Assembly (NCBI RefSeq): GCF_965638725.1
Contig: NC_134981.1
Span: 43,304,849-43,368,848 of the forward strand
DNA: 64,000 nt
From: Aptenodytes patagonicus
Taxonomy: Eukaryota > Chordata > Aves > Sphenisciformes > Spheniscidae
Direction of reading: 5' to 3'
In this document: positions 1-64,000 of the stretch, piece after piece
Layout: each line of letters starts with the position of its first letter
How positions within the stretch are numbered: the stretch's first letter is position 1
Notes under the pieces: model-generated
Database searches by the model: none
Seen by the model: only the letters and a program-made list of their open reading frames with translations
What the model was told of the DNA's origin: nothing
Position numbers and translations under genes: made by a program

Positions 1-29
1 TGTATGAAATCCTTTCCACAGTGTTGTAC

Positions 30-110
30 CTGCCAAAATCCTCACTTCCTTCAGGAAGTCCAGGATTTCACTTGGCTTGTTTCCTTCTGTGCTCATCTCT
101 GGGCATTCGG
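30..110 (-). other. Candidate coding exon (left-arm copy), unrecognised
   Basis: On the minus strand an 81-bp stretch lies between a pyrimidine-rich acceptor (TTTTTTATTTCTAG) and a GGCAG|GTACA donor. Only one frame is open, and the exon is symmetric in phase (1-1). The peptide includes MSTEGNKPSEILDFLKEV. I do not recognise it. It is identical to the right-arm copy at 34645-34725. Chance is possible for so short a stretch. Confidence 0.28.
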
Positions 111-1580
111 CTAGAAATAAAAAAGGGAATCATTTCAGATTTTCTTCCTGCTTTCCCACTTGAGAATGGACTCTCATGTTCTGGGTGGCACCCATGGCAA
201 GTTGCTCATCAATAGTCAGTCTAAAATCTCCTAAACTGATGTCGTCCAGAGATCAAGGGTGAGGCCAGACTTTCCCTTGTGGGAAAGAGAGGATGAAAAC
301 CTTCAGTTACTCTTCCATTGCTCCTGAGTGAATAGAACAAAGCAAGGTGAAGTTATGGAAGTTTACAAACAAAAAACTTTCTGTAACAGAAATGCTATGG
401 TGTCTGTCATAGTATAGTAGAAGAAAGCAAGTGAAAAGCTCAGATAAAACTGTTGTGTATCCAAAATGGGATAATTCATTATCTGTGTTGAAGAATAGCC
501 TCTATACTTCATTTAATAAGAATAAAAGAAATTGTGAGCTTTTCTTTCTAATTAAAGACATGTTCATGGTACAGTGGATAAATGACTCAAACATCAAGGA
601 AGGTGATCTTGAAAATACGGAGGGAGTTAGATGAGAGAAAAAGTAAGTGGCATAGTGGCATTCAGTCAGATATCTTCTGGTGGCTCATCCAAATCTCACC
701 GAAATAGGTGGTTTCTGTAGGTTTTTATATTTACCTTTTTAGAGGGTGAAATATTTTTAACCTAGGAAAAATGACTTTATAGATTATAGAAGCCAGCCCT
801 CCGCCGTAGATGGCCCCAGTTTCATAAAATGTAGGTAGTAGCTGCCTCTTGAAATCGGTTAAACTTCTTGTCATCACTATTCCTATTGAGGGGCTTCTCT
901 AGAAAATTATTCCTATAGTATTGAAGAAAGCAACTGGCCCCCTCCCTGCACCTATTTTCTAACTGGGAAAGCTATTTTTATTAAATACAAAAGCAACCAA
1001 TGTGTCTAGATATGAAGTAGCTTGAATCCTCCATTTCTGTAATTAATCCAAACTAAAATCTTCAACTGAAACTTTCACAGACTCAAAAGTTCAATTTGTA
1101 TGCAAGTTGATCACCTCTGTTATTCAAATATAGAACTGACATTTAGTGGTAATTTGGTTTAGAAAAGCTAGATGTTTGTTTAACCTGTCATTACACTTTG
1201 CATAGACATATGAGTTATTTGAAGTGTCAAATATACACAGTACCTATCCAAAAAGTCTTTGATTATTTTTTTCTTTTTTTCTGTTTTGTTTCCTTTTATG
1301 TGTAATGTGGCTGACACAGGACATCAGGGACTTGCCGGGCTACTTGCATAAACTGCTGATAAGGTTTGAAATAACATTTTGCAATTGGTAGCTCTAACAA
1401 CTAGCATCTTCTCTGGATAAAACACAGAAGGGAACCCTCTAACATGCTAAATGGTGGGTTACACATTTCTTTTGGCCAAAGAAACCTCGATGTATATACA
1501 TGATGTGTGCCATAGCTCTTTCAGTTTAGGATTAAAATTAATGTCTTCCAGCTGTTTCATCAGGAATTGAACTGGAGGGT
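111..1580. other. No gene seen (left arm)
   Basis: AT-rich unique-looking DNA with only short open frames. No RNA gene, LTR or CR1 signature was recognised. Confidence 0.6.
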
Positions 1581-2151
1581 TGTACTAGGTCTGGCTGGGA
1601 TGGAGTTAACTTTCTTCATAGCAGCCCGTATGGTGCTGTGTTTTGCATTTGCGGCTAAAGCAGTGTTGGTAACACACCACTGTTTTGGCTATTGCTGAAC
1701 AGTGCTTGCACACTGTCAAGGCTTTCACTCTCTCCCCCCCCCCCAGCAAGTAGGCTGGGGGTGGGCAAGAGGTTGGTAGGGGGCATAGCCAAGACAGCGG
1801 ACCCCAACTGACCAATATGATGTTGCACTCAGCAATAAAAGCTCAGGGGAAAGAGGAGGATGGGGAGACATTCGTGATTATGGCATTTGTCTTCCCAAGC
1901 AACCGTTAAGCGTGATGAGGGCCTGCTCTCCAGGAAGTGGCTGGACATCTGCCTGCCGATGGGAAGTAGTGAATGAATTCCTCTTTTTTATTTGCTTGCG
2001 TGAACAGCTTTTGCTTTCCTTATTTAACTGTCATTATCTCAATCCACGAGTCGTCTTGCCTTCTTTCTATTTTCTCCCCATCCCGCAGGAGAGGGGAGTG
2101 AGCAAGAGGCAGGGTGGGTGTTTGGCTGCTGGCCAGGGTCAACCCACCACG
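1581..2151 (+). mobile_element. Solo LTR, second LTR family
   Basis: Starts TGTACTAGGTCTGGCTGGGA and ends near CAACCCACCACG, matching the LTR pattern of the other elements here but in a distinct family. It has an AATAAA at about 1834 and the pyrimidine stretch TTTCTCCCCATCC near its end. The flanks AGGGT and GGGGT look like a decayed 5-bp target duplication. No internal ERV sequence adjoins, so it is a solo LTR. Confidence 0.8.
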
Positions 2152-3384
2152 GGGGTTCAGTGCTGAAAGTACGGACTACTATAGCTTCGGGTAAGAAGCT
2201 AAGGATTTTGTAGGAGGGGACCGGTGTGAATGTTCACTGTCTGCTTTATACCAGTTGTGGATCTGGACCACAGCACATTTCATTAAGATATTTCCTAGTT
2301 GTACAGTTTGGAAATAACATGACTTTAGAGTGGCTGCTTTAGCAGATCATTAATAATTGGTGAAAAGGCTGCCTCTGTACAATTCGCTGTAACGAAGAGC
2401 CAAGTGTCAGTTGCGAACCAAACCTGCTCTATTATAAAGGAAAAGGGCTGTTTCCCTCTCTCCCTGCTTGCTTTCTCTCCTCACCCCCCACATCACCCCT
2501 TCCCCTTCCCATATGATTTCCCTGTAAGACTGGGATCTGACTCTGAGGGATCTTCATCGTGCAGTGGCAGGGCTGGGCAGCATGAATTGGGAGCCTGACA
2601 TGCAGCTGACTCTGCTGGGACCTCCTCTCCCACTTTATTGTTATTCTAGCAGGCCCTAATCAAACTCTCTCTCTCTGCCATTGCTTACATCAGAGATGAA
2701 AAATGAACCAGCCTGGGGTTCATATATCATATGGGGATTCTGTTGTCCCTCCTTCTGCAGGTGGCAGGTGTGAGAACTGCTGTCAACTTCAGCGCCTCTG
2801 TGAAGTTGAGTTGAGACTCTGGCTGAGTCTCAGTATTGCAAAACTTGAGCTTGATATCTGCTCCTAGGCACAAAAACAGTACGAACCCAGAAGCTGTGGT
2901 AGGAAGGCAATTTTGTTGCCACTTGCTCCTTAAATTATTAAAAGGATACCCTCTTTCTGTTGTGTATATATTTCTGAGATAAAACAGCTCTGGAGTAGGC
3001 TGTGAGGGATGATGTGGATGAGAGAAAGGGATATCTTATGTGTCTTGTCCTTGCTGTGAACGAGCTGGTGCTCTCTATCAGATGTGCTGTGAGGCACAGA
3101 GCATATTTGTGACTGCTACTTGCACAGAAAGTATGTGGCATAGCAGGGCCCTGAAGCTCAACTTCCTGATCACCCTAATTCTTGAACTTCTTTTTAAGAA
3201 GATGCCCTCCCTCCAGCCTGCCCTGCTCCCTCACTGGAGGCAGTAGGACAAGCCCTGGTTGGCGAGGCCCATGCCCTGCTGGCCTGGGGATTCTCCCTCT
3301 GTGACCCCCAGGGAGCTGTTGGCCCTCGCAGTGCCCTAAAATTACTGATCAGCCTCATCCAGACTTCATTTTGCTGTAGCACAC
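2152..3384. other. No gene seen (left arm)
   Basis: Unique-looking sequence with short CT-rich tracts (about 2455-2520 and 2665-2685). No coding exon, RNA gene or repeat family could be supported. Confidence 0.55.
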
Positions 3385-4340
3385 TGTATTGGGTTTATGT
3401 GACAAGGTTGGGGGGGGGTGTGTGATGCAGGGGTGGCCTCTGTGAGAAGGCGGCCAGGGGCTGCCCCGTGCCAGACACAGACGGTTCCAGCTGGCTTGGC
3501 AACGGACCAACCGCTGGCCAAAGCTGAGCCAATCAGCAAAGCTGGTGGTGCCTCTGTGAAAACATATTTAAGAAAGGGCAAAACGCTGCATGGCAATGTG
3601 AGGAGTGATGGGAAAAAAAATGTGAGAAACAACCCTGCGAACACCAAGGTCAGAGAAGAAGGAGAGGGAGGAGGTGCTCCAGGCACTGGAGCAGAGATTC
3701 CCCTGCAGCCCGTGGAAGAGACCATGGTGGAACATGTATTCCCTGCAGCCTGTGGAGGACCCCACATCAGAGCAGGTGGATATTCCCTGAAGGAAACTGC
3801 AGCCTGTGGACAGGCCATGCTGGAGCAGGCTCTCGTGACAGGAACTGCGGCCCGTGGAGGACCCATGCTGGAGCAGGCTTATACTGAAGGACTGTAGCCC
3901 GTGGAGAGGACCCACACTGGAGCAGGGGAAAAGTGTGAGGAGGAAGGCATGGCAGAGAGGAACTGTTACAGATTGTATTAGTAAGCTGTTCAGCTATTAG
4001 CAAGTTTTCTGAAAGGTTAGGATGTTATCGCTGTCATAACATCCACCAACATGCAGCAGAGACTGAAGAGGGTGGGGTTTTTTGTCTTCCTAGGTGGCTG
4101 TTGTTCAGAGACTGGCTGGGCATTGGTCTGCTTGTGGGAGGTGGTGAGTGATTGTTTTTGCATGGCTTGTTTTGTTTTTTTCTTTCTTTTTCCTTCACTT
4201 ATTCAACTGTCTTTATCTCAACCCACAAGTTTTCTTGCTTTTGCTCTTCCTATTCTCTCCCCCATCCTGCTGTGGGGGTGAGGGAAGCGAGCAAGTGGCT
4301 GTGTGGGTGCTTAGCTGCTGGCCAGGGTCAACCTACCCCA
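3385..4340 (+). mobile_element. Long LTR, third family
   Basis: Begins TGTATTGGGTTTATGTGACA and ends near GGTCAACCTACCCCA. The 3' third (after about 4080) resembles the ends of the other LTRs (CTTTATCTCAACCCACAAG, CTCTCCCCCATCC). The 5' part is unrelated and carries a degenerate tandem repeat at about 3703-3930. At about 955 bp it is roughly 1.7 times as long as the other LTRs. No internal ERV sequence or clear target duplication flanks it. Confidence 0.75.
3703..3930 (+). repeat. Degenerate tandem repeat inside LTR
   Basis: About five imperfect copies of a 40-55-bp unit, each starting CTGCAGCCYGTGGA and usually ending in GGAGCAGG. The repeat lies within the 5' part of the third-family LTR. 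Confidence 0.7.
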
Positions 4341-6940
4341 CATTCACCCCGGCAACTTGTGTCACTTATTTATATGCTCTAATTGGAATCCCACCGCTGC
4401 TGGACCTGTGCTGATTTCTAAGACTTTATGATACCATTCCACAATAGTGGAGGAAGGAGAAGAAATACCAAATAATTATTCCACACAGATAGCACAATTA
4501 CATATTAGAAGGAGGCATGCTTTACAATTTCTACTTTTGATTTCTTACTCTTCCACTAATCTGCACATCCCTCTGCTCCTCCAGTGCATCACCAATGAAA
4601 ATGCAGATTTGCTCTAGATCAAAACCATCATGCATTATAAGGGACATTTAGGATAAGCAAAAGATAAGGACACTGGATTGACAGCTCTAAAATTCTGACC
4701 AAGATTTTCAAAATGGGGATTGCCTTAGTTCATGGGGGTGGAGCTTAAGAAATAACAAGAGAGAATTGCTGCATGCCTTTCCTCCAGTAAAGGGTCCCTC
4801 CTCAAGGGATGGAGTTTTTTCGGGCTAACAAAACTTTATTACTATTAAGCATGTTGAAAATAATGGATGGGACCACAGAACAGCTGGGAAAACCATTTCT
4901 TCCCTTAATTCACTTATCCATCCTTTCTGGATGTCTTTACAGAACTTGGAGATCACACAAACTTAATGACTTCCTTTCTTGTCCCTGCTTTTTTTTTTCT
5001 CATTATCAGTGGATCCTGCCACCTATGAGGAATGTCTTACCTAGCTAATTGCATCAGCTTTAATACTATTTTGCACAGCCATTGCAGGCGCTCAGCAGGT
5101 GACTATTACATCATTCTTAATCTAACTACCTTTTTATTAGTAGTATTCTCACAATTTGGTGCAATTTTGTAAGAGAACTTTAACTCGGTACAATTACTGA
5201 TATCATAATACATGCAATATTTCTATTTCAGCCTATGCAAAAGCAGAGAGGGACTTGGCGGGGGGGGGGGGGATATCAAGTGTATGACCTTACTTTTAAC
5301 TTTACAGAATCCAATATCTGAAGAATTTTGACCCATTAAGCCCAGTGAGACAGTGTTACATCTAAATATAAGATCATACCTTGTAAAGTTGGCAGTGTGC
5401 AAGTTGAAGATGTTAGCAGCACTTTTCATCTCCATAAAATATATGTAATTTCTGATTCATGTAGCAATTGATTCTAAATAATTAAATTTTATTTGCCCAT
5501 ATTTGAAAAATAAATATTTTTTCCGTTGATACTTTAGCATCAGTGCTTTCATTTTACCATCAAAACATAGTTACCATGGATTTACACTGGCATTGCTGTA
5601 GTTGAAAAAGTCATTCTAGCTTGCTTAATAACATGATCCCTTATTAAACTGTAAAACGCGAAAGGTGGACTTTCCTTTTATCACATGACAGATGTATGGT
5701 GTGTATAGTTGCTTTCAGATCTTAAATGCACTGTATATAAGGTTCTTACACCTATAGTCAATAGCCCTCCCAATTCAAAACATGTGTGAAGTGTAAGGCT
5801 GATTCATTGTGTTTATTGGGGGCTTTTAAATTTGTTTCTACAGTTCTGATTCTCTGAAAGACTCTACAAATTCTACAAAACATTGAAATTCCATGTCACA
5901 AGAGTGCATCTGCTTGTTGTTGTCACCATCATGCCTAAATCATACCTAAAGCCCTTTGGATACATTCATATCACATACTAATGTCAATTTATGTTGTGGC
6001 CCCATTTGTAGAAATCATATCTCTGAGAAGTTTGCAAAATTCATATACTTACAGAATAAATGGAAGCAGGGGAAGAGATGAAAGCTAATGTCCAGTTTTA
6101 TGTCACCTGCAGTACCACATTCTACTTGACACACACTTAATTGTATTTGTGTGATTGGTTTTTCAATTTATGAGATGGCTCACTTGGGGAATAAGTTTGG
6201 GACAGAGGAATGGAACTGTGACTGAGGGAAGAGCATCTCACTTCTCCCTTCCTAGCTAGGTTGATCTGCCGCACCTCCCCTCCCCTCCCCTCTCCTCCCT
6301 TCCCCCTTATCCCTTTTGACGCATTGTCCTGCATATAACAGGGTCTTCTTCACCCCCTTCCTTACTACAGAGGTTATAGGGCACTTACTTTTATGGTGAC
6401 TGACAGCACCTCCAGTTCAGACAATGGAAGACAGGGAAGAATTATGCTGCTCTTCAACTGTTGTCAAAGTAGGTAGTTATTAAAGCAATCTGTACTTCAA
6501 GCTGGCTCTGGTTTCATAAGTTCAGCAACCGAACAACTATTTGAAGTGATATCCCTTTCGTGTGTAACTAATGAGTACAATGGTGGGGAAGCCAGGCAAA
6601 TATGGGGAAAAATGAGATATTTCCATTTATATGTGGAGAAGGGAAGAGAGGAGAAGAGAGGGAAGTCTCAGAAGGATATAGATGATTTCTCGCTAGCCTC
6701 TGTGTAAGAAAGACGACTGAGGAAATGGAACAAAGCTGTCTGTCTTCCCTGCTAGATCACCTACAAGCTCAGGACAAAGGATCTCATCCAAACCCTTCTG
6801 AGGTCAGTATTGACTCCTGTAGTTTTTAATTGCATTTGAGAGATCTAGTAGGAGGAACTGTACATGCTGGAAAGTTTTATGGAAATGTTCCTTCCCTGAA
6901 GTATAATTCTTCTCGCTTCTCTCCTTTATTCCCTATATTT
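4341..6940. other. No gene seen (left arm)
   Basis: About 2.6 kb of AT-rich DNA. Visible landmarks are a G-run at 5259-5271, an A/T-rich stretch at 5450-5525, and a CCCCT-rich patch at 6275-6305. No splice-flanked open frame or known repeat was recognised. Confidence 0.55.
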
Positions 6941-6945
6941 CCATG

Positions 6946-7492
6946 TGTCCTGGTTTCGGCAGGGACAGAGTTAATTTCCTTCCTAGTAGCGGGTACAGTG
7001 CTGTGTTTTGGATTTAGGATGAGAACAAAGTTGATAACGCACCGATGTTTTAGTTGTTGCTAGGTAATGCTTACACTAGCCAAGGACTTTTTAGTTTCCC
7101 ATGCTCTACCGACTGAGAAGGCTGGAGGTGCACAAGAAGCTGGGAGGGGGCACAGCCAAACTGGCCAAAGGGACATTCCATACCATGTGACATCATGCTC
7201 AGTACATAAACTGGGGGAAAGCTGGCCAGGGGGGGCCGCTGCTCGGGGACTGTCTGGGCATCGGTCGGCAGGTGGTGAGCAATTGTACTGTGCATCACTT
7301 GTTTTGTGTATTATTATTATTATCATGTTATTATTATCATCATTTTATTTCAATTGTTGAGCTGTTTTTATCTCAACCCACGAGTTTTTCTCACTTCTGC
7401 TTTTCCAATTCTCTCCCCCATCCCACCGGGGAAGGGGGAGTGAGCGAGCGGCTGCGTGGTGCTCAGTTGCCGACTGAGGTTAAACCACGACA
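6946..7492 (+). mobile_element. 5' LTR of split provirus (left arm)
   Basis: 547 bp from TGTCCTGGTTTCGGCAGGGA to AAACCACGACA, directly followed by a primer binding site. The flanking base group is CCATG (6941-6945), repeated beside the 3' LTR at 12596-12600 as CATGG. A TATA-like ACATAAAC lies at about 7205, downstream of a mutated CRE (TGACATCA). It differs from the 3' LTR at 12601-13147 by roughly 3% by eye, as expected of the two LTRs of one provirus. Confidence 0.92.
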
Positions 7493-7500
7493 GTCCTTTT

Positions 7501-7518
7501 TGGCGCCCAACGTGGGGC
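7501..7518 (+). promoter_or_regulatory. Primer binding site, tRNA-Lys(1,2) type
   Basis: TGGCGCCCAACGTGGGGC lies 8 bases after the LTR. It is complementary to the 3' end of tRNA-Lys(CTT), the primer type used by betaretroviruses and foamy viruses. The following bases ACGAA nearly extend the complementarity; the tRNA complement would read TCGAA. Confidence 0.93.
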
Positions 7519-7594
7519 ACGAAGGGTTTGAGATAATAACAGATTAACCAGAGTGTATTAAGGAACTTATATCTGTTAATGGTTGTGGGTCACA

Positions 7595-9140
7595 ATGTTG
7601 GTTTCTCTGTTCTCGATATTGATTTGTATAATCTGCATTGTGCTCCTTTTTTTTCCTGTACATGTTAAAGATTGGTGTTGGTTTTTGCAGTTTGCTGTGG
7701 CCTGCAGTGAGTAGTGATGTCTCGCTTGTGAGGTTTGTTTTTAGAACATTGACCTTGACGTTAGTGTGGTATGTAAGTTTCGCAATGAAGCCGTTACTGT
7801 ACCACGGATACCATTTCGTGGAGACAACTAGCAATTACAGTGACTTTTCTGAGAGTTTTTTTACGGAGGAAATACAGAATGGCAGTGTCACGACCTTCTT
7901 CTATGATGTTTCCTCCTTCATTACAGTAACTTTTCAGCATTTTGAACAGCCTTGGGTCGTTAAGATACTTCTATTGGTACTTCTTGGGAATATTGTTTCG
8001 GTGTTGTCTAAAGTTGGTAAGAAATTTAAGAATATCATCCAGAGATCTGCCCCAAGGCTGCAAAGTTATGAGTGGCAGGGTGTGTGGGACAAGATGGGCA
8101 AGTACCTAGGCCAATGGGCACCCCCAGTGTTTTGGAACTTCACCCCTGAGCAAGTGCAGAATCCTGAAAAGTTAGTAGAATATTTGGACAAAGTATGCCG
8201 TCACCCTGGCAACTCCAGAGAGATGCAGATCATTGCAACGTGCTGGGGCCTGGTCCATGCCTACCGAGCCCTGTTCAACACCATTCAGTACCCTCAAAGG
8301 GAAGAGAAGGTCTCTGGCTCTGACAGTAAAACGACACGCACTGCGGCCACTCAGACCCAGGCGACGCCCTGCAGCCACTCCGACCCCAGCGACACGCCGT
8401 GCAGCCACTCAGACTCCGGCGACAGGCCCTGCGGCCACTCAGACTCCGGCGACAGGCCCTGCGGACACTCAGACCCCGGCGACAGGCCCTGCGGCTGAAC
8501 CAAAGAACCAGCCTGTGCCGGTATCAGTCGCCCCTGTACACAAGAAGAAATCTTGGAAGCGGAAGTCGGCTCGTTTAGTAAGGGAGGAAGAAGCTTCTTC
8601 TAAAAGGGGTCTGGAGGAAGAAGTGTACGAGACAGACGACCCTGGAGAAGGGCCATCATGAGAAGAGGAGGAGGAGAGCCGACCGCTGATCGGGGAGGAA
8701 GAAGAGGAAGAACTCATAAACAAGGCAGTGACCACCCGATCTCTATCCCTGAGTGAGCTGCGAGATACACGAAAAGATTTCAGCCGTCGTCCAGGCGAGC
8801 ATAGTGTCACCTGGCTGCTCCGATGCTGGGATAATGGGGCCAGTAGCCTGGAATTAGAGGGTAGGGAAGCCAAGCAGCTGGGATCCCTTTCTAGGGAAGG
8901 GGGCATTGACAAAGCGATTGGAAAAGGGACACGAGTCCTCAGCCTTTGGAGGCGACTCTTGTCAAGCGTGAAGGAAAGGTATCCCTTCAAGGAAGATGTC
9001 ATATGTCGCCCAGGCAAGTGGACCACCATGGAGAAGGGTATCCAGTTTCTGAGAGAATTAGCTGTGCTGGAGGTGATTTATGGTGACCTGAACAATGAAC
9101 AGCTATCCAAAGATCCAGACGAAGCCAAATGCATGACCCA
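7595..9140 (+). pseudogene. gag: ERV gag, 5' half (broken)
   Basis: The frame opens with an ATG at 7595. Hydrophobic stretches near the start (around MLKIGVGFCSLLW), around FRTLTLTLVWYVSF, and around VKILLLVLLGNIV suggest membrane association. A conserved block follows (FTPEQVQNPEKLVEYL, CRHPGN), then a Thr/Pro/Ala repeat, a basic patch (KKKSWKRK), acidic runs, and the start of the capsid-like region (VTWLLRCWDNGAS). Breaks visible: a frameshift in the T-run at about 7650, a 2-bp loss at the start of the repeat, and TGA at 8659-8661. The gene stops at 9140, where inverted integrase sequence begins. The continuation of this gag is found at 17434 on the + strand. Confidence 0.88.
8336..8495 (+). 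repeat. 30-bp coding minisatellite in gag
   Basis: About five copies of a 30-bp unit (ACTCAGACCCCGGCGACAGG plus ten more bases) encoding ATQTPATGPA-like decapeptides. The first unit has lost 2 bp. The right arm has one unit fewer. Confidence 0.9.
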
Positions 9141-9237
9141 CAAGAGGCTTGTGGGTGATAGGGGATGTGATACACCCAGTCAGTGCCGTGATTCTTGGCC
9201 CAGGAGTCTATGAGGTTGTTTTGGAAATGAGTCCCAG
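9141..9237 (-). pseudogene. pol: Inverted integrase fragment
   Basis: Read on the minus strand this encodes GTHFQNNLIDSWAKNHG and WVYHIPYHPQAS, matching the region just after the second catalytic Asp of the integrases at 13.6 kb and 45.2 kb but clearly diverged from them. It abuts plus-strand gag at a small perfect hairpin (9136-9156). It comes from a related but different ERV copy. Confidence 0.8.
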
Positions 9238-9239
9238 CC

Positions 9240-9415
9240 AATACGGATTTATTGAGACTAATAATGTCAAATCAAGCTAATTTCCTTCTATGATGGGTTA
9301 AAAGCCTTGTAGATGGACAAAAGACAGTAGATGCAGTAAGTCTTACTTTGGGAAGGCTGTTGACTGTCTCTGATGACCTTTTTGCAAGTATGTTACAGAA
9401 ATAGTCTAGGAGGGA
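9240..9415 (+). mobile_element. Degenerate CR1-like reverse transcriptase fragment
   Basis: Frames here read FYDGLKALVDGQKTVDAV and, after a shift, FGKAVDCL. These resemble the [18 protein letters not shown] and [10 protein letters not shown] stretches of the CR1 at 48952-50618. It is heavily decayed and short, so the assignment is moderate. Confidence 0.5.
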
Positions 9416-9422
9416 GCTATTC

Positions 9423-10340
9423 ATGAGACTAAAGTCTCACTTGCTCTCCAATGCTTCCAAGTATGTGACTCATGCCCAAGAGGCCCCACTGTACAATAAA
9501 TTACCAGAAAATAAGAAACAATATGCTCTGTTTACTGATGGGTCCTGTCATATTGTGGGAAACCATCAGAAGTGGGAAGCTGCTATACGGAGTCCCACAC
9601 AACTAATTAAAAAGGGTCCTGGTCCACTCAGAGCCCATTTAATGTCAGCCCCACGTGGGCCCAGCTATTACAAAAAGTAGTTTCTGCTATGCCCGTTCTG
9701 TTTTCTTCCCATCTCCCTGAAGATGCAGCTATAGTTACCACCAAACCCCCTTGTGTCCGGGTACTTAAAAATCCCCCTAAGCCTGTGCGAAAGGGCCGTG
9801 ACCCAAAGCACCCTGAAGTGTGGAAAGCCTGTTTGGCCCTGGGCATTCCCCGACAGGCAATCCACAGAGTCCCATCATCAGTGTTATTGGCTCTTGCCAA
9901 CAACCCCCACCATGCCACACATCCTCCCACTGGAGGTGAGGGCCCAAGTGCCCCTCCTGCCGTTCCATGAGCTGGAAACCCGGAAACTGGACACCACTCA
10001 CCACCCCCCAGCTTTGCGTTACCCAGATTTATCAGACATACGATTAACATCATCGGGTGGGCCAGTCAGAATCCACCGATCCCTCTGAGGTGGCATGGAG
10101 GGTGTGGCTTATAGGGACTTCCGATCCGGAGGTAGATGTCACCATCAATGGTAAACTGCATTTGCATTGCCTCATTGATACGGGTGCTCAAATTTCTGTC
10201 ATCAATAGATCACACTGGAGGGGAGCACTTCCCTCACGCTCTGTAGTAGTCCATGGGTTAACAGGACCCGCCTCAGCCCTTCCCGTAGTCACAGTCAAGT
10301 GTGACTTCCCTAATGGACGCACGGCCTGAGGATCTGCAGT
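9423..10340 (+). pseudogene. Rearranged fragment of a second ERV (RNase H, then gag/protease)
   Basis: The first part encodes YALFTDGSCHIVGNHQKWE, the RNase H start with its first catalytic Asp. It is followed without a break by a different stretch (about 9689-10010) rich in Pro and Lys, possibly a Gag end, and then by a protease-like segment around HLHCLIDTGAQISVIN, which carries the active-site D-T-G (about 10155-10210). The order is reversed relative to a retrovirus, where protease precedes RNase H, so pieces of two or more copies are joined. The sequence is diverged from the main family and was probably older. Confidence 0.7.
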
Positions 10341-10368
10341 TTTGGGAGATTCTAACGCCCAAGGTATG

Positions 10369-10419
10369 TGTATTGGGTCCGGCTGGGTTGGAGTTAACTT
10401 TCCTCATAGCAGCCCCAAG
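10369..10419 (+). mobile_element. LTR tip fragment
   Basis: About 50 bp starting TGTATTGGGTCCGGCTGGGT and running into GGAGTTAACTTTCC, matching the start of second-family LTRs such as 1581. The rest of the LTR is absent. Confidence 0.6.
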
Positions 10420-11273
10420 TGCAGCCTCATAGCAGTCACACTTGACATCACAGGTTTTGCCGTCCAGCAGCAGTTCCAGTCCAAGTCCCACTTAGGACCT
10501 GCAACTGCTTGATTTTATAGACAGTGCTCTGTGTGCTGTTACGCTTCCCTGTTCTTTGACGGGGTCATCAACAACACCTGGTTGGCCAGGTGCCTGGGAC
10601 CTTCAAGGCCGGTAAGGAGGGAAGAAGTTGGCCTGGCACCCAGGAACCTTGAGGCCGATAGGGAGGGGGAGAAGAAGTCTGCCTGGTGCGCAGGACCTTC
10701 AAGGCCTGATGAGGAGGGGAAAGGGGACTGATACGTGACCAGCTCGGTCACAGAGAATGGCCATTTGCCTTATAAAATGGCGTTAGTTATGCTAACCATA
10801 TTTCCAGGGGTCAGGAGCAGGGGGTACTGGTCACACTTACATTTTAAGAGGAGAAGACAACTGTTGATGGTGTTTAAAAGAAAATGCCTCTCCATCAGGA
10901 GCAAGTTCAAGGCTGTGAAAACTGAATAGGAGAGCCATCAGTTAAGTGTTGGTCTTGAGGTAGCATCCCTATCCTCAGTTCGTATTCCTGACTAGCTCAA
11001 ACTCTGCATACTGACTTTTGTTAACCCCTCTAATTCGTGGGCTTGAATTCTGCGGTAGGGGTCAGGTGCCTAGAAACAAGGTGTGTGGAGGTGTATGTAG
11101 CTGTTACATCTACATCTTTCTGAGAATACTGGCTGTAATTACTTATGTGCACCTGGCTGAATACTGGAGTTCTGTCCTTAAAAATAAATTGTCTGCATTA
11201 TTGAGTACTATGTGACAACTTGAGAACTTGTCACTCTCCACATTGTCTGACATCTGCATTGCAATTTCCCAAG
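10420..11273. other. No gene; short tandem repeat
   Basis: At about 10580-10725 three imperfect units of about 50 bp contain GACCTTCAAGGCC followed by AGGAGGG-like purines. The remainder is unique-looking. A TATAAAATGG lies at 10780. No coding sequence is supported. Confidence 0.5.
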
Positions 11274-11278
11274 ATGGT

Positions 11279-11846
11279 TGTGCTGGTTTTGGCTGGGATA
11301 GAGTTAATTTTCTTCCTAGTAGCTAGTATGGGGCTATGTTTTGGATTTGTGCTGGAAACAGTGTTGATAACACAGGGATGTTTTAGTTGTTGCTAAGTAG
11401 TGCTTACACTAGTCAAGGACTTTTCAGCTTCCTATGCTCTGCCAGAGAGGAGGTGCACAAGAAGCTGGGAGGGAGCATAGCCAGGACAGCTGACCCAAAC
11501 TGGCCAAAGGGGTATTCCATACCATGTGACGTCATGCTCAGTATATAAACTGGGGGGAGTTGGCCGGGGGGCGGCGATCACTGCTCAGGGACGAGCTGGG
11601 CATCGGTTGGCGGGTGGTGAGCAATTGCGTTGTGCATCACTTGTTTTGTATATTCTTTTATCATTATTATTATTATTATTATTTTCTCTTCCTTTTCTGT
11701 CCTATTAAACTGTCTTTATCTCAACCCACGGGTTTTACTTTTTTTTTCCCAATTCTCTCCCCCATCCCACCGGGGGGGGGGGGAGGGGGGAGGGTGAGCG
11801 AGCGGCTGTGTGGTACTTAGTTGCTGACTGGGGTTAAACCATGACA
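11279..11846 (+). mobile_element. Solo LTR with perfect 5-bp target duplication
   Basis: 568 bp from TGTGCTGGTTTTGGCTGGGA to AAACCATGACA, main ERV family. Flanked by ATGGT at 11274-11278 and at 11847-11851. It carries an intact CRE (TGACGTCA, 11527-11534), a TATA box (TATATAAA, about 11541) and ATTAAA near the end. The G-run at 11772 differs in length from the right-arm copy. Confidence 0.93.
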
Positions 11847-11851
11847 ATGGT

Positions 11852-12595
11852 ACAGGAAGGTCTCTTACCTTATTTGCTCTACAGTAATGATCACAAATGG
11901 GAAAATGGATTCCTACCACAACTATGGGTGGCTTTCTTAACCAGAGGATACCTAATTAGGTTTTTGTGAGACAGAAAACCTAGTTTTATTCAGACCAGCT
12001 TGATAACCGATACATTTTTAATATTAAGAAAATTAGTATGAGAAAGAACTTCTAGGACATACTTTATAATAGTTACAGCAGAGACTTCATAATTAAAGCT
12101 AGAAGATCTTCCCCATTTTAAACTTGATTTTGACCTTCCAAAAAGATAAAGAATCCAAAATGCTTGCCAGGAGTGAAGAAACCATACTTTCTGTGTACTT
12201 CCTGTTTCTGCATCAGACTACTCTAATGTAGTCCCTCTATAGAGAATATATTTTGAATGCGTGACTGTGTAGATAGAATGCAAAAAGTGGTAGATCTTCT
12301 TTTGAGAAACGGTCTGGTTCACCTAGCTTTTTTAAGCAGTCTACAGTGTTATATGTATTTTAAAATGTCAATTTGCTAATACAAGAGCTACTAATCTGAT
12401 GTATTGAGCTTCAGAGATGGATTTTACTCAGCTGAAGTGCAGGAAGTTTAATTCTCTAGAAATGATTTCTGTGAATGGGTTAAGATTTTATGGGCTATGT
12501 GAAAAGTGTTAATCCTTTTCTCCTTAAACTTACTTTTTATAATTAAAACTGTCTAGTCTTTTCCTCAAAAACACAATTAATTTTTGGTTGAGTAG
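11852..12595. other. No gene seen (flank of the split provirus)
   Basis: AT-rich unique DNA. Together with 22194-22937 it is the original downstream flank of the split provirus, because it adjoins the CATGG/CCATG duplication beside the 3' LTR. Confidence 0.6.
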
Positions 12596-12600
12596 CATGG

Positions 12601-13147
12601 TGTCGTGGTTTAACCTCAGTCGGCAACTAAGCACCACGCAGCCGCTCGCTCACTCTCCCCTCCCCCGGTGGGATGGGGGAGAGAATTGGAAGAGCACAAG
12701 TTAGGAAAACTCGTGGGTTGAGATAAAAACAGCTCAACAATTGAAATAAAATGATGATAATAATAACATGATAATAATAATAATACACAAAACAAGTGAT
12801 GCACAGTACAATTGCTCACCACCCGCCGACCGATGCCAGACAGTCCCCGAGCAGCCGCCCCCCCTGGCCAGCTTTCCCCCAGTTTATGTACTGAGCATGA
12901 CGTCACATGGTATGGAATGTCCCTTTGGCCAGTTTGGCTGTGCCCCCTCCCAGCTTCTTGTGCACCTGCAGCCTTCTCAGTCGGTAGAGCATGGGAAACT
13001 AAAAAGTCCTTGACTAGTGTAAGCATTACCTAGCAACAACTAAAACATCGGTGCGTTATCAACTTTGTTCTCATCCTAAATCCAACACACAGCATTATAC
13101 CCGCTACTAGGAAGGAAATTAACTCTGTCCCTGCTGAAACCAGGACA
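12601..13147 (-). mobile_element. 3' LTR of split provirus (left arm)
   Basis: 547 bp, antisense, from TGTCGTGGTTTAACCTCAGT to CCAGGACA. It is preceded by CATGG (12596-12600), the complement of the CCATG beside the 5' LTR at 6946. It contains an intact CRE (TGACGTCA) and TATA-like ACATAAA on the minus strand. Confidence 0.93.
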
Positions 13148-13590
13148 ATATCCACCCCTTATTCTATGCCATCTGCGTCATGCTCGTCTCATTTTCCAGT
13201 ACATTTTCATTAATCACCACCACCTTTTTTTATATATATATATATATATACACACAGAGATATCATTCCCTTAGTCTGTGGGCCATCCCTCTAAAACGTT
13301 CGGTGAGTTCATTTAGTCCGTGACTTCGGGCTCCATCTGTCATAATAATCTTTCAGGGCAGGAAAAATGGAGATGGTGTGCGGTGTTGGATTGTTTCATG
13401 TTGAAGTCAGTTCTGGTACCATCATCACTGTGCTTTGCTTGGTTTCACTGAAGTTATTCTTCATTAGTCTGGGTGATTCTTATTGTAATAACATTAGTAT
13501 GGCATATATTATTAGTATGATTAGTATATCTGTGTATTATTAGTATAACTATTATAACTATAATTAGTACTTAACATCACATAATTCAGA
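13148..13590. other. pol-to-LTR spacer without env
   Basis: About 440 bp between the integrase stop and the 3' LTR. It holds a (TA)n/(CA)n microsatellite at about 13224-13258, an ATTAGTAT-rich stretch at 13490-13570, and a purine-rich tract (AATAAGGGGTGGAT on the minus strand) just before the LTR, which is a candidate polypurine tract. There is no env-like frame. Confidence 0.75.
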
Positions 13591-16500
13591 TCATTGGCTA
13601 TTCTCACCCAAAATCAAATCCCCTTGAGGTACACATCGGACTTCCCCATCCTTCCGCATTATCCACCAAGTGCACCCAGGTCCTTGAGCAAAAGCAATCC
13701 CACGGATGGGTTTGCCTTTGCCCGAGGCAGGAATAACCCAAACTGTTTTCCCCAACATATTTTTCATGTGCACTACAGGGACTTTATTCCCATCTACAGT
13801 ACGTAAAAGTTCTGACTGGGCAGGGCCTGCTCGATTGGCAGATCCCCGAGTGTTGACTAACCAGGTGGCCTTTGCGAAATGCGTATCCCAATGTTTGAAC
13901 GTCCCGCCACCCATTGCTCTCAGCGTAGTCTTTAACAGTCCATTGTATCGTTCGTTTTTCCCGTAGGCTGGTGCATGACAGGGGATGTGATATACCCACT
14001 CAATGCCGTGCTCTTTGGCCCAGGTGTCCATGAGGTTGTTTTGGAAATGAGTCCCGTTGTCTGACTCAATTCTTTCTGGGGTGCCATGTCGCCATAGGAC
14101 TTGCTTTTCAAGGTCCAGGATAGTGTTCCGGGCAGTGGCATGGGGCACGGGATATGTTTCCAGCCATCCAGTGGTTGCCGCCACCATTGTAAGCACGTGG
14201 CGCTTGCCTTGGCGGGTTTGTGGGAGTGTGATATAATCGATCTGCCAGGCCTCCCCATAGTTATATTTCAGCCATCGTCCTCCATACCAGAGAGGCTATA
14301 ACCGCTTGGCTTGCTTGATTGCAGCGCATGTTTCGCATTCATGGATAACCTGCGCAATGTAGTGCGTGGTCAAGTCCACCCCTCGATCACGAGCCCATCT
14401 GTATGTTGCATCTCTTCCTTGATGGCACCCTGAGGTGCCATGGGCCCACCGAGCTATAAACAATTCACCCTTATGTTGCCAGTCCAGATCCACCTGAGCC
14501 ACTTCAATCTTAGCAGCCTGATCCACCTGCTGGTTGTTTTGATGTTCTTCAGTGGCCCGACTGTTAGGTATGTGAGCATCTACGTGACGGACTTTTACAA
14601 CCAGGTTCTCCACCCGGGCAGCAATATCTTGCCACAATGCGGCAGCCCAGATGGGTTTGCCTCTGCGCTGCCAGTTGCTCTGCTTCCATTGCTGCAACCA
14701 CCCCCACAGGGCATTTGCCACCATCCATGAGTCAGTACAGAGACAGAGCACTGGCCACTTCTCTCGGTCAGCAATGTCTAAAGCCAGCTGGATGGCCTTT
14801 ACTTCTGCAAATTGGCTCGATTCACCTTCTCCTTCAGCAGTTTCTGTGACTTGTCGCATAGGACTCCATACAGCAGCTTTCCACCTCCGATGCTTTCCCA
14901 CAATACGACAGGACCCATCGGTGAACAGGGCATATGGCTTCTCATTTTCTGGTAGTTCATTATACATTGGGGCCTCCTCAGCACGCGTCACCTCCTCCTC
15001 TGGCGATATTCCAAAGTCTTTGCCCTCTGGCCAATCCATGATCACTTCCAGGATTCCTGGGCGACTGGGGTTTCCTGTTCGAGCTCGTTGTGTGATCAGT
15101 GCGACCCACTTACTCCACGTAGCATCAGTTGCATGATGTGTACAGGGGACCCTCCCTCTGAACATCCAGCCTAGCACCGGCAGTCGGGGTGCCAGTAGGA
15201 GTTGTGCTTCAGTGCCGATCACTTCCGAAGCAGCTCGAACCCCTTCATAGGCTGCTACTCTTTTTCAGTTGGAGTATAGCGGGCCTCGGATCCTCTGTAC
15301 CCCCGACTCCAAAACCCTAGGGGTCGACCTCGAGTCTCCCCTGGTGCTTTCTGCCAGAGGCTCCAGGCAGGGCCGTTCTCCCCGGCTGCGGTGTAGAGCA
15401 CATTTTTTACATCTTGCCCTGCCCGGACTGGCCCCAGGGCTACTGCATGAACTCCCTCCTCTTTAATTTGTTCAAAGGCTTGTCGTTGCTCAGGGCCCCA
15501 CTTGAAATCGTTCTTTCGGGTCACTTGATAGAGAGGGTTTACAATCAGACTGTAATTTGGAATATGCATTCTCCAAAAACCCACGACGCCTAAGAAAGCT
15601 TGTGTTTCCTTTTTGCTAGTTGGTGGAGACATGGCTGTTATTTTGTTGATCACATCCATTGGGATCTGACGACGTCCATCTTGCCATTTTATTCCTAAAA
15701 ATTGGATCTGATGTGCAGGTCCCTTGACCTCACTTTGCTTTATGGCAAAACCGGCCTTCAGCAGGATTTGGACTATTTCCTTCCCTTTTTCAAAAACTTC
15801 TCCTGCTGTGTTGCCCCACACGATGATGTCATCAATGTATTGCAAGTGTTCTGGAGCCTCACCCTGTTCCAGTGCAGTCTGGATCAGTCCATGGCAAATG
15901 GTGGGGCTGTGTTTCCACCCCTGGGGCAGTCGGTTCCAGGTGTACTGGACGCCCCTCCAAGTGAAAGCAAACTGTGGCCTGCACTCTGCTGCCAAAGGGC
16001 TTGAGAAGAACGCATTAGCGATATCAATTGTGGCATACCACTTGGCTGCCTTTGACTCCAGTTCGTACTGAAGTTCTAGCATGTCTGGCACAGCAGCACT
16101 CAGCGGTGGCGTGACTTCATTTAGGCCACGATAGTCTACTGTTAGTCTCCACTCTCCATTAGACTCCATTAGACTTCCGCACTGGCCATATGGGACTGTT
16201 AAAGGGTGAGCGAGTCTTGCTGATCACTCCTTGGCTCTCCAGTCGACGAATCAGCTCATGAATGGGAATCAGGGAGTCTCGGTTGGTGCGATATTGCCGC
16301 CGGTGCACCGTGGTGGTAGCGATTGGCACCTGTTGGTCTTCGACCTTCAGCAACCCCACAACAGAGGGGTCCTCCGAGAGACCAGGCAAGGTGGACAGCT
16401 GTTTAGTTTCCTCCGTCTCCAAGGCAGCTATACCAAAGGGCCACCGGTACCCTTTTGGGTCCTTGAAACACCCTCTCCTGAGGTAGTCTATGCCAAGGAT

Positions 16501-16782
16501 GCACGGAGCCTCTGGGCCAGTCACAATGGGGTGCTTCTGCCACCCATTCCCCGTTAGACTTACTTCGGCTTCCAATACAGTTAGCTGTTGGGATCCCCCC
16601 GTCACCCCAGAAATACAGATGGGTTCTGCCCCTATATAGCTTGATGGCATTAGGGTACACTGTGCACCCGTGTCTACTAGAGCCTTATACTTCTGTGGGT
16701 CTGATGTGCCAGGCCACCGAATCCACACAGTCCAGTAAACCCGGTTGTCCCTTTCCTCCCCCTGGCTGGAGGCAGGGCCCCT
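13591..16782 (-). pseudogene. pol: ERV pol (left arm, broken)
   Basis: Order on the minus strand: protease with LVDTGAQ, reverse transcriptase with YIDD, RNase H with FTDGS and CTDSW, and integrase with a Cys pair, DNGTH and NERYN. Four lesions are visible. A 10-bp duplication (TCTAATGGAG twice, about 16150-16175) shifts the frame in the early reverse transcriptase. A 5-bp loss at about 15258 follows PTEKE. A K-to-stop change lies at about 14296. One codon is lost before NMLGK (about 13755). All four occur in the right arm too. The copy at 44766-47903 has none of them. Confidence 0.93.
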
Positions 16783-17432
16783 CTAATCCTCATAACAGTA
16801 CTCATTTCTCATTTCTTGTCCGTACGAGTCAGAAGTCTCTTCATTAAGATCAGGAGTAAGATCAGCCCTTCTACCCTGTCTGGGGAACTGCCCGCTGGAA
16901 ACTGGAGCAGCAATTTTCCTGGGAGAAACCCTTTCTGTGATTGTTTTCCCTTGCAGTTCACGTACCCGTGCCCCTAGGGCTGAGGTAGGTTTCCCATCCC
17001 ACCTCCTCATGTCCTCTCCGTGGTCACGCAGGTAAAACCATAGGGTGCCCCGTGGTGTGTACCCTTTATATTCTCTCTCTCGAGCAAAAGAACGCTGACT
17101 CCTAATAGCCGAGATACTGGTCCGTACAGGTGAGGAGTAGGACCTATCCTCTCTGAGTTGCTGGATCTCCCAGGACAGTTTCTCCACAGCCGAGATGGGG
17201 GAGGAAGAGAGAATTTCCTCATATTGCCGGAGTTGGCCAGCCAATTCATCCACTGTTTGTTGTCCGCCACATGGGTCGTGCATTTGGCTTCGTCTGGATC
17301 TTTGGATAGTTGTTCATTGTTCAGGTCACCATAAATCACCTCCAGCACAGCTAATTCTCTCAGAAACTGGATACCCTTCTCCATGGTGGCCCACTTGCCT
17401 GGGCGACATATGACATCTTCCTTGAAGGGAAG
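16783..17432 (-). pseudogene. gag: ERV gag, 3' half (left of centre, truncated)
   Basis: Encodes the capsid-like C-terminal half of Gag (blocks ELAVLEVIYGDL, REYKGYTPRGTLWFYL, KIAAPVSSGQFP), ending with a TAG that is in frame with pol. About 68-70 bp are missing at 17262 relative to the right arm. It continues through the palindrome loop to 17432, where orientation flips. No zinc-knuckle (CCHC) motif is present. Confidence 0.88.
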
Positions 17433-17530
17433 GAAGCCAAATGCACGACCCATGTGGCGGAAGTTTGTAAGGAGCTCACCATCGTCATACGCCAACTCAT
17501 TGGCAGTGATGACCTGGAAAGACGGAGAGG
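17262..17530. other. Palindrome centre
   Basis: The arms stop matching at 17261/17531. Inside, 17263-17291 and 17433-17461 form a further inverted repeat (pair sum 34724). Unpaired DNA of about 141 bp (17292-17432) is left; it is antisense ERV gag. About 68-70 bp of gag present on the right (17461-17530) is missing on the left. The orientation switch is at about 17432/17433, where antisense gag abuts sense gag starting at GAAGCCAAATGCA. Confidence 0.9.
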
Positions 17531-18009
17531 AACAAACAGTGGATGAATTGGCTGGCCAACTCCGGCAATATGAGGAAAGTCTCTCTTCCTCCCCCATCTC
17601 GGCTGTGGAGAAACTGTCCTGGGAGATCCAGCAACTCAGAGAGGATAGGTCCTACTCCTCACCTGTACGGACCAGTATCTCGGCTATTAGGAGTCAGCGT
17701 TCTTTTGCTCGAGAGAGAGAATATAAAGGGTACACACCACGGGGCACCCTATGGTTTTACCTGCGTGACCACGGAGAGGACATGAGGAAGTGGGATGGGA
17801 AACCTACCTCAGCCCTAGGGGCACGGGTACGTGAACTGCAAGGGAAAACAATCACAGAAAGGGTTTCTCCCAGGAAAATTGCTGCTCCAGTTTCCAGCGG
17901 GCAGTTCCCCAGACAGGGTAGAAGGGCTGATCTTACTCCTGATCTTAATGAAGAGACTTCTGACTCGTACGGACAAGAAATGAGAAATGAGTACTGTTAT
18001 GAGGATTAG
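17434..18009 (+). pseudogene. gag: ERV gag, 3' half (right of centre)
   Basis: Starts at GAAGCCAAATGCACGACCCA, which overlaps the end of the 5' half at 9121-9140 (GAAGCCAAATGCATGACCCA), so the two pieces meet end to end with about 20 bp shared. It is open to the TAG at 18007-18009, which is in frame with the following pol. Confidence 0.88.
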
Positions 18010-21000
18010 AGGGGCCCTGCCTCCAGCCAGGGGGAGGAAAGGGACAACCGGGTTTACTGGACTGTGTGGATTCGGTGGCCTGGCACATCAGACCCACAGA
18101 AGTATAAGGCTCTAGTAGACACGGGTGCACAGTGTACCCTAATGCCATCAAGCTATATAGGGGCAGAACCCATCTGTATTTCTGGGGTGACGGGGGGATC
18201 CCAACAGCTAACTGTATTGGAAGCCGAAGTAAGTCTAACGGGGAATGGGTGGCAGAAGCACCCCATTGTGACTGGCCCAGAGGCTCCGTGCATCCTTGGC
18301 ATAGACTACCTCAGGAGAGGGTGTTTCAAGGACCCAAAAGGGTACCGGTGGCCCTTTGGTATAGCTGCCTTGGAGACGGAGGAAACTAAACAGCTGTCCA
18401 CCTTGCCTGGTCTCTCGGAGGACCCCTCTGTTGTGGGGTTGCTGAAGGTCGAAGACCAACAGGTGCCAATCGCTACCACCACGGTGCACCGGCGGCAATA
18501 TCGCACCAACCGAGACTCCCTGATTCCCATTCATGAGCTGATTCGTCGACTGGAGAGCCAAGGAGTGATCAGCAAGACTCGCTCACCCTTTAACAGTCCC
18601 ATATGGCCAGTGCGGAAGTCTAATGGAGTCTAATGGAGAGTGGAGACTAACAGTAGACTATCGTGGCCTAAATGAAGTCACGCCACCGCTGAGTGCTGCT
18701 GTGCCAGACATGCTAGAACTTCAGTACGAACTGGAGTCAAAGGCAGCCAAGTGGTATGCCACAATTGATATCGCTAATGCGTTCTTCTCAAGCCCTTTGG
18801 CAGCAGAGTGCAGGCCACAGTTTGCTTTCACTTGGAGGGGCGTCCAGTACACCTGGAACCGACTGCCCCAGGGGTGGAAACACAGCCCCACCATTTGCCA
18901 TGGACTGATCCAGACTGCACTGGAACAGGGTGAGGCTCCAGAACACTTGCAATACATTGATGACATCATCGTGTGGGGCAACACAGCAGGAGAAGTTTTT
19001 GAAAAAGGGAAGGAAATAGTCCAAATCCTGCTGAAGGCCGGTTTTGCCATAAAGCAAAGTGAGGTCAAGGGACCTGCACATCAGATCCAATTTTTAGGAA
19101 TAAAATGGCAAGATGGACGTCGTCAGATCCCAATGGATGTGATCAACAAAATAACAGCCATGTCTCCACCAACTAGCAAAAAGGAAACACAAGCTTTCTT
19201 AGGCGTCGTGGGTTTTTGGAGAATGCATATTCCAAATTACAGTCTGATTGTAAACCCTCTCTATCAAGTGACCCGAAAGAACGATTTCAAGTGGGGCCCT
19301 GAGCAACGACAAGCCTTTGAACAAATTAAAGAGGAGGGAGTTCATGCAGTAGCCCTGGGGCCAGTCCAGCCAGGGCAAGATGTAAAAAATGTGCTCTACA
19401 CCGCAGCCGGGGAGAATGGCCCTACCTAGAGCCTCTGGCAGAAAGCACCAGGGGAGACTCGAGGTCGACCCCTAGGGTTTTGGAGTCGGGGATACAGAGG
19501 ATCCGAGGCCCGCTATACTCCAACTGAAAAAGAGTAGCAGCCTATGAAGGGGTTCGAGCTGCTTCGGAAGTGATCGGCACTGAAGCACAGCTCCTCCTGG
19601 CACCCCGACTGCCGGTGCTGGGCTGGATGTTCAGAGGGAGGGTCCCCTGTACACATCATGCAACTGATGCTACATGGAGTAAATGGGTCGCACTGATCAC
19701 ACAACGGGCTCGAACAGGAAACCCCAGTCGCCCAGGAATCCTGGAAGTGATCATGGATTGGCCAGAGGGCAAAGACTTTGGAATATCGCCAGAGGAGGAG
19801 GTGACGCGTGCTGAGGAGGCCCCAATGTATAATGAACTACCAGAAAATGAGAAGCCATATGCCCTGTTCACCGATGGGTCCTGTCGTATTGTGGGAAAGC
19901 ATCGGAGGTGGAAAGCTGCTGTATGGAGTCCTATGCGACAAGTCACAGAAACTCCTGAAGGAGGTGAATGGAGTCAGTTTGCAGAAGTGAAAGCCATCCA
20001 GCTGGCTTTAGACATTGCTGACCGAGAGAAGTGGCCAGTGCTCTGTCTCTGTACTGACTCATGGATGGTGGCAAATGCCCTGTGGGGGTGGTTGCAGCAA
20101 TGGAAGCAGAGCAACTGGCAGCGCAGAGGCAAACCCATCTGGGCTGCCGCATTGTGGCAAGATATTGCTGCCCGGGTGGAGAACCTGGTTGTAAAAGTCC
20201 GTCACGTAGATGCTCACATACCTAACAGTCGGGCCACTGAAGAACATCAAAACAACCAGCAGGTGGATCAGGCTGCTAAGATTGAAGTGGCTCAGGTGGA
20301 TCTGGACTGGCAACATAAGGGTGAATTGTTTATAGCTCGGTGGGCCCATGGCACCTCAGGGTGCCATCAAGGAAGAGATGCAACATACAGATGGGCTCGT
20401 GATCGAGGGGTGGACTTGACCACGCACTACATTGCGCAGGTTATCCATGAATGCGAAACATGCGCTGCAATCAAGCAAGCCAAGCGGTTATAGCCTCTCT
20501 GGTATGGAGGACGATGGCTGAAATATAACTATGGGGAGGCCTGGCAGATCGATTATATCACACTCCCACAAACCCGCCAAGGCAAGCGCCACGTGCTTAC
20601 AATGGTGGCGGCAACCACCGGATGGCTGGAAACATATCCCGTGCCCCATGCCACCACCCGGAACACTATCCTGGACCTTGAAAAGCAAGTCCTATGGCGA
20701 CATGGCACCCCAGAAAGAATTGAGTCAGACAACGGGACTCATTTCCAAAACAACCTCATGGACACCTGGGCCAAAGAGCACGGCATTGAGTGGGTATATC
20801 ACATCCCCTGTCATGCACCAGCCTCCGGGAAAAACGAACGATACAATGGACTGTTAAAGACTACGCTGAGAGCAATGGGTGGCGGGACGTTCAAACATTG
20901 GGATACGCATTTCGCAAAGGCCACCTGGTTAGTCAACACTCGGGGATCTGCCAATCGAGCAGGCCCTGCCCAGTCAGAACTTTTACGTACTGTAGATGGG

Positions 21001-21198
21001 AATAAAGTCCCTGTAGTGCACATGAAAAATATGTTGGGGAAAACAGTTTGGGTTATTCCTGCCTCGGGCAAAGGCAAACCCATCCGTGGGATTGCTTTTG
21101 CTCAAGGACCTGGGTGCACTTGGTGGATAATGCGGAAGGATGGGGAAGTCCGATGTGTACCTCAAGGGGATTTGATTTTGGGTGAGAATAGCCAATGA
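18010..21198 (+). pseudogene. pol: ERV pol (right arm, broken)
   Basis: Mirror of 13591-16782: protease-reverse transcriptase start (18064-18633), reverse transcriptase (18623-19429), RNase H and zinc region (19570-20493), integrase core (20593-21198). It has the same 10-bp duplication, 5-bp loss, K-to-stop change and lost codon as the left arm. It also has its own TGG-to-TAG stop at 19427-19429, a 3-bp loss in the RNase H linker near 19965, and a few amino-acid changes. Confidence 0.93.
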
Positions 21199-21641
21199 TC
21201 TGAATTATGTGATGTTAAGTACTAATTATAGTTATAATAGTTATACTAATAATACACAGATATACTAATCATACTAATAATATATGCCATACTAATGTTA
21301 TTACAATAAGAATCACCCAGACTAATGAAGAATAACTTCAGTGAAACCAAGCAAAGCACAGTGATGATGGTACCAGAACTGACTTCAACATGAAACAATC
21401 CAACACCGCACACCATCTCCATTTTTCCTGCCCTGAAAGATTATTATGACAGATGGAGCCCGAAGTCATGGACTAAATGAACTCACCGAACGTTTTAGAG
21501 GGATGGCCCACAGACTAAGGGAATGATATCTCTGTGTGTATATATATATATATATATAAAAAAAGGTGGTGGTGATTAATGAAAATGTACTGGAAAATGA
21601 GACGAGCATGACGCAGATGGCATAGAATAAGGGGTGGATAT
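21199..21641. other. pol-to-LTR spacer without env
   Basis: Mirror of 13148-13590, with the ATACTAAT-rich stretch, the (TA)n tract at 21531-21565 and the purine-rich AATAAGGGGTGGAT before the LTR. No env frame. Confidence 0.75.
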
Positions 21642-22188
21642 TGTCCTGGTTTCAGCAGGGACAGAGTTAATTTCCTTCCTAGTAGCGGGTATAATGCTGT
21701 GTGTTGGATTTAGGATGAGAACAAAGTTGATAACGCACCGATGTTTTAGTTGTTGCTAGGTAATGCTTACACTAGTCAAGGACTTTTTAGTTTCCCATGC
21801 TCTACCGACTGAGAAGGCTGCAGGTGCACAAGAAGCTGGGAGGGGGCACAGCCAAACTGGCCAAAGGGACATTCCATACCATGTGACGTCATGCTCAGTA
21901 CATAAACTGGGGGAAAGCTGGCCAGGGGGGGCGGCTGCTCGGGGACTGTCTGGCATCGGTCGGCGGGTGGTGAGCAATTGTACTGTGCATCACTTGTTTT
22001 GTGTATTATTATTATTATCATGTTATTATTATCATCATTTTATTTCAATTGTTGAGCTGTTTTTATCTCAACCCACGAGTTTTCCTAACTTGTGCTCTTC
22101 CAATTCTCTCCCCCATCCCACCGGGGGAGGGGAGAGTGAGCGAGCGGCTGCGTGGTGCTTAGTTGCCGACTGAGGTTAAACCACGACA
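21642..22188 (+). mobile_element. 3' LTR of split provirus (right arm)
   Basis: 547 bp from TGTCCTGGTTTCAGCAGGGA to AAACCACGACA, followed by CCATG (22189-22193). The same CCATG precedes the left-arm 5' LTR at 6941-6945 in the same orientation. It is mirrored by 12601-13147. Confidence 0.93.
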
Positions 22189-22193
22189 CCATG

Positions 22194-22937
22194 CTACTCA
22201 ACCAAAAATTAATTGTGTTTTTGAGGAAAAGACTAGACAGTTTTAATTATAAAAAGTAAGTTTAAGGAGAAAAGGATTAACACTTTTCACATAGCCCATA
22301 AAATCTTAACCCATTCACAGAAATCATTTCTAGAGAATTAAACTTCCTGCACTTCAGCTGAGTAAAATCCATCTCTGAAGCTCAATACATCAGATTAGTA
22401 GCTCTTGTATTAGCAAATTGACATTTTAAAATACATATAACACTGTAGACTGCTTAAAAAAGCTAGGTGAACCAGACCGTTTCTCAAAAGAAGATCTACC
22501 ACTTTTTGCATTCTATCTACACAGTCACGCATTCAAAATATATTCTCTATAGAGGGACTACATTAGAGTAGTCTGATGCAGAAACAGGAAGTACACAGAA
22601 AGTATGGTTTCTTCACTCCTGGCAAGCATTTTGGATTCTTTATCTTTTTGGAAGGTCAAAATCAAGTTTAAAATGGGGAAGATCTTCTAGCTTTAATTAT
22701 GAAGTCTCTGCTGTAACTATTATAAAGTATGTCCTAGAAGTTCTTTCTCATACTAATTTTCTTAATATTAAAAATGTATCGGTTATCAAGCTGGTCTGAA
22801 TAAAACTAGGTTTTCTGTCTCACAAAAACCTAATTAGGTATCCTCTGGTTAAGAAAGCCACCCATAGTTGTGGTAGGAATCCATTTTCCCATTTGTGATC
22901 ATTACTGTAGAGCAAATAAGGTAAGAGACCTTCCTGT
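22194..22937. other. No gene seen
   Basis: Mirror of 11852-12595. AT-rich unique DNA, the ancestral downstream flank of the split provirus. Confidence 0.6.
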
Positions 22938-22942
22938 ACCAT

Positions 22943-23512
22943 TGTCATGGTTTAACCCCAGTCAGCAACTAAGTACCACACAGCCGCTCGCTCACCCTCC
23001 CCCCTCCCCCCCCCCCCCCGGTGGGATGGGGGAGAGAATTGGGAAAAAAAAAGTAAAACCCGTGGGTTGAGATAAAGACAGTTTAATAGGACAGAAAAGG
23101 AAGAGAAAATAATAATAATAATAATAATGATAAAAGAATATACAAAACAAGTGATGCACAACGCAATTGCTCACCACCCGCCAACCGATGCCCAGCTCGT
23201 CCCTGAGCAGTGATCGCCGCCCCCCGGCCAACTCCCCCCAGTTTATATACTGAGCATGACGTCACATGGTATGGAATACCCCTTTGGCCAGTTTGGGTCA
23301 GCTGTCCTGGCTATGCTCCCTCCCAGCTTCTTGTGCACCTCCTCTCTGGCAGAGCATAGGAAGCTGAAAAGTCCTTGACTAGTGTAAGCACTACTTAGCA
23401 ACAACTAAAACATCCCTGTGTTATCAACACTGTTTCCAGCACAAATCCAAAACATAGCCCCATACTAGCTACTAGGAAGAAAATTAACTCTATCCCAGCC
23501 AAAACCAGCACA
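22943..23512 (-). mobile_element. Solo LTR (right-arm copy)
   Basis: Mirror of 11279-11846, 570 bp, with the ACCAT target duplication at 22938-22942 and 23513-23517. The C-run near 23005 is two bases longer than the left copy's G-run. Confidence 0.93.
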
Positions 23513-23517
23513 ACCAT

Positions 23518-24371
23518 CTTGGGAAATTGCAATGCAGATGTCAGACAATGTGGAGAGTGACAAGTTCTCAAGTTGTCACATAGTACTCAATAATGCAGAC
23601 AATTTATTTTTAAGGACAGAACTCCAGTATTCAGCCAGGTGCACATAAGTAATTACAGCCAGTATTCTCAGAAAGATGTAGATGTAACAGCTACATACAC
23701 CTCCACACACCTTGTTTCTAGGCACCTGACCCCTACCGCAGAATTCAAGCCCACGAATTAGAGGGGTTAACAAAAGTCAGTATGCAGAGTTTGAGCTAGT
23801 CAGGAATACGAACTGAGGATAGGGATGCTACCTCAAGACCAACACTTAACTGATGGCTCTCCTATTCAGTTTTCACAGCCTTGAACTTGCTCCTGATGGA
23901 GAGGCATTTTCTTTTAAACACCATCAACAGTTGTCTTCTCCTCTTAAAATGTAAGTGTGACCAGTACCCCCTGCTCCTGACCCCTGGAAATATGGTTAGC
24001 ATAACTAACGCCATTTTATAAGGCAAATGGCCATTCTCTGTGACCGAGCTGGTCACGTATCAGTCCCCTTTCCCCTCCTCATCAGGCCTTGAAGGTCCTG
24101 CGCACCAGGCAGACTTCTTCTCCCCCTCCCTATCGGCCTCAAGGTTCCTGGGTGCCAGGCCAACTTCTTCCCTCCTTACCGGCCTTGAAGGTCCCAGGCA
24201 CCTGGCCAACCAGGTGTTGTTGATGACCCCGTCAAAGAACAGGGAAGCGTAACAGCACACAGAGCACTGTCTATAAAATCAAGCAGTTGCAGGTCCTAAG
24301 TGGGACTTGGACTGGAACTGCTGCTGGACGGCAAAACCTGTGATGTCAAGTGTGACTGCTATGAGGCTGCA
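23518..24371. other. No gene; short tandem repeat
   Basis: Mirror of 10420-11273, with the about 50-bp units at 24066-24211. Confidence 0.5.
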
Positions 24372-24422
24372 CTTGGGGCTGCTATGAGGAAAGTTAACTC
24401 CAACCCAGCCGGACCCAATACA
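24372..24422 (-). mobile_element. LTR tip fragment (right-arm copy)
   Basis: Mirror of 10369-10419. Confidence 0.6.
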
Positions 24423-24450
24423 CATACCTTGGGCGTTAGAATCTCCCAAA

Positions 24451-25368
24451 ACTGCAGATCCTCAGGCCGTGCGTCCATTAGGGAAGTCACACTTGACTGT
24501 GACTACGGGAAGGGCTGAGGCGGGTCCTGTTAACCCATGGACTACTACAGAGCGTGAGGGAAGTGCTCCCCTCCAGTGTGATCTATTGATGACAGAAATT
24601 TGAGCACCCGTATCAATGAGGCAATGCAAATGCAGTTTACCATTGATGGTGACATCTACCTCCGGATCGGAAGTCCCTATAAGCCACACCCTCCATGCCA
24701 CCTCAGAGGGATCGGTGGATTCTGACTGGCCCACCCGATGATGTTAATCGTATGTCTGATAAATCTGGGTAACGCAAAGCTGGGGGGTGGTGAGTGGTGT
24801 CCAGTTTCCGGGTTTCCAGCTCATGGAACGGCAGGAGGGGCACTTGGGCCCTCACCTCCAGTGGGAGGATGTGTGGCATGGTGGGGGTTGTTGGCAAGAG
24901 CCAATAACACTGATGATGGGACTCTGTGGATTGCCTGTCGGGGAATGCCCAGGGCCAAACAGGCTTTCCACACTTCAGGGTGCTTTGGGTCACGGCCCTT
25001 TCGCACAGGCTTAGGGGGATTTTTAAGTACCCGGACACAAGGGGGTTTGGTGGTAACTATAGCTGCATCTTCAGGGAGATGGGAAGAAAACAGAACGGGC
25101 ATAGCAGAAACTACTTTTTGTAATAGCTGGGCCCACGTGGGGCTGACATTAAATGGGCTCTGAGTGGACCAGGACCCTTTTTAATTAGTTGTGTGGGACT
25201 CCATATAGCAGCTTCCCACTTCTGATGGTTTCCCACAATATGACAGGACCCATCAGTAAACAGAGCATATTGTTTCTTATTTTCTGGTAATTTATTGTAC
25301 AGTGGGGCCTCTTGGGCATGAGTCACATACTTGGAAGCATTGGAGAGCAAGTGAGACTTTAGTCTCAT
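24451..25368 (-). pseudogene. Rearranged fragment of a second ERV (right-arm copy)
   Basis: Mirror of 9423-10340, with the DTGAQ protease segment and the FTDGS RNase H segment in reversed order. One visible substitution separates the copies (CTATATGG here, CTATACGG in the left arm). Confidence 0.7.
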
Positions 25369-25375
25369 GAATAGC

Positions 25376-25551
25376 TCCCTCCTAGACTATTTCTGTAACA
25401 TACTTGCAAAAAGGTCATCAGAGACAGTCAACAGCCTTCCCAAAGTAAGACTTACTGCATCTACTGTCTTTTGTCCATCTACAAGGCTTTTAACCCATCA
25501 TAGAAGGAAATTAGCTTGATTTGACATTATTAGTCTCAATAAATCCGTATT
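25376..25551 (-). mobile_element. CR1-like fragment (right-arm copy)
   Basis: Mirror of 9240-9415. Confidence 0.5.
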
Positions 25552-25553
25552 GG

Positions 25554-25650
25554 CTGGGACTCATTTCCAAAACAACCTCATAGACTCCTGGGCCAAGAAT
25601 CACGGCACTGACTGGGTGTATCACATCCCCTATCACCCACAAGCCTCTTG
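25554..25650 (+). pseudogene. pol: Integrase fragment (right-arm copy)
   Basis: Mirror of 9141-9237. Plus-strand frame with GTHFQNNLIDSWAKNHG, ending at the hairpin 25635-25655 that joins it to gag. Confidence 0.8.
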
Positions 25651-27166
25651 TGGGTCATGCATTTGGCTTCGTCTGGATCTTTGGATAGCTGTTCATTGTT
25701 CAGGTCACCATAAATCACCTCCAGCACAGCTAATTCTCTCAGAAACTGGATACCCTTCTCCATGGTGGCCCACTTGCCTGGGCGACATATGACATCTTCC
25801 TTGAAGGGATACCTTTCCTTCACGCTTGACAAGAGTCGCCTCCAAAGGCTGAGGACTCGTGTCCCTTTTCCAATCGCTTTGTCAATGCCCCCTTCCCTAG
25901 AAAGGGATCCCAGCTGCTTGGCTTCCCTACCCTCTAATTCCAGGCTACTGGCCCCATTATCCCAGCATCGGAGCAGCCAGGTGACACTATGCTCGCCTGG
26001 ACGACGGCTGAAATCTTTTCGTGTATCTCGCAGCTCACTCAGGGATAGAGATCGGGTGGTCACTGCCTTGTTTATGAGTTCTTCCTCTTCTTCCTCCCCG
26101 ATCAGCGGCCGGCTCTCCTCCTCCTCTTCTCATGATGGCCCTTCTCCAGGGTCGTCTGTCTCGTACACTTCTTCCTCCAGACCCCTTTTAGAAGAAGCTT
26201 CTTCCTCCCTTACTAAACGAGCCGACTTCCGCTTCCAAGATTTCTTCTTGTGTACAGGGGCGACTGATACCGGCACAGGCTGGTTCTTTGGTTCAGCCGC
26301 AGGGCCTGTCGCCGGGGTCTGAGTGTCCGCAGGGCCTGTCGCCGGAGTCTGAGTGGCTGCACGGCGTGTCGCTGGGGTCGGAGTGGCTGCAGGGCGTCGC
26401 CTGGGTCTGAGTGGCCGCAGTGCGTGTCGTTTTACTGTCAGAGCCAGAGACCTTCTCTTCCCTTTGAGGGTACTGAATGGTGTTGAACAGGGCTCGGTAG
26501 GCATGGACCAGGCCCCAGCACGTTGCAATGATCTGCATCTCTCTGGAGTTGCCAGGGTGACGGCATACTTTGTCCAAATATTCTACTAACTTTTCAGGAT
26601 TCTGCACTTGCTCAGGGGTGAAGTTCCAAAACACTGGGGGTGCCCATTGGCCTAGGTACTTGCCCATCTTGTCCCACACACCCTGCCACTCATAACTTTG
26701 CAGCCTTGGGGCAGATCTCTGGATGATATTCTTAAATTTCTTACCAACTTTAGACAACACCGAAACAATATTCCCAAGAAGTACCAATAGAAGTATCTTA
26801 ACGACCCAAGGCTGTTCAAAATGCTGAAAAGTTACTGTAATGAAGGAGGAAACATCATAGAAGAAGGTCGTGACACTGCCATTCTGTATTTCCTCCGTAA
26901 AAAAACTCTCAGAAAAGTCACTGTAATTGCTAGTTGTCTCCACGAAATGGTATCCGTGGTACAGTAACGGCTTCATTGCGAAACTTACATACCACACTAA
27001 CGTCAAGGTCAATGTTCTAAAAACAAACCTCACAAGCGAGACATCACTACTCACTGCAGGCCACAGCAAACTGCAAAAACCAACACCAATCTTTAACATG
27101 TACAGGAAAAAAAAGGAGCACAATGCAGATTATACAAATCAATATCGAGAACAGAGAAACCAACAT
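25651..27166 (-). pseudogene. gag: ERV gag, 5' half (right arm, broken)
   Basis: Mirror of 7595-9140 with the same TGA and frame breaks, so these lesions predate the duplication. It differs by one fewer 30-bp repeat unit and a few substitutions (for example GGCCGC for GACCGC at the left-arm position 8680). Confidence 0.88.
26296..26425 (-). repeat. 30-bp coding minisatellite in gag (right arm)
   Basis: Same repeat as 8336-8495 but exactly 30 bp, one unit, shorter. This is the largest single size difference between the arms outside the centre. Confidence 0.9.
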
Positions 27167-27242
27167 TGTGACCCACAACCATTAACAGATATAAGTTCCT
27201 TAATACACTCTGGTTAATCTGTTATTATCTCAAACCCTTCGT

Positions 27243-27260
27243 GCCCCACGTTGGGCGCCA
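27243..27260 (-). promoter_or_regulatory. Primer binding site, tRNA-Lys(1,2) type
   Basis: GCCCCACGTTGGGCGCCA on the + strand; mirror of 7501-7518. Confidence 0.93.
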
Positions 27261-27268
27261 AAAAGGAC

Positions 27269-27809
27269 TGTCGTGGTTTAACCTCAGTCGGCAACTGAGC
27301 ACCACGCAGCCGCTCGCTCACTCCCCCTTCCCCGGTGGGATGGGGGAGAGAATTGGAAAAGCAGAAGTGAGAAAAACTCGTGGGTTGAGATAAAAACAGC
27401 TCAACAATTGAAATAAAATGATGATAATAATAACATGATAATAATACACAAAACAAGTGATGCACAGTACAATTGCTCACCACCTGCCGACCGATGCCCA
27501 GACAGTCCCCGAGCAGCGGCCCCCCCTGGCCAGCTTTCCCCCAGTTTATGTACTGAGCATGATGTCACATGGTATGGAATGTCCCTTTGGCCAGTTTGGC
27601 TGTGCCCCCTCCCAGCTTCTTGTGCACCTCCAGCCTTCTCAGTCGGTAGAGCATGGGAAACTAAAAAGTCCTTGGCTAGTGTAAGCATTACCTAGCAACA
27701 ACTAAAACATCGGTGCGTTATCAACTTTGTTCTCATCCTAAATCCAAAACACAGCACTGTACCCGCTACTAGGAAGGAAATTAACTCTGTCCCTGCCGAA
27801 ACCAGGACA
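27269..27809 (-). mobile_element. 5' LTR of split provirus (right arm)
   Basis: Mirror of 6946-7492 but 541 bp, two TTA units shorter. Followed by CATGG (27810-27814), the complement of the CCATG target duplication. Confidence 0.92.
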
Positions 27810-27814
27810 CATGG

Positions 27815-30414
27815 AAATATAGGGAATAAAGGAGAGAAGCGAGAAGAATTATACTTCAGGGAAGGAACATTTCCATAAAACTTTCCAGCATGTACAGTTC
27901 CTCCTACTAGATCTCTCAAATGCAATTAAAAACTACAGGAGTCAATACTGACCTCAGAAGGGTTTGGATGAGATCCTTTGTCCTGAGCTTGTAGGTGATC
28001 TAGCAGGGAAGACAGACAGCTTTGTTCCATTTCCTCAGTCGTCTTTCTTACACAGAGGCTAGCGAGAAATCATCTATATCCTTCTGAGACTTCCCTCTCT
28101 TCTCCTCTCTTCCCTTCTCCACATATAAATGGAAATATCTCATTTTTCCCCATATTTGCCTGGCTTCCCCACCATTGTACTCATTAGTTACACACGAAAG
28201 GGATATCACTTCAAATAGTTGTTCGGTTGCTGAACTTATGAAACCAGAGCCAGCTTGAAGTACAGATTGCTTTAATAACTACCTACTTTGACAACAGTTG
28301 AAGAGCAGCATAATTCTTCCCTGTCTTCCATTGTCTGAACTGGAGGTGCTGTCAGTCACCATAAAAGTAAGTGCCCTATAACCTCTGTAGTAAGGAAGGG
28401 GGTGAAGAAGACCCTGTTATATGCAGGACAATGCGTCAAAAGGGATAAGGGGGAAGGGAGGAGAGGGGAGGGGAGGGGAGGTGCGGCAGATCAACCTAGC
28501 TAGGAAGGGAGAAGTGAGATGCTCTTCCCTCAGTCACAGTTCCATTCCTCTGTCCCAAACTTATTCCCCAAGTGAGCCATCTCATAAATTGAAAAACCAA
28601 TCACACAAATACAATTAAGTGTGTGTCAAGTAGAATGTGGTACTGCAGGTGACATAAAACTGGACATTAGCTTTCATCTCTTCCCCTGCTTCCATTTATT
28701 CTGTAAGTATATGAATTTTGCAAACTTCTCAGAGATATGATTTCTACAAATGGGGCCACAACATAAATTGACATTAGTATGTGATATGAATGTATCCAAA
28801 GGGCTTTAGGTATGATTTAGGCATGATGGTGACAACAACAAGCAGATGCACTCTTGTGACATGGAATTTCAATGTTTTGTAGAATTTGTAGAGTCTTTCA
28901 GAGAATCAGAACTGTAGAAACAAATTTAAAAGCCCCCAATAAACACAATGAATCAGCCTTACACTTCACACATGTTTTGAATTGGGAGGGCTATTGACTA
29001 TAGGTGTAAGAACCTTATATACAGTGCATTTAAGATCTGAAAGCAACTATACACACCATACATCTGTCATGTGATAAAAGGAAAGTCCACCTTTCGCGTT
29101 TTACAGTTTAATAAGGGATCATGTTATTAAGCAAGCTAGAATGACTTTTTCAACTACAGCAATGCCAGTGTAAATCCATGGTAACTATGTTTTGATGGTA
29201 AAATGAAAGCACTGATGCTAAAGTATCAACGGAAAAAATATTTATTTTTCAAATATGGGCAAATAAAATTTAATTATTTAGAATCAATTGCTACATGAAT
29301 CAGAAATTACATATATTTTATGGAGATGAAAAGTGCTGCTAACATCTTCAACTTGCACACTGCCAACTTTACAAGGTATGATCTTATATTTAGATGTAAC
29401 ACTGTCTCACTGGGCTTAATGGGTCAAAATTCTTCAGATATTGGATTCTGTAAAGTTAAAAGTAAGGTCATACACTTGATATCCCCCCCCCCCCCGCCAA
29501 GTCCCTCTCTGCTTTTGCATAGGCTGAAATAGAAATATTGCATGTATTATGATATCAGTAATTGTACCGAGTTAAAGTTCTCTTACAAAATTGCACCAAA
29601 TTGTGAGAATACTACTAATAAAAAGGTAGTTAGATTAAGAATGATGTAATAGTCACCTGCTGAGCGCCTGCAATGGCTGTGCAAAATAGTATTAAAGCTG
29701 ATGCAATTAGCTAGGTAAGACATTCCTCATAGGTGGCAGGATCCACTGATAATGAGAAAAAAAAAAGCAGGGACAAGAAAGGAAGTCATTAAGTTTGTGT
29801 GATCTCCAAGTTCTGTAAAGACATCCAGAAAGGATGGATAAGTGAATTAAGGGAAGAAATGGTTTTCCCAGCTGTTCTGTGGTCCCATCCATTATTTTCA
29901 ACATGCTTAATAGTAATAAAGTTTTGTTAGCCCGAAAAAACTCCATCCCTTGAGGAGGGACCCTTTACTGGAGGAAAGGCATGCAGCAATTCTCTCTTGT
30001 TATTTCTTAAGCTCCACCCCCATGAACTAAGGCAATCCCCATTTTGAAAATCTTGGTCAGAATTTTAGAGCTGTCAATCCAGTGTCCTTATCTTTTGCTT
30101 ATCCTAAATGTCCCTTATAATGCATGATGGTTTTGATCTAGAGCAAATCTGCATTTTCATTGGTGATGCACTGGAGGAGCAGAGGGATGTGCAGATTAGT
30201 GGAAGAGTAAGAAATCAAAAGTAGAAATTGTAAAGCATGCCTCCTTCTAATATGTAATTGTGCTATCTGTGTGGAATAATTATTTGGTATTTCTTCTCCT
30301 TCCTCCACTATTGTGGAATGGTATCATAAAGTCTTAGAAATCAGCACAGGTCCAGCAGCGGTGGGATTCCAATTAGAGCATATAAATAAGTGACACAAGT
30401 TGCCGGGGTGAATG
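27815..30414. other. No gene seen (right arm)
   Basis: Mirror of 4341-6940; the same landmarks in reverse, including a C-run at about 29484. Confidence 0.55.
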
Positions 30415-31370
30415 TGGGGTAGGTTGACCCTGGCCAGCAGCTAAGCACCCACACAGCCACTTGCTCGCTTCCCTCACCCCCACAGCAGGATGGGGGAGAG
30501 AATAGGAAGAGCAAAAGCAAGAAAACTTGTGGGTTGAGATAAAGACAGTTGAATAAGTGAAGGAAAAAGAAAGAAAAAAACAAAACAAGCCATGCAAAAA
30601 CAATCACTCACCACCTCCCACAAGCAGACCAATGCCCAGCCAGTCTCTGAACAACAGCCACCTAGGAAGACAAAAAACCCCACCCTCTTCAGTCTCTGCT
30701 GCATGTTGGTGGATGTTATGACAGCGATAACATCCTAACCTTTCAGAAAACTTGCTAATAGCTGAACAGCTTACTAATACAATCTGTAACAGTTCCTCTC
30801 TGCCATGCCTTCCTCCTCACACTTTTCCCCTGCTCCAGTGTGGGTCCTCTCCACGGGCTACAGTCCTTCAGTATAAGCCTGCTCCAGCATGGGTCCTCCA
30901 CGGGCCGCAGTTCCTGTCACGAGAGCCTGCTCCAGCATGGCCTGTCCACAGGCTGCAGTTTCCTTCAGGGAATATCCACCTGCTCTGATGTGGGGTCCTC
31001 CACAGGCTGCAGGGAATACATGTTCCACCATGGTCTCTTCCACGGGCTGCAGGGGAATCTCTGCTCCAGTGCCTGGAGCACCTCCTCCCTCTCCTTCTTC
31101 TCTGACCTTGGTGTTCGCAGGGTTGTTTCTCACATTTTTTTTCCCATCACTCCTCACATTGCCATGCAGCGTTTTGCCCTTTCTTAAATATGTTTTCACA
31201 GAGGCACCACCAGCTTTGCTGATTGGCTCAGCTTTGGCCAGCGGTTGGTCCGTTGCCAAGCCAGCTGGAACCGTCTGTGTCTGGCACGGGGCAGCCCCTG
31301 GCCGCCTTCTCACAGAGGCCACCCCTGCATCACACACCCCCCCCCAACCTTGTCACATAAACCCAATACA
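30415..31370 (-). mobile_element. Long LTR, third family (right-arm copy)
   Basis: Mirror of 3385-4340, including its degenerate tandem repeat at about 30825-31052. Confidence 0.75.
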
Positions 31371-32603
31371 GTGTGCTACAGCAAAATGAAGTCTGGATGA
31401 GGCTGATCAGTAATTTTAGGGCACTGCGAGGGCCAACAGCTCCCTGGGGGTCACAGAGGGAGAATCCCCAGGCCAGCAGGGCATGGGCCTCGCCAACCAG
31501 GGCTTGTCCTACTGCCTCCAGTGAGGGAGCAGGGCAGGCTGGAGGGAGGGCATCTTCTTAAAAAGAAGTTCAAGAATTAGGGTGATCAGGAAGTTGAGCT
31601 TCAGGGCCCTGCTATGCCACATACTTTCTGTGCAAGTAGCAGTCACAAATATGCTCTGTGCCTCACAGCACATCTGATAGAGAGCACCAGCTCGTTCACA
31701 GCAAGGACAAGACACATAAGATATCCCTTTCTCTCATCCACATCATCCCTCACAGCCTACTCCAGAGCTGTTTTATCTCAGAAATATATACACAACAGAA
31801 AGAGGGTATCCTTTTAATAATTTAAGGAGCAAGTGGCAACAAAATTGCCTTCCTACCACAGCTTCTGGGTTCGTACTGTTTTTGTGCCTAGGAGCAGATA
31901 TCAAGCTCAAGTTTTGCAATACTGAGACTCAGCCAGAGTCTCAACTCAACTTCACAGAGGCGCTGAAGTTGACAGCAGTTCTCACACCTGCCACCTGCAG
32001 AAGGAGGGACAACAGAATCCCCATATGATATATGAACCCCAGGCTGGTTCATTTTTCATCTCTGATGTAAGCAATGGCAGAGAGAGAGAGTTTGATTAGG
32101 GCCTGCTAGAATAACAATAAAGTGGGAGAGGAGGTCCCAGCAGAGTCAGCTGCATGTCAGGCTCCCAATTCATGCTGCCCAGCCCTGCCACTGCACGATG
32201 AAGATCCCTCAGAGTCAGATCCCAGTCTTACAGGGAAATCATATGGGAAGGGGAAGGGGTGATGTGGGGGGTGAGGAGAGAAAGCAAGCAGGGAGAGAGG
32301 GAAACAGCCCTTTTCCTTTATAATAGAGCAGGTTTGGTTCGCAACTGACACTTGGCTCTTCGTTACAGCGAATTGTACAGAGGCAGCCTTTTCACCAATT
32401 ATTAATGATCTGCTAAAGCAGCCACTCTAAAGTCATGTTATTTCCAAACTGTACAACTAGGAAATATCTTAATGAAATGTGCTGTGGTCCAGATCCACAA
32501 CTGGTATAAAGCAGACAGTGAACATTCACACCGGTCCCCTCCTACAAAATCCTTAGCTTCTTACCCGAAGCTATAGTAGTCCGTACTTTCAGCACTGAAC
32601 CCC
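31371..32603. other. No gene seen (right arm)
   Basis: Mirror of 2152-3384. Confidence 0.55.
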
Positions 32604-33174
32604 CGTGGTGGGTTGACCCTGGCCAGCAGCCAAACACCCACCCTGCCTCTTGCTCACTCCCCTCTCCTGCGGGATGGGGAGAAAATAGAAAGAAGGCAAG
32701 ACGACTCGTGGATTGAGATAATGACAGTTAAATAAGGAAAGCAAAAGCTGTTCACGCAAGCAAATAAAAAAGAGGAATTCATTCACTACTTCCCATCGGC
32801 AGGCAGATGTCCAGCCACTTCCTGGAGAGCAGGCCCTCATCACGCTTAACGGTTGCTTGGGAAGACAAATGCCATAATCACGAATGTCTCCCCATCCTCC
32901 TCTTTCCCCTGAGCTTTTATTGCTGAGTGCAACATCATATTGGTCAGTTGGGGTCCGCTGTCTTGGCTATGCCCCCTACCAACCTCTTGCCCACCCCCAG
33001 CCTACTTGCTGGGGGGGGGGGAGAGAGTGAAAGCCTTGACAGTGTGCAAGCACTGTTCAGCAATAGCCAAAACAGTGGTGTGTTACCAACACTGCTTTAG
33101 CCGCAAATGCAAAACACAGCACCATACGGGCTGCTATGAAGAAAGTTAACTCCATCCCAGCCAGACCTAGTACA
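32604..33174 (-). mobile_element. Solo LTR, second family (right-arm copy)
   Basis: Mirror of 1581-2151. Confidence 0.8.
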
Positions 33175-34644
33175 ACCCTCCAGTTCAATTCCTGATGAAA
33201 CAGCTGGAAGACATTAATTTTAATCCTAAACTGAAAGAGCTATGGCACACATCATGTATATACATCGAGGTTTCTTTGGCCAAAAGAAATGTGTAACCCA
33301 CCATTTAGCATGTTAGAGGGTTCCCTTCTGTGTTTTATCCAGAGAAGATGCTAGTTGTTAGAGCTACCAATTGCAAAATGTTATTTCAAACCTTATCAGC
33401 AGTTTATGCAAGTAGCCCGGCAAGTCCCTGATGTCCTGTGTCAGCCACATTACACATAAAAGGAAACAAAACAGAAAAAAAGAAAAAAATAATCAAAGAC
33501 TTTTTGGATAGGTACTGTGTATATTTGACACTTCAAATAACTCATATGTCTATGCAAAGTGTAATGACAGGTTAAACAAACATCTAGCTTTTCTAAACCA
33601 AATTACCACTAAATGTCAGTTCTATATTTGAATAACAGAGGTGATCAACTTGCATACAAATTGAACTTTTGAGTCTGTGAAAGTTTCAGTTGAAGATTTT
33701 AGTTTGGATTAATTACAGAAATGGAGGATTCAAGCTACTTCATATCTAGACACATTGGTTGCTTTTGTATTTAATAAAAATAGCTTTCCCAGTTAGAAAA
33801 TAGGTGCAGGGAGGGGGCCAGTTGCTTTCTTCAATACTATAGGAATAATTTTCTAGAGAAGCCCCTCAATAGGAATAGTGATGACAAGAAGTTTAACCGA
33901 TTTCAAGAGGCAGCTACTACCTACATTTTATGAAACTGGGGCCATCTACGGCGGAGGGCTGGCTTCTATAATCTATAAAGTCATTTTTCCTAGGTTAAAA
34001 ATATTTCACCCTCTAAAAAGGTAAATATAAAAACCTACAGAAACCACCTATTTCGGTGAGATTTGGATGAGCCACCAGAAGATATCTGACTGAATGCCAC
34101 TATGCCACTTACTTTTTCTCTCATCTAACTCCCTCCGTATTTTCAAGATCACCTTCCTTGATGTTTGAGTCATTTATCCACTGTACCATGAACATGTCTT
34201 TAATTAGAAAGAAAAGCTCACAATTTCTTTTATTCTTATTAAATGAAGTATAGAGGCTATTCTTCAACACAGATAATGAATTATCCCATTTTGGATACAC
34301 AACAGTTTTATCTGAGCTTTTCACTTGCTTTCTTCTACTATACTATGACAGACACCATAGCATTTCTGTTACAGAAAGTTTTTTGTTTGTAAACTTCCAT
34401 AACTTCACCTTGCTTTGTTCTATTCACTCAGGAGCAATGGAAGAGTAACTGAAGGTTTTCATCCTCTCTTTCCCACAAGGGAAAGTCTGGCCTCACCCTT
34501 GATCTCTGGACGACATCAGTTTAGGAGATTTTAGACTGACTATTGATGAGCAACTTGCCATGGGTGCCACCCAGAACATGAGAGTCCATTCTCAAGTGGG
34601 AAAGCAGGAAGAAAATCTGAAATGATTCCCTTTTTTATTTCTAG
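33175..34644. other. No gene seen (right arm)
   Basis: Mirror of 111-1580. Confidence 0.6.
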
Positions 34645-34725
34645 CCGAATGCCCAGAGATGAGCACAGAAGGAAACAAGCCAAGTGAAATCCTGGACTTC
34701 CTGAAGGAAGTGAGGATTTTGGCAG
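34645..34725 (+). other. Candidate coding exon (right-arm copy), unrecognised
   Basis: 81 bp between the acceptor TTTTTTATTTCTAG and the donor GGCAG|GTACA. One frame is open (EMSTEGNKPSEILDFLKEV), in phase 1-1. It is identical to 30-110 on the minus strand. If real, a gene with one exon in each palindrome arm would be duplicated or interrupted. No adjoining exon was recognised in the window, so confidence is low. Confidence 0.3.
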
Positions 34726-34754
34726 GTACAACACTGTGGAAAGGATTTCATACA

Positions 34755-36805
34755 CCATCATTTGGAAATTCATATTTGGACACCCAGCCAAGTTACTGCT
34801 GCAAGGTCTTAACCATCTTTGCTCTTACCAAAAATCAAATTGCACCTTTTTTTAATACGCTAAATACTACCCCCTTTTTAACGTTTCATTGTTGCTTTTT
34901 TTGCTCACAGACAATATTTTTCTTTTAATCTATTTTGGAAATGTATTTTTCTTACTGTGACTCTGCTTTCACTGAATGGCATCTTTCTGTGTATATACTC
35001 AGCATATATATATACTTGCTTGGACAAGACTGTTTCCTTTAGTGCTTTCTAAAAACTCCTAGATCTTGTGCAGAATATGCTTTCAGTCCAAAATACTGTT
35101 ATAGAATGGAATTTCCTTGCTTTTTTTCCCATTTCTTTTGTTTCCTTTTTCTAACTATCTTTCTATATCTTTGGACATCTTTATGAGCACAGAATTCTCA
35201 GCGACTTTAACAGGAGCCTGGCATGAATAGGGGTAATAGGATAAGAGCCAAAACAGCTTTCTAATACCTTTTATTGTAGCCTGTAGGTATTGTATCTTCA
35301 TTGGATGTTGTTATGTGAGCTTTTAAAATGACTAGCCATTAGCTGTCACTTCAGATATTTTATAGTGTTTCTTTTCCTCTCAGAAATCTAATTTTTCCTG
35401 TCTGTTGAACTTCCTGTCCTGCTATTGGTATAGGTTTGCTTAAGTATTTATCTTGTGCTTGCAATTAGTGGGTTCAGAAAAAAAAAATCTGTTTTCCAAT
35501 AATAATAATTCCAATAATAATCATTGTCAAATGAGATCTGCAGTAATTCTCTCTCTCTCTCTCACTTTATACAAACACATACACACACACACATATGTAT
35601 ATATGTAAAAACAGCCTCTTTGGCAAAGCAGCAGCAGGACCTATGGCAATCAGTAAGAGTAGTTCCACCCAGTGTCTAATGAAAAGGTAGAGAAAAACCA
35701 CAACCCAAACCAAAACAGATGTTTGTCTTAATGTCTTAGCAGTTCTGAGCTGTCCATGCTAATTTCTTTGTGATATGGAGGAATATAACAATTCAATTCA
35801 CATCAATAATTTATTTTATTTCTGAAATTTAATACACTCATTTTTAAAAGTAAACTTTAAAAATATTTAAAAAGGAGAGATGTTAAATTAAATTGCATCT
35901 TTCTATTCCGGTTCATTTATCACTGTCATAGAGAGGAAGGTTTACCTCTCTCACTGTGAAGAAGCAAACTGTTACCAATTCCTATTTTAGACCTTGAAAC
36001 TGTGATAAGATTTCCCAATTGTACAATGGAACTTAAATAAAACCTCTGATTAGTTTTAGAACATGCTGTATGATTAGTCTGACTTCTTGTGGTAAACATG
36101 AGAATATTAATTTGTTTATTGGCATAATGAAACTATCAAGCAAGTAGATGAAATATCCAAAAGACAGTAACAGCAGTGTCCTTGCCGAGTTCTACAAATA
36201 AATAGGCTATCAGCAGTAGATATATTAAAATTGGGATTGGTGACTGATATATATATGAAACAAATGCAATCATTTCCCCATACAGAACACAACAGTCACA
36301 TATTTTAGTTTACCAAGATTTTTAAAAGATCAATAATCTTGCATGATCAGAGTAGATGAAATTGTTGGCTTCTAAATAAAACATGCAGATTTACAAATTT
36401 CTTAAGAATCTTTCAGGGTAAACTAGATCCTGAGAACTTTATCTTCTGTTAAAGAGGACACTTAAAAGTATCTTTAAGCAAATATTAAAGACATGGCATT
36501 GAACAGAGAAGGAAGGATGAAAGCTAAGCATATCTAAATCTTTAATTACTTCACAAAACATATATCCTGACAGTACATTCGTGCAGGACTTTTATCTACG
36601 CAGTGAAAAGAACATAGGTTCCCTAAGATTTTCATTTTATAAGACCCATGCGATTCAGATGTGTTTGAAAACACAGGCAAAATAGGACCACTGAGAAACA
36701 ATTATGACACCATGTTTTTTCAAACAAACATTGGAAGAACTGAAGCTCTGTTAAACAGCGTGTTCATTCTTAAAATGAAAAGCTTCCCTTTTTGGTCTTG
36801 GGTGC
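34755..36805. other. No gene seen; microsatellites
   Basis: AT-rich DNA beyond the visible mirror. It has a TATATA stretch at about 35003-35014 and a (CT)n then (CA)n tract at about 35550-35605. Nothing coding recognised. Confidence 0.55.
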
Positions 36806-36886
36806 TGTTGTGGTTTAACCCGGCAGGCAGCTAAACGCCACACAGCCGTTCGTTTGCTCACTCCACCCCCACCCCCAGTGGGATGG
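36806..36886 (-). mobile_element. LTR end fragment
   Basis: 81 bp starting TGTTGTGGTTTAACCCGGCA and stopping at CAGTGGGATGG, where a second LTR end begins at once. It matches the last 80 bp of main-family LTRs, but diverged. Confidence 0.75.
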
Positions 36887-37433
36887 TGTCGTGGTTTAAC
36901 CTCAGTCGGCAACTGAGCACCACGCAGCCGCTCGCTCACTCCTCCCCACCCCGGTGGGATGGGGGAGAGAATCGGAAGAGTAGAAGTGAGAAAACTCGTG
37001 GGTTGAGATAAGAACAGTTTAATAATTGAAATAGAATAAAATAATAATAATAATAATAATATACAAAGTGATGCACAATGCAATTGCTCACCACCCGCCG
37101 ACCGATGCCCAGCCAGTCCCCGAGCAGCGGCCCCCCCGGCCAGCTTTCCCCCAGTTTATGTACTGAGCATGACGTCACGTGGTATGGAATAGCCCTTTGG
37201 CCAGTTTGGGTCAGCTGTCCTGGCTGTGCCCCCTCCCAGCTTCTTGTGCACCTCCAGCCTTCTCAGTCGGTAGAGCACGGGAAGCTGAAAAGTCCTTGGC
37301 TAGTGTAAGCATGACTTAGCAACAACTAAAACATCGGTGTGTTATCAACATTGTTCTCATCCTGAATCTAAAACACAGCCCTGTACCAGCTACTAGGAAG
37401 AAAATTAACTCTACCCCAGCCGAAACCAGGACA
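36887..37433 (-). mobile_element. LTR, main family
   Basis: 547 bp from TGTCGTGGTTTAACCTCAGT to CCAGGACA, antisense. The CRE is intact (TGACGTCA at about 37171). The left flank is the LTR fragment at 36806-36886 and the right flank starts ACAAT. The flanks do not match, so it may have inserted into, or recombined with, an older LTR. Confidence 0.88.
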
Positions 37434-37727
37434 ACAATGGGTCTGATGGCTCTGCTGGGACAGCCCTGGGAGGGGCCCGGAGAAGGTGTTCATTCCTCGG
37501 GAGTCCTTGATTTGGGTTCCCGTCTGGTATTTTGTGCCCCTGTGCTCCTCTGGACTTGTGCAGATGGGCCTTTGATCAACTGATGGCCCCTGTGATGGGC
37601 CTGGGAGTAGCCCGGCAGGGTATTATATAGCTATAAAGTAAATCACTTACTTTTTTCACGGCTCTTTCCGTAAAGAATCTTTCCTTAAATAAATGCAGAA
37701 AAGAGACTTTATCTGGTTCAGACATTG
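37434..37727. other. Unclassified, possibly LTR-derived
   Basis: GC-rich start, then TATTATATAGC (about 37621) and AATAAATGCAGAAAAGAGAC (about 37688), an arrangement like a promoter and polyadenylation region of another LTR. I could not assign it to a family. Confidence 0.35.
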
Positions 37728-37732
37728 CTCTG

Positions 37733-38279
37733 TGTCCTGGTTTCGGCAGGGATAGAGTTAAATTCCTTCCTTGTAGCTGGTACAGGGCTGTGTTTTGGAT
37801 TTAGGATGAGAACAAAGTTGATAACGCACCGATGTTTTAGTTGTTGCTAGGTAGTGCTTACACTAGCCAAGGACTTTTCAGCTTCCCATGCTCTACCGAC
37901 TGAGAAGGCTGCAGGTGCACAAGAAGCTGGGAGGGGGGCACAGCCAAAGTGGCCAAAGGGACATTCCATACCATGTGACGTCATGCTCAGTACATAAACT
38001 GGGGAAAGCTGGCCGGGGGGGCCACTGCTCAGGGACTGTCTGGGCATCGGTCGGCGGGTGGTGAGCAATTGCATTGTGCATCACTTGCTTTGTGTATTAT
38101 CATTATTATCATATTATTATTATCATCATTTTATTTCAATTGTTGAGCTGTTTTTATCTCAACCCACGAGTTTTTCTCACTTGTGCTCTTCCAATTCTCT
38201 CCCCCATCCCACCAGGGGAGGGGGGAGTGAGCGAGCGGCTGCGTGGTGCTCAGTTGCCGACTGAGGTTAAACCACTACA
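37733..38279 (+). mobile_element. LTR of the aberrant insertion
   Basis: 547 bp from TGTCCTGGTTTCGGCAGGGA to AAACCACTACA, with an intact CRE (37977-37984) and the TATA-like ACATAAAC downstream. Confidence 0.93.
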
Positions 38280-38287
38280 GTCCTTTT

Positions 38288-38363
38288 TGGTGCCCAACGT
38301 GGGGCACGAACCCACGACCCTGGGATTAAGAGTCCCATGCTCTACTGACTGAGCTAGCCGGGC
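38288..38363 (-). tRNA. Retrovirus-captured tRNA-Lys(CTT) copy (tRNA pseudogene)
   Basis: Read on the minus strand, these 76 bases form a complete cloverleaf sequence including the encoded 3' CCA. It starts GCCCGGCTAGCTCAGT, has anticodon-loop sequence CTCTTAA (anticodon CTT), and has a T-arm GTGGGTTCGTGCCCCAC. The base at tRNA position 58 is T instead of A, which also damages the B-box. It is contiguous with the primer binding site (38288-38305), so it comes from copying the primer during reverse transcription and not from an ordinary tRNA gene. A tRNA search would probably call it as a gene. Confidence 0.93.
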
Positions 38364-38971
38364 GAGCATATTGTCCATAGCCGTCCAGGTGAGCATATTG
38401 TCACCTGGCTGCTCCGATGCTGGGATAATGGAGCCAGTAGCCTGGAATTAGAGGGTAGGGAAGCCAAGCAGCTGGGATCCCTTTCTAGGGAAGGGGGCAT
38501 TGACAAAGCGATTGGAAAAGGGACACGAGTCCTCAGCCTTTGGAGGCGACTCTTGTCAAGCGTGAAGGAAAGGTATCCCTTCAAGGAAGATGTCATATGT
38601 CGCCCAGGCAAGTGGACCACCATGGAGAAGGGTATCCAGTTTCTGAGAGAATTAGCTGTGCTGGAGGTGATTTATGGTGACCTGGACAATGAACAGCTAT
38701 CCAAAGATCCAGATGAAGTCAAGTGCACACGACCCATGTGGCGGAAGTTTATAAGGAGCTCACCATCGTCATACGCCAACTCATCGGCAGTGATGACCTG
38801 GAAAGATGGAGAGGAACAAACAGTGGATGAATTGGCTAGTCAACTCCGGCAATATGAGGAAAGTCTCTCTTCCTCCCCCGTCTCGGCTGTGGAGAAACTG
38901 TCCCGGGAGATCCAGCAACTCAGAGAGGATAGGTCCTACTCCTCACCTGTACGGACCAGTATCTCGGCTAT
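38364..38971 (+). pseudogene. gag: gag fragment in the aberrant insertion
   Basis: The first 12 bases (GAGCATATTGTC) recur at 38391-38402, the proper gag position, pointing to two template jumps after the tRNA end. From there gag is open through VTWLLRCWDNGAS, the VKERYPFKEDV block and RTSISAI, stopping at CTATTAGGA, where the inverted LTR tip starts. Leader, N-terminus and repeat are missing. Confidence 0.88.
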
Positions 38972-39011
38972 TAGGAAGGAAATTAACTCTATCCCTGCCG
39001 AAACCAGGACA
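38972..39011 (-). mobile_element. Inverted 40-bp LTR tip
   Basis: TAGGAAGGAAATTAACTCTA through CCGAAACCAGGACA, the reverse complement of the first 40 bases of the LTR. The junction with gag shares TAGGA (38972-38976). Confidence 0.9.
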
Positions 39012-39409
39012 CTCTGTCTAAGGGAGTTGCCATAATTCAGTGAGAGTTTGGGAGAGAAAGGAAGGTGAAGAGGCAAAATGGTAGCAGGTGACAAACTTAA
39101 AAGATTGCTGTGGAACAGATTTTCAGGAAAATGGATCCAGACAAAAACTCAATTACTTAATGAAAATGATCCTGTTTCACTGTTAAAGCTTCTGGTAACC
39201 CATTAGAATAAGTCCCTAACCTATAAATCACCTTGTATTGCATCCTCAGCTGATGACCTAAAACCCTATGAAACTTCCAGTGACTAGTTTCTTCCTTTTT
39301 TAGTTCAGAAAAAGAGTGGCCAAAAGAAATCCTCCCCTTTATTATAGGTCTGAAAAATATCGGAAATTACTATATGTAACCAAATGCCAAAGGATGGCCC
39401 CTGAGCGGT

Positions 39410-42663
<3,254 letters not shown>

Positions 42664-42668
42664 TATGC

Positions 42669-43263
42669 TGTTGTGGTTTAACCTCAGCCGGCAACTAAGC
42701 ACCACACAGCCGCTCGCTCACTCCCCCCCCCGGTGGGATGGGGGAGAGAATCGGAAGAGTAGAAGTGAGAAAACTCGTGGGTTGAGATAAAGACAGTTTA
42801 ATGGGTAAAGCAAAAGCTGCGCACGCAAGCAAAGCAAAACAAGGAATTCATTCACTACTTCCCATCGGCAGGCAGGTGTTCAGCCATCTCCAGGAAAGCA
42901 GGGCTCCATCACGCGTAATGGTTACTTGGGAAGACAAACACCATCACTCCGAACGTTCCCCCCCTTCCTTCTTCTTCCCCCAGCTTTATATGCTGAGCAT
43001 GACGTCACATGGTATGGAATATCCCTTTGGCCAGTTTGGGTCAGCTGTCCTGGCTGTGCCCCCTCCCAGCTTCTTGTGCACCTCCAGCCTTCTCAGTCGG
43101 TAGAGCATGGGAAGCTGAAAAGTCCTTGACTAGTGTAAGCACTACCTAGCAACAACTAAAACATCGGTGTGTTATCAACATTGTTCTCACCCTAAATCCA
43201 AAACACAGCACTGTACCAGCTACTAGGAAGGAAATTAACTCTATCCCTGCCGAAACGAGGACA
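42669..43263 (-). mobile_element. Recombinant solo LTR
   Basis: 595 bp with perfect TATGC duplication (42664-42668 and 43264-43268). Its U3 (CRE at 43000-43007, TTTATA box at 42985-42990) matches the main family. The following part (GAATTCATTCACTACTTCCC and CACGCGTAATGGTTACTTGG on the + strand) matches the second-family LTR at 1581. The very end is again main-family. It is antisense to KCNN2. Confidence 0.93.
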
Positions 43264-43268
43264 TATGC

Positions 43269-43810
43269 TGTAGTTCTAATATGAAAGGGCACCATAGTCT
43301 CCTACTTAGACTACTGCTAGAGAAGTATTGCGTTACTGAAGACTCTTTGCCAAATGGGATCCTGTCCTGCAGTCCTTACATATGAAAAACACTATTTCTG
43401 GCTCAGAACCCAGTTTCTTTGCATTAATATCAAAGATGGGCAGCTGTTTACCATTATTGTACTCAATAAGCATCTGGTGACAGAGTATCACTATAAACTA
43501 TTGGAATACTGACGAAGAGGTTTCTTTATTTGTGTAAAAATAAATAAATGCAGCTGCTGCGATGTGGGAGCCTTGTTCTCCAGTGTACCTTGCTATCAGT
43601 GGTGCTTGAGGCACTAAGAACAAAGCTGAAAAAACCAAGCTCTGTAAGTATTTGAATTATTCTATGTATTTTCAAGAAACCTTAAATAGAAAACAATACA
43701 CAAGACAACCAAATAGTCATAGGTTTCTGTATGCATATGCTTACAGTAGGTAGTTACTCCAACATTTGCATATTTTTTTTAAGCTAATTAGATACACATT
43801 TTCATTCTTT
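43269..43810. other. KCNN2 intron, no repeat recognised
   Basis: AT-rich intronic DNA between the solo LTR and the provirus. Confidence 0.6.
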
Positions 43811-43815
43811 CAGAG

Positions 43816-44368
43816 TGTCGTGGTTTAACCTCAGCCGGCAACTGAGCACCACACAGCCATTCGCTCACTCTCCCCTGCCCCGGTGGGATGGGGGATAGAA
43901 TCGGAAGAGTAAAAGTGAGAAAACTTGTGGGTTGAGATAAGAACAGTTTAATAATTGAAATAAAATAATAATAACAACAACAATAAAAGAATATACAAAG
44001 CAAGTGATGTACAATGCAATTGCTCACCACCCGCCGACCGATGCCCAGACAGTCCCCGAGCAGCAGTCACCCCGGCCAGCTTTCCCCAGTTTATGTACTG
44101 AGCATGACGTCCCATGGTATGGAATATCCCTTTGGCCAGTTTGGGTCAGCTGTCCTGGCTGTGCCCACTCCCAGCTTCTTGTGCACCTGCAGCCTTCTCA
44201 GTCGGTAGAGCATGGGAAGCTGAAAAGTCCTTGGCTAGTGTAAGCATGACTTAGCAACAACTAAAACATCGGTGTGTTATCAACATTATTCTCCTACTAA
44301 ATCCAAAACACAGCCCTGTACCAGCTACTAGGAAGGAAATTAACTCTATCCCAGACGAAACCAGGACA
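43816..44368 (-). mobile_element. 3' LTR of the full provirus
   Basis: 553 bp, TGTCGTGGTTTAACCTCAGC to CCAGGACA. The CRE is mutated (TGACGTCC on the + strand). Shares a distinctive TTATTCTCCTACTAAATCC with its 5' LTR. Confidence 0.93.
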
Positions 44369-44765
44369 GTATCCACCCCTTATTCTATACCATCTACGTG
44401 ATGCCCGGGTCCCCCACTTTCCAATACATTCCCATTAATCACCATGCCTTTTCCTGTCTTTTGATATATATATACACACAGATATCATTCCCTTAGCCTG
44501 TGGGCCATCGCTCTAAAATGTCCGTTGAGTTCATTTAGTCCATGACTTTGGGCTCCATCTGTCATAATAATCTTTCAGGCCAGGAAAGATGGAGATGGTA
44601 TGCGGTGTTGGATTCTTTCATGCTGAAGTCAGTTTTGGTACCATCATCACTGTGCTTTGTTCGGTTTCATCAAAGTTCATTCTTCATTAATCTGGGTGAT
44701 TCTTTTTGTAATACTGTTGATATGGCATATAATATTACGTAGCAATTAACATCATACAGCTCAAA
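44369..44765. other. pol-to-LTR spacer without env
   Basis: About 400 bp after the integrase stop. It holds a purine-rich AATAAGGGGTGGATA (minus strand) next to the LTR and a TATATATACACACA tract at about 44465. No env frame, as in the palindrome copies. Confidence 0.8.
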
Positions 44766-47700
44766 TCATTGGCTATACCTACCCAATATCAAATCCCCTT
44801 GAGGTACACCTCGGACTTCCCCATCCTTCCGCATTATCCACCAAGTGCACCCAGGTCCTCGAGCAAAAGCAGTCCCACGGATGGGTCTGCCTTTGCCCAA
44901 GGCAGGAATAACCCAGACTGTCTTCCCCAGCATATTTTCTTTCATGTGCACTACAGGGACTTTATTCCCATCTACAGTACATAAAACTTTTGACTGGGCA
45001 GGGCCTGCTCGATTGGCAGATCCCCTCGTGTTGACTAACCAGGTGGCCTTTGCGAAATGCGTATCCCAATGTTTGAACGTCCCGCCACCCATTGCTCTCA
45101 GCGTAGTCTTTAACAGTCCATTGTATCGTTCAATTTTCCCGGAGGCTGGTGCATGATAGGGGATGTGATACACCCACTCGATGCCATACTCTTTGGCCCA
45201 GGTGTCCATGAGGTTGTTTCGGAAATGAGTCCCGTTGTCTGACTCAATTCTTTCTGGGGTGCCATGTCGCCATAGGACTTGCTTTTCAAGGCCCAGGATA
45301 GTGTTCCGGGCAGTGGCATGGGGCACGGGATATGTTTCCAGCCATCCGGTGGTTGCCGCCACCATTGTAAGCACGTGGCGCTTGCCTTGGCGGGTTTGTG
45401 GGAGTGTGATATAATCGATCTGCCAGGCCTCCCCATATTTATATTTCAGCCATCGCCCTCCATACCAGAGAGGCTTTAACCGCTTGGCTTGCTTGATCGC
45501 AGCGCATGTTTCACATTCATGGATAACCCGCGCAATAGTGTCCGTGGTCAAGTCCACCCCTCGATCACGAGCCCATCTGTATGTTGCATCTCTTCCTTGA
45601 TGGCACCCTGAGGTGTCATGGGCCCACCGAGCTATAAACAATTCACCCTTATGTTGCCAGTCCAGATCCACCTGAGCCACTTCAATCTTAGCAGCCTGAT
45701 CCACCTGCTGGTTGTTTTGATGTTCTTCAGTGGCCCGACTCTTGGGTATGTGAGCATCTACGTGACGGACTTTTACAACCAGGTTCTCCACCCGGGCAGC
45801 AATATCTTGCCACAATGCGGCAGCCCAGATGGGTTTGCCTCTGCGCTGCCAGTTGCTCTGCTTCCATTGCTGCAACCACCCCCACAGGGCATTTGCCACC
45901 ATCCATGAGTCAGTACAGAGATAGAGCACTGGCCACTTTTCTCGGTCAGCAATGTCTAAAGCCAGCTGGATGGCCTTTACTTCTGCAAATTGGCTCGATT
46001 CACCTTCTCCTTCAGCAGTTTCTGCCACTTGTCGCATAGGACTCCATACAGCAGCTTTCCACCTCCGATGCTTTCCCACAATACGACAGGACCCATCAGT
46101 GAACAGAGCATATGGCTTCTCATTTTCTGGTAGTTTATTATACAGTGGGGCCTCTTCAGCACGCGTCACCTCCTCCTCTGGCGATATTCCAAAATTGTTG
46201 CCCTCTGGCCAATCCATGATCACTTCCAGGATTCCTGGGCGACTGGGGTTTCCTATTCGAGCTCGTTGTGTGATCAGTGCGACCCACTTACTCCACGTAG
46301 CATCAGTTGCATGATGTGTACAGGGGACCCTCCCTCTGAACATCCAGCCCAGCACCGTCAGTCGTGGTGCCAGGAGGAGCTGTGCTTCAGTGCCGATCAC
46401 TTCCGAAGCAGCTCGAACCCCTTCATAGGCTGCCAATATCTCTTTTTCAGTTGGAGTATAGCGGGCCTCGGATCCTCTGTCTCCCCGACTCCAAAACCCT
46501 AGGGGTCGACCTCGAGTCTCCCCTGGTGCTTTCTGCCAGAGGCTCCAGGTAGGGCCATACTCCCCGGCTGCGGTATAGAGCACATTTTTTACATCTTGTC
46601 CTGCCCGGACTGGCCCCAGGGCTACTGCATGAACTATCTCCTCTTTAATTTGTTCAAAGGCTTGTCGTTGCTCAGGGCCCCATTTGAAATCGTTCTTCTT
46701 TCGGGTCACTTGATAGAGAGGGTTTACAATCAGACTGTAATTTGGAATATGCATTCTCCAAAAACCCACGACGCCTAAGAAAGCTTGTGTTTCCTTTTTG
46801 CTAGTTGGTGGAGACATGGCTGTTATTTTGTTGATCACATCCATTGGGATCTGACAACGTCCATCTTGCCATTTTATTCCTAAAGACTGGATCTCCTGTG
46901 CAGGTCCCTTGACCTCACTTTGCTTTATGGCAAAACCGGCCTTCAGCAGGATTTGGACTATTTCCTTCCCTTTTTCAAAAACTTCTCCTGCTGTGTTGCC
47001 CCACACGATGATGTCATCAATGTATTGCAGGTGTCCTGGAGCCTCACCCTGTTCCAGTGTAGTCTGGATCAGTCCATGGCAAATGGTGGGGCTGTGTTTC
47101 CACCCCTGGGGCAGTCGGTTCCAGGTGTACTGGACGCCCCTCCAAGTGAAAGCAAACTGTGGCCTGCACTCTGCTGCCAAAGGGCTTGAGAAGAACGCAT
47201 TAGCGATATCAGTTGTGGCATACCACTTGGCTGCCTTTGACTCCAGTTCGTACTGAAGTTCTAGCATGTCTGGCACGGCAGCACTCAGCAGCGGCGTGAC
47301 TTCATTTAGGCCACGATAGTCTACTGTCAGTCTCCACTCTCCATTAGACCTCCGCACTGGCCATATGGGACTGTTAAAGGGTGAGCGAGTCTTGCTGATC
47401 ACTCCTTGGCTCTCCAGTCGACGAATCAGCTCATGAATGGGAATCAGGGAGTCTCGGTTGGTGCGATATTGCCGCCGGTGCACCGTGGTGGTAGCGATTG
47501 GCACCTGTTGGTCTTCGACCTTCAGCAACCCCACAACAGAGGGGTCCTCCGAGAGACCAGGCAAGGTGGACAGCTGTTTAGTTTCCTCCGTCTCCAAGGC
47601 AGCTATACCAAAGGGCCACCGGTACCCTTTTGGGTCCTTGAAACACCCTCTCCTGAGGTAGTCTATGCCAAGGATGCACGGAGCCTCTGGGCCAGTCACA

Positions 47701-47903
47701 ATGGTGTGCTTCTGCCACCCATTTCCCATTAGACTTACTTCGGCTTCCAATACAGTTAGCTTTTGGGATCCCCCCGTCACCCCAGAAATACAGATGGGTT
47801 CTGCCCCTATATAGCTTGATGGCATTAGGGTACACTGTGCACCAGTGTCCACTAGAGCCTTATACTCCTGTGGGTCTGATGTGCCAGGCCACCGAATCCA
47901 CAC
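44766..47903 (-). CDS. pol: ERV Pol, open 1045-codon frame (PR-RT-RNase H-IN)
   Basis: Retroviral Pol polyprotein. Domains by residue, counted from the GTG at 47903: protease active site LVDTGAQ at about 17-23; reverse transcriptase with catalytic D232 and YIDD at 294-297; RNase H with D603, E641, D665 and the later HVDAH/VDQAAK block (714-738); integrase zinc region ending in a C-x2-C pair at 798/801; and integrase catalytic D830, D889, E925 with the classical 35-residue D-to-E gap. The frame is continuous with gag upstream, separated by one TAG (47958-47960), so the real product would be a Gag-Pol readthrough. The start at 47903 is arbitrary. The sequence is closest in feel to class III (ERV-L-like) elements, by inference. 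Expression and activity are unknown. Confidence 0.93.
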   Translation of the reverse strand: MWIRWPGTSDPQEYKALVDTGAQCTLMPSSYIGAEPICISGVTGGSQKLTVLEAEVSLMGNGWQKHTIVTGPEAPCILGIDYLRRGCFKDPKGYRWPFGIAALETEETKQLSTLPGLSEDPSVVGLLKVEDQQVPIATTTVHRRQYRTNRDSLIPIHELIRRLESQGVISKTRSPFNSPIWPVRRSNGEWRLTVDYRGLNEVTPLLSAAVPDMLELQYELESKAAKWYATTDIANAFFSSPLAAECRPQFAFTWRGVQYTWNRLPQGWKHSPTICHGLIQTTLEQGEAPGHLQYIDDIIVWGNTAGEVFEKGKEIVQILLKAGFAIKQSEVKGPAQEIQSLGIKWQDGRCQIPMDVINKITAMSPPTSKKETQAFLGVVGFWRMHIPNYSLIVNPLYQVTRKKNDFKWGPEQRQAFEQIKEEIVHAVALGPVRAGQDVKNVLYTAAGEYGPTWSLWQKAPGETRGRPLGFWSRGDRGSEARYTPTEKEILAAYEGVRAASEVIGTEAQLLLAPRLTVLGWMFRGRVPCTHHATDATWSKWVALITQRARIGNPSRPGILEVIMDWPEGNNFGISPEEEVTRAEEAPLYNKLPENEKPYALFTDGSCRIVGKHRRWKAAVWSPMRQVAETAEGEGESSQFAEVKAIQLALDIADREKWPVLYLCTDSWMVANALWGWLQQWKQSNWQRRGKPIWAAALWQDIAARVENLVVKVRHVDAHIPKSRATEEHQNNQQVDQAAKIEVAQVDLDWQHKGELFIARWAHDTSGCHQGRDATYRWARDRGVDLTTDTIARVIHECETCAAIKQAKRLKPLWYGGRWLKYKYGEAWQIDYITLPQTRQGKRHVLTMVAATTGWLETYPVPHATARNTILGLEKQVLWRHGTPERIESDNGTHFRNNLMDTWAKEYGIEWVYHIPYHAPASGKIERYNGLLKTTLRAMGGGTFKHWDTHFAKATWLVNTRGSANRAGPAQSKVLCTVDGNKVPVVHMKENMLGKTVWVIPALGKGRPIRGTAFARGPGCTWWIMRKDGEVRGVPQGDLILGRYSQ

Positions 47904-47957
47904 AGTCCAGTAAACCCGGTTGTCCCTTTCCTCCCCCTGGCTGGAGGCAGGGCCCCT

Positions 47958-48951
47958 CTAGTCCTTGTCACAGTATTCGTTTCTCACTTCTTGTAAATAC
48001 GAGTCAGAAGTTTCTTCATTAAGATCAGGAGTAAGATCAAACCTTCTACCCTGTCTGGGGAACTGCCCGCTGGAAACTGGAGCAGCAATTTTCCTGGGAG
48101 AACCTCTTTCTGTGATTGTTTTCCCTTGCAGTTCACGTACCCGTGCCCCTAGGGCTGAGGTAGGTTTCCCATCCCACTTCCTCATGTCCTCTCCGTGGTC
48201 ACGCAGGTAAAACCATAGGGTGCCCCGTGGTGTGTACCCTTTATATTCTCTCTCTCGAGCAAAAGAACGCTGACTCCTAATAGCCGAGATACTGGTCCGT
48301 ACAGGTGAGGAGTAGGACCTATCCTCTCTGAGTTGCTGGAACTCCTGGGACAGTTTCTCCGCAGCCGAGACGGGGGAGGAAGAGAGACTTTCTTCGTATT
48401 GCCCGAGTTGACCAGCCAATTCATCCACTGTTTGTTCCTCTCCGTCTTTCCAGGTCATCACTGCCAATGAGTTGGCGTATGACGATGGTACGCTCCTTAT
48501 AAAATTCCGCCACATGGGTCGCATGCTCTGGACTTCATCTGCATCTTTGAATAACTGCTCGTTGTCCAGGTCACCATAAATCACCTCCAGCACAGCTAAT
48601 TCTCTCAGAAACTGTATACCTCTCTCGATCGTGGTCCACTTGCCTGGGCGACATATGACATCTTTCTTGAAGGGATACCTTTCCTTCACGCTTGACAAGA
48701 GTCGCCTCCAGAGGCTGAGGACTCCTGTCCCTTTTCCAATCGCTTTGTCAATGCCCCCTTCCCTAGAAAGGGATCCCAGCTGCTTGGCTTCCCTACCCTC
48801 TAATTCCAGGCTACTGGCCCCATTATCCCAGCATCGGAGCAGCCAGGTGACAATGTGCTCGCCTGGATGACCGCTGAAATCTTTTCGTATATCTCGCAGC
48901 TCACTCAGGGATAGGGATCAGGTGGTTACCGCCTCATTTATGAGTTCTTCC
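47958..48951 (-). pseudogene. gag: ERV gag, 3' part (full provirus)
   Basis: Capsid-like C-terminal half. It is open from 48917 to the TAG at 47958-47960, but a TGA at 48918-48920 (CCACCTGATCC) breaks it upstream, and a CR1 replaces continuity at 48951. Blocks ELAVLEVIYGDLDNEQL and REYKGYTPRGTLWFYL are present. No CCHC zinc knuckle before the stop. Confidence 0.88.
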
Positions 48952-50618
48952 AGTTATCCTCAGGGTACTCGGCCCCCCGAGCTGGAAGACAGAGACGGCT
49001 AGCAGGATGAACCCCCCATAATCCAAGAGGAAGCAGTCAATGACCTGCTACGCCACCTGGACGCTCACAAGTCTATGGGGCCGGATGGGATCCACCCGAG
49101 AGTGCTGAGGGAGCTGGCGGAGGTGCTCGCCAAGCCACTCTCCATCGTTTATCAGCAGTCCTGGTTGACGGGGGAGGTCCCGGACGACTGGAGGCTTGCC
49201 AATGTGACGCCCATCTACAAGAAGGGCCGGAAGGAGGATCCGGGGAACTACAGGCCTGTCAGCCTGACCTCGGTGCCGGGGAAGATTATGGAGCGGTTCA
49301 TCTTGAGGGCGCTCACAAGGCATGAGCGGGACAACCAGGGGATCAGGCCCAGCCAGCACGGATTCATGAGAGGCAGGTCCTGCTTGACCAACCTGATCTC
49401 CTTCTATGACCAGGTGACCCGCCTAGTGGATGAGGGAAAGGCTGTGGATGTGGTCTACCTGGACTTCAGCAAGGCCTTTGACACCGTCTCCCACAGCATT
49501 CTCCTAGAGAAGCTGGCGGCTCACGGCTTAGACAGGTGTACTCTGCGCTGGGTCAAAAGCTGGCTGGATGGCCGGGCCCAGAGAGTTGTGGTGAATGGAG
49601 TTCAATCCAGTTGGCGACCGGTCACGAGCGGTGTTCCCCAGGGCTCAGTTTTGGGGCCGGTCTTGTTTAATATCTTTATCGATGATCTGGACGAGGGGAT
49701 TGAGTGCACCCTCAGGAAGTTTGCAGACGACACCAAGTTGGGCGGGAGCGTTGATCTGCTCGAGGGTAGGAAGGCTCTGCAGAGGGACCTGGACAGGCTG
49801 GATCGATGGGCCCAGACCAATTGTATGAGGTTCAACAAGGCCAAGTGCCGGGTCCTGCACTTCGGCCACAACAACCCCATGCAGCGCTACAGGGCTTGGG
49901 GAAGAGTGGCTGGAAAGCTGCCTGGCGGAAAAGGACCTGGGGGTGCTGGTCGACAGCCGGCTGAACATGAGCCGGCAGTGTGCCCAGGCGGCCAAGAAGG
50001 CCAATGGCATCCTGGCCTGTATCAGAAATAGTGTGGCCAGCAGGAGTAGGGAAGTGATCGTGCCCCTGTACTCGGCACTGGTGAGGCCACACCTCGAATA
50101 GTGTGTTCAGTTTTGGGCCCCTCACGACAAGAAGGACATTGAGGTGCTGGAGCGTGTCCAGAGAAGGGCAACGAGGCTGGTGAGGGGTCTGGAGAACAAG
50201 TCTTATGAGGAGCGGCTGAGGGAACTGGGGTTGTTTAGCCTGGAGAAAAGGAGGCTGAGGGGAGACCTCATCGCGCTCTACAACTACCTGAAAGGAGGCT
50301 GTAGCGAGGTGGGTGTCAGTCTCTTCTCCCAAGTAACTAGCGATAGGACGAGAGGAAATGGCCCCAAGTTGCGCCAGGGGAGGTTTAGATTGGATGTAAG
50401 GAAAAATTTCTTTACTGAAAGAGTGGTTAAACATTGCAACAGGCTGCCCAGGGAAGTGGTTGAGTCCCCATCCCTGGAGGTATTTAAAAGACACGTAGAT
50501 GAGGCGCTTAGGGACATGGTTTAGTGGGTGGTGGTGTTGGGTTGCTGGTTGGACTCGATGATCTTAGAGATCTTTTCCAACCTCAATGATTCTATGATTC
50601 TATGATTCTATGAATCTA
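48952..50618 (+). mobile_element. CR1 LINE, 5'-truncated, inserted in gag
   Basis: 1667 bp flanked by TTCTTCC (48945-48951 and 50619-50625). It encodes the CR1 reverse transcriptase ([63 protein letters not shown]) in an open frame 49075-49890. A frameshift then occurs near 49890, and the second part continues in another frame with a TAG at about 50099. The 3' end is ATTCTATG-type repeats (about 50588-50618), diagnostic of CR1. It is in sense with KCNN2 and opposite to the host provirus. Confidence 0.95.
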
Positions 50619-51668
50619 TTCTTCCTCCCCGAGCAGCAGCTGGCTCTCCTCCTCCTGTTCTCGTGATGGCCCTTCTCTGGGGTAGTCTGCCTCGTCCACT
50701 TCTTCCACTGGCTCCCTTTTAGAGGAAGGTTCTTCTTCCCTTACTAAACGAGCCGACTTCCGCTTCCAAGATTTCTTCTTGTGTAGAGGGGCGACTGATA
50801 CCGGCACAGGCTGGTTCTTTGGTTCAGCCACAGGGCCTGTCGCCGGGGTCGGAGTGGCCGCAGTGCCTGTTGCTGAGGTTGGAGAGGCCGCAGTGTCTGT
50901 CGCCGGGCTTGGATTGGCCGCAGTGACTGTCATTTTATCGTCAGATCTAGAGACCTTCTCTTCCCCTTGAGGGTACTGAATAGTGTTGAACAGGGCTCGG
51001 TAGGCATGGGCCAGGCCCCAGCACGTTGCAATGATCTGCATCTCTCTGGAGTTGCCAGGGTGACGGCATACTTTGTCCAAATATTCTACTAACTTTTCAG
51101 GATTCTGCACTTGCTCAGGGGTGAAGTTCCAAAACCCTGGGGGTGCCCATTGGCCTAGGTACTTGCCCATCTTGTCCCACACACCCTGCCACTCATAACT
51201 TTGCAGCCTTGGGGCAGATCTCTGGATGATGTTCTTAAATTGCTTATTAACCTTAGACAAAAGCAAAACAATATTCCCAAGAGATACCAATAGAAGTATC
51301 TTAACTACCCAAGGATGTTCAAGATACTTACAAGTTAGTGTAATGAAGGAGGAAACATCATAGAAGAAGGTAGCGATGGTGCCATCCTGTATTTCCTCCA
51401 TAAAAACCTCTCAGAGGAGGAACTATAATTGCTAATTGTCTCCACGAAGTGGTACCCGAAGTACAGTAATGGCTTCAGTACAAAGCTCAAATACCAGATT
51501 AAGCTCAAGGTCAGTGTTTTAATATCAGACCTCCCAGGCAAAACATCACTAGTCACTGCAGACCACAGCAAACTGCAAAAACCAACACCAATCTTTAACA
51601 TGTACAGGAAAAAAAAAGAGCATGACGCAGATTAGACAAACCAATATCGAGAACAGATGAACCAACAT
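50619..51668 (-). pseudogene. gag: ERV gag, 5' part (full provirus)
   Basis: Opens at an ATG (51666-51668) with a strongly hydrophobic start (LFSILVCLICVMLFFFLYML), a probable signal or membrane segment. One base is lost near 51403, shifting the frame. The rest is open to the CR1: FFYDVSSFITLTC, a second hydrophobic stretch VKILLLVSLGNIVLLL, the block FTPEQVQNPEKLVEYL, about four Pro/Ala/Thr repeat units (about 50826-50935), the KKKSWKRK basic patch, and acidic runs. Confidence 0.88.
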
Positions 51669-51744
51669 TGTGATCCGCAACTGTTAACAGATATAAATTC
51701 CTTAATGCACTCTGGTTAATCCGTTGTTATCTCAAACCCTTTGA

Positions 51745-51762
51745 GCCCCACGTTGGGCGCCA
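51745..51762 (-). promoter_or_regulatory. Primer binding site, tRNA-Lys(1,2) type
   Basis: GCCCCACGTTGGGCGCCA on the + strand, 8 bases from the 5' LTR. Confidence 0.93.
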
Positions 51763-51770
51763 AAAAGGAC

Positions 51771-52323
51771 TGTCGTGGTTTAACCTCAGTCGGCAACTGA
51801 GCACCACACAGCCGCTCACTCACTCCCCCCTCCCCGGTGGGATGGGGGAGAGAATTGGAAGAGTAGAAGTGAGAAAACTCATGGGTTGAGATAAGAACAG
51901 TTTAATAATTGAAATAAAATAAAATAATAATAATAATAATAATAATATACAAAGCAAGTGATGCGCAATGCAATTGCTCACCACCCGCCGACTGATGCCC
52001 AGCCAGTCCCCGAGCAGCGGCCCCCCCGGCCAGCTTTCCCCCAGTTTATGTACTGAGCATGACGTCACGTGGTATGGAATATCCCTTTGGCCAGTTTGGG
52101 TCAGCTGTCCTGGCTGTGCCCCCTCCCAGCTTCTTGTGCACCTCCAGCCTTCTCAGTCGGTAGAGCATGGGAAGCTGAAAAGTCCTTGACTAGTGTAACC
52201 ATGACTTAGCAACAACTAAAACATCCCTGTGTTATCAACATTATTCTCCTACTAAATCCAAAACACAGCCCTGTACCAGCTACTAGGAAGGAAATTAACT
52301 CTATCCCAGACGAAACCAGGACA
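51771..52323 (-). mobile_element. 5' LTR of the full provirus
   Basis: 553 bp, TGTCGTGGTTTAACCTCAGT to CCAGGACA, with an intact CRE (TGACGTCA on the + strand at about 52059) and the TATA-like element beside it. Confidence 0.93.
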
Positions 52324-52328
52324 GAGAG

Positions 52329-53780
52329 ATTTGTTATGGATCAGAAAAATCAATCTTTTAAAGAACTTCAGTTTTATTTCTGATATTTTTTTTAATTGAT
52401 CATTTTAAAGAACTCCTTCATGTATGAGACTACATGGAAGGAGTTGTGCAATCATGTGACTTAATCAAGGTTCATGTAGTTTTCAACACTGCCTGACAGT
52501 ACAGAATACAAGCATATCTGTTTGTAAAACAGTAATACTCTATGTTTTTGTCTGAGAGACACTGTAGGCTGCAGTACTCATGTCAGAGCCTGGAGTAAGC
52601 TGCAGCTCCAAGCGGCTCTGTCATTCATCTTGAAAATGAAAGGGAAGTTTTGTTTTCAGGTACACTACTGGAAGGAAAGGCCATTGTACCACCCTTAGCT
52701 GTTAGATATCTGATAGATTTTTAATTTAGGCACAGTATGTTTATATACGCACACTTGACTTTTTAAAAAATAAGATGAAAAACACACAGAGAAATATTTA
52801 CATCCATCTATGGTGCTAAATTTATGTGACACCTTAACTCTGAAAACAAGAAGTATCCTTAAAATACTTAAGCTTAGAAATGTACAGAACCTACTCCAAG
52901 TGAAAGAAAATACTGCGTAAGCCCGATAATGTAACGATTTTAAAATAATCTTTAAAACTGACTGTTTTCTGAAGGAATATTTGCCTTTAATTCAGGCAAA
53001 TATCCTGCAATGTGCAGTGGAATATTTCTTGAATCAGGTCTGTAGAATCATGCCCATAGATGGTTGATTGTGTCCTGGAGCACCAGCTGTTTGCTGATCT
53101 TGTTCAACTTTGATCATTCCTTTCTTATTCTTCTCTGAAAGGTACTTAGACTTTATCAGCAAGTATAGTGTAAATTTGCAGGAATACATCAAGACAATAA
53201 ATTTTGTTGTACAGAACAGAATGGCAATGTATTTTGCTTGCAGTGTGGTATGTTTCATAGTCTGATAGAAGCAAACCTACCTGAAAGAAAAATAGATTTT
53301 TCCTGCAAAACATGAACTAAAATATGTTGGGAAATAAGATGAAAGTTTAGCAATTAGTAGTGCTTGCAGATTTAATATTTAGAAGCACCTGGTGACATAA
53401 AATGTCTGCTGACCAAAATCAGCTGCTGCTTTTTTCTTCAGTAGTCTGTGCCCTTGATTTCTTGGTAGGAAGTCTGAACAGCCATGCTGCAAGCAACTCT
53501 ATGGTAGTGCCTAACAGTATAGCAGGTGACTGTAGTCTGTCCATTTAAATGACCTTGCCTATTCAAAACCTGACTGTTTTGAAAACAGTCAACTCGTCAG
53601 TTAAACCAAACTGAGTTTGCTTGTCCCAGACCTGCTGAACATCCTATTTTAAGGGAGTTGGAAGGGAGATTTAAGAAGACTTATAGGGATTCTTTACAAG
53701 AATATTATATGGATGTGAGATAAATGGGCTTTTTTTTTTTTCCTTTTTTTGTTTTCTTCTTTTTTTCTTTTTTAGTTTGT
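52329..53780. other. KCNN2 intron, no repeat recognised
   Basis: AT-rich intronic DNA. T-rich tracts at about 52385-52395 and 53731-53775. Confidence 0.6.
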
Positions 53781-53809
53781 AAGCGGTAGAGGAACAGGAG
53801 CACCTTCAG

Positions 53810-53992
53810 TATATAAGGGGTGGGGTGGGGTGGGGTGTGTGTCCTCCGCCTCCTTTTCAGCACCGCAGACAGCTCCGCACCTTGCACATTATCCGGGGCG
53901 CCCTTGGCTGGGCTGGGCTTGGCTCAGAGCAACCTGTGCTGCGGGGAGGGCGGCTGCCAGCCTCCCCAGCTTCCCTCCCGCAGCACAGCCAG
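53810..53992 (+). promoter_or_regulatory. Candidate alternative KCNN2 promoter and first exon
   Basis: A TATA box (TATATAAG, 53810-53817) is followed by (GGGGT)n (53817-53842) and an isolated GC-rich block of about 150 bp that ends in a perfect donor, CAG|GTGAGT (exon end 53992). The surrounding DNA is AT-rich. It is in the same orientation as KCNN2, inside its intron. A transcript starting here and splicing to downstream KCNN2 exons would lack the N-terminus and S1-S2. Intron-initiated short KCNN2 forms are known in mammals; homology to those is not shown here. Confidence 0.5.
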
Positions 53993-56900
53993 GTGAGTTC
54001 TCCTGCTGCCTGACGGCACATGCATAACTTTCGACATATTTTTAGCCTTGCATTCTAAACCTATTAGCAAAACAGATTCATTTTTGTATTCTATGAAACA
54101 GCTCTGCATTTGACAGACCAAAGTCTCCAGAATGGCATAGCTGCAGTATTTAGACAAAAATAACTGTTTGGCTGCTGTGCAGTTTTGTGAAATATTGGGA
54201 ATGTTAAAATGCTTTCTTCAAACAGGTTTTCAGTGATTGCAGTGTATTAGTTATTCTGTATTATGAGTGTTGTGCTATGAGTGTTATTATTAGTATAATA
54301 ATAAGTATAAGTACAATTAGTGTTATTATTAGTTATTCTGTATTATTAGTTATTAGTGTTATTATGTATTATTATTATTAGTTAATGTATTAGTTATCCT
54401 GTTATTCAGGAGCTATTATATTTATTAAATGTGACAATGTTAAGACTATAACAACAATCAAATTAAACCAGGTAGTTTTAAATGATAATTCTTAGCCTAC
54501 ATTATCATTTCCAGAAAAGAGGATAAAAACACAAACAATGCTTCCTTCACCTCCCTCCCTCTCCCAGGAAAAAAGCCAGATGAACAACAGTAATGATGTT
54601 GGAGCCAAGTATGGTGACAACCCCAAATCTGTGTATTCTCCTTTTGGTTCATTGTTGTCATGCTTGTAATGTTGTTAAAAACATCACACTTGGGAGATTA
54701 TGAAATATTCATTACTCGCTCTCTAAGCTTGTGTGGTTGTTGATTCAGTTTGGAAGACCGGTAGGAAAAATGTAGCTCATTGTTATCCCAGCCTAGAACA
54801 GGTATTTCTCCGACTACTGTTCCAGTTGAGAAATACACTTTCGAAGAGGTGGAGGAGGGAAGAGCTAAGAAGATAGTATCATCCGATTATCATAATAATT
54901 TACAATGTATAAATTGCCCACTTCATGCATAAACAGTTTGTTACTTCATGATATTTTACATAATTAAAATAGCAGCATACAACGTGACTAAAATTGTTGT
55001 TTCTAGACAACTTATTGTTCCATTCCACATTTCCCTAATGCAATTTGCTGTTAGATTAATAATCAGATGGAAGTTAAGAAACTTTTTGATAACAGTTCAC
55101 ATGGTAAAGCTGCATTTTTTTTCTACTTTTACTGAGAAAGTAGACCTCTCTGTCTCTCTCTTGTACTGCTGGAGATAGAAATGCTTTTTAAATGTTCCTG
55201 AAGTTTTACTGGCACTTCCTTATATTACTCAAAACAAAGGATTAAAACCAAAATTCTCTAAGGTTGCTAATAAGATGCCTTTAATCCCCTTTCTTGGGTA
55301 TTCTGTCACAGCCTGGTATTTCTTGAAAGATGGCTGTCACAGGGTAGGAGGACTATGTCCACTGGGATACTTTTGCTTTGGTGCTGGACTACTTAGGGTA
55401 TCCCTTCTGTAAATAAATGTTGCCCTTCTATTGCTTTTCTTGAATAATGGTAATCTGTGTTCTTCTGGACTGAATCTGAACCTCTTCTCCCTCTTTCCTC
55501 GATATAGATGCTCTCACTCATACAGAAAAATGAAAATTGTTGATATTTGGCAGAAATGAATAGAAATCTTCATTTTTTGTATGTGAATTGAGATTTCTAA
55601 ACACTTATAAATTGGACTGTCAGTTCATGCTCAAGTAGAACTCCTATGGAAAGTCATGCAAACGTCAAAGTTAAGGTTAAGCCATTGTTGTCACAGCAGA
55701 GTTCATTTTTAGAATTCAGTCCATCACTTTCCAGGTCTCCAGGGAGAAAGCACCCTCAGTCCCTAGATTGTTCTGAAGTGGTGGGAAAATCACGTGATAC
55801 TGATGGATTTGGAATGAAACATTTTCAGTCTTCGTTAACATTATGGAAAACTATCACACATGTGAGCCCAAATATCTTGCTGAAGACTCAAGAGTCTTTT
55901 CTCCTTTTCCCTGTCTCCTGAAAACTTGAAGAAATGGAACAGGCAGTACTAGGAAACATAAGTGGATGTTAATAAATACATTTCTTGACTTATTTATTGT
56001 GCAAATAAATTCCATAATGCATGATACTAATAAACACTGCTTATGGGGCTTTAATTATCTTATTGGAAAGTTCTTCAGAAAAAATCCTGCATTCCCTAAG
56101 AAATATGAAGTTAAACTCCCTTACAGTTTCCCATCACAAGCACTAATGGGTATTCTGCAGGCAAAATTGTTTATATCTATGTAATCCTTTTGCCTTCACT
56201 GTGGTGGTACATGTTTATCTCATTGTCTTTCTTCTTCTGTTGACTCCATGCCAAAAGAAACAAAAGTCTAGCTTGCCTTTGCTTAAGTACGCTGAATCAT
56301 CAGCTAAGATGGCTGCTGCAAAAACAAATGAAGATTAAGAGAACAGAAAGCAAGTCTGTTGAATAACAGGTGAAAATCAATAAATAAACCTCGAGTGATA
56401 ATTTTATTCTGATCTAAAACCTGTTGAAAAGTACTGAAATTTTTCTGTTTATTTTAATAGGCCTTGGATCAGGCGACAACAAATCTCATCACGTGCCAGT
56501 TTTGGTCCAGGATACAGTAGCTTCATGTATAGGCTTGAAAATTACCTTGTACCAGTGAAGCTTAATACACATTCCATACAACAGAAAAGCATGCTGATTA
56601 TAAGAAATCTAGAGACATCATAACTGTTAAATTATCACTTTAGGAGTTTTATTTGATAAATATTTAGTTTTATTTCCATTCAGTACATTTTTGAATAGAT
56701 TATATCTGCAGAACATGTTGACCCAGGAAAAGTTACAGGTGCCCACTGTCTCTGAAAAGCAGCACTGTAATGCATAAGACACAGAAGGCAGGATAGAAAA
56801 TCCTTTAACATTGGTCAAGCATCTAATGAACAGTGGCTGAAAGGATCTGAGGCCTTTTGCATTGAAGTTAAATGTAGAAGATGCTTGTTTCCAACAGCCT

Positions 56901-57728
56901 CCCTTAGGACATAGGAGGAGGTTGTATCTAATGGTCAGGCCACTGAATGGTTGGCCTGACAATACCTAGCATTGTCCATTCAAATGCACCCTTGTTCCGA
57001 GCATTTTTTAGTGAGGCTGTTAGAAGTTTATCAGGACATCAGGTTTATCTTTCCTTAAAAAGATGTTCTTAAGTCTAGAGTCACAGGTGTACTCCTTTGG
57101 CAGAATGAATAAATTAGCTCATTTTATCTAGCTTCAGATTCAGTATTTCTTCCTTTCCCCTATTCCCTTGCAAAAATATTGCCAATTTCTTCAGTGAATA
57201 TATCCTTTTTTTAATTGGTTCTAGTTTTCCCAGTAGTAATGAAGCTGATCTTCCCTGAAGAGAGTAAGGCTTCTCTCACATTGGGAACAGCGGCTGATGG
57301 CAGCCGTGTTGGGAGATGGCAGTTCTTCATGCAGTGATCTGTAGAACAAATTCATTTTTGTGATGAATGAAGAAAAACAAATCCTAAATCAAGAACTGTA
57401 AAATGATAATTTAAAATTAACAACATAAAAATACTGAAATGTAGATACTTCTCCTCAGTGAATTTTACTTCCACAAGAATATTGTAGAATTAGAGTTACT
57501 TTATTTCTGAGATACTTGAAATGGGGAAAAATATGACAGAGAGCACTAGGTTTCTTACAAGATGCATTCTAAAATTAGTTCTGTATAAAAGTACTGATAT
57601 TTTGTGGGAAGATGCACTATGTTCTTCATACACAGTCTTGGAATTGCTGCTTCAGTGCAAAACTAAATTAATTCCCAAATCTGGAATCTGACTAATGTTT
57701 CTATCCCAGTACTGCTAAGATTAGTGCA
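53993..57728. other. KCNN2 intron, no gene recognised
   Basis: AT-rich intronic DNA. An imperfect TTATTAGT-rich repeat at about 54260-54400 is the main landmark. Short open frames only. Confidence 0.6.
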
Positions 57729-57770
57729 TGTCCTGGTTTCGGCAGGGATAGAGTTAATTTCCTTCCTAGT
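57729..57770 (+). mobile_element. LTR tip (42 bp) of truncated ERV A
   Basis: TGTCCTGGTTTCGGCAGGGA through TTCCTTCCTAGT, the first 42 bases of a main-family LTR. The rest of the LTR, the primer site and the gag start are missing. Confidence 0.88.
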
Positions 57771-57929
57771 ATAGAATCATAGAATCATAGAATCATTGAG
57801 GTTGGAAAAGACCTCTAAGATCATCGAGTCCAACCGTCGACCCAACACCACCATGCCCACTAAACCATGTCCCTAAGTGCCTCATCTACTCGTCTTTTAA
57901 ATACCTCGAGGGATGGGGATTCCATAGTC
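57771..57929 (-). mobile_element. CR1 3'-end fragment
   Basis: Antisense CR1 end: ATAGAATCATAGAATCATAG then GAGGTTGGAAAAGACCTCTA and TCATCGAGTCCAACC, matching the last 150 bp of the CR1 at 48952-50618. It sits exactly between the LTR tip and mid-gag. Confidence 0.9.
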
Positions 57930-59682
57930 ATGAGTGGCAGGGTGTGTGGGACAAGATGGGCAAGTACCTAGGCCAATGGGCACCCCCAGGGTTTTGGAAC
58001 TTCACCCCTGAGCAAGTGCAGAATCCTGAAAAGTTAGTAGAATATTTGGACAAAGTATGCCGTCACCCTGGCAACTCCAGAGAGATGCAGATCATTGCAA
58101 CGTGCTGGGGCCTGGCCCATGCCTACCGAGCCCTGTTCAACACTATTCAGTACCCTCAAAGGGAAGAGAAGGTCTCTGGCTCTGACAGTAAAACGACAAT
58201 CACTGCGGCCACTCAGACCCGGGCAACACGCCCTGCAGCCACTCCGACCCCAGCGACACGCCATGCAGCCACTCAGACCCCGGTGACATGCTCTGCGGCC
58301 ACTCCGACCCCAGCAACATGCTCTACGGCTACTCAGACCCCAGCAACAGGCCGCGCGAACACTCAGACCCCGGCGACATGCACTGCAGCTACTCAGACTC
58401 CGGCAACAGGCCCTGCGGCCATTCAGACCCCGGTGACAGGCACTGTGGCTACTCAGACCCCGGCAACAGGCCCTGCGGCTGAACCAAAGAACCAGCTTGT
58501 GCCGGTATCAGTCGCCCCTGTACACAAGAAGAAATCTTGGAAGCGGAAGTCGGCTAGTTTAGTAGAGGGAGGATGTAGCTTCTTCTAAAAGGGGGCTGGA
58601 GGAAGAAGTGTACGAGACAGACGACCCTGGAGAAGGGCCATCATGAGAACAGGAGGAGGAGAGCCGGTCGCTGATCGGGGAGGAAGAAGAGGAAGAACTC
58701 ATAAACAAGGCAGTGACCACCCGATCTCTATCCTTGAGTGAGCTGCGAGATACACGAAAAGATTTCAGCCGCCGTCCAGGCGAGCATAGTGTCACCTGGC
58801 TGCTCCGATGCTGGGATAATGGGGCCAGTAGCCTGGAATTAGAGGGTAGGGAAGCCAAGCAGCTGGGATCCCTTTCCAGGGAAGGGGGCATTGACAAAGC
58901 GATTGGAAAAGGGACACGAGTCCTCAGCCTTTGGAGGCGACTCTTGTCAAGCGTGAAGGAAAGGTATCCCTTCAAGGAAGATGTCATAAGTCGCCCAGGC
59001 AAGTGGGCCACCATGGAGAAGGGTATCCAGTTTCTGAGAGAATTAGCTGTGCTGGAGGTGATTTATGGTGACCTGGACAATGAACAGCTATCCAAAGATC
59101 CAGATGAAGCCAAATGCACATGACCCATGTGGCGGAAGTTTATAAGGAGCTCACCATCGTCATACGCCAACTCATTGGCAGTGATGACCTGGAAAGATGG
59201 AGAGGAACAAACAGTGGATGAATTGGCTAGTCAACTCCGGCAATATGAGGAAATTCTCTCTTCCTCCCTCATCTCGGCTGTGGAAAAACTGTCCTGGGAG
59301 TTCCAGCAACTCAGAGAGGATAGGTCCTACTCCCCACCTGTACGGACCAGTATCTCGGCTATTAGGAGTCAGCGTTCTTTTGCTCGAGAGAGAATATAAA
59401 GGGTACACACCACGGGGCACCCTATGGTTTTACCTGCGTGACCACGGAGAGGACATGAGGAAGTGGGATGGGAAACCTACCTCAGCCCTAGGGGCACGGG
59501 TACGTGAACTGCAAGGGAAAACAATCACAGAAAGGGGTTCTCCCAGGAAAATTGCTGCTCCAGTTTCCAGCGGGCAGTTCCCCAGAGAGAGTAGAAGGGC
59601 TGATCTCACTTCTGATCTTAATGAAGAAACTTCTGACTCGTACGTACAAGAAATGAGAAATGAGTACTGTGATGAGGACTAG
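57930..59682 (+). pseudogene. gag: gag of ERV A (5'-truncated, broken)
   Basis: Begins mid-gene at EWQGVWDKMGKYLGQW and is open through the repeat (about 58200-58480, nine or ten units) to a frameshift near 58562 (GTAGAGGGAGGATG). A TGA follows at CCATCATGAGAA (about 58642) as in the palindrome copies, and a further frame change lies near 59118 (CACATGACCC). The C-terminal part ends at TAG 59680-59682. Confidence 0.88.
58200..58480 (+). repeat. 30-bp coding minisatellite in gag of ERV A
   Basis: Nine to ten units of the 30-bp repeat, more than in the palindrome copies (about five) and fewer than in ERV B (about twenty). Confidence 0.88.
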
Positions 59683-60832
59683 AGGGGCCCTGCCTCCAGC
59701 CGGGGGAGGAAAAGGACAACCAGGTTTACTGGACTGTGTGGATTCGGTGGCCTGGCACATCGCACCCACAGGAGTATAAGGCTCTAGTGGACACGGGTGC
59801 ACAGTGTACCCTAATGCCATCAAGCTATATAGGGGCAGAACCCATCTGTATTTCTGGGGTGACGGGGGGATCCCAACAGCTAACTGTATTGGAAGCCGAA
59901 GTAAGTCTAACGGGGAATGGGTGGCAGAAGCACCCCATTGTGACTGGCCCAGAGGCTCCGTGCATCCTTGGCATAGACTACCTCAGGAGAGGGTGTTTCA
60001 AGGACCCAAAAGGGTACCGGTGGCCCTTTGGTATAGCTGCCTTGGAGACGGAAGAAATTAAACAGCTGTCCACCTTGCCCGGTCTCTCGGAGGACCCCTC
60101 TGTTGTGGGGTTGCTGAAGGTCGAAGACCAACAGGTGCCAATCGCTACCACCACGGTGCACCGGCGGCAATATCGCACCAACCGAGACTCCTTGATTCCC
60201 ATTCATGAGCTGATTCATCGACTGGAGAGCCAAGGAGTGATCAGCAAGACTCGCTCACCCTTTAACAGTCCCATGTGGCCAGTGCGGAAGTCTAATGGAG
60301 AGTGGAGACTGACAGTAGACTATCGTGGCCTAAATGAAGTCACGCCACCGCTGAGTGCTGCCGTGCCAGACATGCTAGAACTTCAGTACGAACTGGAGTC
60401 AAAGGCAGCCAAGTGGTATGCCACAACTGATATCGCTAATGCGTTCTTCTCAAGCCCTTTGGCAGCAGAGTGCAGGCCACAGTTTGCTTTCACTTGGAGG
60501 GGCGTCCAGTACACCTGGAACCGACTGCCCCAGGGGTGGAAACACAGCCCCACCATTTGCCATGGACTGATCCAGACTGCACTGGAACAGGGTGAGGCTC
60601 CAGAACATCTGCAATACATTGATGACATCATCGTGTGGGGCAACACAGCAGGAGAAGTTTTTGAAAAAGGGAAGGAAATAGTCCAAATCCTGCTGAAGGC
60701 CGGTTTTGCCATAAAGCAAAGTGAGGTCAAGGGACCTGCACAGGAGATCCAATTTTTAGGAATAAAATGGCAAGATGGACGTCGTCAGATCCCAATGGAT
60801 GTGATCAACAAAATAACAGCCATGTCTCTACC
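59683..60832 (+). pseudogene. pol: pol of ERV A (PR and part of RT), interrupted
   Basis: Protease (LVDTGAQ) and reverse transcriptase with YIDD are open from 59736 and run to the block KITAMS at 60825, then into the LTR of ERV B. One base is missing just after the gag TAG (AGCCGGGGGAGGAAAAGG), so gag and pol are out of frame in this copy. RNase H and integrase are not seen; they may follow ERV B beyond the window. Confidence 0.9.
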
Positions 60833-61372
60833 TGTCCTGGTTTCGGCAGGGATAGAGTTAATTTCCTTTCTAGTAGCTGGTACAGTGTTTTGCATTTAGG
60901 ATGAGAACAAAGTTGATAACACACCCATGTTTTAGTTGTTGCTAGGTAATGCTTACACTAGCCAAGGACTTTTCAGCTTCCCATGCTCTACTGACTGAGG
61001 AGGCTGGAGGTGCACAAGAAGCTGGGAGGGGGCACAGCCAAACTGGCCAAAGGGACATTCCATACCATGTGACGTCATGCTCAGTACATAAACTGGGAAA
61101 AGCTGGCCGGGGGGGCCGCTGCTCGGGGACTGGCTGGGCATCGGTCAGCGGGTGGTGAGCAATTGTGCTGTGCATCACTTGTTTTGTGTATTATTATTAT
61201 TATTATCATATTATTATTATCATTTTATTTCAATTATTAAACTGTTTTTATCTCAACCCACGAGTCTTTCTAACTTGTGCTCTTCCAATTCTCTCCCCCA
61301 TCCCACCGGGTGGGGGGGAGTGAGCGAGCGGCTGCGTGGTGCTTAATTGCTGACTGAGATTAAACCACGACA
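60833..61372 (+). mobile_element. 5' LTR of ERV B
   Basis: 540 bp, TGTCCTGGTTTCGGCAGGGA to AAACCACGACA, inserted in the reverse transcriptase of ERV A. The bases before it are CTACC, the expected target duplication. Intact CRE at 61070-61077. Confidence 0.93.
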
Positions 61373-61380
61373 GTCCTTTT

Positions 61381-61398
61381 TGGCGCCCAACGTGGGGC
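61381..61398 (+). promoter_or_regulatory. Primer binding site, tRNA-Lys(1,2) type
   Basis: TGGCGCCCAACGTGGGGC, 8 bases after the LTR, followed by ACGAAGGG. Confidence 0.93.
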
Positions 61399-61474
61399 AC
61401 GAAGGGTTTGAGATAATAACAGATTAACCGGAGTGTATTAAGGAACTTATATCTGTTAATAGTTGAGGGTCACA

Positions 61475-64000
61475 ATGTTGGTTTCTCTGTTCTCGATATT
61501 GATTTGTATAATCTGCATCGCGCTCTTTTTCCTGCTGTACATGTTAAAGATTGGTGTTGGGTTTTGCAGTTTGCTGTGGTCTGCAGTGAATAGTAATGTC
61601 TCGCTTGTGAGGTTTGTTTTTAGAACATTGACCTTGACGTTTCTGTGGTATGTAAACTTCGCAATGAAGCCGTTACTGTAACATGGATACCATATCGTGG
61701 AGACAACTAGCAATTGCAGTAACTTTTCTGAGAGTTTTTTTACGGAGGAAATACAGAATGGCAGTGTCACTACCTTCTTCTATGATGTTTCCTCCTTCAT
61801 TACAGTAATTTTTCAGTATTTTGAGCATCCTTGGGCAGTTAAGATACTTCTATTAATACTTCTTGGGAATATTGTTTCGGTTTTGTCTAAAGTTGGTAAG
61901 CAATTTAAGAATATCATCCAGAGATCTGCCCCAAGGCTGAATAATTATGAGTGGCAGGGTGTGTGGGACAAGATGGGCAAGTACCTAGGCCAATGGGCAC
62001 CCCCAGTGTTTTGGAACTTCACTCCTGAGCAAGTGCAGAATCCTGAAAAGTTAGTAGAATATTTGGAAAAAGTATGCTGTCACCCTGGCAACTCTAGAGA
62101 GATGCAACTCATTGCAACGTGCTGGGGCCTGGCCCATGCCTACCGAGCCCTGTTCAACACCATTCAGTACCCTCAAAGGGAAGAGAAGGTCTCTGGCTCT
62201 GACAGTAAAACGACACGCACTGCGGCCACTCAGACCCGGGCAACAGGCCGTGCAGCCACTCAAACCCGGGCAACACGCACTACGGCCACTCCAACCCCGG
62301 CGACAGGCTCTGCGGCCACTCAGACCCCGACGACAGGCCCTGTGGCCACTCCAACCCCGGCGACAGGCCCTGCGGCCACTCCAACCCCGGTGACATGCAC
62401 TGCGGCCACTCCAACCCCGGCGACAGGCTCTGCGGCCACTCAGACCCCGGCGACAGGCCCTGCGGCCACTCAGACCCCGGCGACAGGCCCTGCGGCCACT
62501 CCAACCCCGGCGACATGCACTGCGGCCACTCCAACCCCGGCAACAGGCCCTGCGGCCACTCAGACTCCGGTGACATGCACTTGCACTGCGGCCACTCCAA
62601 CCCCAGCAACAGGCCCTGCGGCCACTCAGACTCCGGTGACATGCACTTGCACTGCGGCCACTCCAACCCCGGCGACATGCACTGCGGCCACTCCAACCCC
62701 AGCGACATGCACTGCGGCCACTCCAACCCCAGCAACAGGCCCTGCGGCCACTCAGACTCCGGTGACATGCACTTGCACTGCGGCCACTCCAACCCCAGCA
62801 ACACGCCCTGTGGCTGAACCAAAGAACGAGCCTGTGCCAGTATCAGTCGCCCCTGTACACAAGAAGAAATCTTGGAAGCGGAAGTCAGCTCGTTTAGTAA
62901 GGGAGGAAGAAGCTTCTTCTAAAAGGGAACCGGAGGAAGAAGTATACGAGACAGATGACCCTAGAGAAGGACCATCACGAGAACGGGAGGAGGAAAGCCG
63001 GCCGCTGATCGGGGAGGAGGAAGAGGAAGAACTCATAAACGAGACAGTGACCACCCGATCTCTATCCCTGAGTGAGCTGCGAGATATACGAAAAGATTTC
63101 AGCCGCCGTCCAGGTGAGCATATTGTCACCTGGCTGCTCCGATGCTGGGATAATGGGGCCAGTAGCCTGGAATTAGAGGGTAGGGAAGCCAAGCAGCTGG
63201 GATCCCTTTCTAGGGAAGGGGGCATTGACAAAGCAATTGGAAAAGGGACACGTATCCTCAGCCTTTGGAGGCGACTCTTGTCAAGCGTGAAGGAAAGGTA
63301 TCCCTTTAAGGAAGATGTCATATGTCGCCCAAGCAAGTGGGCCACCATGGAGAAGGGTATCCAGTTTCTGAGAGAATTAGCTGTGCTGGAGGTGATTTAT
63401 GATGACCTGAACAATGAACAACTATCCAAAGATCCAGACGAAGTCAAGTGCACACGACCCATGTGGCGGAAGTTTATAAGGAGCGCACCATCGTCATACG
63501 CCAATTCATTGGCAGTGATAACCTGGAAAGATGGAGAGGAACAAACAGTGGATGAATTGGCTAGTCAACTCCGGCAATACGAGGAAAGTCTTTCTTCCTC
63601 CATCGTCTCGGCTGTGGAGAAACTGTCCGAAAAACTGTCCCGGGAGATCCAGCAACTCAGAGAGGATAGGTCCTACTCCTCACCTATACGGACCAGTATC
63701 TCGGCTATTAGAAGTAAGCGTTCTTTTGCTCAAGAGAGAGAATATAAAGGATACACACCACGGGGCACCCTATGGTTTTACCTGCGTGACCACGGAGAGG
63801 ACATGAGGAAGTGGGATGGGAAACCTACTGCAGCCCTAGGGGCACGGGTACGTGAATTACAAGGGAAAACAATCACAGAAAGAGGTTCTTCCAGGAAAAT
63901 TGCTGCTCCAGTTTCCAGCGGGCAGTTCCCCAGAGAGAGTAGAAGGGCTGATCTTACTCTTGATCTTAATAAAGAAACTTCTGACTCATACGTACAAGAA
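61475..64000 (+). pseudogene. gag: gag of ERV B, nearly open, runs off the window
   Basis: ATG at 61475, hydrophobic start (LFSILICIICIALFFLLYML), then one TAA at 61679-61681. After that I find the same frame open to the last base, about 770 codons: FTPEQVQNPEKLVEYL, about 20 repeat units, KKKSWKRKSARL, acidic runs, VTWLLRCWDNGAS, ELAVLEVIYDDL, and REYKGYTPRGTLWFYL. The Arg codon that is TGA in the palindrome copies and ERV A is CGA here. A local KLSEKLS duplication lies near 63625. The gag end and pol lie outside the window. Confidence 0.85.
62215..62815 (+). repeat. Expanded coding minisatellite in gag of ERV B
   Basis: About 600 bp, roughly 20 units of 30 bp, each encoding an ATxTPATxxA-type decapeptide. 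Towards the 3' end a 66-bp higher-order unit (a 36-bp variant with an extra ACTTGC plus a 30-bp unit) recurs about three times. The length stays a multiple of three, so the frame is kept. Confidence 0.9.

Follow-up and report, generated by a model that had tools for sequence, protein, structure and literature searches.

The window analysed here, 64,000 nt of the genome of the penguin Aptenodytes patagonicus, raises the question of how a complete tRNA came to lie directly behind a retroviral LTR. The sole tRNA predicted in the window by ARAGORN is a tRNA-Lys(ctt) at 38288-38363 on the minus strand, and the same 76 nt, including CCA, yield the only Rfam match at gathering score (RF00005, 60.6 bits, E 1.2e-10). 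An earlier note had taken them for the whole primer tRNA-Lys(CTT), copied by reverse transcriptase to its 5' end into a provirus. Identity and origin of the copy agree with both predictions, the encoded CCA, the exact register with the primer binding site (PBS), the antisense orientation, the attachment to an LTR and a 5-bp target-site duplication; the carrier, in contrast, is not a whole provirus but a rearranged insertion of 1,279 bp.

Read on the plus strand, this aberrant 1.28-kb unit (37733-39011) consists of LTR, PBS, whole tRNA, a re-copied gag stretch, gag and an inverted LTR start. The 5' LTR (TGTCC...CTACA; 37733..38279, from BLAST and alignment) is followed by an 8-nt spacer (GTCCTTTT, 38280..38287) and the 18-nt PBS (38288..38305), which is of the tRNA-Lys1,2 type with one C>T change and at the same time the first part of the antisense tRNA, starting with the complement of CCA. 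The same 18 PBS bases are named tRNA-Lys1,2 in PMC8775094. Other PBSs in the window run into ordinary leader: those at 7501..7518 and 61381..61398 (both plus strand) are followed by ACGAAGGG and that at 51745..51762 (minus strand) by TCAAAGGG, a further one at 27260 being the palindrome twin of 7501. At 38280-38287 as well as in other copies, the LTRs end in ACA and the PBS begins 8 nt further on; trimming of the U5 end at integration would thus exceed the usual two bases.

The copy extends to tRNA nucleotide 1, in line with the earlier claim that it ends exactly at the 5' G, but nucleotides 1-3 (GGC) are by eye also common to the downstream gag sequence, so that the tRNA-specific part reaches at least to nucleotide 4. 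The adjoining junction (38364..38381, plus strand, delimited by eye) comprises the re-copied start of the gag piece plus a short filler and forms, again by eye, an imperfect tandem duplication of ~27 nt with the following sequence. The gag segment proper (38382..38971, plus strand) is 94.6-98.0% identical to the longest-matching other copies and begins ~1,288 nt past the PBS of the ordinary copy at 7501. It overlaps by microhomology (CTAtTAGGA/CTAcTAGGA) with the right end of the unit, where the initial 45 nt of the LTR, i.e., the U3 end, recur in inverted orientation (38967..39011, minus strand). In a Pfam search of the ORF across the 1.28-kb unit no family was found.

The unit is flanked by the duplication CTCTG (37728..37732 and 39012..39016). 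Ordinary insertions in the window, whose full-length family LTRs are 80-95% identical (BLAST), likewise show 5-bp duplications: GCATA at a solo LTR, ATGGT at the sister-type LTR 11279 and CCATG at the 5'/3' LTR pair 6946/21642. The LTR pair 52323/44368 has CTCTC/CTCTG (4/5 match), and no target duplication was found at LTR 37433. Since the duplications of ordinary insertions have the same length, the usual route of insertion is also the most likely one for this short DNA with its two U3-type ends.

The search for the PBS-to-tRNA junction proposed in the earlier note was performed with up to 3 mismatches across the window's own assembly (1.352 Gb), and all matches were fetched. The 23 sites retrieved (labelled from L001 onwards) represent 22 distinct insertions, one being doubled by a palindrome. 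In 19/22, an LTR end directly precedes the PBS, the exceptions being L017, L018 and L020. An ordinary host tRNA-Lys gene, a tRNA pseudogene or a SINE that came to lie beside an LTR by chance or later insertion would also be called as a tRNA by ARAGORN and Rfam, but would account neither for the encoded CCA nor for the exact PBS register behind an LTR end in these 19 insertions, and is hardly credible. tRNA genes have A at position 58, and a functional tRNA-Lys gene would lack an encoded CCA and be free of LTR linkage; the 38288 copy has T at position 58 (tRNA sense), encodes CCA and is LTR-linked. The outcome that the earlier note had named as refuting its reading, an ordinary tRNA gene, is thus contradicted by the LTR ends of these 19 distinct insertions.

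A second pattern, taken from the 5' half of tRNA-Lys(CTT) and allowing 2 mismatches at most, was found at 18 places in the whole assembly, 12 of which were already part of the junction set (11 distinct); the six additional ones were fetched as 172-base stretches. Five of these are LTR-linked (L073, L074, L075, L077, L078), whereas no LTR adjoins L076 within its 172-base stretch. Hence, 17 (16 distinct) of the 18 places are retrovirus-linked. In L074, the tRNA is joined to antisense LTR and no PBS is present. In L075, a different LTR end (CCACCACAGTAATTTT) precedes PBS and whole tRNA, so that read-through may also have occurred in another family. An ordinary host tRNA-Lys(CTT) gene was found by neither pattern in the assembly, only the best candidates having been scored; this absence may stem from limitations of the assembly or of the search.

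tRNA nucleotide 1 is reached in 9/22 insertions (L001, L005, L008, L009, L010, L013, L016, L018, L022), while the tRNA copy of the remaining ones stops between nucleotides 5 and 47. Two isodecoder types were copied, which differ by matched changes in the anticodon stem. Each insertion has its own junction: the 25 bases after the tRNA differ among all 22, the best pair agreeing at 15/25 and lying at different viral places, and the 13 switch points that were laid out consist of short matches or short fillers.

Plus-sense viral sequence follows the tRNA in ten insertions (L003, L005, L006, L008, L011, L013, L014, L015, L016, L018). In L006, L013 and L016 this is pol, followed by a normal 3' LTR, and the duplications are perfect; a normal 3' LTR is likewise reached in L018, where the duplication is imperfect. 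The mildest read-through is represented by L015 (1515-1525), where after ACGAA five tRNA-matching bases (CCCAC) replace GGGTTC before the ordinary leader resumes, with 108/109 bases equal to the ordinary copy L059. Such short scars may be common. Antisense viral sequence follows in L002, L007, L019 and L023, and a U5 end in L009, L012 and L020. In case of L001, antisense U6 snRNA (73 bits) starts from its 3' U-run directly behind tRNA nucleotide 1 and extends over ~66 nt (L001 1573-1639) into antisense gag. An inverted LTR start forms the right end in seven insertions (L002, L005, L007, L008, L011, L019, L021). No identity was found for the downstream sequence of L010, L017 and L022, nor for the 50 nt that precede the inverted LTR end in L021. 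In two insertions the tRNA is located at a 3' LTR, with the 3' end of pol in front of the LTR: beyond the LTR in L010 and after its first part in L017.

Both outer ends are readable in 11 insertions, with LTR termini recognised by eye (for L002 with the help of a 5-mer search). Perfect 5-bp duplications (chance 1 in 1,024 each) are present in 9/11: GTACC (L002), CTCTG (L005), GATGT (L006), AACCC (L009), CATTG (L011), GCGTG (L012), CCCTC (L013), CTGCT (L016) and CCCTC (L021). The duplications of L008 and L018 match at 3/5 positions only. At least one outer end is without a recognisable terminus in the other 11/22 (L001, L003, L007, L010, L014, L015, L017, L019, L020, L022, L023).

Multiple copies might also be explained by a single entry of the tRNA into a replicating element and its multiplication as a tRNA-carrying lineage, all the more since the 38288 copy has an identical twin. 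This twin of the 76 nt, however, lies ~3.5 kb beyond the window, on the opposite arm of a palindrome whose arms are 99.96% identical over the 9,981 bases compared, and the copies otherwise differ in tRNA end nucleotide, isodecoder type, downstream sequence and flanks, rendering such a lineage very improbable. The palindrome (centre near 17396, arms of at least 27 kb) spans window positions 1-44600 plus ~9.8 kb to the left and may be either a real amplicon or an assembly artefact.

The 38288 unit very probably derives from an env-less, tRNA-Lys(CUU)-primed retroelement of class III (ERV-L/foamy-like), as a product of reverse transcription that became integrated; it was formed by read-through and template switching, which recurred in this genome. 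Anatomy, junctions, duplications, the separate junction of each insertion and the rough frequency are read from the sequences themselves, whereas we infer the order of switches and the template strands as follows. Plus-strand DNA would start at the left end of U3, copy U3-R-U5 and the PBS, and, without stopping at a presumed m1A58, continue along the primer tRNA, not yet removed, as far as its 5' end. The 3' end would then switch template at short matches, at 38288 into gag with a local slip, and in a second switch move onto the plus-sense U3 end, thereby acquiring a second U3-type end. Finally, integrase would insert the short DNA with the 5-bp duplication of the family. The same accident happened ~22-27 separate times in the genome, with other template choices afterwards.

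LTR-pair differences amount to 1/540 (L006), 7/522 (L013), 11/537 (L018), 23/547 (L016) and 25/554 (L008), indicating that the events are spread in time, the most recent outcome being that with a single difference. The LTR-end-plus-PBS pattern occurs (up to 3 mismatches) at no fewer than 2,951 places, such that read-throughs account for 0.64% (19 LTR-linked) or 0.75% (all 22) of them, roughly ~0.7%, with the PBS count being a lower bound and read-throughs under ~28 nt as well as decayed ones being missed. Seven of the 23 junction sites lie on contig C33, though it represents 3.6% of the assembly; our guess is that this contig is an ERV-rich sex chromosome.

With respect to family identity, the best match of the integrase piece among solved structures is PFV integrase (54.6 bits), and the best matches of the RT piece, likewise among solved structures, are entries named Pr125Pol and peptidase A9/RT (142.7 to 130.6 bits; next 107), which we take to be foamy virus. 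RVT_1 and rve were identified by Pfam. There is no room for env in the one copy examined, where ~400 nt separate the end of the pol ORF (44766) from the LTR start (44368). Mammalian ERV-L in the strict sense use a tRNA-Leu primer, whereas the PBS of the penguin family is of the tRNA-Lys1,2 type. Based on sequence features, i.e., RT and integrase nearest to spumaviruses by match scores, absence of env (one copy) and 5-bp target duplication, the family is read as a probable class III member, ERV-L/foamy-like with a Lys primer. Viral contigs scanned with the junction, the LTR-PBS end, the U3 block described below and a pol piece contained no relatives, nor did bacterial and archaeal contigs scanned for the PBS. 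Tandem 30-bp repeats, the number of which varies between copies, are present in the leader/gag region at 58136-58569 and 62153-62844 of the window.

The earlier note had further regarded base 58 as altered, either by misincorporation opposite the modified base or by use of the viral ACGAA. The T in the tRNA sense stands, but the corresponding plus-strand A is a common allele of ordinary copies, and the single 38288 copy fits both options. Ordinary copies were sampled as the first 32 of 100 listed PBS places, each an exact match and located on contig C1. Of these, 19 carry A and 13 carry T opposite A58, and the four bases that follow read CGAA in 30, CAAA in 1 and TGAA in 1. The corresponding base in the 22 read-throughs, scored by eye, is A in 8, T in 13 and C in 1. 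Misincorporation is known to be caused by m1A, dA being one of the bases inserted, and its outcome varies with the next base (PMC4787781). Plus-strand DNA of HIV-1 can extend as far as psi55 or U54, and lentiviruses and spumaviruses possess an over-extension sequence that matches such extension (PMC13191261).

The plus strand could alternatively have stopped normally and later switched, within CGAA, from the viral ACGAA onto free or attached tRNA. The sequence CGAA is indeed common to virus and tRNA, an A at site 58 equals an ordinary viral allele, and T is an ordinary allele, too (13/32). This course of events is nevertheless improbable, since an extra switch at the same point would be needed in every event, and since viral lineage alone does not predict the base: L006 has T, whereas L002, with a 99.6% identical LTR, and the ordinary copy D60 have A.

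Recurrent change at site 58 was assessed on trees of 31 sequences, i.e., the 32 ordinary copies and three window copies minus L049, L058, L059 and L065, which did not align over LTR/leader. On the FastTree tree, site 58 requires 7 steps, the highest value among 54 two-state transversion sites (one with 6, the rest 1 to 3), and on the IQ-TREE trees 6 steps, the next transversion site having 3 or 4. An initial tree of 20 sequences, including L049 (not aligning in the LTR), likewise placed site 58 at the top of its transversion sites, with 5 steps. On the trees of 31 sequences, as many steps or more are needed by 2 to 4 of all 228 variable sites (site 58 included). Some family signal remains at site 58, since 16/500 label shuffles reach 7 or fewer steps (mean 9.85). 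The A/T mix could be an old polymorphism spread by recombination, with no re-reading of m1A58: retroelements recombine, and 1 to 3 other variable sites show equal or higher step numbers. In view of site 58 being the outlier among the 54 transversion sites, and of 32/32 copies having A or T with the following CGAA kept in 30/32, we consider this doubtful, while granting it a real chance of being correct.

The repeated A/T change rather suggests routine passage of m1A58, as the A/T mix in ordinary copies is to be expected if the base is re-read from the tRNA over many cycles. In the simplest joint reading, plus strands of the family would often pass A58, usually stop near U54 and occasionally continue through the whole tRNA; extension a few bases past A58 would be routine in the family, and complete copying of the tRNA its rare extreme.

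Next to the PBS, the LTR itself contains a sequence related to the primer. A 21-nt U3 block (37884..37904, plus strand) is complementary to the D arm and the start of the anticodon arm of tRNA-Lys; in LTR 6946 it has one mismatch versus the window tRNA copy, and 0/1000 shuffles gave a match as long (longest 14). The block is found at the same place in most family LTRs seen, with 0-3 changes in 17/23 fetched rows. Its conservation ranks 30 of 525 windows among seven copies, i.e., it is conserved, not outstanding. The LTRs of the read-throughs L014 and L021 have only a 6-edit match, and none was found in L018, L019, L020 and L023, the LTR being partial, elsewhere or absent in the stretch searched. 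An origin as captured tRNA piece was considered and dropped, the sister LTR 11279 having the flanks and part of the block, without 8 nt. As in Ty3, U3 thus carries a complement to the D arm of the primer, and a second, Ty3-like primer contact is conceivable as a hypothesis. That passage of m1A58 is the rule, with a stop near U54 and A/T rewritten each cycle, and that in addition the U3 block serves as Ty3-like D-arm contact, would be a long shot as a combined proposal. If true, the family would be a vertebrate retroelement whose primer site consists of two parts and whose copies keep a record of tRNA modification in the germline.

The biochemistry of such read-through is known, but is encountered here in the natural genomic record: the 38288 unit is one of a series of recurrent fossils of plus-strand read-through. 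The series thereby offers about two dozen natural records of a copying error that is known elsewhere from experiments in vitro and in cultured cells, and the fate of the read-through DNA is directly readable from them, i.e., rescue via viral sequence, inverted LTR ends, U5 or U6 RNA. The modification state of germ-cell tRNA may be naturally recorded in the A/T site opposite A58. For annotators, the series represents a warning, since tRNA-Lys(CTT)-pattern matches in this genome are mostly retrovirus-linked. An old proposal, reportedly by Ohshima and Okada, derives some SINEs from retroviral DNA primed by tRNA, and requires exactly such a tRNA read-through step. In a literature search with few subscription journals within reach, neither earlier reports of whole tRNA in integrated proviruses nor the exact host tRNA stretch were found.

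Among known systems, the Helenus TRIM (PMC10886601) resembles the penguin family as an LTR element with tRNA sequence and, in some cases, 5-bp duplications. In Helenus, however, the tRNA-like sequence is located inside the LTRs, inherited, and proposed to act as Pol III promoter (PMC10886601). The whole tRNA described here lies after the PBS, arising anew, and the LTR holds only the 21-nt antisense match, so that the Helenus arrangement of tRNA sequence inside both LTRs is not found. Chimeras of LINE-1 and U6 (PMC13174262) are comparable to L001 in that U6 is joined to a retroelement, a joining for which template switching is among the routes proposed; LINE-1 uses target-primed synthesis (PMC13174262), whereas in L001 the U6 sequence is attached to the copied 5' end of a primer tRNA that itself lies behind an LTR. 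Retention of tRNA primer sequence in retroviral DNA is also known from 2-LTR circle junctions (PMC5618025). These circles are unintegrated and their junctions are ascribed to defective RNase H activity (PMC5618025), while the whole tRNA is here part of integrated DNA. The bipartite PBS of Ty3 includes a U3 sequence pairing with the D arm of the primer tRNA (PMC5371799), similar to the U3 block; the Ty3 contact is reported from experiments, that of the penguin family would correspond to a sequence match only. In the over-extension sequence of lentiviruses and spumaviruses (PMC13191261), viral bases after the PBS match the tRNA beyond A58, as does CGAA (57-54) here, but in the penguin family the base opposite A58 alternates between A and T among copies. 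A parallel in terms of copying is provided by HIV-1 and its primer tRNA-Lys3, where the plus strand is described as running through the entire tRNA if the latter was transcribed in vitro, and as passing A58 in cells mutant for TRMT6-TRMT61A (PMC13191261). As in the penguin family, the plus strand of the fully copied strong-stop product 'P1' contains the primer tRNA past A58 to the 5' end. In the description of P1 given there, this product is listed as unusable for transfer, with strand transfer not completed (PMC13191261), whereas the penguin products became integrated in the genome after template switching.
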